Positions 1 through 34,223 of a stretch of 34,223 nucleotides of DNA are shown one piece after another; position 1 is the stretch's first letter; every line of letters begins with the position of its first letter. A model generated the notes under the pieces. It searched no databases. It saw nothing but the letters and a program-made list of their open reading frames with translations, and was not told the DNA's origin. Source of the DNA: an uncultured Coriobacteriaceae bacterium (GTDB lineage: Bacteria > Actinomycetota > Coriobacteriia > Coriobacteriales > Coriobacteriaceae); the NCBI GenBank assembly GCA_944320725.1, contig CALUIM010000017.1:1-34223 (forward strand), written 5' to 3'. A program made the translations under genes and the position numbers.

Positions 1-32
1 ACGAAGTGCTCTACCGACTGAGCTATACAGGC
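1..32 (-). tRNA. tRNA, 5' part only, probably tRNA-Thr
   Basis: The minus strand reads as the first 32 nucleotides of a tRNA: a 7-nt acceptor half GCCTGTA, a D-stem GCTC/GAGC with the usual AGTCGGTA loop, and an anticodon-stem half CTTCG. The window ends at tRNA position 32, so the anticodon (34-36) is not visible. Thr identity is inferred from the resemblance of this 5' half to bacterial tRNA-Thr and from its place next to Tyr and Thr tRNAs. It lies 10 nt downstream of tRNA-Tyr and is probably on the same transcript. Confidence 0.75.
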
Positions 33-42
33 ACTTGCTTGC

Positions 43-127
43 TGGTGGGAGCGCAAGGATTCGAACCTTGGTAGGCAGAGCCAACGGGTTTACAGCCCGT
101 CCCCATTAACCACTCGGGCACACTCCC
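43..127 (-). tRNA. tRNA-Tyr (anticodon GTA)
   Basis: The minus strand folds as a class II tRNA. The acceptor stem GGGAGTG pairs with CGCTCCC (one G-U), the anticodon stem is ACGGG/CCCGT, and the loop CTGTAAA places GTA at 34-36. The long variable arm expected of tRNA-Tyr is present, as is a T-loop TTCGAAT. The 3' CCA is encoded (43-45). A good promoter lies 60 nt upstream. The Tyr/Thr tRNA pair next to rlmB/yacP recalls the tRNA cluster that often precedes the secE-nusG region in bacteria. Confidence 0.95.
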
Positions 128-189
128 TTAGCAGCAAGTCCCTCAGGGCACCCGTGCATGACTGCGCAGCCGCCTCTTTGGGCGAAAAG

Positions 190-219
190 ATAGTACGACG
201 CAGGTGCGCGGGATGTCAA
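190..219 (-). promoter_or_regulatory. Promoter of the tRNA-Tyr/tRNA-Thr transcript
   Basis: On the minus strand there is a consensus -35 TTGACA (214-219), an 18-bp spacer and -10 TACTAT (190-195). Transcription would start near 183, about 55 nt before tRNA-Tyr. The match to the housekeeping sigma consensus is strong, as expected for a stable RNA gene. Confidence 0.7.
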
Positions 220-306
220 CCACTTTATGTAAATACACGGCACCGGGCGTATCCATATGCCGGATTCCTGCGGTTTTGCGGCAACGCGCATGTGCAGAAT
301 ATGTAA

Positions 307-329
307 GCGCCCCGTACGAGACGGGGCGC
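307..329 (-). terminator. Terminator after the lipoprotein gene
   Basis: A perfect 9-bp GC-rich stem (307-315 with 321-329) with a 5-nt loop begins 39 bp beyond the stop of the minus-strand lipoprotein gene. The following sequence on the minus strand is only moderately T-rich, so termination strength is uncertain. It separates that gene from the tRNA promoter. Confidence 0.6.
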
Positions 330-367
330 TTTGCTTGTGCTATCTGCGATGTTACGGGCTATCGACC

Positions 368-1249
368 CTAAGGTGCCGTGTAGACCAGGATATCGCGGGC
401 GGGCGAGCCGTCGTCGTTGCAGAGCGCCCCGGCCACGACCTCACCGTTCTGGTAGAAGTAGATGCGCGTCACGTAGATGCCCGCACCCTCCCAGTAGCTC
501 GGGCCGCCAATCTCATATGTGATGGACGGGTCGTCGGGCACCTTGAGCGCCGCGCGCGCCGTTGCCACGAAAGCCGCCTCATCATCGCTTTGTGCGGGCG
601 CCTGGTTTGCGCTCGACGAGGGGTCTGACGTCTTGAGTGTGATCGTGGCGCGGTTGGGATCCGTGATGCCGTTTGCCTCGGTCACGAAGGTGTCGCCCTC
701 AAAATGCCCATCAGTTGCAAAGAATCCCGCACTCACGCCGAACATCCACACATCACGCCCGTCAAACGTCGTGCCGACATGCGTGTAGCCATCAGTCGAA
801 GTTCCACCGGCACCGCCAATGGTCACGGTGTCCATACCTGCCTCGACCTCGTTGTAGCCGCCGATCCATTTCGTGTAGTAGAACTCAAAGGTCGTGTCGC
901 TTGTCTGCTTGACATGCCAGATCGGAGGATCGCCCTCGCCGGGGGTCCTACCTGATTCGTCACGCACCCAGCTGTCGGGCACGTCGACATAGAACCACGC
1001 GCATTCGAAGTCATGCGCGCCCTGATCGCTCGACGCGGTGTCCGTTGCGCTCGGCTCCGAGTTATCCTCGCCACCACCGCTTACCGTGGGCACATAGACG
1101 ATCTCGTCGGAGCCACCCACCTGCGCAGAGCCCGCGGCGCTTCCCGTGCCCGATCCACCTACTGCACCCGGTGCACACGCAGTGAGTGCACCCAACGCGC
1201 ATACCATAGTCAAAGCAGCAGTTACCGTGCTTACACGCATCGATTTCAT
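368..1249 (-). CDS. Putative secreted lipoprotein of unknown function
   Basis: A 293-residue protein with a lipoprotein signal: N-terminus MKSMRV, a hydrophobic stretch, then a lipobox ending LTAC at about residues 21-24, so the mature protein should start at the lipidated Cys. A low-complexity Gly/Ser/Ala segment follows, as in surface-anchored lipoproteins, then a folded part rich in Trp, Tyr and acidic residues from about residue 80. I recognise no named domain. The start at 1249 is preferred over an ATG 33 bp upstream because GGGAGGGGAG lies just ahead of it and the signal peptide then begins normally. It is monocistronic: a hairpin follows its stop and a tRNA terminator lies upstream. 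It probably acts at the outer face of the membrane; ligand or substrate unknown. Confidence 0.8.
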   Translation of the reverse strand: MKSMRVSTVTAALTMVCALGALTACAPGAVGGSGTGSAAGSAQVGGSDEIVYVPTVSGGGEDNSEPSATDTASSDQGAHDFECAWFYVDVPDSWVRDESGRTPGEGDPPIWHVKQTSDTTFEFYYTKWIGGYNEVEAGMDTVTIGGAGGTSTDGYTHVGTTFDGRDVWMFGVSAGFFATDGHFEGDTFVTEANGITDPNRATITLKTSDPSSSANQAPAQSDDEAAFVATARAALKVPDDPSITYEIGGPSYWEGAGIYVTRIYFYQNGEVVAGALCNDDGSPARDILVYTAP

Positions 1250-1589
1250 GCACTCTCCCCTCCCAACACCGCATTCGCGCATACCGCACGAACACTATGT
1301 GCTTCGAATATGCATTATCGTACGCCATGCAGGCGGCTAGCGCCCAATATAACGGCCTTTTTCCTATGATCGAGCGCCTGAAAAAAGATTTGTTCTATTC
1401 GAGAGGGCATGCGCAAAGTACTGCAAAAATGGCCAAAGCGTCTACCTGCGCATTGTTTCCAACCAAAGTTTCTTCTACTTCACCGACGTCCGCTGAACCT
1501 TACCAAATCTTTTTTCCTCCGTTTTCCAGATGCCTTGATAGCAAAACAACCCGCAGCTTTGCTGCAGCACCCCGCTGTTATGCAAAATC
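1250..1589. other. Intergenic gap between lipoprotein gene and tRNA-Thr terminator
   Basis: About 340 bp without a convincing gene. It must hold the promoter of the minus-strand lipoprotein gene. A GATAAT-like -10 is visible near 1312-1317 on the minus strand, but I find no good -35 at the right distance. The short plus-strand reading frames crossing it run into the tRNA and are not credible. Confidence 0.5.
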
Positions 1590-1622
1590 GGGGCCCAATC
1601 TGAACAATCCAGATTGGGCCCC
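1590..1622 (-). terminator. Terminator of tRNA-Thr(TGT)
   Basis: A perfect 13-bp inverted repeat (1590-1602 with 1610-1622, 7-nt loop) is followed on the minus strand by GATTTTGC. It lies 14 bp beyond the tRNA 3' end and is a textbook intrinsic terminator. Confidence 0.88.
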
Positions 1623-1635
1623 GTCTATGAGACTA

Positions 1636-1710
1636 TGGAGCCAGCGACAGGAATCGAACCCGCAACCCAGTGATTACAAATCACTTGCTCTACCGTTGAG
1701 CCACGCTGGC
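1636..1710 (-). tRNA. tRNA-Thr (anticodon TGT)
   Basis: The minus strand folds as a standard tRNA: acceptor GCCAGCG/CGCTGGC, D-stem GCTC/GAGC, anticodon stem AGTGA/TCACT, loop TTTGTAA giving anticodon TGT for ACA codons, and T-loop TTCGATT. CCA is encoded at 1636-1638. It has its own promoter and terminator, so it is transcribed separately from the Tyr/Thr pair at the window start. Confidence 0.95.
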
Positions 1711-1757
1711 ACGCTCGGCGCTTAGCGGCACACCTGCACCCCGCGCGAAGCTTCTAT

Positions 1758-1786
1758 AGGATACTGAATGACGGCAAAACCGGCAA
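1758..1786 (-). promoter_or_regulatory. Promoter of tRNA-Thr(TGT)
   Basis: The minus strand has -35 TTGCCG (1781-1786), a 17-bp spacer and -10 TATCCT (1758-1763). Transcription would start near 1751, about 40 nt before the tRNA, and just after the end of the yacP-like gene. Confidence 0.6.
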
Positions 1787-1806
1787 GCGAAGACGCGCGC
1801 TTAACC

Positions 1807-2532
1807 CTATCCGCGTAGATTGTCGCGGAGTGCCGCGAGCTTGGAGAGTGCGTCTCCCGAAAGGCGGCTACCCAGCGTGAGCTTGATATCGGGCGCGGCC
1901 TCGGCCTCCGCTACATCGGCATCCACCTGCTTGACCTCGCCCACAAACATGCGCGCCGAGATGCGCGTGACACCCTTGCCCATAACCGTCGCCTGGATGG
2001 TGCCGTCGCTCGTCACCACCGAGCAAGCGCGACCATGCTCGCGCGCGTCGCTGCACAGGCGCTGGATGATGGTGTCGGCCGAGATGCCCGTGGGTGAAAA
2101 CTCGATGCGCACGCCCGCCTGCGGCAGATTGGGCCGATCGGGATTCACGTTGCCCGCGCCGTCGAACACGATCACCGGCTCATAGCGCCCCTGCGCAAAG
2201 GCGGCAACATCGGCAATGAGCGCGGTGCGCGCGGCATCATAGACGTCGCGCGAATAGGGGTCGTCCGAGCGGTCGAAGATGAGGCGCTCGTAGCGCGTAT
2301 CGGCATGGATGACGTTATAGCCATCAACCACCAGCAGCTCGCGCTCGCCGCGCGCATTGGTGCCGCGCGCTGGGTCGGGAACCGCCGAGCCGCCGAATGC
2401 GTTGCCGGTGGCAAACACGCTGCCCGAGGCGTATGAACTGCCCACGCCATAGGTGCTCGCCGAGACAATCGGCTTGGCCGACCCCTCGCCGAAGCGCTTC
2501 GCCTTGGCTTTCGCACGGTTCTTCTTACCCAT
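1807..2532 (-). CDS. YacP/Rae1-type NYN-domain endoribonuclease
   Basis: A 241-residue protein. After a basic N-terminus (GKKNRAKAKAKRF) and a Gly/Ala/Ser-rich stretch of about 45 residues, an NYN (PIN-like) nuclease domain starts at about residue 66. It has VDGYNVI (Asp70, Asn73), then VFDGAGN near 123, an Asp in FSPTGISAD near 155 and VVTSDGTIQ near 172. These acidic residues are the metal-binding set of the family. B. subtilis YacP (Rae1) is a ribosome-associated mRNA endonuclease, and its gene follows rlmB there as here. The start lies 2 nt after the rlmB stop, so the two are translationally coupled. The low-complexity N-terminus is longer than in B. subtilis. The domain call is firm; the ribosome role is inferred. 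Confidence 0.87.
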   Translation of the reverse strand: MGKKNRAKAKAKRFGEGSAKPIVSASTYGVGSSYASGSVFATGNAFGGSAVPDPARGTNARGERELLVVDGYNVIHADTRYERLIFDRSDDPYSRDVYDAARTALIADVAAFAQGRYEPVIVFDGAGNVNPDRPNLPQAGVRIEFSPTGISADTIIQRLCSDAREHGRACSVVTSDGTIQATVMGKGVTRISARMFVGEVKQVDADVAEAEAAPDIKLTLGSRLSGDALSKLAALRDNLRG

Positions 2533-2534
2533 GG

Positions 2535-3515
2535 CTACTCACCCGCCCCAGGATTCACGGGCAGCTCGGGCAGCGCCGCCGCGTTCACACGCAGCCACTC
2601 GTAGCAGAGCGCCGTGGTGGCCTGCGCCACGTTGAGGCTCTCGGTGAGGCCACGCTGCGGAAGCTTGGTGAGATCGTCGCAGATCTCAAGTACGAGTCGA
2701 CTGATGCCCTCGCCCTCTGATCCCATCACAAGCGCGATGCGACCTGCAAACGAGGTCTCCCAGCAGGTTCCCTCGGCATGCTCGGAGGCACCGATAGCCC
2801 AGAATCCAGCGCTTTTAAGCTCCTCGAGCGCGCGGGCGATGTTGGGCACGCGCGCGATGGGCAGATGCATCACGGCGCCTGCCGAAGTCTTGTACGTGGC
2901 AACCGTGACTTCCGCCGCGCGCTTGTTGGCGATCACCACGCCCGCGGCGCCCACGACCTCTGCCGTGCGCACGATGGCACCGAAGTTGCCAGCATCGGTC
3001 ACGTGATCGAGCACCACCACGAGCGCCGGGCCCTCGCCCGCACGGGCAAGGACATCAGCGAGCTCCGCATACGGGAACGCCCCGACCTCGAGCGCGATGC
3101 CCTGGTGCGCGCCATGCGCAGAAAGTGCATCGAGCTCTGCCGTGGGTACATATCGCACGGCAAGGCCCGCCGCGCGCACATCGTCCACGAGCTTGGTAAG
3201 CGCCGCATCGCGCGACCCTTCCGCCACCAGCGCGCGCTTCACCGGGAAACCCGTACGCAGCGCCTCGGCAGTTGCGCGGCGTCCTTCGATGAAGTCGCCT
3301 GCGGGACGGGCCACTGGACGCCTGGCAGCGGGCCGAGCGTCCTTCCCTTTCTCGGCACCTCGCTTCCGCGCAGCATCTTTGCTAAACGCGCCGCCACGGT
3401 CGCGCGCGCCCCCACCGAGCGCTCGCTCGTTATGACTCTGCTGGCGAACACCTCGTCCGCCGCGCACATCGCGGCCAGTTGGCCGCTGACCGCGTCCGCC
3501 CTGCTGCTTGCCCAT
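2535..3515 (-). CDS. rlmB: 23S rRNA (guanosine-2'-O-)-methyltransferase, RlmB/TrmH family
   Basis: A 326-residue SPOUT methyltransferase that should 2'-O-methylate a guanosine in 23S rRNA (G2251 in E. coli RlmB) using S-adenosylmethionine. Residues 1-72 are a Gly/Arg/Lys-rich, probably disordered, RNA-binding tail. The substrate-binding L30e-like domain (74-145) starts FIEGRRATAEAL. The catalytic domain shows motif 1 DHVTDAGNFGAIVRT (170-184), motif 2 LVMGSEGEGI (262-271) and motif 3 LPQRGLTESLNVAQA (285-299), the trefoil-knot residues that bind cofactor. AAGGAG precedes the ATG. The yacP-like gene follows after 2 nt. The basic tail is long for the family and fits a free-standing rRNA enzyme. 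Confidence 0.92.
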   Translation of the reverse strand: MGKQQGGRGQRPTGRDVRGGRGVRQQSHNERALGGGARDRGGAFSKDAARKRGAEKGKDARPAARRPVARPAGDFIEGRRATAEALRTGFPVKRALVAEGSRDAALTKLVDDVRAAGLAVRYVPTAELDALSAHGAHQGIALEVGAFPYAELADVLARAGEGPALVVVLDHVTDAGNFGAIVRTAEVVGAAGVVIANKRAAEVTVATYKTSAGAVMHLPIARVPNIARALEELKSAGFWAIGASEHAEGTCWETSFAGRIALVMGSEGEGISRLVLEICDDLTKLPQRGLTESLNVAQATTALCYEWLRVNAAALPELPVNPGAGE

Positions 3516-4014
3516 GGATCTCCTTACGCCTCGCTATTCCGCACAGCAGTATAAACCGGCATTTTGCACCACGTGCCGAGCTCCTTTAGATAGCAGATAC
3601 TAAACGCACGCCTTTGCCATCATCTATTATTCTGGCAGCTGGGAACGTCCGATACAGCAGGCGCTTCAGCGCGATGGTCTTCGCACCTGCAAACACTTAG
3701 ATGAAAAGCCCTCAAATCACGGGGCTCTTCCTCGTTTTCTTGCACCGTTTCATCAAGTGAGTGTTTCTAGTTGCAATGTCCGTCTATATCGCTTTATTAG
3801 GCTAAAGTTTTTCATGTGTTTTCATCAATAGACGCTTACGGGTACTTGCATAATCACAATTGAAACACTCACTTCGTGAAAAAGAGTCTTTCGACTATTG
3901 GTCGCTATTGGCTTGATCGCATTCATCAGCACTTGGTAAGGCTTTATTCACGACAGCGGCAAATACGACCTAGCAGGGAATAGATGACCATAGGCCCTGA
4001 TGCGAGGAGAACGT
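3516..4014. other. AT-richer intergenic gap upstream of the flavodoxin gene
   Basis: About 500 bp without a credible gene, noticeably richer in A/T than its surroundings. It holds the promoter side of rlmB (minus) and of the flavodoxin gene (plus), a weak hairpin with 5-bp arms AGCCC/GGGCT followed by a T-rich stretch around 3697-3740, and the 20-bp inverted repeat listed separately. The base composition suggests inserted or decayed DNA. Confidence 0.5.
3748..3881. repeat. 20-bp inverted repeat with distant arms
   Basis: The arm at 3748-3767 (TTTCATCAAGTGAGTGTTTC) recurs in inverted orientation at 3862-3881 with 18 of 20 positions matching, including a perfect 13-bp core AAGTGAGTGTTTC. The arms are 94 bp apart. 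Weaker relatives beginning TTTCATC occur near 3690-3705 (inverted) and at about 3819. The set may be operator sites for a regulator of the flavodoxin gene, or ends of a lost element. Confidence 0.55.
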
Positions 4015-4557
4015 ATGAAAGCCGCTGTTGTATATTGCTCGCAAACGGGATCGACAAAGACGTATGCTGACTGGATGGCCGAAGAACTGAGTTGCACGCC
4101 TGAACCGCTTGAACGCATCGAGGCGGTTGCCACGGATGCCGAACTCGTGGTGTTTGTCAGCTGGTTCCATGCGGCGAGCATCAAGGGCGCTAAGCGTTTC
4201 CAAGCGTACATGGCGAAGCATCCCGAGAAGCGCTATGCCGTAATCGCGGTGGGTGCAACGCCCATGCCGTACGACCTGTGGCCTGCGAGCGAACACGAGG
4301 AGGCGTTCCGCCGCTCCTTCCCCGCAGATAGCTACCCCGATCTGCCGTGGGTCTACTGCCGCGGCGGATTCCACTTCGAGCGACTCGGCGTGATGGATAA
4401 AATCGCCATGCGCATCTACTTCAAAATGCTCGAAGGCGAAATCAAGCGCGGCAACCAGCGCGAGAAGATCTCGCTCGCAGGCATGCGTGAAGGCTTCGAT
4501 GACTGCGATCGCTCGTACTTGGAGCCGTTGCTCGAGCAGCTGGGACTGCGGAGATAA
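4015..4557 (+). CDS. Flavodoxin-domain protein (FMN-binding, HemG-like fold)
   Basis: A 180-residue protein starting MKAAVVYCSQTGSTKTYADW. The segment SQTGSTKT (residues 9-16) is the phosphate-binding loop of flavodoxins, and VVFVSWFHAASIKG (about 46-59) fits the second FMN loop. It resembles the flavodoxin family that includes protoporphyrinogen oxidase HemG and small flavoproteins of anaerobes. It should carry electrons or reduce a small molecule in the cytoplasm; the partner is unknown. GAGGAG sits 5 nt before the ATG at 4015, which is why this start is preferred over the in-frame ATG 15 bp upstream. It is alone on the plus strand inside a minus-strand housekeeping block, in AT-richer surroundings with inverted repeats upstream, which suggests insertion. 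It lacks a redox partner next door. Confidence 0.85.
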   Translation: MKAAVVYCSQTGSTKTYADWMAEELSCTPEPLERIEAVATDAELVVFVSWFHAASIKGAKRFQAYMAKHPEKRYAVIAVGATPMPYDLWPASEHEEAFRRSFPADSYPDLPWVYCRGGFHFERLGVMDKIAMRIYFKMLEGEIKRGNQREKISLAGMREGFDDCDRSYLEPLLEQLGLRR

Positions 4558-4624
4558 CGGGCGGCTATCGCAAGGCAACCCGATTCTACGCAGTCCTGTC
4601 GCTCTGCGGCGCCGTCTACGCCAA

Positions 4625-4837
4625 TCAACGATACTTCGTCCCCCTCGCTACGCCACTCGTTTCAATCACGCCAAGGGAAACGAGGCGATGGAGAATCTTC
4701 GTGAGCTTCGACCTGCTGAAGTCTACTCCTTCCAGCAACTCCCCCACCGCCATGGGGCGTGCAGTACTTAGTAGGTCGTACACGCGCTGCTGATCATCCG
4801 TGAGCCCGATATCGCTTTTCATGAGGGGGAGCGTCAC
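4625..4837 (-). CDS. Small winged-helix DNA-binding protein or C-terminal gene remnant
   Basis: A 70-residue reading frame starting at GTG. Its sequence LTDDQQRVYDLLS, then MAVGELLEGVDFSRSKLTKI (residues about 29-48) and LVSLGVIETSGVARGTKYR, is a classic winged helix: helix-turn-helix followed by a basic wing. Such domains usually form the C-terminal end of larger regulators, for example ATP-binding RecG-like or AlbA_2-type proteins, so this may be the surviving tail of a lost gene. There is no good ribosome-binding site before the GTG, and an in-frame stop (TAA) lies two codons upstream. An inverted repeat that could be its operator begins 7 bp upstream. It converges on the flavodoxin gene. 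I am fairly sure of the fold, much less of expression. Confidence 0.5.
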   Translation of the reverse strand: MTLPLMKSDIGLTDDQQRVYDLLSTARPMAVGELLEGVDFSRSKLTKILHRLVSLGVIETSGVARGTKYR

Positions 4838-4843
4838 CGGTTA

Positions 4844-4884
4844 CGCAAAAAGTACGCAAGATTTTTTAAGAGTACTTTTATGCG
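4844..4884. repeat. Inverted repeat, candidate operator upstream of the winged-helix ORF
   Basis: CGCAAAAAGTAC (4844-4855) is repeated in inverted orientation as GTACTTTTATGCG (4872-4884), identical but for one extra base. The 16-bp gap is A/T-rich. It sits directly ahead of the minus-strand winged-helix ORF and 32 bp ahead of a plus-strand AGGAGG. The form is that of a regulator-binding site and would suit autoregulation, but that is inference. Confidence 0.5.
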
Positions 4885-4945
4885 TTGAATTAACTCGATA
4901 TCTCTCAAATCGAATAGGAGGATAGTAAATGTGGCACTTTGCAAA

Positions 4946-4977
4946 GAGCCGCCCTTCCCCAATGGAAAGAGCGGCTC
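4946..4977 (-). terminator. Terminator of cysS
   Basis: A hairpin 31 bp beyond the cysS stop: 7-bp outer stem GAGCCGC/GCGGCTC with a further imperfect CTTTCC/GGAAGG inner stem, followed on the minus strand by TTTGC. It closes the clpC-to-cysS block. Confidence 0.75.
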
Positions 4978-5007
4978 GCGTTTCTGCAGAGAGAGCGAAT
5001 GCCGAGA

Positions 5008-6519
5008 TTACGCGTGCTTGATGCGGCTTCCTGCGGCGGTGTCCTCGATCACGAGGCCCATGTCGCGCAGCTGGTCGCGGATGGCATCGGCCACATCCCA
5101 GTTCTTGGCGGCGCGCGCCTCGGCGCGGGCGGCCAGGATGCGCTCGGCAGCCTCGTTGACGTCGTCACCCGTGTAGGCGCAGAGCCCCGCCGCCACGCCC
5201 AGAAGCCCTGCCGGCAACTCCTCCTCGAGCTCGGGCAGCTCGATGCCGAGCGTTCCCAGCCAGTTGGAGATCACGCCAGCAGCAGCGATTGCCGCGCCTT
5301 CGTCAACGGCAGCGCGCCCTTGCGTATCCTCGAGATACTGGTTCGCGCGGGTCACCGCCTCGAACACGGCGGCAAGCGCACCGGCGGTGTTGAAGTCGTC
5401 GTCCATGCACGCAGTGAACGTGCGACCGCATGCAGCGAGGTCTTCGCCGAGAGCGTCGGAAGCCATATTGTCCGGCTCATCTGCCGCATGCGCAGCAGCC
5501 CAGTGCAGGTTTTGCACCGTGCCGGCGATGCGCGTGAGCGAGTTCTCGGCACCCTCCAAGCGCTCCCAACTAAAATCGAGCGGCGAGCGGTAGTGGGTCT
5601 GCAGCATGAGCAGGCGCAGCGCCGCCGCGGAGTGCTTCTCGAGCACCTCCTCGAGCGTGAAGAAGTTGCCGAGCGACTTGGACATCTTCTCGCCGTCGAC
5701 AAGCAGCATACCCGTATGCATCCACGTGTTGGCAAAGCCCTCATGCCAGGCGCACGTGGCCTGGGCGCACTCGTTCTCGTGATGCGGGAAGGCGAGGTCG
5801 GAGCCGCCGCCGTGAATGTCGATGGGGCACCCCAGATAGCGATGCACCATGGCGGCGCACTCAGTGTGCCACCCCGGGCGGCCCTTGCCCCACGGCGAGT
5901 TCCACATGGGCTCGCCAGGCTTGGCGGCCTTCCAGAGCGCGAAGTCCAAGGGATCGCGCTTGGCCTCACCGGCTGCGATGCGCACGCCCACCATAAGATC
6001 GTCCACCTTGCGGCCGGAGACTTCTCCGTAGGTGGGGTCGCTCCGCACGGCAAAGTACACGTCGCCGTTATCGGCCGCATAGGCATGCCCGCCCTCAATG
6101 AGCGTCTTGATCATGCCAATCATGGGACCAATTTCCTTAGTGGCGCGCGGGCGCACATCGGGGTCCATCACGTTGGCACGGTGCATCACGTCGATGAACT
6201 TGTTCGAGAACTCCGTCGCCACCTCTTCGGCCGTGCGGCCCTGCTCGTTGGCGCGGTTGATGATCTTATCGTCCACGTCGGTGAGGTTCTGCGCGAACGT
6301 GACCTCGTAGCCGCTCGCGATGAGCCAGCGGCGAATCACGTCGAAGCTGATGAACGTGCGCGCGTTGCCGATATGGATGTTGTCGTAGACCGTCGGGCCG
6401 CATACGTACATGCGGACCTTGCCCTCCTCGATGGGCTGGAATTCTTCCTTTGCGTGCGTGGCGCTGTTGTAGATCTTCACGAATGGCTCCTTAGCAGCCT
6501 CGTCTGCGTACTTGTCCAT
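5008..6519 (-). CDS. cysS: Cysteine--tRNA ligase
   Basis: A class I aminoacyl-tRNA synthetase charging tRNA-Cys with cysteine in the cytoplasm. From MDKYADEAAK the protein is 503 residues, somewhat over the usual 460-480. The zinc-site and HIGH region reads MYVCGPTVYDNIHIGNAR (Cys40; HIGN 49-52), with further zinc ligands in GWHTECA and FPHHENECAQ, and the KMSKS loop as GEKMSKSLGNF. The C-terminal DALR-type helical domain binds the anticodon. A TTG start 66 bp upstream is open, but it adds a non-conserved tail and has no ribosome-binding site; the chosen ATG has only a weak GGGG ahead, so the exact start is uncertain. It follows ispF on the same strand after a 110-bp gap, in the same order as the Firmicutes cluster. 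Confidence 0.94.
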   Translation of the reverse strand: MDKYADEAAKEPFVKIYNSATHAKEEFQPIEEGKVRMYVCGPTVYDNIHIGNARTFISFDVIRRWLIASGYEVTFAQNLTDVDDKIINRANEQGRTAEEVATEFSNKFIDVMHRANVMDPDVRPRATKEIGPMIGMIKTLIEGGHAYAADNGDVYFAVRSDPTYGEVSGRKVDDLMVGVRIAAGEAKRDPLDFALWKAAKPGEPMWNSPWGKGRPGWHTECAAMVHRYLGCPIDIHGGGSDLAFPHHENECAQATCAWHEGFANTWMHTGMLLVDGEKMSKSLGNFFTLEEVLEKHSAAALRLLMLQTHYRSPLDFSWERLEGAENSLTRIAGTVQNLHWAAAHAADEPDNMASDALGEDLAACGRTFTACMDDDFNTAGALAAVFEAVTRANQYLEDTQGRAAVDEGAAIAAAGVISNWLGTLGIELPELEEELPAGLLGVAAGLCAYTGDDVNEAAERILAARAEARAAKNWDVADAIRDQLRDMGLVIEDTAAGSRIKHA

Positions 6520-6630
6520 GGTACCCCAGCGATGCCCGTCGTGTGTGGAAGGCTCGAACTTAGCCCTCAAGCTGCAAAAATACAAAAACAGAGGATTTTC
6601 GAGATGAGTTTTAGAGGATATCGGCCTTGA

Positions 6631-7110
6631 CTAGCCGCGCTTTTCGAGCAGGCACACGGCCCAGGCGCCGATGCCCTCGCCCTGGCCCTCCCAACCGAGC
6701 TGCTCGGTGGTGGTGGCCTTCACGCCCACATTCTCCACGGGCACACCAAGTGCCGCGCTCAGGTTCTTACGCATCTGCTCACGATGCGGACTGATCTTGG
6801 GCTCCTGGCACGCAATGGTGCAATCGGCATCCACAAACTCATAGCCCTCACGACGCGCATAGGCCATGACCTCGGCGAGCAGCTTGAGCGAATCGGCGTC
6901 CTCGTACGCGGGGTCGGTATCGGGGAAGAGCTTGCCGATGTCGCCGCCGCGCATCGCGCCCAGAATGGCATCCGCGAGCGCATGCGAAAGCACATCGGCA
7001 TCCGAATGCCCAAGGAGGCCCTTCTCATGCGGAATATCAACGCCGCCGATAATGCAGCGGCGGCCCTCCACGAGCCTGTGGACGTCATATCCGTGACCAA
7101 TACGCAGCAT
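6631..7110 (-). CDS. ispF: 2-C-methyl-D-erythritol 2,4-cyclodiphosphate synthase
   Basis: A 159-residue enzyme of the MEP isoprenoid pathway: it cyclises CDP-methylerythritol 2-phosphate with release of CMP. The N-terminus RIGHGYDVHRL supplies the metal ligands Asp9 and His11, and GHSDADV (34-40) the third metal-side histidine region. GDIGKLFPDTDP and the C-terminal KATTTEQLGWEGQGEGI (CDP-binding region) are also typical. Length is normal for the trimeric enzyme. AAAGGCGG precedes the ATG. It lies 35 bp after ispD, so both are probably on one message with disA. Confidence 0.96.
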   Translation of the reverse strand: MLRIGHGYDVHRLVEGRRCIIGGVDIPHEKGLLGHSDADVLSHALADAILGAMRGGDIGKLFPDTDPAYEDADSLKLLAEVMAYARREGYEFVDADCTIACQEPKISPHREQMRKNLSAALGVPVENVGVKATTTEQLGWEGQGEGIGAWAVCLLEKRG

Positions 7111-7145
7111 GGACGCCGCCTTTCTTCTCTCTGTTCGGCTAGAAC

Positions 7146-7889
7146 CTAGCCCCGCCGGCTCGCGAGAATTGCCTCCACGAGCGCCAGATCCTCGGGCACG
7201 GTCACCTTCATGTTGTCGCGCGGCGTATCGAGCAGCAGCACGCGCCCGCCTGCGCGCTCGACAAGCGAGGCGTCATCGGTACCCAAAAAGCCCTCGGCAG
7301 CCGCTGCATCATAGGCACTCATCACGGTGTCGCGCCAGAACACCTGCGGCGTCTGCACGCACCAGTAGCGGCTGCGATCGGGCGTGGCCTCGATATGCCC
7401 CGCCGTATCGGCAAGCTTGAGCGTGTCAATCGAGGGCTGGCCGCACACCACGCCGTCAATATCGGATTCCGAGACGAGCCGCTCAACCGCCGCATCGATG
7501 GTCGCGGGGCGGATGAGCGGACGGGCACCGTCGTGGATGGCAACGCAATCAAACCCCGCAGGCACGGCCGCCACACCTGCACGCGTGGAATCCTGCCGCT
7601 CGGCACCACAGGCGGCAAACGAGATGGGCGTGGCAAACGCATAGGGCGTCACCGCAGCTGCAGCATACTCATCGCGGCGCTCCGCCGGACATACCACCAC
7701 GATATGCTCGATACGCTCCGCACGGTCGAATGCCTCGATGGTCCAGGCGAGCAGGGGCCTGCCCGCAAGCGGCACGAGCTGCTTACCGCCCGGGTTGCCA
7801 AAGCGCGAGCCCGAACCACCGGCAACGATCACCGCCGCCGCGCGCGGACGCCGCGCGGTATGGGTTACGGCATCGGCGTCGCGGCTCAT
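7146..7889 (-). CDS. ispD: 2-C-methyl-D-erythritol 4-phosphate cytidylyltransferase
   Basis: A 247-residue nucleotidyltransferase transferring CMP from CTP to methylerythritol 4-phosphate in the MEP pathway. The family signature AAAVIVAGGSGSRFG (17-31) with Lys36 in GGKQLVPLAGRPLL forms the CTP site; HDGARPLI (about 118) and the C-terminal DTPRDNMKVTVPEDL complete the active site. The 16-residue polar N-terminus is slightly long. The ATG overlaps the disA stop in an ATGA junction, showing translational coupling, and ispF follows. Linking c-di-AMP synthesis with isoprenoid genes is a conserved arrangement in Gram-positive bacteria. Confidence 0.96.
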   Translation of the reverse strand: MSRDADAVTHTARRPRAAAVIVAGGSGSRFGNPGGKQLVPLAGRPLLAWTIEAFDRAERIEHIVVVCPAERRDEYAAAAVTPYAFATPISFAACGAERQDSTRAGVAAVPAGFDCVAIHDGARPLIRPATIDAAVERLVSESDIDGVVCGQPSIDTLKLADTAGHIEATPDRSRYWCVQTPQVFWRDTVMSAYDAAAAEGFLGTDDASLVERAGGRVLLLDTPRDNMKVTVPEDLALVEAILASRRG

Positions 7890-8971
7890 GCTGCGCCGCC
7901 GTGCTTGCCCTGGATGCGGTAGAGCGAATCGGCCAGAATTGTGGGGTTGTTGACGCCAATATCAACGAGACGCTCCGGGTCTTTGCGAATGTCGTTCATG
8001 AGGTCCTGGAGCGATCCGTACTCGTTCACGATGCGCTCGGCCACGCCGTCGCGCACCACCGAGACCTGGGAGAGCGTACGCAGACCCAAGGGCGTCATAA
8101 CGGAGTCCTCGTCCAGATCGTCATAGCCCAGCACTTCGGCCACGCGCTGCGCATTGGTGATTTCCTGCGCCGACATCTCGGCAAAGCGCTCACGGATGCG
8201 CGCGGCGTTTTCTTCCGAAGAATCGGACGCATAGTCGCGAATCATGAGGTCGTATTCGTTGTCGACGCTCTCGCCTGCCAGCTGCTCGAGCTGCATCCGC
8301 ACGAGTTTGCCCTCGGTGCCCAGCTTCACGATGCAGAACTTGAGCTCGTTTTTGGCCTGCTGCAAGATCTCGAAGCTCGAGAAGATATCGGTGATATCGG
8401 CGAGCGTCACGTAATCGTCTAGCTCGAGGGCCGTGAGGCGCAGCAGCGCGCGGTCGAGCGAGGCGCGCGTGGTCTGCAGCGTCGAGACAAGCTGGTTCAC
8501 CGAGCTCATGATCTCCGAGACGGTCTGAATCTGATAGCTCTTGCCCTTCACGTACACGTTCACCACTGCGCGGCGCGCCGAAACCGAGATCACGATGGCA
8601 TCGGTGAGCACACTCATGCGCGCGGCAGTACGATGACGCATGCCGGTCTCGCTCGTGGCGAGCGAGGGATCGGGGTTGAGATGGAAGTTGGCGCGGAGAA
8701 TCTGCGTGATGTCGTCGTCGATGACCACAGCGCCGTCCATCTTGGAAAGCTCGAACAGGCGGTTCGAGGTAAACGAGATGTTGAGTGGGAAGCCATCGTT
8801 ACCGGCAGCCAGGACGTGCTCGGTGTCGCCCACGCAGATGAGCGCACCCAGGTGGCCGGCGATGATCATATCGAGGGCGGTACGAATGGGCTGGCCGGGT
8901 GCGGTCAGCCGAATCGCGTCGTTCATGCGCTTTTGCAACTCGTTCTTATCCAATATGCTGCTCCGTCCCAT
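7886..8971 (-). CDS. disA: DNA integrity scanning diadenylate cyclase DisA
   Basis: A 361-residue diadenylate cyclase that makes c-di-AMP from two ATP and scans DNA for branched structures. The N-terminal DAC domain has the catalytic DGA motif (KMDGAVVID, 77-85) and the RHR motif (GMRHRTAARMS, 110-120). A central helical spine (about 150-285) and a C-terminal helix-hairpin-helix DNA-binding domain (about 290-355) follow. Length and domain order match the octameric family. The start has only a weak GTGAG-type ribosome-binding site. It lies downstream of the clpC terminator and is coupled to ispD by a 4-bp overlap. The radA gene that usually precedes it in Firmicutes is missing. Confidence 0.96.
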   Translation of the reverse strand: MGRSSILDKNELQKRMNDAIRLTAPGQPIRTALDMIIAGHLGALICVGDTEHVLAAGNDGFPLNISFTSNRLFELSKMDGAVVIDDDITQILRANFHLNPDPSLATSETGMRHRTAARMSVLTDAIVISVSARRAVVNVYVKGKSYQIQTVSEIMSSVNQLVSTLQTTRASLDRALLRLTALELDDYVTLADITDIFSSFEILQQAKNELKFCIVKLGTEGKLVRMQLEQLAGESVDNEYDLMIRDYASDSSEENAARIRERFAEMSAQEITNAQRVAEVLGYDDLDEDSVMTPLGLRTLSQVSVVRDGVAERIVNEYGSLQDLMNDIRKDPERLVDIGVNNPTILADSLYRIQGKHGGAA

Positions 8972-9005
8972 ACACGCTACTCACATACACCTACATTGTC
9001 TCATG

Positions 9006-9031
9006 AAAAATGGCCCCGCCAAAGCAGGGCC
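9006..9031 (-). terminator. Terminator of clpC
   Basis: On the minus strand GGCCCTGC/GCGGGGCC forms an 8-bp stem (9012-9019 with 9024-9031, one G-U) with loop TTTG, followed by ATTTTTC (run at 9006-9010). It lies 24 bp beyond the clpC stop and before disA, so disA-ispD-ispF-cysS probably needs its own promoter or read-through. Confidence 0.85.
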
Positions 9032-9055
9032 AAACTTTTCACGAGCAATATGGGA

Positions 9056-11773
9056 CTACCGCGTGCCAGAACCCGCCTGAGCAATGCCGCCCGAGCCACC
9101 ACCCGCAAGCGACGGCGTGCCGCCCGCCGTGTGCGGCGCGCTCTCGAACGAGGCGCCGAGCGTACCCGTCGCGCGCGGCGCGGGAATCTCGCCCGCACCG
9201 TGGCTGAACACGAAGACGTCGTCCACCACATCGGTGAGCACCGTGTCGCCGGCACGCCACTCGCCCGCCAGCAGTTCCTCAGAAAGCGGATCCTCGATAA
9301 GGCGCCGGATGGCGCGGCGCAGCGGACGGGCGCCGTTGGTGAGGTCGGTGCCCTCGGCCACGATCTTGGCGATAGCAGCATCGGTGAGCACGATATTCAT
9401 GCCGTTGGCAATGAGGCGCTGGCGCAGGTCGTCCACCAAAAGCTCGGCAATCGCGGTGAGGCTCTCGCCCGTGAGCTTCTGGAAGACCACGATATCGTCC
9501 ACACGGTTCAGGAACTCGGGGCGGAACAAACGCTTGAGCTCGGTCATCGCGCGGCTCTTGATCTCCTTGCCTGAAAGGCCCTGCTCGCCGGTGGTGCCAA
9601 AGCCCACGCTCGATTCCTGCGCAATCTCGCGCGCACCCACGTTCGAGGTCATGATGACCACCGTGTTGCGGAAATCGACCGTCTTGCCCTGGCCATCGGT
9701 GAGGCGTCCCTCGTCGAGCACCTGCAACAGGATGTTGAAGATGTCCGGATGCGCCTTCTCGATCTCATCGAAAAGCACCACCGAGTAGGGATGCCGGCGC
9801 ACGGCCTTGGTGAGCTGGCCGCCTTCCTCGTGACCCACGTAACCCGGAGGCGAACCGATGAGCTTCGAGACCTCGTACTCGCTGGCAAACTCACTCATAT
9901 CGAAGCTGATAAGCGCGTCCTTGCTGCCAAAGAGGTACTCGGCGAGCGTCTTGGCGAGCTCGGTCTTGCCCGTGCCCGTGGGACCCAGGAAGATGAACGA
10001 TCCGCCGGGACGGCGCGGGTCTTTGAGCGGCGAGCGACTGCGGCGGATGGCCTTGGCAACGGCCGCAACGGCCTCGTCCTGGCCGATGATGCGCGTCTTG
10101 AGCACGCTCTCGCACTGCAACAGGCGACGGCTCTCGTCTTCGGTAAGCGAGGACACCGGCACACCGGAGGTGGCAGAGACGATATCGGCGATCTGGTCGA
10201 CATCGATCGTGATGGGGCTTGCATCGAGCTCGGCGTTCCAGGCAGCACGCGCCTCGGAGAGCGCGATCTCGGCCTGCTTCTCCTGCTCGGTGAGCTCAGC
10301 GGCGCGGTTCATGTCGTCCGCCTCGGTTGCCTCGGCAGCGCCGCGCTTGAGCTCCTCGACACGCGCCTCGGCCGCACGCACGTTCTCGGGTGCGCGGTTC
10401 TTGGCGATGCGTGCCCGCGCGCCCGACTCGTCAATCAGGTCGATGGCCTTATCGGGCAGGTAGCGGTCTTGGATATAGCGCGCCGAGAGGCTCGCCGCCG
10501 CCTCGACGGCAGCGGGCGTGTAGCGCACGTGGTGATGCTCCTCGTAGCGCGGCAGCAGCGCATTCAGAATCTTCACCGTATCCTCGACGCTCGGCTCCTC
10601 AACATCGATCGACTGGAAACGGCGCTCAAACGCCGGATCTTTGGTGAGGTACTTGCGGAACTCCTCGGCTGTGGTGGCGCCGATGATCTGGAACGCACCG
10701 CGCGCGAGCACGGGCTTGAGCATCGAGCTCGCGTCGATTGAACCTTCGGCAGAGCCCGCGCCGATGAGCGTGTGCATCTCGTCGATAAAGAGAATCGCGT
10801 CGTCTGCCTCGGTGCACTCCTGGATGACACCCTTCAGGCGTTCCTCGAACTCGCCGCGGTACTTGGCGCCGGCAACAAGACCGGGCAAATCGAGCGACCA
10901 CACGTTTTGGTTGAGCAGGTTCTCGGGCACGTTGCCGGCAGCGATCTCCTGTGCCAGGCCCTCCACGATGGCGGTCTTGCCCACACCGGGATCGCCCAGA
11001 ATGAGCGGGTTGTTCTTGGTGCGGCGCGAGAGGATCTCCATCATGCGCGAGATCTCCTGCTCGCGGCCGATCACAGGATCGAGCTTGCCGTCACGCGCCT
11101 CCTGCGTGAGGTTGGTGGCGAACTGCTGCAGCACGGAGGTGTCGCCCTCGCTCTTTCCGCTCGATGCCATGCCCGAGAAGAACGGAACGCCCGCGCCGGG
11201 ACGCCCCGCGCCAGCACCCGCCATGGGACGCTTGCCGCCCTGGTCTTTGGCGGTGAGCTTCTCCACGGCCGAGCGCACCGAGGCAGCACTCACACCAAGG
11301 CGCATGAGGATATCCATGCCGCGGCAAGACGATTCGTCGACCATGCCCAGCAGCAGGTGCTCGGTCGAAACATAGGTCTGGTTGTTCTCGCGGGCCAAAC
11401 GGAAGCTCTTCTCCATCACCGCGATAACCGCCGGCGTGAACGCGAGCTTGCCCGCGGGCTGTGCGCCGGCGTCGTCGGTTGGGGCAGTGCCTGCGTCCGC
11501 CGCGTGTGCATCTGCCTCAGGCGCCGCCTCGGGCGCGGGCGCATCCGCTGCGGCTTCTGCCGGCTTCGTGGTGGCAGAAGCTTGGAGCTGCTCCAAGATA
11601 TCGTCGTAGGTAATCTCAAGCGAGCGCAGCGCCTCGGCTGCAATGCCCTCGTCTTCTTTAGCAAGCGCCAGCAGCAGGTGCTCGGTGCCCACATTGGACG
11701 TCTTGAGCCCCACGGCCTCCTGCTTGGCGAGCGACATCACGCGGCGCGCGCGATCGGTGAATCTGTCTAACAT
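9056..11773 (-). CDS. clpC: ATP-dependent Clp protease ATP-binding subunit ClpC
   Basis: A 905-residue AAA+ unfoldase that feeds substrates to ClpP. Two ClpN-type repeats (about 1-65 and 108-175) are separated by an Ala/Pro/Asp-rich linker of about 40 residues. The first AAA module has Walker A GDPGVGKT (260-267) and Walker B ILFIDEMHTLIG. A helical middle domain, about 410-470, carries the coiled-coil-like stretch ELTEQEKQAEIALSEARAAW. The second AAA module has GPTGTGKTELAK and VLFDEIEKAHPD. A Gly/Ala-rich tail of about 45 residues ends the protein. The start at 11773 is supported by AGAGG 5 nt upstream and by the conserved MLDRFTDRARRVM; the upstream in-frame ATG is not. No ctsR or mcsAB genes lie beside it, so stress control differs from Bacillus. 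Confidence 0.96.
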   Translation of the reverse strand: MLDRFTDRARRVMSLAKQEAVGLKTSNVGTEHLLLALAKEDEGIAAEALRSLEITYDDILEQLQASATTKPAEAAADAPAPEAAPEADAHAADAGTAPTDDAGAQPAGKLAFTPAVIAVMEKSFRLARENNQTYVSTEHLLLGMVDESSCRGMDILMRLGVSAASVRSAVEKLTAKDQGGKRPMAGAGAGRPGAGVPFFSGMASSGKSEGDTSVLQQFATNLTQEARDGKLDPVIGREQEISRMMEILSRRTKNNPLILGDPGVGKTAIVEGLAQEIAAGNVPENLLNQNVWSLDLPGLVAGAKYRGEFEERLKGVIQECTEADDAILFIDEMHTLIGAGSAEGSIDASSMLKPVLARGAFQIIGATTAEEFRKYLTKDPAFERRFQSIDVEEPSVEDTVKILNALLPRYEEHHHVRYTPAAVEAAASLSARYIQDRYLPDKAIDLIDESGARARIAKNRAPENVRAAEARVEELKRGAAEATEADDMNRAAELTEQEKQAEIALSEARAAWNAELDASPITIDVDQIADIVSATSGVPVSSLTEDESRRLLQCESVLKTRIIGQDEAVAAVAKAIRRSRSPLKDPRRPGGSFIFLGPTGTGKTELAKTLAEYLFGSKDALISFDMSEFASEYEVSKLIGSPPGYVGHEEGGQLTKAVRRHPYSVVLFDEIEKAHPDIFNILLQVLDEGRLTDGQGKTVDFRNTVVIMTSNVGAREIAQESSVGFGTTGEQGLSGKEIKSRAMTELKRLFRPEFLNRVDDIVVFQKLTGESLTAIAELLVDDLRQRLIANGMNIVLTDAAIAKIVAEGTDLTNGARPLRRAIRRLIEDPLSEELLAGEWRAGDTVLTDVVDDVFVFSHGAGEIPAPRATGTLGASFESAPHTAGGTPSLAGGGSGGIAQAGSGTR

Positions 11774-11870
11774 GGCTACCTCTTTACGTGCTGAGCCCGC
11801 CGAGTATGCGCGGCGGGCCCTGGTACGAGTCATGGATGTTTGCCGTGAGCGTTGTACCCGGAATTGAGGA

Positions 11871-11900
11871 ATTGTAACCCGATAACAGCTCGTTTGTCGA
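11871..11900 (-). promoter_or_regulatory. Likely clpC promoter
   Basis: The minus strand has -35 TCGACA (11895-11900), an 18-bp spacer and -10 TACAAT (11871-11876). Transcription would begin near 11864, leaving a leader of about 90 nt. I see no CtsR-like or CIRCE operator here. Confidence 0.5.
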
Positions 11901-11903
11901 GCT
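11887..11903 (-). terminator. Weak hairpin after the TetR gene
   Basis: A 6-bp stem AGCTCG/CGAGCT with a 5-nt loop 24 bp beyond the tetR-type stop. There is no clear T-run (GTTATC follows), and it overlaps the clpC -35, so it may be a partial terminator that lets some transcription through into clpC. Confidence 0.3.
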
Positions 11904-11927
11904 TCACCACCCAGGGATCACCGGGCG

Positions 11928-12560
11928 CTAGGCAGCCAAGACATCATCTGCCGTAAGACGCGCCACAACCTCGACCGGCGTGAGACCCTGAGCACGCGCG
12001 ACTGCCTCGACGGTGGCACGGGCAACGCGGGCAAGGTAGACGCGCTCGACGCGCGGCAACGGACAAAACGGCTGCTCAAGGCGGGACGACCAGATGATGA
12101 ATCCCAGCATGCCGCCCACCATGAACTGGATGGCAAAGCATGCTGCGGGCGAAAGCTCCTCGCCCTCCTCGCACAGCCTGCTCTGCCAGAGCCCCTGCAC
12201 GGCGCGGCGCAGCGCCACCTCGATCGTTTGAAGCTCGCCCGAACGCATGAGAAGCGCCGCGCGGGCGATGCGCTCGGGCGCCACCTCGCGCACCAAATTC
12301 GCCGGGCTACCGTTCACAAGACCCCGAAACACGGCGAGCGAAAGCGAACCGTCGCCCAAAAGCTCCTCGACCGCATAGGTCACCAACGCATCGACATCGG
12401 CGAAGTAGTAATAGAACGTACCGCGATTGCACCCCGCGGTCTCAACCAAAGCGCCCACGGTCACCTCGCGCAACGAGCGCGACTCAAGCAAAAGCCAGAA
12501 CGCGTCAACAAGCCGTTGACGAGCACAGGGGTCTTGCGCATCCTTACGCGGTCTTGCCAT
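11928..12560 (-). CDS. TetR-family transcriptional regulator
   Basis: A 210-residue regulator. The N-terminal helix-turn-helix is clear: RQRLVDAFWLLLESRSLREV, then TVGALVETAGCNRGTFYYYF (about 34-53), the signature of the family. The C-terminal 150 residues form the variable ligand-binding/dimer domain and are not recognisable. The ATG at 12560 has GGGGAGGAGG just ahead and is preferred over one 36 bp upstream. Its first 17 bp overlap the end of the giant dehydratase-activase gene, so it is made from the same message and probably controls that operon, perhaps in response to an acyl-CoA or fatty acid. Regulation of clpC just downstream by read-through is possible. Confidence 0.9.
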   Translation of the reverse strand: MARPRKDAQDPCARQRLVDAFWLLLESRSLREVTVGALVETAGCNRGTFYYYFADVDALVTYAVEELLGDGSLSLAVFRGLVNGSPANLVREVAPERIARAALLMRSGELQTIEVALRRAVQGLWQSRLCEEGEELSPAACFAIQFMVGGMLGFIIWSSRLEQPFCPLPRVERVYLARVARATVEAVARAQGLTPVEVVARLTADDVLAA

Positions 12561-15500
12561 GGCTCGCCTCCTCCCCTGCTGCGCCTGCGTGCGCACCTGC
12601 TGCAGCGTTCCGCGTGCTCATGATGAGCATCTGCAGACGATTCTCGACATTCGCAAAGCTTACATCAGGATCGTAGTCGAGCGGCAGAATCTGTGCATCT
12701 GGATAGCGCTTTTTGAGCGCGCGCACCAGCCCACGGCCCACCACATGGTTGGGCAAACAACCGAACGGCTGAAGGATCACGAAGGCACGGCAGCCCGCCG
12801 CCGCGTGCTCCAAGATCTCGGCGGGGATGAGCACGCCCTCGCCGGCATCGAAGGTATGGTGCAGTACGCTGTCGCTCACCTTCACGAGTTCGGGCATGCG
12901 CACGGGCGGCTCGTAGAGCGGATGCGCGCGAGCGATGCGATCGCAGCGAGCATGCGCAACGTCGAAGAGGCTATCGGCCGTGGCGTTCCACACGCGCTCC
13001 TTGAACGGCAAATCGACATGGTATTCGCGCGACTGCGCACGCTTGTAAAAATAACTCTTGCGAATCACGTCGGTCATGCGCGCCTCGATGACCTCAAGCC
13101 CGTTATGCTCGAGATAGCGCTCGATCTCGTGGTTGGCACCGGGATGGAAGTTGAGCAGGTACTCACCCACGATGAGCACCTGTGGGCGCGGGTGCGAACG
13201 GTCGTAGCGCACGCCACGCATAATCTCGATGGCGCGGGCAAACCCCGTCTCGGCGCCGGGCACACCATGTGCCTCGATACCCTCCATAACCGCGTCGACG
13301 GCGCGCTCGAAGGCGGCATCGGCCGAACCCGGCTCGAGCTCATAAGGGCGCATGCGCCTCAGCAACGCCTCCAGCGCATCGATCATGGGTAGCCCCCAGG
13401 CAATCGCTATGCTCGAACCAAGCGAGAGCCGAAAGCCCGGATAGGCGTTGTGAGCGTCCTCATTGTCGTTCGTGATCACGGGCACGTGCGCGTAGCCCGC
13501 ATCGTCGAGCGCGCGGCGCAGCAGCGGCATGTAATGCGTGAGGCGACAATCACCAATGTACTTGCCCGTGATGATGGCAACGTCCTTGTCGTCGTAGCGG
13601 CCGCTCTCAAGCGCCTCAAGCGCCTCGCCAATCACGATCTGCGCAGGGAAGCAGATGTCGTTGTGCACGTAGCGCTTGCCGAGGCGAATCGCCTCGTCGC
13701 GGCCCACGGGCATCGGGTCGGCGCGTACGCCCTGATGGCGCAACGCCGCGGCCATCAACCGGCTGAACGCATGGCTTGTGTTGGGGACGAGCATCACCTT
13801 CTCGCGGCGGTCGCGCTCGGTGTACTTCACCTCGTACGGGTCGGGCAGCGGACGCGGCTCCGACGCTGCTGCGGCGCGCCCTGCCTCCTCGCGACGACGG
13901 CGCTCGGTGGTCTCGATGAAAGAGCGCACGCGAATGCGCAGCGGCCCGGTTGCGTCGCTCTCGTCGATCTTCAAAATGAGGGGCGCTTTGCCCGAGATCT
14001 CGCGCATAAGCCGAACAATCTCGTCCGAGAGATACGCGTCGTGACCGCACCCAAAGCTCACGAGCTGCACGTACTCAAGCTCGGGCGTCGACGCGGCGAT
14101 CACCGCCGAGGCAAGCATACGCGCATGGAAGTTATTCACGATGTCGAGTCGGCTGTTCGACAGATCAACCGAGCGCACGCCGGGAACGGCATCGGGCGTG
14201 AGCACCGCAATGCCCTGGTTGCTGAACAGCTTGGGCACGCCGTGGTTGACAAGCGGGTCGTTGTGATATGGGCGCGATGCCACCACCACGGCATACGAGC
14301 CCGTGCGACGCGCCTCGTCGAGCACCTCCTGCCCACGCTGCTCGAGCGCCTCGGCAAATGAGCGCTGGGCGGCGTCGGCCTGTTCGATGGCGCGCGCAGC
14401 CTGCGCCTCCGTTACACCATAGGTATCTTTAAGGAACGTGGTGAGCTGGCGCGTGCGGTCGCGCGTGGTGTACCAATGGAACAGCGGCGCATCGAAGGGG
14501 ATGCCAAAGCGCTCTTCCGGGTTGTCGGAGTTTTTCAGCACATAGGGGTAGCCCTTGACCACCGCGCACATCCACTCGCTGGTCTTCGCCGTATTCTCCG
14601 TGGGAACGGTGGTGATGATGGGCATGAAGATGCGGTCGACCTGCGCGTCAACGAGATCGCGCACGTGCCCGTGCACGAGCTTGGCCGGGAAGCAGATGGT
14701 GTCCGAGGTGACGTGCGGCAGGCCCCGCTCGAACGTACGGCGCGTGCTGGGGCGCGAGATCCGCACGGTGAAGCCGAGGGCGCGGAACAGCGTCGACCAG
14801 AACGGCATGACGTCCCAGAACTCGAGCACGCGCGGGATGCCGATGGTCTCACCGCGCTCCGGTGCTACCGGCTCGCACGGCCAGTTTTTGAAGAGCAGCC
14901 GCTCGCGCTCGTCGAACAGGTTGGTGGCGCGTACGGGTTGTTTGCGCACGATCGCCGGCCCCACCGACTCCTTGACCTCACGCCCGGCCGTGGTGGGCGC
15001 CGGGTTTGCAGCGTCGGCGCGCTCGGCAGGCGTACGGGAAGCAGTCGATGCGCCCGTCTGCTCAATGAGGGCACCGGCGGGCGCATCCGCGGCGGCTTCG
15101 GGCACCTCGCGCAGCAGCTCCATCCAATCGATCTCCTCGCCGCGCGGGCAGCGGTTGCCCGTCACGTAGAGTGCACCATCGCTGAAGGCCACCACCGAGC
15201 GGCTGCAATGGTTGCCGCACCGCCGGCAGGTGACGCCAGCGTACTCGGTATGGGTGAAGTGCTCGAGCGCATCCAGGCCAATGAAGGTTGAATGCCCGCG
15301 ACGTCCACGGCGCTCTTCGGCGCGATCGGCCTGCTCGTGCGCCAACAGCGCCACGCCGATGGCGCCCATGAGCCCGGGATGCGGTGCGCGCGTGACGTCG
15401 CGGCCCAAATACTGCTCGAAGGCCCCGAGCACCGCGTCGTTGCGAAACGTACCGCCCTGCACCACAATGCGGTCCCCCAGCTTGTCGAGGTTGGACACGC

Positions 15501-17247
15501 GAATGACCTTGGTGAAAACGTTCTCGATGATCGAGCGGCACAACCCCGCCATGATGTCGGCTGGGCCTTTGCCGCGACGCTGCTCGGACACCACACTTGA
15601 GTTCATGAACACCGTGCAGCGGCTGCCCAAGTTCGCCGGCTCGGTTGAGGTGAAGGCGGCATCGGCAATCTCGGCAACCGGAATGCCCAGCGTAGCAGCA
15701 AACCCCTCGAGAAACGACCCGCATCCGGCAGAGCATGCCTCGTTGACCACGATGTCGGTAAGCACGCCGTGATCGAGCCAGATAGCTTTCATGTCCTGGC
15801 CGCCGATATCGAGCACGAATGTGGCATCGGGCACGCAGGTCGCCGCCGCGCGCGCATGCGCCACGGTCTCGACGGTGTGGTAGTCGGCGTGGAGGGCGCG
15901 GGCGAACAGCAGCTCGCCATATCCCGTGGTACCCACCGCATCGATGACAAGCGCAACGCCGGCGTCATCCCAGCGCCGCTTGAGGTCCATGAGCCCTGCA
16001 CGCGCCACGTCGAGCGGTTTGCCCTCGTTCGAAGCGTAGAAGGAATCGATGAGCTCGCCCGCTTCGTCGAGTAGCGCGAACTTCGTGGTGGTAGAACCCG
16101 AGTCGATGCCGAGATACGCATGCACGGTGTCGCCCGGCGCGTACGCAGACGGACCGCACGCGGGCACCTCGGCAGGATGGCGCTGCTCGAACGCGACGCG
16201 CTCGGCTGTATCTGCAAAGAACGGCTCAGTCGCACCCTCACCATCGTCTATGGGATGCTCCTGCAGGTCTTCGAGCGCGGCAATGCCCTCCTCGAGCACA
16301 ACCTCTGCCTCGGTTTGGTCGAAGAGTTCCGAGAGCGCCAGCGCTGCACCGCGCGCAATCATGACCTGCGGATCTTTAGGCACGATGAACGCATCCTCGT
16401 CCAGTTCGAGCTGCTCGCAGAATACGCGCACGAGCGTGGGGTTGTAGGCAAGCGTGCCGCCCTCGAAAATCACCGGCGCCTCAATGTCGATGCCCTGCGC
16501 CAAGCCGCCGATCGTTTGACGCGCCACGGCATGCAGCGCCGAAAGCGCCAGATCAGTGCGCGCAACGCCCTGGTTGAGCAACGGCTGGATATCGGTCTTT
16601 GCGTAGACGCCGCAGCGGCCGGAAACCTCGTACACACGTGTACCTGCGCTCGCGAGCTGCTCAAACCCTTCGGACGGCACGCCCAGAAGCTTTGCCATCT
16701 CGTCGATGAACGCGCCGGTGCCGCCCGCGCAGCTACCGTTCATGCGCATGTCTGAAACCGAGGGGAGCTCGCCCTCTCCTTCGGCATAGAAAAAGATCAT
16801 TTTGGCATCCTGGCCGCCCAGCTCGATGGCGCAACGCGCGGCCGGATACAGCGCGCGAATGGCGATCGAGTTGGCCACAACCTCCTGGATATACGCCGCA
16901 CCGAGGGCGCGAGCGATGTCACGGGCGCCCGAGCCGGTTACCGCCACCCGCGTACGTGCCATAGGAAAACGGCGCTGCACCTCGCTAAGCGCCTCGGCAG
17001 CACTCGCAGCCTGCCGAGCACCGTGGCGCTTGTAGCGCCAGTAGAGCACCTCGCCCGTCGCCGCATCAAGCACAAGCACCTTCGTGGTGGTCGAGCCGAT
17101 GTCGAGTCCCACATGAAGCACCGAAGGTGCCGCGAACTTCGCGGTGTCGCTATGTGCGGCGCCGTTCGCGCGCGCATCGCGCTGCTCCTCGGCCAGCGCC
17201 TCCGACGCTTGCGTTTCTTCAGTCGCTGTTCTTGCAGCTGCAGCCAT
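12544..17247 (-). CDS. Giant acyl-CoA dehydratase activase / 2-hydroxyacyl-CoA dehydratase-like fusion protein
   Basis: A 1567-residue cytoplasmic iron-sulfur protein. Residues about 43-310 form one BcrAD/BadFG/HgdC-type ATPase module: VGLDIGSTTTK, LGGQDAK, and cysteines 173 (GSCAGGTG) and 212 (SGRCGVYAK). Residues about 376-640 form a second: LGIDSGSTTTK, DIGGQDMK, cysteines 505 (EACSAGCG) and 544 (GSRCTVF). In HgdC the equivalent cysteines bind the [4Fe-4S] cluster at the dimer interface. A Cys-rich knuckle follows (CX2CX3C plus RCPRG, about 674-700). The rest holds DUF2229/dehydratase-like segments with DTICFPAKLVHGH, FGCGHDAYLSDE, DICFPAQ and GDCRLTHY. Such activases use ATP to push low-potential electrons into a partner. 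Proteins of this design are widespread in anaerobes, but their substrate is not settled. AGGGG precedes the ATG. The TetR gene overlaps its end. Confidence 0.88.
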   Translation of the reverse strand: MAAAARTATEETQASEALAEEQRDARANGAAHSDTAKFAAPSVLHVGLDIGSTTTKVLVLDAATGEVLYWRYKRHGARQAASAAEALSEVQRRFPMARTRVAVTGSGARDIARALGAAYIQEVVANSIAIRALYPAARCAIELGGQDAKMIFFYAEGEGELPSVSDMRMNGSCAGGTGAFIDEMAKLLGVPSEGFEQLASAGTRVYEVSGRCGVYAKTDIQPLLNQGVARTDLALSALHAVARQTIGGLAQGIDIEAPVIFEGGTLAYNPTLVRVFCEQLELDEDAFIVPKDPQVMIARGAALALSELFDQTEAEVVLEEGIAALEDLQEHPIDDGEGATEPFFADTAERVAFEQRHPAEVPACGPSAYAPGDTVHAYLGIDSGSTTTKFALLDEAGELIDSFYASNEGKPLDVARAGLMDLKRRWDDAGVALVIDAVGTTGYGELLFARALHADYHTVETVAHARAAATCVPDATFVLDIGGQDMKAIWLDHGVLTDIVVNEACSAGCGSFLEGFAATLGIPVAEIADAAFTSTEPANLGSRCTVFMNSSVVSEQRRGKGPADIMAGLCRSIIENVFTKVIRVSNLDKLGDRIVVQGGTFRNDAVLGAFEQYLGRDVTRAPHPGLMGAIGVALLAHEQADRAEERRGRRGHSTFIGLDALEHFTHTEYAGVTCRRCGNHCSRSVVAFSDGALYVTGNRCPRGEEIDWMELLREVPEAAADAPAGALIEQTGASTASRTPAERADAANPAPTTAGREVKESVGPAIVRKQPVRATNLFDERERLLFKNWPCEPVAPERGETIGIPRVLEFWDVMPFWSTLFRALGFTVRISRPSTRRTFERGLPHVTSDTICFPAKLVHGHVRDLVDAQVDRIFMPIITTVPTENTAKTSEWMCAVVKGYPYVLKNSDNPEERFGIPFDAPLFHWYTTRDRTRQLTTFLKDTYGVTEAQAARAIEQADAAQRSFAEALEQRGQEVLDEARRTGSYAVVVASRPYHNDPLVNHGVPKLFSNQGIAVLTPDAVPGVRSVDLSNSRLDIVNNFHARMLASAVIAASTPELEYVQLVSFGCGHDAYLSDEIVRLMREISGKAPLILKIDESDATGPLRIRVRSFIETTERRRREEAGRAAAASEPRPLPDPYEVKYTERDRREKVMLVPNTSHAFSRLMAAALRHQGVRADPMPVGRDEAIRLGKRYVHNDICFPAQIVIGEALEALESGRYDDKDVAIITGKYIGDCRLTHYMPLLRRALDDAGYAHVPVITNDNEDAHNAYPGFRLSLGSSIAIAWGLPMIDALEALLRRMRPYELEPGSADAAFERAVDAVMEGIEAHGVPGAETGFARAIEIMRGVRYDRSHPRPQVLIVGEYLLNFHPGANHEIERYLEHNGLEVIEARMTDVIRKSYFYKRAQSREYHVDLPFKERVWNATADSLFDVAHARCDRIARAHPLYEPPVRMPELVKVSDSVLHHTFDAGEGVLIPAEILEHAAAGCRAFVILQPFGCLPNHVVGRGLVRALKKRYPDAQILPLDYDPDVSFANVENRLQMLIMSTRNAAAGAHAGAAGEEASHGKTA

Positions 17248-17460
17248 ACACAACCCCTATCACAGCGCACCGAATCCACCTTGAGCGGCGCGCATGGCAT
17301 CCTATGGCAGCACGTTCGACAAGCATGCCGCACGCACTGCGTTTTCCTATGCTACCCACAAAAATGCAACACAGTGTCTAGTTTTCATCTTTTCAAGGTT
17401 TCCTCAGCCGCAGAATCCACTCTTCTGGTGCCCCATGCCCGCACCGCGCCCGTCTGAATT

Positions 17461-17590
17461 CACGTTGTGTGTGGTGCTTCAGCGCGTTGTGTGTGGTGGG
17501 TTGCCGCGTTATGTGTGGCAAAGCGTCATCTAGACCAGCGAAGATGCGGATTTGCCGCACATAAACGCACGACCGACCACACACAACCGC
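17461..17590 (+). repeat. Complex palindromic repeat element, copy 1
   Basis: Three direct sites GTTGTGTGTGG-like at 17464, 17486 and 17508 (exact 22-bp period) are followed by a central dyad (CATCT...AGATG, 17527-17546) and two inverted sites at 17555-17566 and 17577-17587. The inner halves are also mutually complementary, so one strand could fold into a long imperfect hairpin. By eye 87 of 102 positions (17486-17587) match copy 2 at 19132-19233, in the same orientation. It contains no gene. Similar short frames on its minus strand are artefacts of the repeat. Confidence 0.85.
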
Positions 17591-18066
17591 AGAAAGGGCC
17601 ATGTCGTGAAAGGAAATTGGATGATCTGAGCTGAGCGCGGAGCTGAAAGCGGGATATGGAATCGAGCTGGATTCGAGATTGGCGGCAAGAACTAATTTGA
17701 GGCTGAATGAATGGAGGGGATATATGGCTGATGCTCCCAATGTGTCCATATAAAATGATAATTTGCAGCATCCGGACAAGCCGCCCACCGATAAAATGCA
17801 CCGTCTGCGGTTTGCTATTGTTGGCCTTCACAAAATATCAATCGCTTGAGCAGCTTTGTTAGATATTGGTAAGACTTTCTGGAAACACTGTAAGATTCTC
17901 CCCTCTCTGAATCTCGTATGGTCTTGTGAGCAGGAAGTTTGGCGGAAACCCATAAGGGTTTCCGCCAAACAGATGCGCGCCCCGGAAGCTCGGCTGACGC
18001 CTGGCGACAGACGGCCGCTGCTCCGAAACTCATCTCCGAGAAAGACGCCAAACGGATTGGAGGGCC
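17591..18066. other. AT-richer gap between repeat copy 1 and the nuclease-like gene
   Basis: About 475 bp with lower GC than the neighbours and no credible gene. A 270-residue minus-strand frame starts inside the gene at 18067 and runs out here, but it has no family features. The gap includes A/T-rich promoter-like sequence near 17750-17770 (ATATAAAATGATAATTTG) and the perfect hairpin at 17937-17970. The plus-strand gene is probably transcribed from within this stretch. Confidence 0.45.
17937..17970. repeat. Perfect 15-bp hairpin in the upstream region of the nuclease-like gene
   Basis: GTTTGGCGGAAACCC (17937-17951) is followed after the 4-nt loop ATAA by its exact reverse complement (17956-17970). 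There is no T-run on either side, so it is not an ordinary terminator. It lies 96 bp before the start at 18067 and could be a leader RNA structure, an operator, or a REP-like element. Confidence 0.7.
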
Positions 18067-19041
18067 ATGTACCAACGACACAGCCAACAGATAGAACAAG
18101 GCCTGAATGATGCAGAGCGTTTTCAGCGATTCTTCTCGCCTCCGTCGGCGGCCCTTCTCGACGCCTGCCACCGTCGCAAACGAGCGGGATTGCTCGCCTC
18201 GCCACTGCCCCGATGCTTTGCACGCTCGGCATATCTCAAGAAGCTGTCGAGACGCGAGCGCGACATTCACGCCATGCGCACCCTCACCCAGATAAGGCCG
18301 AGCTGGATGTTCTGCTCGTTTTCCGCGGCGCTTGCCTACGGGCTTCAGGTGCCCGATTCGTTGCTCGGAACGCTGCACATCGCCGTCGGCGCGCACTCCA
18401 ACCGAAAAAAGCTCGTTGGCTTCGCAAAATGCCATGTGGTATGCGGCGATAGGCGCCGGATGCAGTTTGGCATTCCGGTCACTTCGATTGAGCGGACGCT
18501 TCTCGACTGCATGTGCAGCACCGATTTCTGCCGCGGCCTCGCTATCGTCGACTCCGCTCTGCACTGGGGACTGATCACGCGCGAGCGCCTGGAGAGCTAT
18601 GTAGACGAGAACGGCAAGCGGAGGCATGGAATCCAGAATGCGAGAAAGGTGATGCGCTACGCCGATGGGAGAAGCGACAACGGGGGAGAATCCATTGTTC
18701 GTGGCATCATTATCGAGCTGGGTTTCGATATTCCCGAACTGCAGGTCGAAGTTGACGATCCCATGAATCCAGGCGCGCCGAAGGTGGTCGACTACCTATG
18801 GGTACTCGCCTGCGGAATCGTCATTCTCGAGCTGGACGGCATGAATAAGTACCGTGCGCCGCAGAAAACCGATGCCAACGCTGTGGAAGAGACGCGTCGC
18901 AGGCTCGCTGCCGAGCGGCGACGAGAGTCGCATCTCAATCTTACGGGCGCGAAGGTAATCAGAGTCTCGTTTGCGGAAGCGACCGATAGGGAACATCTCC
19001 GTCGGATCCTCATGATGGCAGGCGTACCAATCGTGCGATAG
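18067..19041 (+). CDS. AbiEi-like / PD-(D/E)XK (DUF559/Vsr-like) domain protein
   Basis: A 324-residue protein of a type common in Coriobacteriia genomes. The middle part (about 60-190) resembles the AbiEi antitoxin-like region: RDIHAMRTLTQIRPSWMFCS, SAALAYGLQVPDS, and ITSIERTLLDC-like PVTSIERTLLDCMCS. The C-terminal part (about 215-320) has a nuclease-like pattern of acidic residues: Glu in NGGESIVRG, Asp in KVVDYLW, and ILELDGMNKY, where the ExD in a beta-strand matches the DUF559/Vsr PD-(D/E)XK fold. No toxin partner (AbiEii) is adjacent. GGAGGG lies very close to the ATG (2-3 nt), so the start is slightly uncertain. It stands alone, is flanked by two copies of a large repeat and sits in lower-GC DNA, which suggests a mobile or defence cassette. 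Function not established. Confidence 0.72.
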   Translation: MYQRHSQQIEQGLNDAERFQRFFSPPSAALLDACHRRKRAGLLASPLPRCFARSAYLKKLSRRERDIHAMRTLTQIRPSWMFCSFSAALAYGLQVPDSLLGTLHIAVGAHSNRKKLVGFAKCHVVCGDRRRMQFGIPVTSIERTLLDCMCSTDFCRGLAIVDSALHWGLITRERLESYVDENGKRRHGIQNARKVMRYADGRSDNGGESIVRGIIIELGFDIPELQVEVDDPMNPGAPKVVDYLWVLACGIVILELDGMNKYRAPQKTDANAVEETRRRLAAERRRESHLNLTGAKVIRVSFAEATDREHLRRILMMAGVPIVR

Positions 19042-19108
19042 GACGCAGCGATGATGCCTGGATGCGGCGCGACAGCGGGAGCCACGCCGGTGAATACGCC
19101 ACCAAGTG

Positions 19109-19236
19109 CATTGTGTGTGACACGCCGGCACGTTGTGTGTGGTGGGTCGGCGCGTTGTGTGTGGTAATTCGCCATCTAAACCTACGAAGATGCGGATATG
19201 TCACACATAAGCGCACGACCAACCACACACAACGGC
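19109..19236 (+). repeat. Complex palindromic repeat element, copy 2
   Basis: Same layout and orientation as copy 1: direct sites at 19110 (ATTGTGTGTGA), 19132 and 19154 (GTTGTGTGTGG), again exactly 22 bp apart, a conserved dyad with CATCTA...CGAAGATGCGGAT, then inverted sites at 19201-19211 and 19223-19233. It begins about 70 bp after the stop of the nuclease-like gene. The spacing and central segment are conserved better than the outer bases, which argues for function rather than chance low complexity. Confidence 0.85.
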
Positions 19237-19439
19237 AGCAAGGCTCACTGGAAGGAGCGCAGCGAGACCATGAAAACGGGAATGTGGCAACGCGCGCAGG
19301 CCTCAAAATGACGACCAACCTACCGTTGTCGGATTAAATCGCACGCACACCAAGTTTGTGGCGACGCACGCGCCGGACGGGGCTAGAATGGCGGCGATGC
19401 GCTGCGCCGGATGATGTGGCGCATATGTCTCGGGCGTTT

Positions 19440-19466
19440 GGCTCTTAGGCTGTGCCTCAGAGAGCC
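19440..19466 (+). other. Leader hairpin upstream of the carboxyltransferase gene
   Basis: GGCTCTTAGGC (19440-19450) can pair with GCCTCAGAGAGCC (19454-19466) to form a hairpin about 50 nt before the gene start. A TAGAAT box at 19384-19389 could be the -10, but no good -35 matches. If so, the leader is about 125 nt and this hairpin lies inside it. A regulatory role is possible but unproven. Confidence 0.35.
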
Positions 19467-19518
19467 TGCTAATTAGTTTGTCTGTCCATTCCGAGACATG
19501 AGAAAGGAGGCCGAGCTT

Positions 19519-21429
19519 ATGGCTGGAAATCGTCTCCGCATTATGGACACCACCATCCGCGATGGCCAGCAGTCGCTTTGGGCGACGCGCATGACCACCG
19601 CAGAGATGCTGCCCATCCTGCCCAAGATGGATGAAGTAGGCTATTGGGCGATCGAGGCGTGGGGAGGTGCAACCTTTGATACCTGCCTGCGTTTCTTGGA
19701 CGAAGACCCCTGGGAGCGCCTGCGCCTCATCAAGGAGCGTTGTCCCAACACGCCGCTCGCCATGCTGGTCCGCGGCCAGAACCTCATTGGCTATAAGCAC
19801 TATTCGACGGATGTGGTTGAGCGGTTCATTGAACGTGCCCACGCCAACGGCGTCGATGTTTTCCGTGTCTTCGACGCCCTGAACGACATCGATAACATCC
19901 GTGACTGCGCGGCGGCTATTAAAAAAGTCGGCGCGCATTTTGAGCCGGCCATTTCGTACACCCGCAGCCCCGTCCATACGCTCGACAGCTACATTGGCTA
20001 CGCGCGCCAGCTCGCCGAGCTGGGCGCCGACTCGCTGTGCATCAAGGACATGGCGGGCCTTCTGGTCCCCTACCGTGCTGCCCAGCTTGTCAGTGCCCTG
20101 CGCACCGAGATTGGCCTGCCCGTGCACATGCACTGCCACTTCATCGGCGGCATGGCGAGCGCCAACTATCTGCGTGGTGCCGAGGAGGGCGCCGAGATCG
20201 TGGACTGCGCGCACGCGCCGCTCGCCTTCGGCAACTCCCAGCCCGCGGTCGAGATGACCGTTTCGTCGTTCCAGGGATCGCCGTTCGACACAGGCCTCGA
20301 CCTCGACCTGCTCTTCGAGATCGCCGACTACTGGGATGGTGTCCGCAAGGCCGGTAAGCACCAGCGCGGCATCACCACGCTCACCCACATGCGCATCTAC
20401 AAGCACCAGATCCCCGGCGGCATGATGTCGAACCTCGTGGGTCAGCTTGACCTGCAGAACATGCACGACCGCCTGCCCGAGATCGTGGCCGAAATTCCGC
20501 GCGTGCGCAAGGAAGTTGGCTATCCGCCGCTTGTAACGCCCATGAGCCAGATCGTGGGCACCCAGGCCGTTATGAACGTACTCACCGGCGAGCGCTGGAA
20601 GATCGTCTCCACCGAGATGCGCGAGTACCTCATGGGCTTCTACGGCAAGACCCCTGCTCCCATCGACGAGGGTATTCGCGAGAAGGTCTTGGGCCACGTT
20701 GACGTTGCCAAGCTGCAAGAAGAGGCCAAGAACGTCCACCTGCAGACCTATGACGAGGCCGCGGCCGAGATTGGCGACCTCGCCAAGACCGAGGAGGACG
20801 TGCTTTCCTACGCGCTCTTCCCCAACGAGGCACGAGCATTGCTCGAGAAGCGCGCCGCGGGAACGCTCCGCGACATCACCCAGCCTTTGGACGGCGGCGC
20901 ATCCGTGTCTGCCGATATCACCGATTCCGAGGAGGATACCGATATGAACGTCAGCCAGATTCGCGACCTTATCGAGGCTCTTGACGGAAGCTCCGTCGCC
21001 GAGGTCACCATCAAGGACGGCACCACCGAGGTCGCCATCAAGAAGCCCGTTGCCGTAACCGCCGGCGCACCCGCGCCCGCGCCCGCAGCTGCCGCCGAGC
21101 CCGCTGCCCCGGCTCCCGCCCCTGCAGCCCCTGCTGCCGAGCCCGCCGCACCCGCGCCCGCCGCTGCTACCGATCGCCCTGCCACCTGGAAGGCCGTTGA
21201 GAGCCCGATGGTCGGCACCTTCTATCAGGCGCCCGCGCCCGATGCCGACCCGTTCGTCAAGGTGGGCGACGAGGTCAAGGTTGGCCAGACGCTCTGCATC
21301 GTTGAGGCCATGAAGCTCATGAACGAGATCACCGCCGAGGAAGACGGTATCGTCCGCGAGATCTGCGGCAAGAACGCCGAGCCCGTCGAGTTTGGCGAGC
21401 CGCTGTTCTACATCGAGCCCACGGCGTAA
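19519..21429 (+). CDS. pycB: Pyruvate carboxylase subunit B: carboxyltransferase fused to biotin carrier domain
   Basis: A 636-residue protein that should move CO2 from carboxybiotin to pyruvate, giving oxaloacetate. The carboxyltransferase TIM barrel (1-300) has DTTIRDGQQSLWATR (metal Asp), CIKDMAGLL (conserved metal-site Lys) and HMHCHFIGGMA (metal His pair). The PYC-type C-terminal helices reach about residue 460. From Met476 a segment MNVSQIRDLIEALDG looks like the start of AccB; an Ala/Pro-rich linker follows, then a biotinyl domain with VEAMKLMNE (biotin on Lys). The start at 19519 has AAAGGAGG 8 nt ahead. Accompaniment by a biotin carboxylase and lack of membrane subunits favour pyruvate carboxylase over the oxaloacetate decarboxylase pump, though transcarboxylase-like use is possible. 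Confidence 0.9.
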   Translation: MAGNRLRIMDTTIRDGQQSLWATRMTTAEMLPILPKMDEVGYWAIEAWGGATFDTCLRFLDEDPWERLRLIKERCPNTPLAMLVRGQNLIGYKHYSTDVVERFIERAHANGVDVFRVFDALNDIDNIRDCAAAIKKVGAHFEPAISYTRSPVHTLDSYIGYARQLAELGADSLCIKDMAGLLVPYRAAQLVSALRTEIGLPVHMHCHFIGGMASANYLRGAEEGAEIVDCAHAPLAFGNSQPAVEMTVSSFQGSPFDTGLDLDLLFEIADYWDGVRKAGKHQRGITTLTHMRIYKHQIPGGMMSNLVGQLDLQNMHDRLPEIVAEIPRVRKEVGYPPLVTPMSQIVGTQAVMNVLTGERWKIVSTEMREYLMGFYGKTPAPIDEGIREKVLGHVDVAKLQEEAKNVHLQTYDEAAAEIGDLAKTEEDVLSYALFPNEARALLEKRAAGTLRDITQPLDGGASVSADITDSEEDTDMNVSQIRDLIEALDGSSVAEVTIKDGTTEVAIKKPVAVTAGAPAPAPAAAAEPAAPAPAPAAPAAEPAAPAPAAATDRPATWKAVESPMVGTFYQAPAPDADPFVKVGDEVKVGQTLCIVEAMKLMNEITAEEDGIVREICGKNAEPVEFGEPLFYIEPTA

Positions 21430-21445
21430 GAGCGAGGCGACCCAC

Positions 21446-22801
21446 ATGTTCAAGAAAATCCTGATTGCCAACCGCGGCGAGATTGCCCTGCGCGTCGTGC
21501 GCGCCTGCAAGGACCTGGGTATCACGGCCTGCGTTGCCTACTCGACCGCCGATCGCAACACCGCTGCTGTTGAAGAGGCCGACGAGCGCGTCTGCATTGG
21601 CCCTGCCCCTTCTGCCCAGAGCTACCTCGACATGGCGCGCCTCGTGGGCGCCGCCGTCTCACGCGGCTGCGAGGCCGTGCATCCCGGCTATGGCTTCCTC
21701 TCCGAGAACGCCGAGTTTGCCCGCAAGTGCATGGAGTGCGGCCTTACGTTCATCGGCCCCGACCCGGACGTCATCGACCGCATGGGTGAGAAATCCAACG
21801 CCAAGCAGACCATGAAGGCTGCTGGTGTTCCCACCGTGCCCGGCTCCGATGGTGCTGTCGAGACGGTCGAGGAAGCTGCTAAGTTTGCCGAGGAGGTCGG
21901 CTACCCCGTCCTCATTAAGGCAAGCGCCGGCGGTGGCGGCAAGGGCATGCGCGAGGTCCACGATCCGGCAGACCTCGAGCACGAGTACAACGCCGCCCGC
22001 GCCGAAGCCCGTGTTGCCTTCGCCAACGATGAGGTCTATCTCGAGAAGCTCATCACCCGTCCGCGCCACGTCGAGGTGCAGGTCATGGCCGATAACTTCG
22101 GTCACGCCGCCGCCGTGTGCGAGCGCGACTGCTCCGTGCAGCGCCGCCATCAGAAGCTCTGCGAAGAGGCCCCGAGCCCCGCGCTCACGCCTGAGCTCCG
22201 TCACCAGATGTGCGAGACGGCCGTCAAGGCGGTGCGCGCCACCGGCTACACCAACGCCGGCACCATCGAGTTCCTCCTCGACGAGGACGGCAGCTTCTAC
22301 TTCATGGAGATGAACACGCGTATCCAGGTGGAGCATCCCGTGACCGAGGAAATCACCCGCACCGACCTTGTCTGCGAGCAGCTGCGCATCGCCTCCGGTG
22401 AGCCCATGACCATCCCCGACGGCGGCATCGACACGCCCGACGGCCACGCGTTCGAGTTCCGTATTAACGCCGAGGATCCCGAGCACAACTTCCGTCCGTG
22501 CCCCGGCACCATCACGAAGCTGCGCCTTCCCGGCGGTCCCGGCGTGCGCGTCGACACGCACGTGTACGAGGGCTACACCATTCCGCCCACGTACGACTCA
22601 CTCGTCGCAAAGCTCATCGTGTGGGGCCCCTCTCGCGAGGCCGCACTTGCTCGTGCCAAGCGCGCACTTGATGAGTTCCAGATCGAGGGCATCAAGACCA
22701 CGCTGCCGTTCCATCGTGCTGTGGTCCGCGAGCCCGACTACGCCGCTGGCATCGTGTACACGGACTTCATCCCCACGCACATGCCGCAGTTCTTGGCGTA
22801 G
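21446..22801 (+). CDS. Pyruvate carboxylase subunit A: biotin carboxylase
   Basis: A 451-residue ATP-grasp enzyme that carboxylates biotin with bicarbonate and ATP. The N-terminal domain starts MFKKILIANRGEIALRV. The ATP-grasp lid has KASAGGGGKGMR (about 158-169). HPGYGFLSENAEFA and EMNTRIQVEHPVTEE (about 288-302, catalytic Arg and metal Glu) are complete. Its length is that of AccC. The true start is the ATG at 21446 (17 nt after the pycB stop), not the upstream ATG inside pycB. Together with pycB it forms a two-subunit, anaplerotic pyruvate carboxylase; since no AccA/D genes are near, a second role in acetyl-CoA carboxylation cannot be excluded. A very strong terminator closes the operon. 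Confidence 0.93.
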   Translation: MFKKILIANRGEIALRVVRACKDLGITACVAYSTADRNTAAVEEADERVCIGPAPSAQSYLDMARLVGAAVSRGCEAVHPGYGFLSENAEFARKCMECGLTFIGPDPDVIDRMGEKSNAKQTMKAAGVPTVPGSDGAVETVEEAAKFAEEVGYPVLIKASAGGGGKGMREVHDPADLEHEYNAARAEARVAFANDEVYLEKLITRPRHVEVQVMADNFGHAAAVCERDCSVQRRHQKLCEEAPSPALTPELRHQMCETAVKAVRATGYTNAGTIEFLLDEDGSFYFMEMNTRIQVEHPVTEEITRTDLVCEQLRIASGEPMTIPDGGIDTPDGHAFEFRINAEDPEHNFRPCPGTITKLRLPGGPGVRVDTHVYEGYTIPPTYDSLVAKLIVWGPSREAALARAKRALDEFQIEGIKTTLPFHRAVVREPDYAAGIVYTDFIPTHMPQFLA

Positions 22802-22812
22802 CGCCATCTCAT

Positions 22813-22889
22813 AGGGTTCGACCCATCAACGGGCGCGTCCTCGCCGCTTCGCGGCTGCGGGATGCGCCCGTTTTGATGGGTCGAACCCT
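22813..22889 (+). terminator. Very long terminator of the pyruvate carboxylase operon
   Basis: An outer 16-bp perfect stem (22813-22828 with 22874-22889) continues into ACGGGCGC/GCGCCCGT and a GC-rich tip, followed by TTTTGTTG overlapping the end of the stem. Total arm length is about 28 bp. It starts 12 bp beyond the biotin carboxylase stop. Confidence 0.9.
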
Positions 22890-22923
22890 TTTGTTGTGCC
22901 GACTCGTGCAACGTACCACGATA

Positions 22924-22980
22924 TCAGGCTCTTCCCATCTCATTGACCGCCTCACGATAGCCCACAATCTCCGCGGTCAT
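22924..22980 (-). CDS. Possible 18-residue small ORF or truncated gene start
   Basis: ATG at 22980 has a near-perfect GGAGGG only 4-5 nt upstream and opens an 18-codon frame (MTAEIVGYREAVNEMGRA) ending in TGA before the carboxylase terminator. It lies downstream of, and on the same strand as, the MFS gene. The strong ribosome-binding site suggests translation. It may be a small protein or the surviving 5' end of a deleted gene. I recognise no family. Confidence 0.25.
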   Translation of the reverse strand: MTAEIVGYREAVNEMGRA

Positions 22981-23073
22981 GGTACCCTCCGCTTCTTATG
23001 AACTTATGCTCCATGATGCGTTCTATGCCATCAGCGCGAGCGGACACGAAATGCAGACGACGTGTTGGGGTGC

Positions 23074-24318
23074 CTAGGCTTTCAGCACGTGGCGACTCAC
23101 CATGAGCTGCACGAGCAAGCACACTGCGGCAATCGCCCAAAGCGCCGGATAGCCAGCAACTCCGAGAATCAAGGTCCCGAGCGTTGACCCCACACCGCCG
23201 CATGCAAAGACCGCGAACCCGACGAGACCCGTGCAGAGCCCCGCCTGCGCAGGATCAGCCTCCATGGAAAGCGTCACGAGCGTGGGCTGCACCAAGATGT
23301 AACCAAGGCCAAGGCATGCCGCCGCGATAAGTGCCGGTATCCACGAACAGGTAAGCGCCGAGATAAGCAGCGACGCAGCTGAAACGATACCCGATACCTC
23401 GCCAATCGCAATAACATGTCCGAGTTTATGCCCGCTCCCGAGCCTACCCGAGATCGATCCGCCCGCCAAGCAAAATACGCCATAGAGCATCATAACGAGT
23501 CCAGCTTGCGTCGACGTAAGACCGCACGTCTCCGAGAGAAATGTGCCCATGAGACCATAGGTCCCCAGATAAAGCAGGCCAGTGGTACAAGCAAGCAAGA
23601 ACACCGCGCGATGCTGTCCAAAGAAGATGCGCATGGCATCGCGGAAGAAATCAAAGACAGGGTTCTCGCTGGACGCGGACGCTCCTTCCGGCTCGGTGGC
23701 AGATGATGAACCGGAGACCTCACGCAGTGTGAATAGCCCCAGCCATGCCACAAATGCAAGCACGCCAAACGCGGCGAATGCCGCGCGCCAGCCCATGAAA
23801 TCCGTAAGAATACCGCCAAGCCCCGCAGAAAGGCCTTGCCCTGTAAAGGTAATGCCCATAAGAATGCCAACAGCGCCGGCACGCTGCTCAGAGCCAACGA
23901 CATCACCTACAAATGCCTGTGAGACCGAGATGATACCCGCCGCAAAACACCCCGTAATCACGCGCGCGGCTACAAGCGTGGCGAGGCTCGGCGCGATAGC
24001 GCACAACAAGGTTCCCACGCAAAGCCCCAAAACAATAATGCGAAGAAGCCGTAACCGGCCCACGCCGTCGCCGATACGCCCGCATACAGGCTGAAGTGCA
24101 CCGTATGGCAGCAAATATGCCGTCAAAATGATTGCAGCTGCAGTAGGCGCAACGGCAAGCGTGTTCGCAATGGCAGGAAGCGCCGGAGAGACGAACCAAT
24201 TATCGGCAGCAGACACGAGCCCGCAAAAGCCGAGCGTAACAACAACACGAAGCTGTGCTGCAGGAATACCGACCTGTTGAGCATTGCTTGAGCGACGTGC
24301 ATCGATTGAATCTGGCAA
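23074..24318 (-). CDS. MFS transporter, 12-segment drug/proton-antiporter type
   Basis: A membrane protein of about 414 residues with 12 hydrophobic segments in two halves, split by a polar central loop SGSSSATEPEGASASSE. The loop after segment 2 has CGRIGDGVGRLRLL, the MFS motif A type (GxxxDxxGRR), and ITFTGQGLSAGLGG lies in segment 5, as in DHA1 exporters. It probably exports a small molecule or drug using the proton gradient; substrate unknown. A perfect TATAAT lies at 24343-24348 immediately before the open-frame GTG at 24342, so transcription would begin downstream of that codon. The TTG at 24318, with AGGGGG ahead, is therefore the likelier start. It stands alone between the carboxylase operon and lysS. 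Confidence 0.85.
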   Translation of the reverse strand: MPDSIDARRSSNAQQVGIPAAQLRVVVTLGFCGLVSAADNWFVSPALPAIANTLAVAPTAAAIILTAYLLPYGALQPVCGRIGDGVGRLRLLRIIVLGLCVGTLLCAIAPSLATLVAARVITGCFAAGIISVSQAFVGDVVGSEQRAGAVGILMGITFTGQGLSAGLGGILTDFMGWRAAFAAFGVLAFVAWLGLFTLREVSGSSSATEPEGASASSENPVFDFFRDAMRIFFGQHRAVFLLACTTGLLYLGTYGLMGTFLSETCGLTSTQAGLVMMLYGVFCLAGGSISGRLGSGHKLGHVIAIGEVSGIVSAASLLISALTCSWIPALIAAACLGLGYILVQPTLVTLSMEADPAQAGLCTGLVGFAVFACGGVGSTLGTLILGVAGYPALWAIAAVCLLVQLMVSRHVLKA

Positions 24319-24342
24319 ACAGACCGCCCCCTTCTGTTGCAC

Positions 24343-24348
24343 ATTATA
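24343..24348 (-). promoter_or_regulatory. Consensus -10 box of the MFS gene
   Basis: TATAAT on the minus strand; the region 17-18 bp upstream is GC-rich with no recognisable -35. It decides the start of the MFS gene, since a transcript from it would begin near 24336 and exclude the GTG at 24342. Confidence 0.45.
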
Positions 24349-24580
24349 GGTTCGTGGTGGTACGGCGCGCTCGCACGCTTGGCAAGCGCGACGAAATCAG
24401 CCCGTCGCAATTGCTTTTTCAACTATTCAATGGTTTAGGTGGACCCAGTAACGTAGTCAGTAAAAATCGACCACGCAATCCTGCGCAAACACTGACAAAC
24501 GCTGGCTCACAATGCGGGTTACTTAGCGAGGCGACCTCAAGCCATTGCGAGCGTGAAAAAACGGCACATTAAAACGAAAA
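24349..24580. other. Intergenic gap between the MFS gene and lysS terminator
   Basis: Together with the terminator this is a gap of about 330 bp. I see no gene or clear repeat in it; it must contain the -35 side of the MFS promoter. The plus-strand frames crossing it have no family features. Confidence 0.4.
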
Positions 24581-24619
24581 CGGCCCCAATCGAATGCCCA
24601 ACGGATTCGATCGGGGCCG
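24581..24619 (-). terminator. Terminator of lysS
   Basis: A 15-bp stem (24581-24595 with 24605-24619; the single mismatch is a G-U in the minus-strand RNA) with a 9-nt loop, followed on the minus strand by GTTTTCGTTTT. It starts 57 bp beyond the lysS stop. Confidence 0.9.
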
Positions 24620-24675
24620 CCAAAAGCTCATATAACGCAACCACTCAACGCGGCGCACGTGAGCCCGAGAGGCTT

Positions 24676-26724
24676 CTAGTACAGCTTCGCGCCGGCGGGG
24701 ATAGCGTCGTCGATAATCAGCACGTTCAGGCGGTCGGCAGCGTCGTCGCCTACACTCTCCGCATGCACCGCCGAGATGATCATGCCGCAGGAATCGATGC
24801 CCATCATCTTGCGCGGCGGCAAGTTGGTGATGGCAACGAGCGTCTTGCCCACCAGGTCTTCCGGCTCATAGAACGCATGGATACCAGAGAGAATGATTCG
24901 ATCGGTGCCCGAGCCATCATCGAGCGTGAACTGCAGCAGCTTCTTGCTCTTCGGCACTGCCTCGCACGCCTTCACCTTCACCGCACGGAAATCCGAGCGG
25001 GAGAACGTCTCAAAGTCCACGAAGTCCTCGAACAACGGCTCAACGGCGATCTTCTCGCGGTCGATGGTGGGCGCCTTGTTCGCGGCAATGGCAACCGCAT
25101 GTGCAGCACCGGGCTCAGCATCTGCAGCGCTGGGCATAGTGGCACCGCTGGCCGCGGCGGCTTCCGCCTCCTGCTTGGCGCGCGCGGCGGCAGCACCGGA
25201 GGCGCTCCCCTTCTCGGGGCGCATATGCGGGAACAGCAGCACGTCGCGGATGCTCGCGGAGTTGGTGATCAGCATGATCACACGATCCATGCCGATACCG
25301 ATGCCGCCGGCGGGCGGCATACCGTACTCGAGCGCGCGCACGTAATCCTCGTCGTACTCCATCGCCTCGTCGTCGCCGCCAGCCTTCTCCTCCATCTGGC
25401 GCTGGAAGCGCTCGGCCTGGTCGACCGGATCGTTGAGCTCGGAGAACGCATTGGCATACTCGTGGCCGGCAATCACGAGCTCAAAGCGATGCGTGAGACG
25501 CGGATCATCCGCTCGGCGCTTGGCGAGCGGCGACACCTCAACCGGATAGTCCGTCACAAACGTGGGGTTCACGAGCGTGGGCTCGCCGATCTCGTCGTAC
25601 AGCTCGGCGATGAGCTTGCCGGCACCCCACTCGGCCTTGACCTCGATGCCCGCCTTCGCGGCGTGCGCACGCAGCTCGTCGAGCGGCGTATCGAGATCGA
25701 CGGCGACACCGAGCGCATCCGAGACCACCTGCGTCATGGGCTTCGAGGGCCACGTGCCGGAAAGATCGATCACCTGTCCCTGGTACTCGAGCTGCTCGGT
25801 ATCGTTCACCGCGGCGTTCGCCGCCTTGATGACGCCCTCGGCGAGCTCCTTCATGCCGTCGAGGTCGGAGAAGGCGCGGTAGGCCTCCATCGTGGTGAAC
25901 TCGGGATTGTGCGTGAGGTCCATGCCCTCGTTGCGGAAGATGCGGCCAATCTCGAACACGCGCTCATAACCACCCACGAGCAGGCGCTTCAAATGCAGCT
26001 CGGTGGCGATGCGCAGATAGCACTCCTGGTTGAGCGCATTGAAATGCGTGATGAACGGCTTGGCCGTGGCGCCGCCCTGGATGGTCTGCAAAATGGGCGT
26101 CTCGACCTCCATGTAGCCGTTGTCTTCCATATAGCGACGGAAGGCGGAGATGATGCGCGAGCGCTTAGCGAAGGTGGAGCGCACGTCATCGTTCATGATG
26201 AGGTCGACGTAGCGCTGGCGATAGCGGGTCTCCTTGTCGGAGAGGCCGTGGAACTTCTCGGGCAGGGGGCGCACCGCCTTCGACAGCAAGGTGAGCTGCG
26301 AGGGAGCGATCGACAGCTGGCCGCGGCGCGTGCGCACGACAACACCGGTGACGCCGATGATGTCGCCCAGATCGACCTCGCCGACGAAGGCCCAGTCCGT
26401 CTCGCTCATGTCGTTGATGCGGCAGAACAGCTGAATCTCTGCGGTGGCGTCGCGCACCACGATGAAGGCGATCTTGCCCTGCCCGCGCTTGGCCATCACG
26501 CGACCGGCAATCTTCACCTCGTCGGTGGTGTCAACACCCGCCTCGAGATCGGCGTAGGCGGCATCGAGCTCAGCGATGTGATGCGTGACCTCGGAGTGCT
26601 CGGGATACGGATTCGCGCCCGCATCCATGAGCGCCGCGCGCTTCGCAAGACGATGCGCGCGCTCGTCGTTCAGCGTATCCGCAGCGGTTGCCTGCGAATC
26701 GGTTGCGGAGGAATTGGTCGACAT
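24676..26724 (-). CDS. lysS: Lysine--tRNA ligase (class II) with C-terminal tRNA-binding domain
   Basis: A 682-residue enzyme charging tRNA-Lys. Residues about 1-500 are a normal class II LysRS: N-terminal OB-fold anticodon domain (IAGRVMAKRGQGKIAFIVVR), motif 2 region FRNEGMDLTHNPEFTTMEAY, and motif 3 GIGMDRVIMLIT. After RDVLLFPHMRPEKG, an Ala/Glu-rich linker of about 60 residues leads to an extra domain (561-682): FSRSDFRAVKVKACEAVPKS, FYEPEDLVGK, LPPRKMMGID and CGMIISAVH. This is the Trbp111/EMAP-II-like tRNA-binding OB domain usually found at the end of MetRS. It should raise affinity for tRNA in a non-specific way. AAGGAG before the ATG at 26724 fixes the start. greA lies upstream, separated by a hairpin. 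Confidence 0.94.
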   Translation of the reverse strand: MSTNSSATDSQATAADTLNDERAHRLAKRAALMDAGANPYPEHSEVTHHIAELDAAYADLEAGVDTTDEVKIAGRVMAKRGQGKIAFIVVRDATAEIQLFCRINDMSETDWAFVGEVDLGDIIGVTGVVVRTRRGQLSIAPSQLTLLSKAVRPLPEKFHGLSDKETRYRQRYVDLIMNDDVRSTFAKRSRIISAFRRYMEDNGYMEVETPILQTIQGGATAKPFITHFNALNQECYLRIATELHLKRLLVGGYERVFEIGRIFRNEGMDLTHNPEFTTMEAYRAFSDLDGMKELAEGVIKAANAAVNDTEQLEYQGQVIDLSGTWPSKPMTQVVSDALGVAVDLDTPLDELRAHAAKAGIEVKAEWGAGKLIAELYDEIGEPTLVNPTFVTDYPVEVSPLAKRRADDPRLTHRFELVIAGHEYANAFSELNDPVDQAERFQRQMEEKAGGDDEAMEYDEDYVRALEYGMPPAGGIGIGMDRVIMLITNSASIRDVLLFPHMRPEKGSASGAAAARAKQEAEAAAASGATMPSAADAEPGAAHAVAIAANKAPTIDREKIAVEPLFEDFVDFETFSRSDFRAVKVKACEAVPKSKKLLQFTLDDGSGTDRIILSGIHAFYEPEDLVGKTLVAITNLPPRKMMGIDSCGMIISAVHAESVGDDAADRLNVLIIDDAIPAGAKLY

Positions 26725-26756
26725 AAGTGCTCCTTGCATGGATTGCCAACAAGAAA

Positions 26757-26788
26757 GCTCCCCAGAGGCCTGTGCGGTCCCGGGGAGC
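26757..26788 (-). terminator. Terminator or attenuator between greA and lysS
   Basis: GCTCCCC/GGGGAGC (26757-26763 with 26782-26788) plus inner pairing forms a stem followed on the minus strand by TTTCTTGTT. It lies between the greA stop and the lysS ribosome-binding site, so it either ends greA transcripts or reduces read-through into lysS. Confidence 0.65.
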
Positions 26789-26823
26789 ATGCGGTTTGTG
26801 CTGATGCGCCAGAGAACCGAGAC

Positions 26824-27297
26824 TTAGCGCGTGATCTTGGCGATGGTGTAGATGCGCGACTTGCCCGACGGCGTGACAACCTCGACGGTCTCGCCCTCGG
26901 CGTGACCGATGATGGCGCGGCCAACGGGAGACTCGTTGGAGATCTTGTGCTCGAGCGAGTTGGTCTCGGTGGTACCGACGAGCGTGACATCGGTCACCGC
27001 GCCGTCGCCATCGACCAGCGACACGGTGCAGCCAATGGAGACGGTCAGCGTGTGGTCGACCGACTCGGCATCCTTCGCATTGGCGAGGATGGCCTGGATC
27101 TCTGCGATGCGGGCAGCGTTTTTAGCCTGCTCTTCCTTGGCATCGTCGTACTCGGAGTTCTCCGAAAGGTCGCCGAAGTCGCGCGCGGTCTTGATGCGCT
27201 CGACAATCTGCTTGGTCAGGTCGCCCTCGCGCCACTCGAGCTCATCGATGAGCTTCTGGCGCCCCTCGGCAGTCAGTACGATTTCCGTCGTTGTCAT
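26824..27297 (-). CDS. greA: Transcription elongation factor GreA
   Basis: A 157-residue factor that enters the RNA polymerase secondary channel and stimulates cleavage of backtracked RNA. The N-terminal coiled coil (1-75) carries the catalytic acidic tip DFGDLSENSEYDDAKEEQ (residues about 38-55), and the C-terminal FKBP-like domain has NESPVGRAIIGHAEGETVEV. AAGGAG lies 7 nt before the ATG at 27297, which is preferred over an in-frame ATG farther up that would add a non-conserved tail. The greA-lysS neighbourhood is common in actinobacteria and Firmicutes. Confidence 0.95.
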   Translation of the reverse strand: MTTTEIVLTAEGRQKLIDELEWREGDLTKQIVERIKTARDFGDLSENSEYDDAKEEQAKNAARIAEIQAILANAKDAESVDHTLTVSIGCTVSLVDGDGAVTDVTLVGTTETNSLEHKISNESPVGRAIIGHAEGETVEVVTPSGKSRIYTIAKITR

Positions 27298-27331
27298 GCA
27301 AAAACTCCTTGCATCCACGCTTGATACGAAA

Positions 27332-27363
27332 GCGACCGGGAGCGCATGCGCATCGCCGGTCGC
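27332..27363 (-). terminator. Terminator between tatA and greA
   Basis: GCGACCGG/CCGGTCGC (27332-27339 with 27356-27363) with an inner self-complementary GCGCATGCGC, followed on the minus strand by TTTCGTATC. It lies 27 bp beyond the tatA stop. The T-run is short. Confidence 0.55.
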
Positions 27364-27389
27364 CACATTACCCCACAGATGGAGCCGGA

Positions 27390-27647
27390 CTACTCAGCGT
27401 CCTCGGACTCCTCTTTCTTCTTCTTTGCCTCGGCAAGCTTGGCCTCGAGCTCGCGAATCTCGCGATCCTCGTCGCTCTCCTCCTCGACGGTCTCGCCGGC
27501 CTCGTCCTCGCCCTGCATGCCTTCGCGCAGGTTCTTCACGGTAGCGCCCAGCGACTTACCGAGCTTCGGGAGGTTCTTGGGCCCGAAGATGACCAGAACC
27601 ACGACCAGGATGACGATCCACTCAAAACCCTTTGGCAAGAAACCCAT
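27390..27647 (-). CDS. tatA: Twin-arginine translocase subunit TatA/TatE family
   Basis: An 85-residue membrane protein of the Tat pathway that exports folded proteins. One N-terminal membrane segment (WIVILVVVLVIF, about 9-20) is followed by the FGPKNLPKLGKSLG hinge and amphipathic helix (20-34) and a highly charged C-terminal tail rich in Glu and Lys. These are the defining features of TatA; TatB is less likely because of the short length. GGAGGG lies 5 nt before the ATG at 27647; the long upstream extension of the open frame is not real. No tatC is in the window. It has its own promoter. Confidence 0.9.
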   Translation of the reverse strand: MGFLPKGFEWIVILVVVLVIFGPKNLPKLGKSLGATVKNLREGMQGEDEAGETVEEESDEDREIRELEAKLAEAKKKKEESEDAE

Positions 27648-27697
27648 GTGTTCCCTCCGGTTGCAATCATAACAATGCTGAAAATCAAGCTCGAACG

Positions 27698-27726
27698 AGT
27701 ATACCGCGCCTGCGCGGCGTGAACAA
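27698..27726 (-). promoter_or_regulatory. Promoter of tatA
   Basis: The minus strand has -35 TTGTTC (27721-27726), a 17-bp spacer and -10 TATACT (27698-27703), giving a transcription start near 27691 and a 45-nt leader. The rest of the 337-bp gap (27648-27984) holds no gene. A TTGACA at 27794-27799 could be the -35 of the divergent deoD, but no good -10 follows it. Confidence 0.65.
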
Positions 27727-27984
27727 CTTCGCCATATTTTACACGTGTGCGCGCAATATGCCGGAAACGCGTCCAGCAAAGGGCTGAAATGTGTTGACAC
27801 GGTGGGGATATGCCAAAATGCAGCGGACGGGGGCGAACCCTTGCACCACAGCATGACACAACGCAGCCTGCCTCGTCTTGTCACCCCATCATGCCGCCTA
27901 CATGGCAAAGAACGACGCGTTGCAGACGGCGCGAACGAGCGACAATCAAGCTAGCATCAGTCCGTCGTCATGATTGGAGCCATT

Positions 27985-28704
27985 ATGCCGAAGACCCCCA
28001 CCCCTCACAACGCCGCCCATGAAGGCGATTTCGCTAAGGTCGTGCTCATGCCGGGCGACCCGCTGCGCGCGCGCTATATCGCCGAAAACTTCCTCGAGGA
28101 CGCGCGCCAGGTCACCAACGTGCGCGCCATGGCCGGCTTCACCGGCACCTACAACGGCAAGGCCGTCTCGGTGATGGGCCACGGCATGGGCATGCCGTCC
28201 ATTGGCATCTACTCCTACGAGCTCTTCCACAACTATGGCGTCGAATCGATCATCCGCGTGGGCTCGGCCGGCGGATACGCCGATGACGTGAAGCTGCGCG
28301 ACGTCATTGCCGCCCAGGGCGCCTGCACCGATTCCAACTACGCCTACCAGTACAACCTTCCGGGCACCTTTGCCCCCATCGCCGACTACGGCCTGCTCTC
28401 GACCGCCGTCGATGCCGCCCGCCGGCTCGAGCTGCCTATCCATGTGGGCAACGTCCTCTCGAGCGACATCTTCTACGACGGCGGCGCCAACACGCGCGCC
28501 TGGAAGCCCATGGGCGTCCTTGCCTGCGAGATGGAATCGGCAGCCCTCTACATGAACGCCGCCGCCGCGGGCAAGCGCGCGCTGTGCCTGCTCACGGTCT
28601 CCGACATCCCCGCAACCGGCGAGGGCCTGCCCGCCGAGGAGCGCCAGACGAGCTTCAACGAGATGATCAAGATCGCGCTCGAGACGGCGCACGCATGGGC
28701 ATAG
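27985..28704 (+). CDS. deoD: Purine-nucleoside phosphorylase, DeoD type
   Basis: A 239-residue hexameric-type phosphorylase that splits purine (deoxy)ribonucleosides with phosphate to free base and (deoxy)ribose 1-phosphate. VVLMPGDPLRARYIAE (phosphate-binding Arg), VMGHGMGMPS, IIRVGSAGG, ACEMESAALY (ribose-binding Glu) and TVSDIPATGEG (catalytic Asp) are all present, as is the conserved AEERQTSFNEMIKIALE near the end. The ATG at 27985 with TTGGAG ahead is preferred over one 15 bp upstream. deoB follows after 14 bp, so product ribose 1-phosphate is passed straight to the mutase. Confidence 0.95.
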   Translation: MPKTPTPHNAAHEGDFAKVVLMPGDPLRARYIAENFLEDARQVTNVRAMAGFTGTYNGKAVSVMGHGMGMPSIGIYSYELFHNYGVESIIRVGSAGGYADDVKLRDVIAAQGACTDSNYAYQYNLPGTFAPIADYGLLSTAVDAARRLELPIHVGNVLSSDIFYDGGANTRAWKPMGVLACEMESAALYMNAAAAGKRALCLLTVSDIPATGEGLPAEERQTSFNEMIKIALETAHAWA

Positions 28705-28718
28705 CGCAGGGAGCAGCT

Positions 28719-29930
28719 ATGAACTACAAGCGATATCAACGCATCCTCGCCATCGTGATCGACTCGGTGGGCGTGGGCCATGCTCCCGACGCCGATCGCT
28801 ACCGCAGCGCCGGCGCCGATACGCTGGGGCACATCGCCGAGTATTTCGTATCCGAGATGAACCGCCCGCTCGCCATTCCCAACCTCGTGTCGCTCGGCAT
28901 CACCAAGACGCATCCCGGCGGTCTCGCCGGCATCGCGGAGCCCCAAGCACCGCGCGGCGCCTTCGGACGGATGCAGGTCATCAGCTATGGCAACGATTCG
29001 CTCGACGGCCACTGGGAAATGGTGTGCCTGCCCGCCCGCTTCCACGTGGACTACTTCCCAGACGGGTTCCCCGCGAGCCTGCTCGAGAAGATCGAGGCGT
29101 TCTCGGGACGCAAGGTTATCTGCAACAAGCCCTACTCCGGCACCGAGGTCATCCGCGACTACGGCGAGCGGCAGCTGGAAACCGGCGAGCTCATCATCTA
29201 CACCTCCGGTGACTCGGTGCTGCAGATCGCCGCCCACGAGGACATCGTTCCCATCGACGAGCTCTACCGCATCTGCGAATACGCTCGCACGCTCATCGAC
29301 GGACCCGAGATCACCATGGGTCGCGTCATTGCCCGCCCCTTTGTGGGAACCTGCGCCGATGACTTTACGCGCACCGCGAACCGTCGCGACTACGGCCTCG
29401 AGCCGTACGGTCCCACCGTTATCGACCGCCTGCACGAGGCCGGCTACGACACCATCGCCGTGGGCAAGACCTACGACCTGCTCTGCGGCCACGGCTTTAG
29501 CCGCAGCTACCACAACGAGAGCAACATGGACGGCATGGACCATGTCGACGAGGTCATGACCGGCGATTGGTGCGGCATGTGCTTCACCAACCTCGTGGAC
29601 TTCGACACCGTCTACGGGCATCGCCGCAACGCCCAGGGCTACGGCGAAGCGCTCGAAGCGTTCGATGAACGTCTAGGGCGCGTCATGGACGCCATGCGCG
29701 ACGACGACCTGCTGCTCGTCACCGCCGACCACGGCAACGACCCCACCTACACCGGGACCGACCACACCCGAGAGCTCGTACCGCTTCTGGCATGGTCGCC
29801 CGCGATGGCATCGCCTGGCTGCGATCTTGGTCTGCGCAGCACCTGCTCGGACTTGGGTGCCACCGTGCTCGACAACTTCTGCGTTGCGAGCATGGGCGAG
29901 GGCAGGAGCTTCCTGGACGCCGTGCGCTAG
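28719..29930 (+). CDS. deoB: Phosphopentomutase DeoB with Ser at the catalytic phospho-site
   Basis: A 403-residue metalloenzyme of the alkaline phosphatase superfamily that interconverts (deoxy)ribose 1- and 5-phosphate. Metal ligands are seen in LAIVIDSVGVGHAPDAD (Asp15), SNMDGMDH, LVTADHGNDP and GTDHTRE. The loop normally reading GKDTxTGHWE, whose Thr is phosphorylated (Thr85 in B. cereus), reads GNDSLDGHWEMV here, with Ser94 in the Thr place and Lys and the second Thr also changed. Ser could serve as nucleophile, so activity is plausible, perhaps with altered priming or specificity. A GGGAG precedes the ATG at 28719; a longer open frame begins inside deoD but is not real. It shares an operon with deoD and ends at a strong terminator. 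Confidence 0.93.
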   Translation: MNYKRYQRILAIVIDSVGVGHAPDADRYRSAGADTLGHIAEYFVSEMNRPLAIPNLVSLGITKTHPGGLAGIAEPQAPRGAFGRMQVISYGNDSLDGHWEMVCLPARFHVDYFPDGFPASLLEKIEAFSGRKVICNKPYSGTEVIRDYGERQLETGELIIYTSGDSVLQIAAHEDIVPIDELYRICEYARTLIDGPEITMGRVIARPFVGTCADDFTRTANRRDYGLEPYGPTVIDRLHEAGYDTIAVGKTYDLLCGHGFSRSYHNESNMDGMDHVDEVMTGDWCGMCFTNLVDFDTVYGHRRNAQGYGEALEAFDERLGRVMDAMRDDDLLLVTADHGNDPTYTGTDHTRELVPLLAWSPAMASPGCDLGLRSTCSDLGATVLDNFCVASMGEGRSFLDAVR

Positions 29931-29957
29931 GCCCGCTGCCCACGCACGCGAACTCAG

Positions 29958-29999
29958 GCGCCCGGTATGTGCTTGCGCAGCACGTATCGGGCGCATTTT
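29958..29999 (+). terminator. Terminator of the deoD-deoB operon
   Basis: A 16-bp imperfect stem (29958-29973 with 29979-29994, loop TGCGC) followed by ATTTTGG, 27 bp beyond the deoB stop. It shares the GCGCCCGGTA motif with the convergent hairpin at 30025-30059. Confidence 0.88.
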
Positions 30000-30024
30000 G
30001 GCAGCGATTACGCATACAACGCAC

Positions 30025-30059
30025 GGTGCCCGGCACGTATCTGCTACGTACCGGGCGCC
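30025..30059 (-). terminator. Terminator of the second MFS gene
   Basis: A 15-bp stem with one mismatch (30025-30039 with 30045-30059) 23 bp beyond the minus-strand MFS stop. The downstream T content is low, so it may work with the neighbouring plus-strand hairpin as a convergent pair. Confidence 0.55.
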
Positions 30060-30082
30060 ACGGCAATCAGCCAACGTCGACG

Positions 30083-31516
30083 TCACTGACGCTTGCGCTT
30101 GAGCCTAAAGGCCGCGAAGTTGCTCAGGCAGGCCACGCCGATAATCCCCACGAGCAGGATAAACGCCTCGTAACCGCCGAGCGCTGTCGCCGCAGCCATG
30201 TCGGAGGCGCCCGCCTGCGCGGCGCCAACCACCGCCGTCACAGCGCTCACGCCCACCGAGCCGCCAAGCTGCTGCAGCGTGTTGAACACCGAATTGCCAT
30301 CGGTGCGTAGCTCCTCGGGCAGGCACTGCAAGCCGTGCGTCATCGTGGTGCTGAAGCCAAGACCCTGGCCCAGGCCGAAGAAGATATAGAACACGAGCAT
30401 CATCATCGGCGTCAGCACATGAGCAAACAGCATGTACAGCACGCAGGAAAGCAGCATGAGCCCCATACCAATGGTGATGGGCACCGCAGCGCCCGCACGG
30501 TCGAGGATGCGCCCACCGATGGGCGAGATCATCACGAGCGCGCAGCCTGGCAGCAGCAACGTGCCCGAAAGCGACGCCGACGCGCCCAGCGCCAGCTGCG
30601 CGTAATTGGGCACGAGGTAGGCGAACGCCAAGATAGCGAAGGCCACGGCAGCGACCACCACAACCGAGCACACAAACGCCGGGTGCCGGAACACGCGCGG
30701 ATTGATGAGCGCATGGTCGCAACGGCGCGCATGCACGGCAAACAGCACCAGGCCGATCACAAACACCGCGAAGATGGCGATCACGAGCGCGCTCGCCCCC
30801 TCGCGCGAGGCGGTGTTGATGCCGAAGATGAGCGAGAAGAAGCTCACCGCGATGAGCCCGAAGCCCACGATGTCGAACCGCGGGCGGCTGAGCGGCGTCG
30901 CCTGGCGAATGCACAGCGCGCCGATCACGAACGAGAGCGCCGCCAGCGGCACGAGGCACAGAAACACCCAGCGCCAGTTGGCGATCTCCATCACGATGCC
31001 GCCGTAGGAGGGGCCAACGGCGGGCGCGAACGACGTAATGAGCGAGGCAACGCCCATCATGAGGCCCATCTTGTCATAGGGCACCTGATCGACCACGATG
31101 CTGAACATGAGTGGGATGGCAATGCCGGTGCCAACACCCTGGATCACACGACCGAGCAACAGCACGGGGAACATCGGGGCTAAGGCGCACAAGAGCGTGC
31201 CGCACAAAAAGAGCAGCACCGCCGTTACAAACAGGCGTTTGAGCGGAAAGCGCGCCTTCAAGAACGAGAAGGTGGGAATCATCACCGAGAGCATGAGCAG
31301 ATAGCCCGAGGTGATCCACTGGATGGTGGCGGTATCGACGGCGAACTCCCCCATGAGGGCGGGAAGCGCAACGTTCATGGCCGTCTCGAACACCACGGCC
31401 GAGAAAGACAGGCTTCCCGCTGCCACGATGGAGGCGATCAGCTTGCCGTCGAGCACGCGCTCGAACGATTCGGCCGCGACAGTCCCTTCGGTCCGGTCTG
31501 TTCCGGTCTGTGCCAT
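30083..31516 (-). CDS. MFS transporter, 14-segment EmrB/QacA (DHA2) type
   Basis: A 477-residue membrane protein with about 14 hydrophobic segments, as expected of the DHA2 drug exporters. Visible signatures are FLKARFPLKRLFV after segment 2 (motif A region), GRVIQGVGTGIAIPLMFSIV (motif B with Arg), and FAPAVGPSYGGIVMEIANWRWVF in two parts: APAVGPSYGG (motif C of antiporters) and NWRWVF. It should expel drugs or metabolites with protons coming in. GGAAGGAG lies 6 nt before the ATG. No MFP (HlyD) partner or regulator is adjacent. It is transcribed alone toward the deoD-deoB terminators. Confidence 0.9.
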   Translation of the reverse strand: MAQTGTDRTEGTVAAESFERVLDGKLIASIVAAGSLSFSAVVFETAMNVALPALMGEFAVDTATIQWITSGYLLMLSVMIPTFSFLKARFPLKRLFVTAVLLFLCGTLLCALAPMFPVLLLGRVIQGVGTGIAIPLMFSIVVDQVPYDKMGLMMGVASLITSFAPAVGPSYGGIVMEIANWRWVFLCLVPLAALSFVIGALCIRQATPLSRPRFDIVGFGLIAVSFFSLIFGINTASREGASALVIAIFAVFVIGLVLFAVHARRCDHALINPRVFRHPAFVCSVVVVAAVAFAILAFAYLVPNYAQLALGASASLSGTLLLPGCALVMISPIGGRILDRAGAAVPITIGMGLMLLSCVLYMLFAHVLTPMMMLVFYIFFGLGQGLGFSTTMTHGLQCLPEELRTDGNSVFNTLQQLGGSVGVSAVTAVVGAAQAGASDMAAATALGGYEAFILLVGIIGVACLSNFAAFRLKRKRQ

Positions 31517-31585
31517 GTGCTACTCCTTCCAGCGCGGTACGCGCGATCTTGGCCGGCAAGGCCCTGTATCCGCACCCCAAGCAAA

Positions 31586-31615
31586 GAGGGCACCCACCGC
31601 AAGGCGGGCACCCTC
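31586..31615 (-). terminator. Terminator downstream of the PTS operon
   Basis: On the minus strand a 13-bp stem (31603-31615 with 31586-31598, three G-U pairs, loop TTGC) is followed by TTTGC. The same region on the plus strand would have three C-A mismatches, so it is specific for minus-strand RNA. It lies beyond both EIIC and the repeat pair at 31635-31724, so these repeats would be transcribed with the operon. Confidence 0.75.
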
Positions 31616-31634
31616 GAAATGCTACCGACCGCAG

Positions 31635-31724
31635 GGGTGCGCCCACACGGACGGGGAACAAGGTGCAGGCTGCTCGCCGCCGCGCTGGCGACTGCGGGTG
31701 CGCCCACACGGACGGGGAACAAGG
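31635..31724. CRISPR. CRISPR-like repeat pair (two repeats, one spacer), no cas genes seen
   Basis: Two identical 29-bp repeats, beginning GGGTGCGCCCACACGGACGG and ending GGGAACAAGG, lie at 31635-31663 and 31696-31724. The period is exactly 61 bp, leaving a 32-bp unique spacer (31664-31695). Repeat length, period and the CCC...CGGGGAAC part resemble type I-E arrays. There is no third repeat at the next period on either side, no cas gene in the window, and the unit lies between the EIIC stop and its terminator. It could be an orphan or decaying mini-array, or a different short tandem element. Confidence 0.45.
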
Positions 31725-31728
31725 AGCG

Positions 31729-33048
31729 CTACGCTGCCTCGACGGCGTCTGCCTCCTCGGACTCCTCCTGGGCCACGAGCTGCTTCTCATATGCCTTATA
31801 GAAGGGGTAATACAGCAGGGCGTCGATCGCGATCAACGCCACGACGAGCACCACGGCCTTCCAGTCGAAGGTCGAGAGGTACGCGCCGAAGATGCTCGGC
31901 ATGTTCCACGAAAGGAGCGCGAAGGTCTTGGCAACGAGCCCCGTCATCATGCAGAGATAGGCGATGATGGCGTTCACCGTGGAGGTGAGCAAGAACGGGA
32001 TGAAGAATATCGGGTTCATCATCAGCGGCACACCGAAGATGATGGGCTCGGAGATGTTGAAGAACGCCGGCACGATGCCCACGCGGCCGATGGTACGGAG
32101 CTGCTTGGACTTGGAGCGGAGCAGCAGGATGGCGAGCGCCAGCACCGAGCCGCAGCCGCCGATGACGACGAAGTAGACCCAGAACGGCGTGGTGAAGATG
32201 TTCGGGAGCTCCTGGCCGGCAGCGGCAGCGGCGGCGTTGAGCGACAGGCCGCCGTCGCGGATGGGGCCGAGCACGCCGGAGAGGGCGGCGTCATGCACAC
32301 CGAAGAACCAGAAGAACTGGACGAGCGCGGTCGCGATGATGGCGAAGCCGAGCGAGTCAGTCGCATCGAAGACGGGCGCGAGGTTGGTGTAGATGAACGC
32401 GGGCAGGATGGTGCCCATGAGGTTGAAGACCTGGAAGATCGCGGTGTCGACGGCGAGGATGATGATGCCGGGCACGAGCGAGGCGAAGGCCTCGGAGAGC
32501 GACGCGGGGACCGACGGCGGCAGCGAGATGCGGCCGACGTTGTGCTCACGCATGGCATGGTAGGACTCGACGGTGAGGATCGCGATGAAGATCGCGCAGA
32601 GCAGGCCCTTGCCGTCCAGGTAGAGGATGTTCGCCGTCTTGGCGTCGAACCCGAGCTCCACCGGCCCGAAGCAGATCAGCAGGAAGCCCGCGGTGGAGAG
32701 CACCACCGGGATGAACGCGTCGATCTTGTAGTGCTTGCACAGGAAGTAGGTGACGCCGATGCAGATGTAGACGGACAGCGCACCGAGGGTCATCGTGTTG
32801 GCCCAGGTGAGCAGCGTCGAGTTGGCGGCGACGAAATCGGACCACGCGAGCAAAAACGCGTTGGAGTTCTCGTCGACCGTGGGGCAGGACGAGAGGATCG
32901 TCGCGATGCCGCCGAACAGCGTGATGGGCACGAGCGAGATGAACGCGTCGCGGATGGCATGCAGGTGGCGCTGAGTGCTCAGCTTGTTGGCGATGGGGAG
33001 AACGTGCTTCTCCAGATACGCCGTGAAGGTGTCCATGACGTTACTCAT
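31729..33048 (-). CDS. PTS cellobiose/lactose-family EIIC permease
   Basis: A 439-residue membrane permease of the Lac (cellobiose/diacetylchitobiose/lactose) PTS family, moving a beta-linked disaccharide inward as it is phosphorylated. The N-terminus MSNVMDTFTAYLEKHVLPIA and LHAIRDAFISLVPITLFGG, and later FFGVHDAALSGVLGPIRDGG and FFNISEPIIFGVPLMMNPI (the sugar-site region with the conserved Glu in NISEPIIFG), are typical. About ten hydrophobic segments are visible. It starts 2 nt after the EIIB stop. It lacks fused EIIA or EIIB domains, so it depends on the EIIB just upstream and an EIIA not in the window. Confidence 0.93.
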   Translation of the reverse strand: MSNVMDTFTAYLEKHVLPIANKLSTQRHLHAIRDAFISLVPITLFGGIATILSSCPTVDENSNAFLLAWSDFVAANSTLLTWANTMTLGALSVYICIGVTYFLCKHYKIDAFIPVVLSTAGFLLICFGPVELGFDAKTANILYLDGKGLLCAIFIAILTVESYHAMREHNVGRISLPPSVPASLSEAFASLVPGIIILAVDTAIFQVFNLMGTILPAFIYTNLAPVFDATDSLGFAIIATALVQFFWFFGVHDAALSGVLGPIRDGGLSLNAAAAAAGQELPNIFTTPFWVYFVVIGGCGSVLALAILLLRSKSKQLRTIGRVGIVPAFFNISEPIIFGVPLMMNPIFFIPFLLTSTVNAIIAYLCMMTGLVAKTFALLSWNMPSIFGAYLSTFDWKAVVLVVALIAIDALLYYPFYKAYEKQLVAQEESEEADAVEAA

Positions 33049-33050
33049 TG

Positions 33051-33341
33051 TTAAGCTCCGATACGGTCGATGATCTGCTGATAGACGGCCTTGCCGTTCA
33101 TGACCCCGTAGTGCTGCGGGGCGATGGAGTCCACCGGGCAGGAGACCTTCTCCTGGATGTTGGGCACCAGATAGCGGATCTGGGGACCCACGAGAATCAT
33201 CTCGACGCCGTCGAGATGGTCCTCGAACTCGGCCTCGCCGTAGGCCTTGACCTCCAGGGTGTTCCCGCTCGCCTCCTCGATCTTCTTCGCCATGATGCCC
33301 GTGGACATCCCGGCGTTGCAGACCAGAATCACTTTCCTCAT
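33051..33341 (-). CDS. PTS cellobiose/lactose-family EIIB component
   Basis: A 96-residue cytoplasmic phosphocarrier. MRKVILVCNAGMSTGIMAKK holds the phosphorylated Cys8 and the P-loop-like CNAGMSTG; ILVGPQIRYLVPNIQ is also typical. It takes phosphate from EIIA and passes it to the sugar on EIIC. It lies 18 bp after the GH1 gene, with GGGGAGG before the ATG, and 2 nt before EIIC, so all three are one operon. Confidence 0.94.
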   Translation of the reverse strand: MRKVILVCNAGMSTGIMAKKIEEASGNTLEVKAYGEAEFEDHLDGVEMILVGPQIRYLVPNIQEKVSCPVDSIAPQHYGVMNGKAVYQQIIDRIGA

Positions 33342-33359
33342 CTGTCTGTTCCTCCCCTT

Positions 33360-34223
33360 TTACCGTTCCGACATATCAGCCTGCTGCTCCGCGATGAAAT
33401 CGCGGTACCAGCGATAGCTCTTCTTCGGGGTGCGCGCGTACCCGTTGTCGAAGTCCACGGCGACCAGGCCGTAGCGCTTGCGGCACCCGTTCTTCCAAGA
33501 GTATAGGTCGAAGGTGCTCCACACGAAATACCCGCGCACGTCCGCACCGGCCTCCTGGGCCGCCTGGATGGCCGCGATGTGGTCCTTCATGAAGGAGATG
33601 CGGTAGTCGTCCTGCACCTCGCCGGCGGTCACGTCCTCGGCGACGCCGATGCCGTTCTCGGTGATGTATATGGGCAGGTGGTAGCGGCGCGTGACCTCGA
33701 TGAGGCCGCGGCGCAGACCGTCCGGGTAGATCTCGGTGCCCCACTCGGTCGTCTGCATGTTGGGATCGTCGAGCACCTGCTCGAACCAGTCCTTGATGAC
33801 CACGCGTTGGCTGCCCTTGAACGCCGAGCCGGAGTTGTTCACCACAAGGGACGTCTCGCCGTCGGTATAGGGTTTCACGAGCACGCGGGAGTAGTAGTTG
33901 AGGCCGAGGAAGTCGACCGTTCCCTCGCGCAGCACGGCGAGCTTCTCGGGCGTGATGTAGGACAGGTCGAACCTGCGGTTAAGATCGGTGAGCAGATCGA
34001 TCGGCAACTCGCCGGTAGCGGCGGTGTCGAGCACCCAGTTGTTGGCATAGTTGTCGGCAAACCGCATGGCGATCCGGGTCTCGAGGGTGTCGTCCACGCC
34101 GTCGACCGGGCCAAAGCTGTGCACGATGCCCACAGAGCCCTGGTAGCCGCCTTCGCGGAAGGCCTTGACGCCCAGCGCCGAGGCGTACATGACGTTGAAG
34201 GCCGCGTGCGCGCACTTCTCGGG
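33360..34223 (-). CDS. Glycoside hydrolase family 1, phospho-beta-glycosidase (5' end outside the window)
   Basis: The C-terminal 287 residues of a GH1 enzyme; the frame is open to the window edge, where it reads PEKCAHAAFNVMYASAL, so the N-terminal part and acid/base Glu region are missing. The catalytic nucleophile lies in IYITENGIG. Near the end YFVWSTFDLYSWKNG and CRKRYGL hold the Ser, Lys and Tyr that bind the sugar 6-phosphate in this family (S-x6-K-x-Y). A Trp follows the Ser, as in 6-phospho-beta-galactosidase LacG (FSWSNGYEKRYG), rather than the Ala of E. coli BglA. It should cleave the phosphorylated disaccharide brought in by the neighbouring PTS. Family is certain; gluco- versus galacto-specificity is not. 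Confidence 0.92.
   Translation of the reverse strand, partial: PEKCAHAAFNVMYASALGVKAFREGGYQGSVGIVHSFGPVDGVDDTLETRIAMRFADNYANNWVLDTAATGELPIDLLTDLNRRFDLSYITPEKLAVLREGTVDFLGLNYYSRVLVKPYTDGETSLVVNNSGSAFKGSQRVVIKDWFEQVLDDPNMQTTEWGTEIYPDGLRRGLIEVTRRYHLPIYITENGIGVAEDVTAGEVQDDYRISFMKDHIAAIQAAQEAGADVRGYFVWSTFDLYSWKNGCRKRYGLVAVDFDNGYARTPKKSYRWYRDFIAEQQADMSER

Follow-up and report, generated by a model that had tools for sequence, protein, structure and literature searches.

What is the relation between a gene and the two large palindromic repeats that stand on either side of it? The question arises from a stretch of 34,223 nucleotides of an uncultured Coriobacteriaceae bacterium (hereafter the window), in which the initial annotation had described two such repeats with a 22-bp site period flanking a nuclease-like gene. 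The repeats are real: they have the same orientation and about 130 bp each, and appear as a direct repeat of 133 nt with 82% identity and a spacing of 1646 (17465-17597 and 19111-19243). The annotated identity of about 85% over 102 bp agrees with a recount of 87 identical positions out of 102 in the core of the two arrays, whose characteristic sequence is called here word A (Table 1). Sites of like orientation lie exactly 22 bp apart, at 17464, 17486 and 17508 (+) and at 17555 and 17577 (inverted) in the upstream copy, and at 19110, 19132 and 19154 (+) and 19201 and 19223 (inverted) in the downstream one. The first site of the latter (ATTGTGTGTGA) and the inner inverted sites are degenerate. 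Both arrays fold more strongly than shuffled sequences (z -4.7 to -7.1), with hairpin energies below those of all shuffles.

Table 1. Features of the repeat-flanked locus, in window coordinates.
Feature	Position	Strand	Description
Upstream palindromic array, word A	17464..17587	+	Three GTTRTGTGTGG sites at 22-bp spacing, central dyad CATCT-N10-AGATG, two inverted sites
Promoter-like region	17858..17923	+	Direct repeats GTTAGATA / GGTAAGAC / TGTAAGAT, then TATGGT
Gene, 324-aa protein	18067..19041	+	Predicted AbiEi fold (residues 4-200) and Vsr/EDxHD-type nuclease fold (203-321)
Downstream palindromic array, word A	19110..19233	+	Orientation as in upstream copy

That the sites could be protein sites on double-stranded DNA, as proposed originally, is supported by an alignment of the five full copies of word A in the window's genome (G000; 2.07 Mb, 20 contigs) with one from the sibling species (G001). 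The six sequences align without gaps over 106 columns, and the 102-bp core is free of indels in all of them, the sibling's included. The R of GTTRTGTGTGG and its would-be pairing partner, which meet at two column pairs, form an A-C mismatch in two of the six sequences, and several spacer pairs of the array are broken. Because R varies independently of its stem partner and the spacers pair poorly, word A would be better explained as a degenerate site read by a protein on duplex DNA than as a conserved stem of RNA, a suggestion that comes from these six sequences. A structured RNA was rejected on these same two grounds and for the lack of an Rfam match over the repeats, the search of the window having returned tRNAs only. 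Intrinsic terminators were also discarded, the corresponding scan being not clearly above shuffles.

The description of the enclosed gene as nuclease-like is borne out by the predicted fold of its product (AlphaFold2 model, pLDDT 92.5). Residues 4-200 match an AbiEi structure (6y8q_A, Z 11.8) and residues ~203-321 match I-Bth0305I (3r3p, Z 9.9) and Vsr (1cw0, Z 9.5), the Foldseek E-values for these structure matches being weak; PADLOC gives an AbiEi match (E 1.7e-7). No Pfam or NCBIfam model, Y1_Tnp included, matched any of 37 members of the family, in all of which E208, D242, E255, D257, K261, E283, R284, R286 and R299 are invariant; the first five of these are candidates for the E-D-x-H-D set of catalytic residues known from 3r3p. 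AbiEi antitoxins bind 23-bp inverted repeats (PMC7319586), a length close to the 22-bp spacing of the window sites, and by this precedent the window protein may bind its ~22-bp-spaced sites.

The same precedent feeds the main rival explanation, a regulatory or defence role, which we consider rather unlikely. On this view the gene would encode a chromatin or transcription factor of local action that uses the palindromes as boundaries or operators; the solo copies described below would form its regulon, and the nuclease would be an effector kept latent, for instance in defence against phage. AbiEi proteins do bind inverted repeats to regulate their own genes (PMC7319586), the protein falls close to AbiEi in PADLOC, and response-regulator-like direct repeats occur upstream of part of the genes: at least one such pair was found in 23 of 79 loci, against 0.65 on average in shuffles and 0 downstream, with a pattern picked after some of the loci had been seen. 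The promoter-like region of the window is kept in the sibling species and similar ones lie upstream of part of the homologues. However, both palindromes are outside this region, the downstream one lying past the stop codon, and therefore control of the surrounded gene, as had been suggested for the repeats, is not indicated. It also counts against the regulatory rival that no toxin partner gene (DUF1814 nucleotidyltransferase) adjoins the window gene, next to which lie genes for a CoA-enzyme activase and an oxaloacetate-decarboxylase-like product. As separate observations, the direct repeats of the window (GTTAGAT/GTAAGA type, 10-12 or 21-22 bp apart) with their TATGGT resemble an OmpR/PhoB-type response-regulator box, and the gene leader carries a perfect 15-bp inverted repeat (GTTTGGCGGAAACCC, 17937-17970) that is not conserved in the sibling.

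In a sample of one genome per species, homologues of the gene were found in 62 of the 67 genomes of the window's family and in 111 of the 298 of the class, all of them in the window's order, Coriobacteriales. Upstream and downstream flanks were compared with each other by blastn under permissive scoring (E<1e-4), and for this reason the claim of paired flanks is carried by the controls, not by the E-values. Matching pairs were present in 26 of 42 loci of the window's family versus 2 of 200 cross-locus controls, and in 29 of 40 loci of two other families of the order versus 3 of 150 controls; random gene-sized gaps gave a flank match in 9 of 229 cases, several of them coding-like. Altogether, 55 of 82 loci, about two thirds, have the gene enclosed by two similar repeats, and the test detects no pair at the remaining third. 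The two flanks match in both orientations at 46 of the 55 loci with a pair, which fits palindromes, since these must match so. A stricter hairpin scan finds palindromes on both sides in a smaller set of loci. The window repeats are one case of a pairing of nuclease gene and palindromes that extends across Coriobacteriales, and the link between repeats and gene family that had been put forward holds. Neither word A itself nor a conserved 22-bp spacing turned out to be a family trait: word A is private to its lineage, other members having other words, and spacings of 20-22 bp are common among members but 15, 30, 45 and others are also present, so that exactly 22 bp is a trait of some words, not all.

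The words are private, being common only to close relatives. In a comparison made on a partly different set of 82 loci (58 with a pair), locus pairs below 60% protein identity shared a word in 1 of 1615 cases, and the proportion was 4/14 at 60-70%, 1/4 at 70-80%, 3/5 at 80-90% and 15/15 at 90% or more, this last group being one set of Collinsella orthologues. Such tracking of protein identity by word likeness may in part reflect shared descent of the whole locus. The stronger point comes from a single locus pair, the syntenic locus of the window's genome and its sibling, in which the nuclease proteins are 69% identical and the neighbouring OADA 98%. There, upstream and downstream copies are 79.5% and 61.2% alike within a genome, versus 54.8% and 42.9% for the orthologous copies between genomes. 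The word sets of the two sibling species differ as well, which argues against the regulatory rival.

Copies away from the gene were sought genome-wide for three words, namely A, word D of a second paralogue in the window's genome, and one Collinsella word, and solo copies without a gene do exist. Besides the two flanking arrays, the window's genome holds three further full copies and one half copy of word A, all solo, and the paired-site pattern occurs six times in it versus zero in a reversed control. Word D has five solo copies in addition to two flanking ones, and the Collinsella word was present in all 10 genomes searched, one of which (G041) has 14 solo sites after strand merging. A crude ORF call places 24 of 26 solo sites between genes, and the two exceptions overlap ORFs that may be spurious; the sites show no preferred gene orientation, contrary to what a regulon would suggest. 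Among 84,980 species genomes, in a scan from which the window's own record was possibly left out, word A was found only in the sibling MAG (an uncultured Coriobacteriaceae bacterium, CALUFC010000001.1), apart from single matches scattered over unrelated taxa, which were judged to be chance. A phage or plasmid element was considered and rejected, as the protein matches one phage record (28% covered) and two plasmid records, one of these a Collinsella record of 899,693 bp, and the two words sought in viral contigs were absent from them. In another genome of the sample (G024; C2:172412 = L099, C3:187904 = L063, C15:5743 = L064), a word two letters from word A, CGTTTGGTGTGG, is found at two places, and sites resembling it (CACACCAAAYAG) lie downstream of the homologue L099.

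One Collinsella intergenic site was followed through 23 genomes, with junctions obtained for 17. One of them (G035) has a 40-bp remainder without palindromes and the others hold differing mixtures, indicating that palindromes come and go at this site; no clean insertion of a single element and no target duplication were seen in the 17 junctions. Here and at L282, L286 and L288, another palindrome family (AGTCATTGGGGACGTTCTTAAACGACTAG type) and further hairpins occupy the same intergenic spots as the Collinsella word, and at one site the combination differs from species to species. Comparable intergenic regions carry word D in the window's genome (L168, near 9671) and another perfect palindrome, GTGTCAAAGTGACCATTAAGAGCC, in the sibling (L165, from 6463), the latter possibly related to the flank of a paralogue of that species (L133).

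The sharing of one intergenic site by several palindrome families lends some weight to the view that an IS200/RAYT transposase moves the palindromes, which would be ordinary REP-like elements that the nuclease genes merely adjoin, and Y1_Tnp genes are indeed found in 7 of 9 genomes of the genus, with one in the window's genome. This explanation is nevertheless very unlikely, given that two of the genomes (the sibling G001 and G008) have no Y1_Tnp match, that no A or D word lies near the Y1 loci examined, that matching repeats bracket the nuclease gene at 55 of 82 loci, and that neither GTAG nor CGTC is found at the ends of the two window copies. The sibling has palindromes all the same.

Is the whole unit mobile? 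In two related genomes (G014, G009) the CoA-activase and OADA genes are adjacent, the nuclease gene is absent and the scan used revealed no palindrome between them, from which it follows that the module of gene and palindromes is gained or lost as a whole at the window locus. At the same locus two further genomes (G005, G006) have other open frames and other palindromes, and unrelated open frames replace the module upstream of OADA at three loci in other genomes of the genus (L153, L154, L161). The initial annotation had envisaged a mobile or excisable cassette; its mobile side is in keeping with the absence of the whole module in the two relatives, and no excision was seen. As a full explanation, a gene cassette would make palindrome-gene-palindrome the mobile unit and the solo copies scars of recombination between flanking copies. 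The direct orientation of the two window copies and the module-free relatives are as this would predict, but the empty sites with a single remaining palindrome that had been expected are not found at the window locus in gene-free relatives, the Collinsella word has far more solo sites than gene loci, and at 18 of the 55 positive loci the flanks match best in inverted orientation, which together make it a distinctly improbable account.

On balance, we favour by a modest degree of confidence a gene-linked palindrome system that resembles REPIN/RAYT and is run by an unrelated protein with AbiEi and Vsr/EDxHD nuclease folds. It is supported by the order-wide pairing of gene and palindromes, the private words, the solo copies of three words, the closer likeness of flanking copies within than between genomes at the one syntenic locus, the absence of the module as a whole and the strictly kept nuclease residues; counted against it are the third of loci without a pair, the lack of a clean insertion junction at the Collinsella site, the Collinsella palindromes in genomes whose cognate gene is not among the matches listed, as at the site described above, and the one Y1_Tnp gene of the window's genome. 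We infer that this nuclease system binds, cuts and moves the palindromes. The AbiEi region would bind ~22-bp sites in inverted arrays around a central dyad, and the nuclease would act on such arrays, perhaps once a hairpin is extruded or where bound molecules meet at the dyad. The ensuing repair or recombination would keep the two flanking copies alike and occasionally seed copies in other intergenic sites. That an AbiEi-directed, sequence-specific nuclease of the Vsr/EDxHD type cuts its own palindromes and, through recombination, both spreads them and keeps them uniform, in a drive evolved independently of HUH transposases, is a credible idea that we hold more tentatively.

REP-like palindromes have so far been tied to one type of enzyme, the RAYT Y1 transposases, with a CGTC class having no known partner (PMC3733652), and a search of the literature, with subscription journals mostly outside its coverage, found no paper that connects palindromes of this sort with a gene of the AbiEi type or a DUF559 gene. 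The present family brings an unrelated nuclease with REPIN-like gene-repeat logic, throughout a bacterial order and in a multitude of private words. Should the proteins recognise and cleave these words, they would constitute many naturally paired nuclease specificities, add a second and independent example of the persistence of such repeat populations, and give some of the palindromic DNA between Coriobacteriales genes a partner.

Three known systems can be compared with it. The fold of residues 4-200 is that of AbiEi antitoxins of AbiE type IV toxin-antitoxin systems (6y8q; Rv2827c, 1zel; PMC7319586), whose 23-bp inverted repeats are close in length to the 22-bp site spacing of the window arrays. 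Unlike these antitoxins, the window protein is fused to a nuclease, has no adjoining toxin gene, and is accompanied by arrays that lie clear of the promoter-like region, the downstream one past the stop codon. The fold of residues 203-321, with its invariant acidic residues and lysine, recalls the EDxHD homing endonuclease I-Bth0305I and Vsr (3r3p, 1cw0, 1vsr); in contrast to the former, the gene lies between two intact arrays instead of interrupting one target site, and its product has an AbiEi-type N-terminal region. The closest known kind is REPIN/REP with RAYT (REPtrons; PMC3116915, PMC3733652). In both, a single-copy gene adjoins a palindrome family of its own, inverted doublets form hairpins, solo copies lie between genes, one genome can contain distinct families, and gene and repeats are proposed to co-evolve. 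The differences lie in the protein, which has AbiEi and Vsr/EDxHD-type nuclease folds instead of being a HUH Y1 (IS200/IS605-like) transposase, and in the arrays of spaced sites, present in few copies per genome and, in the window, without GTAG/CGTC ends. Since the gene-repeat logic matches and the enzyme does not, the nuclease system is best regarded not as a member of REPIN/RAYT but as its functional analogue.
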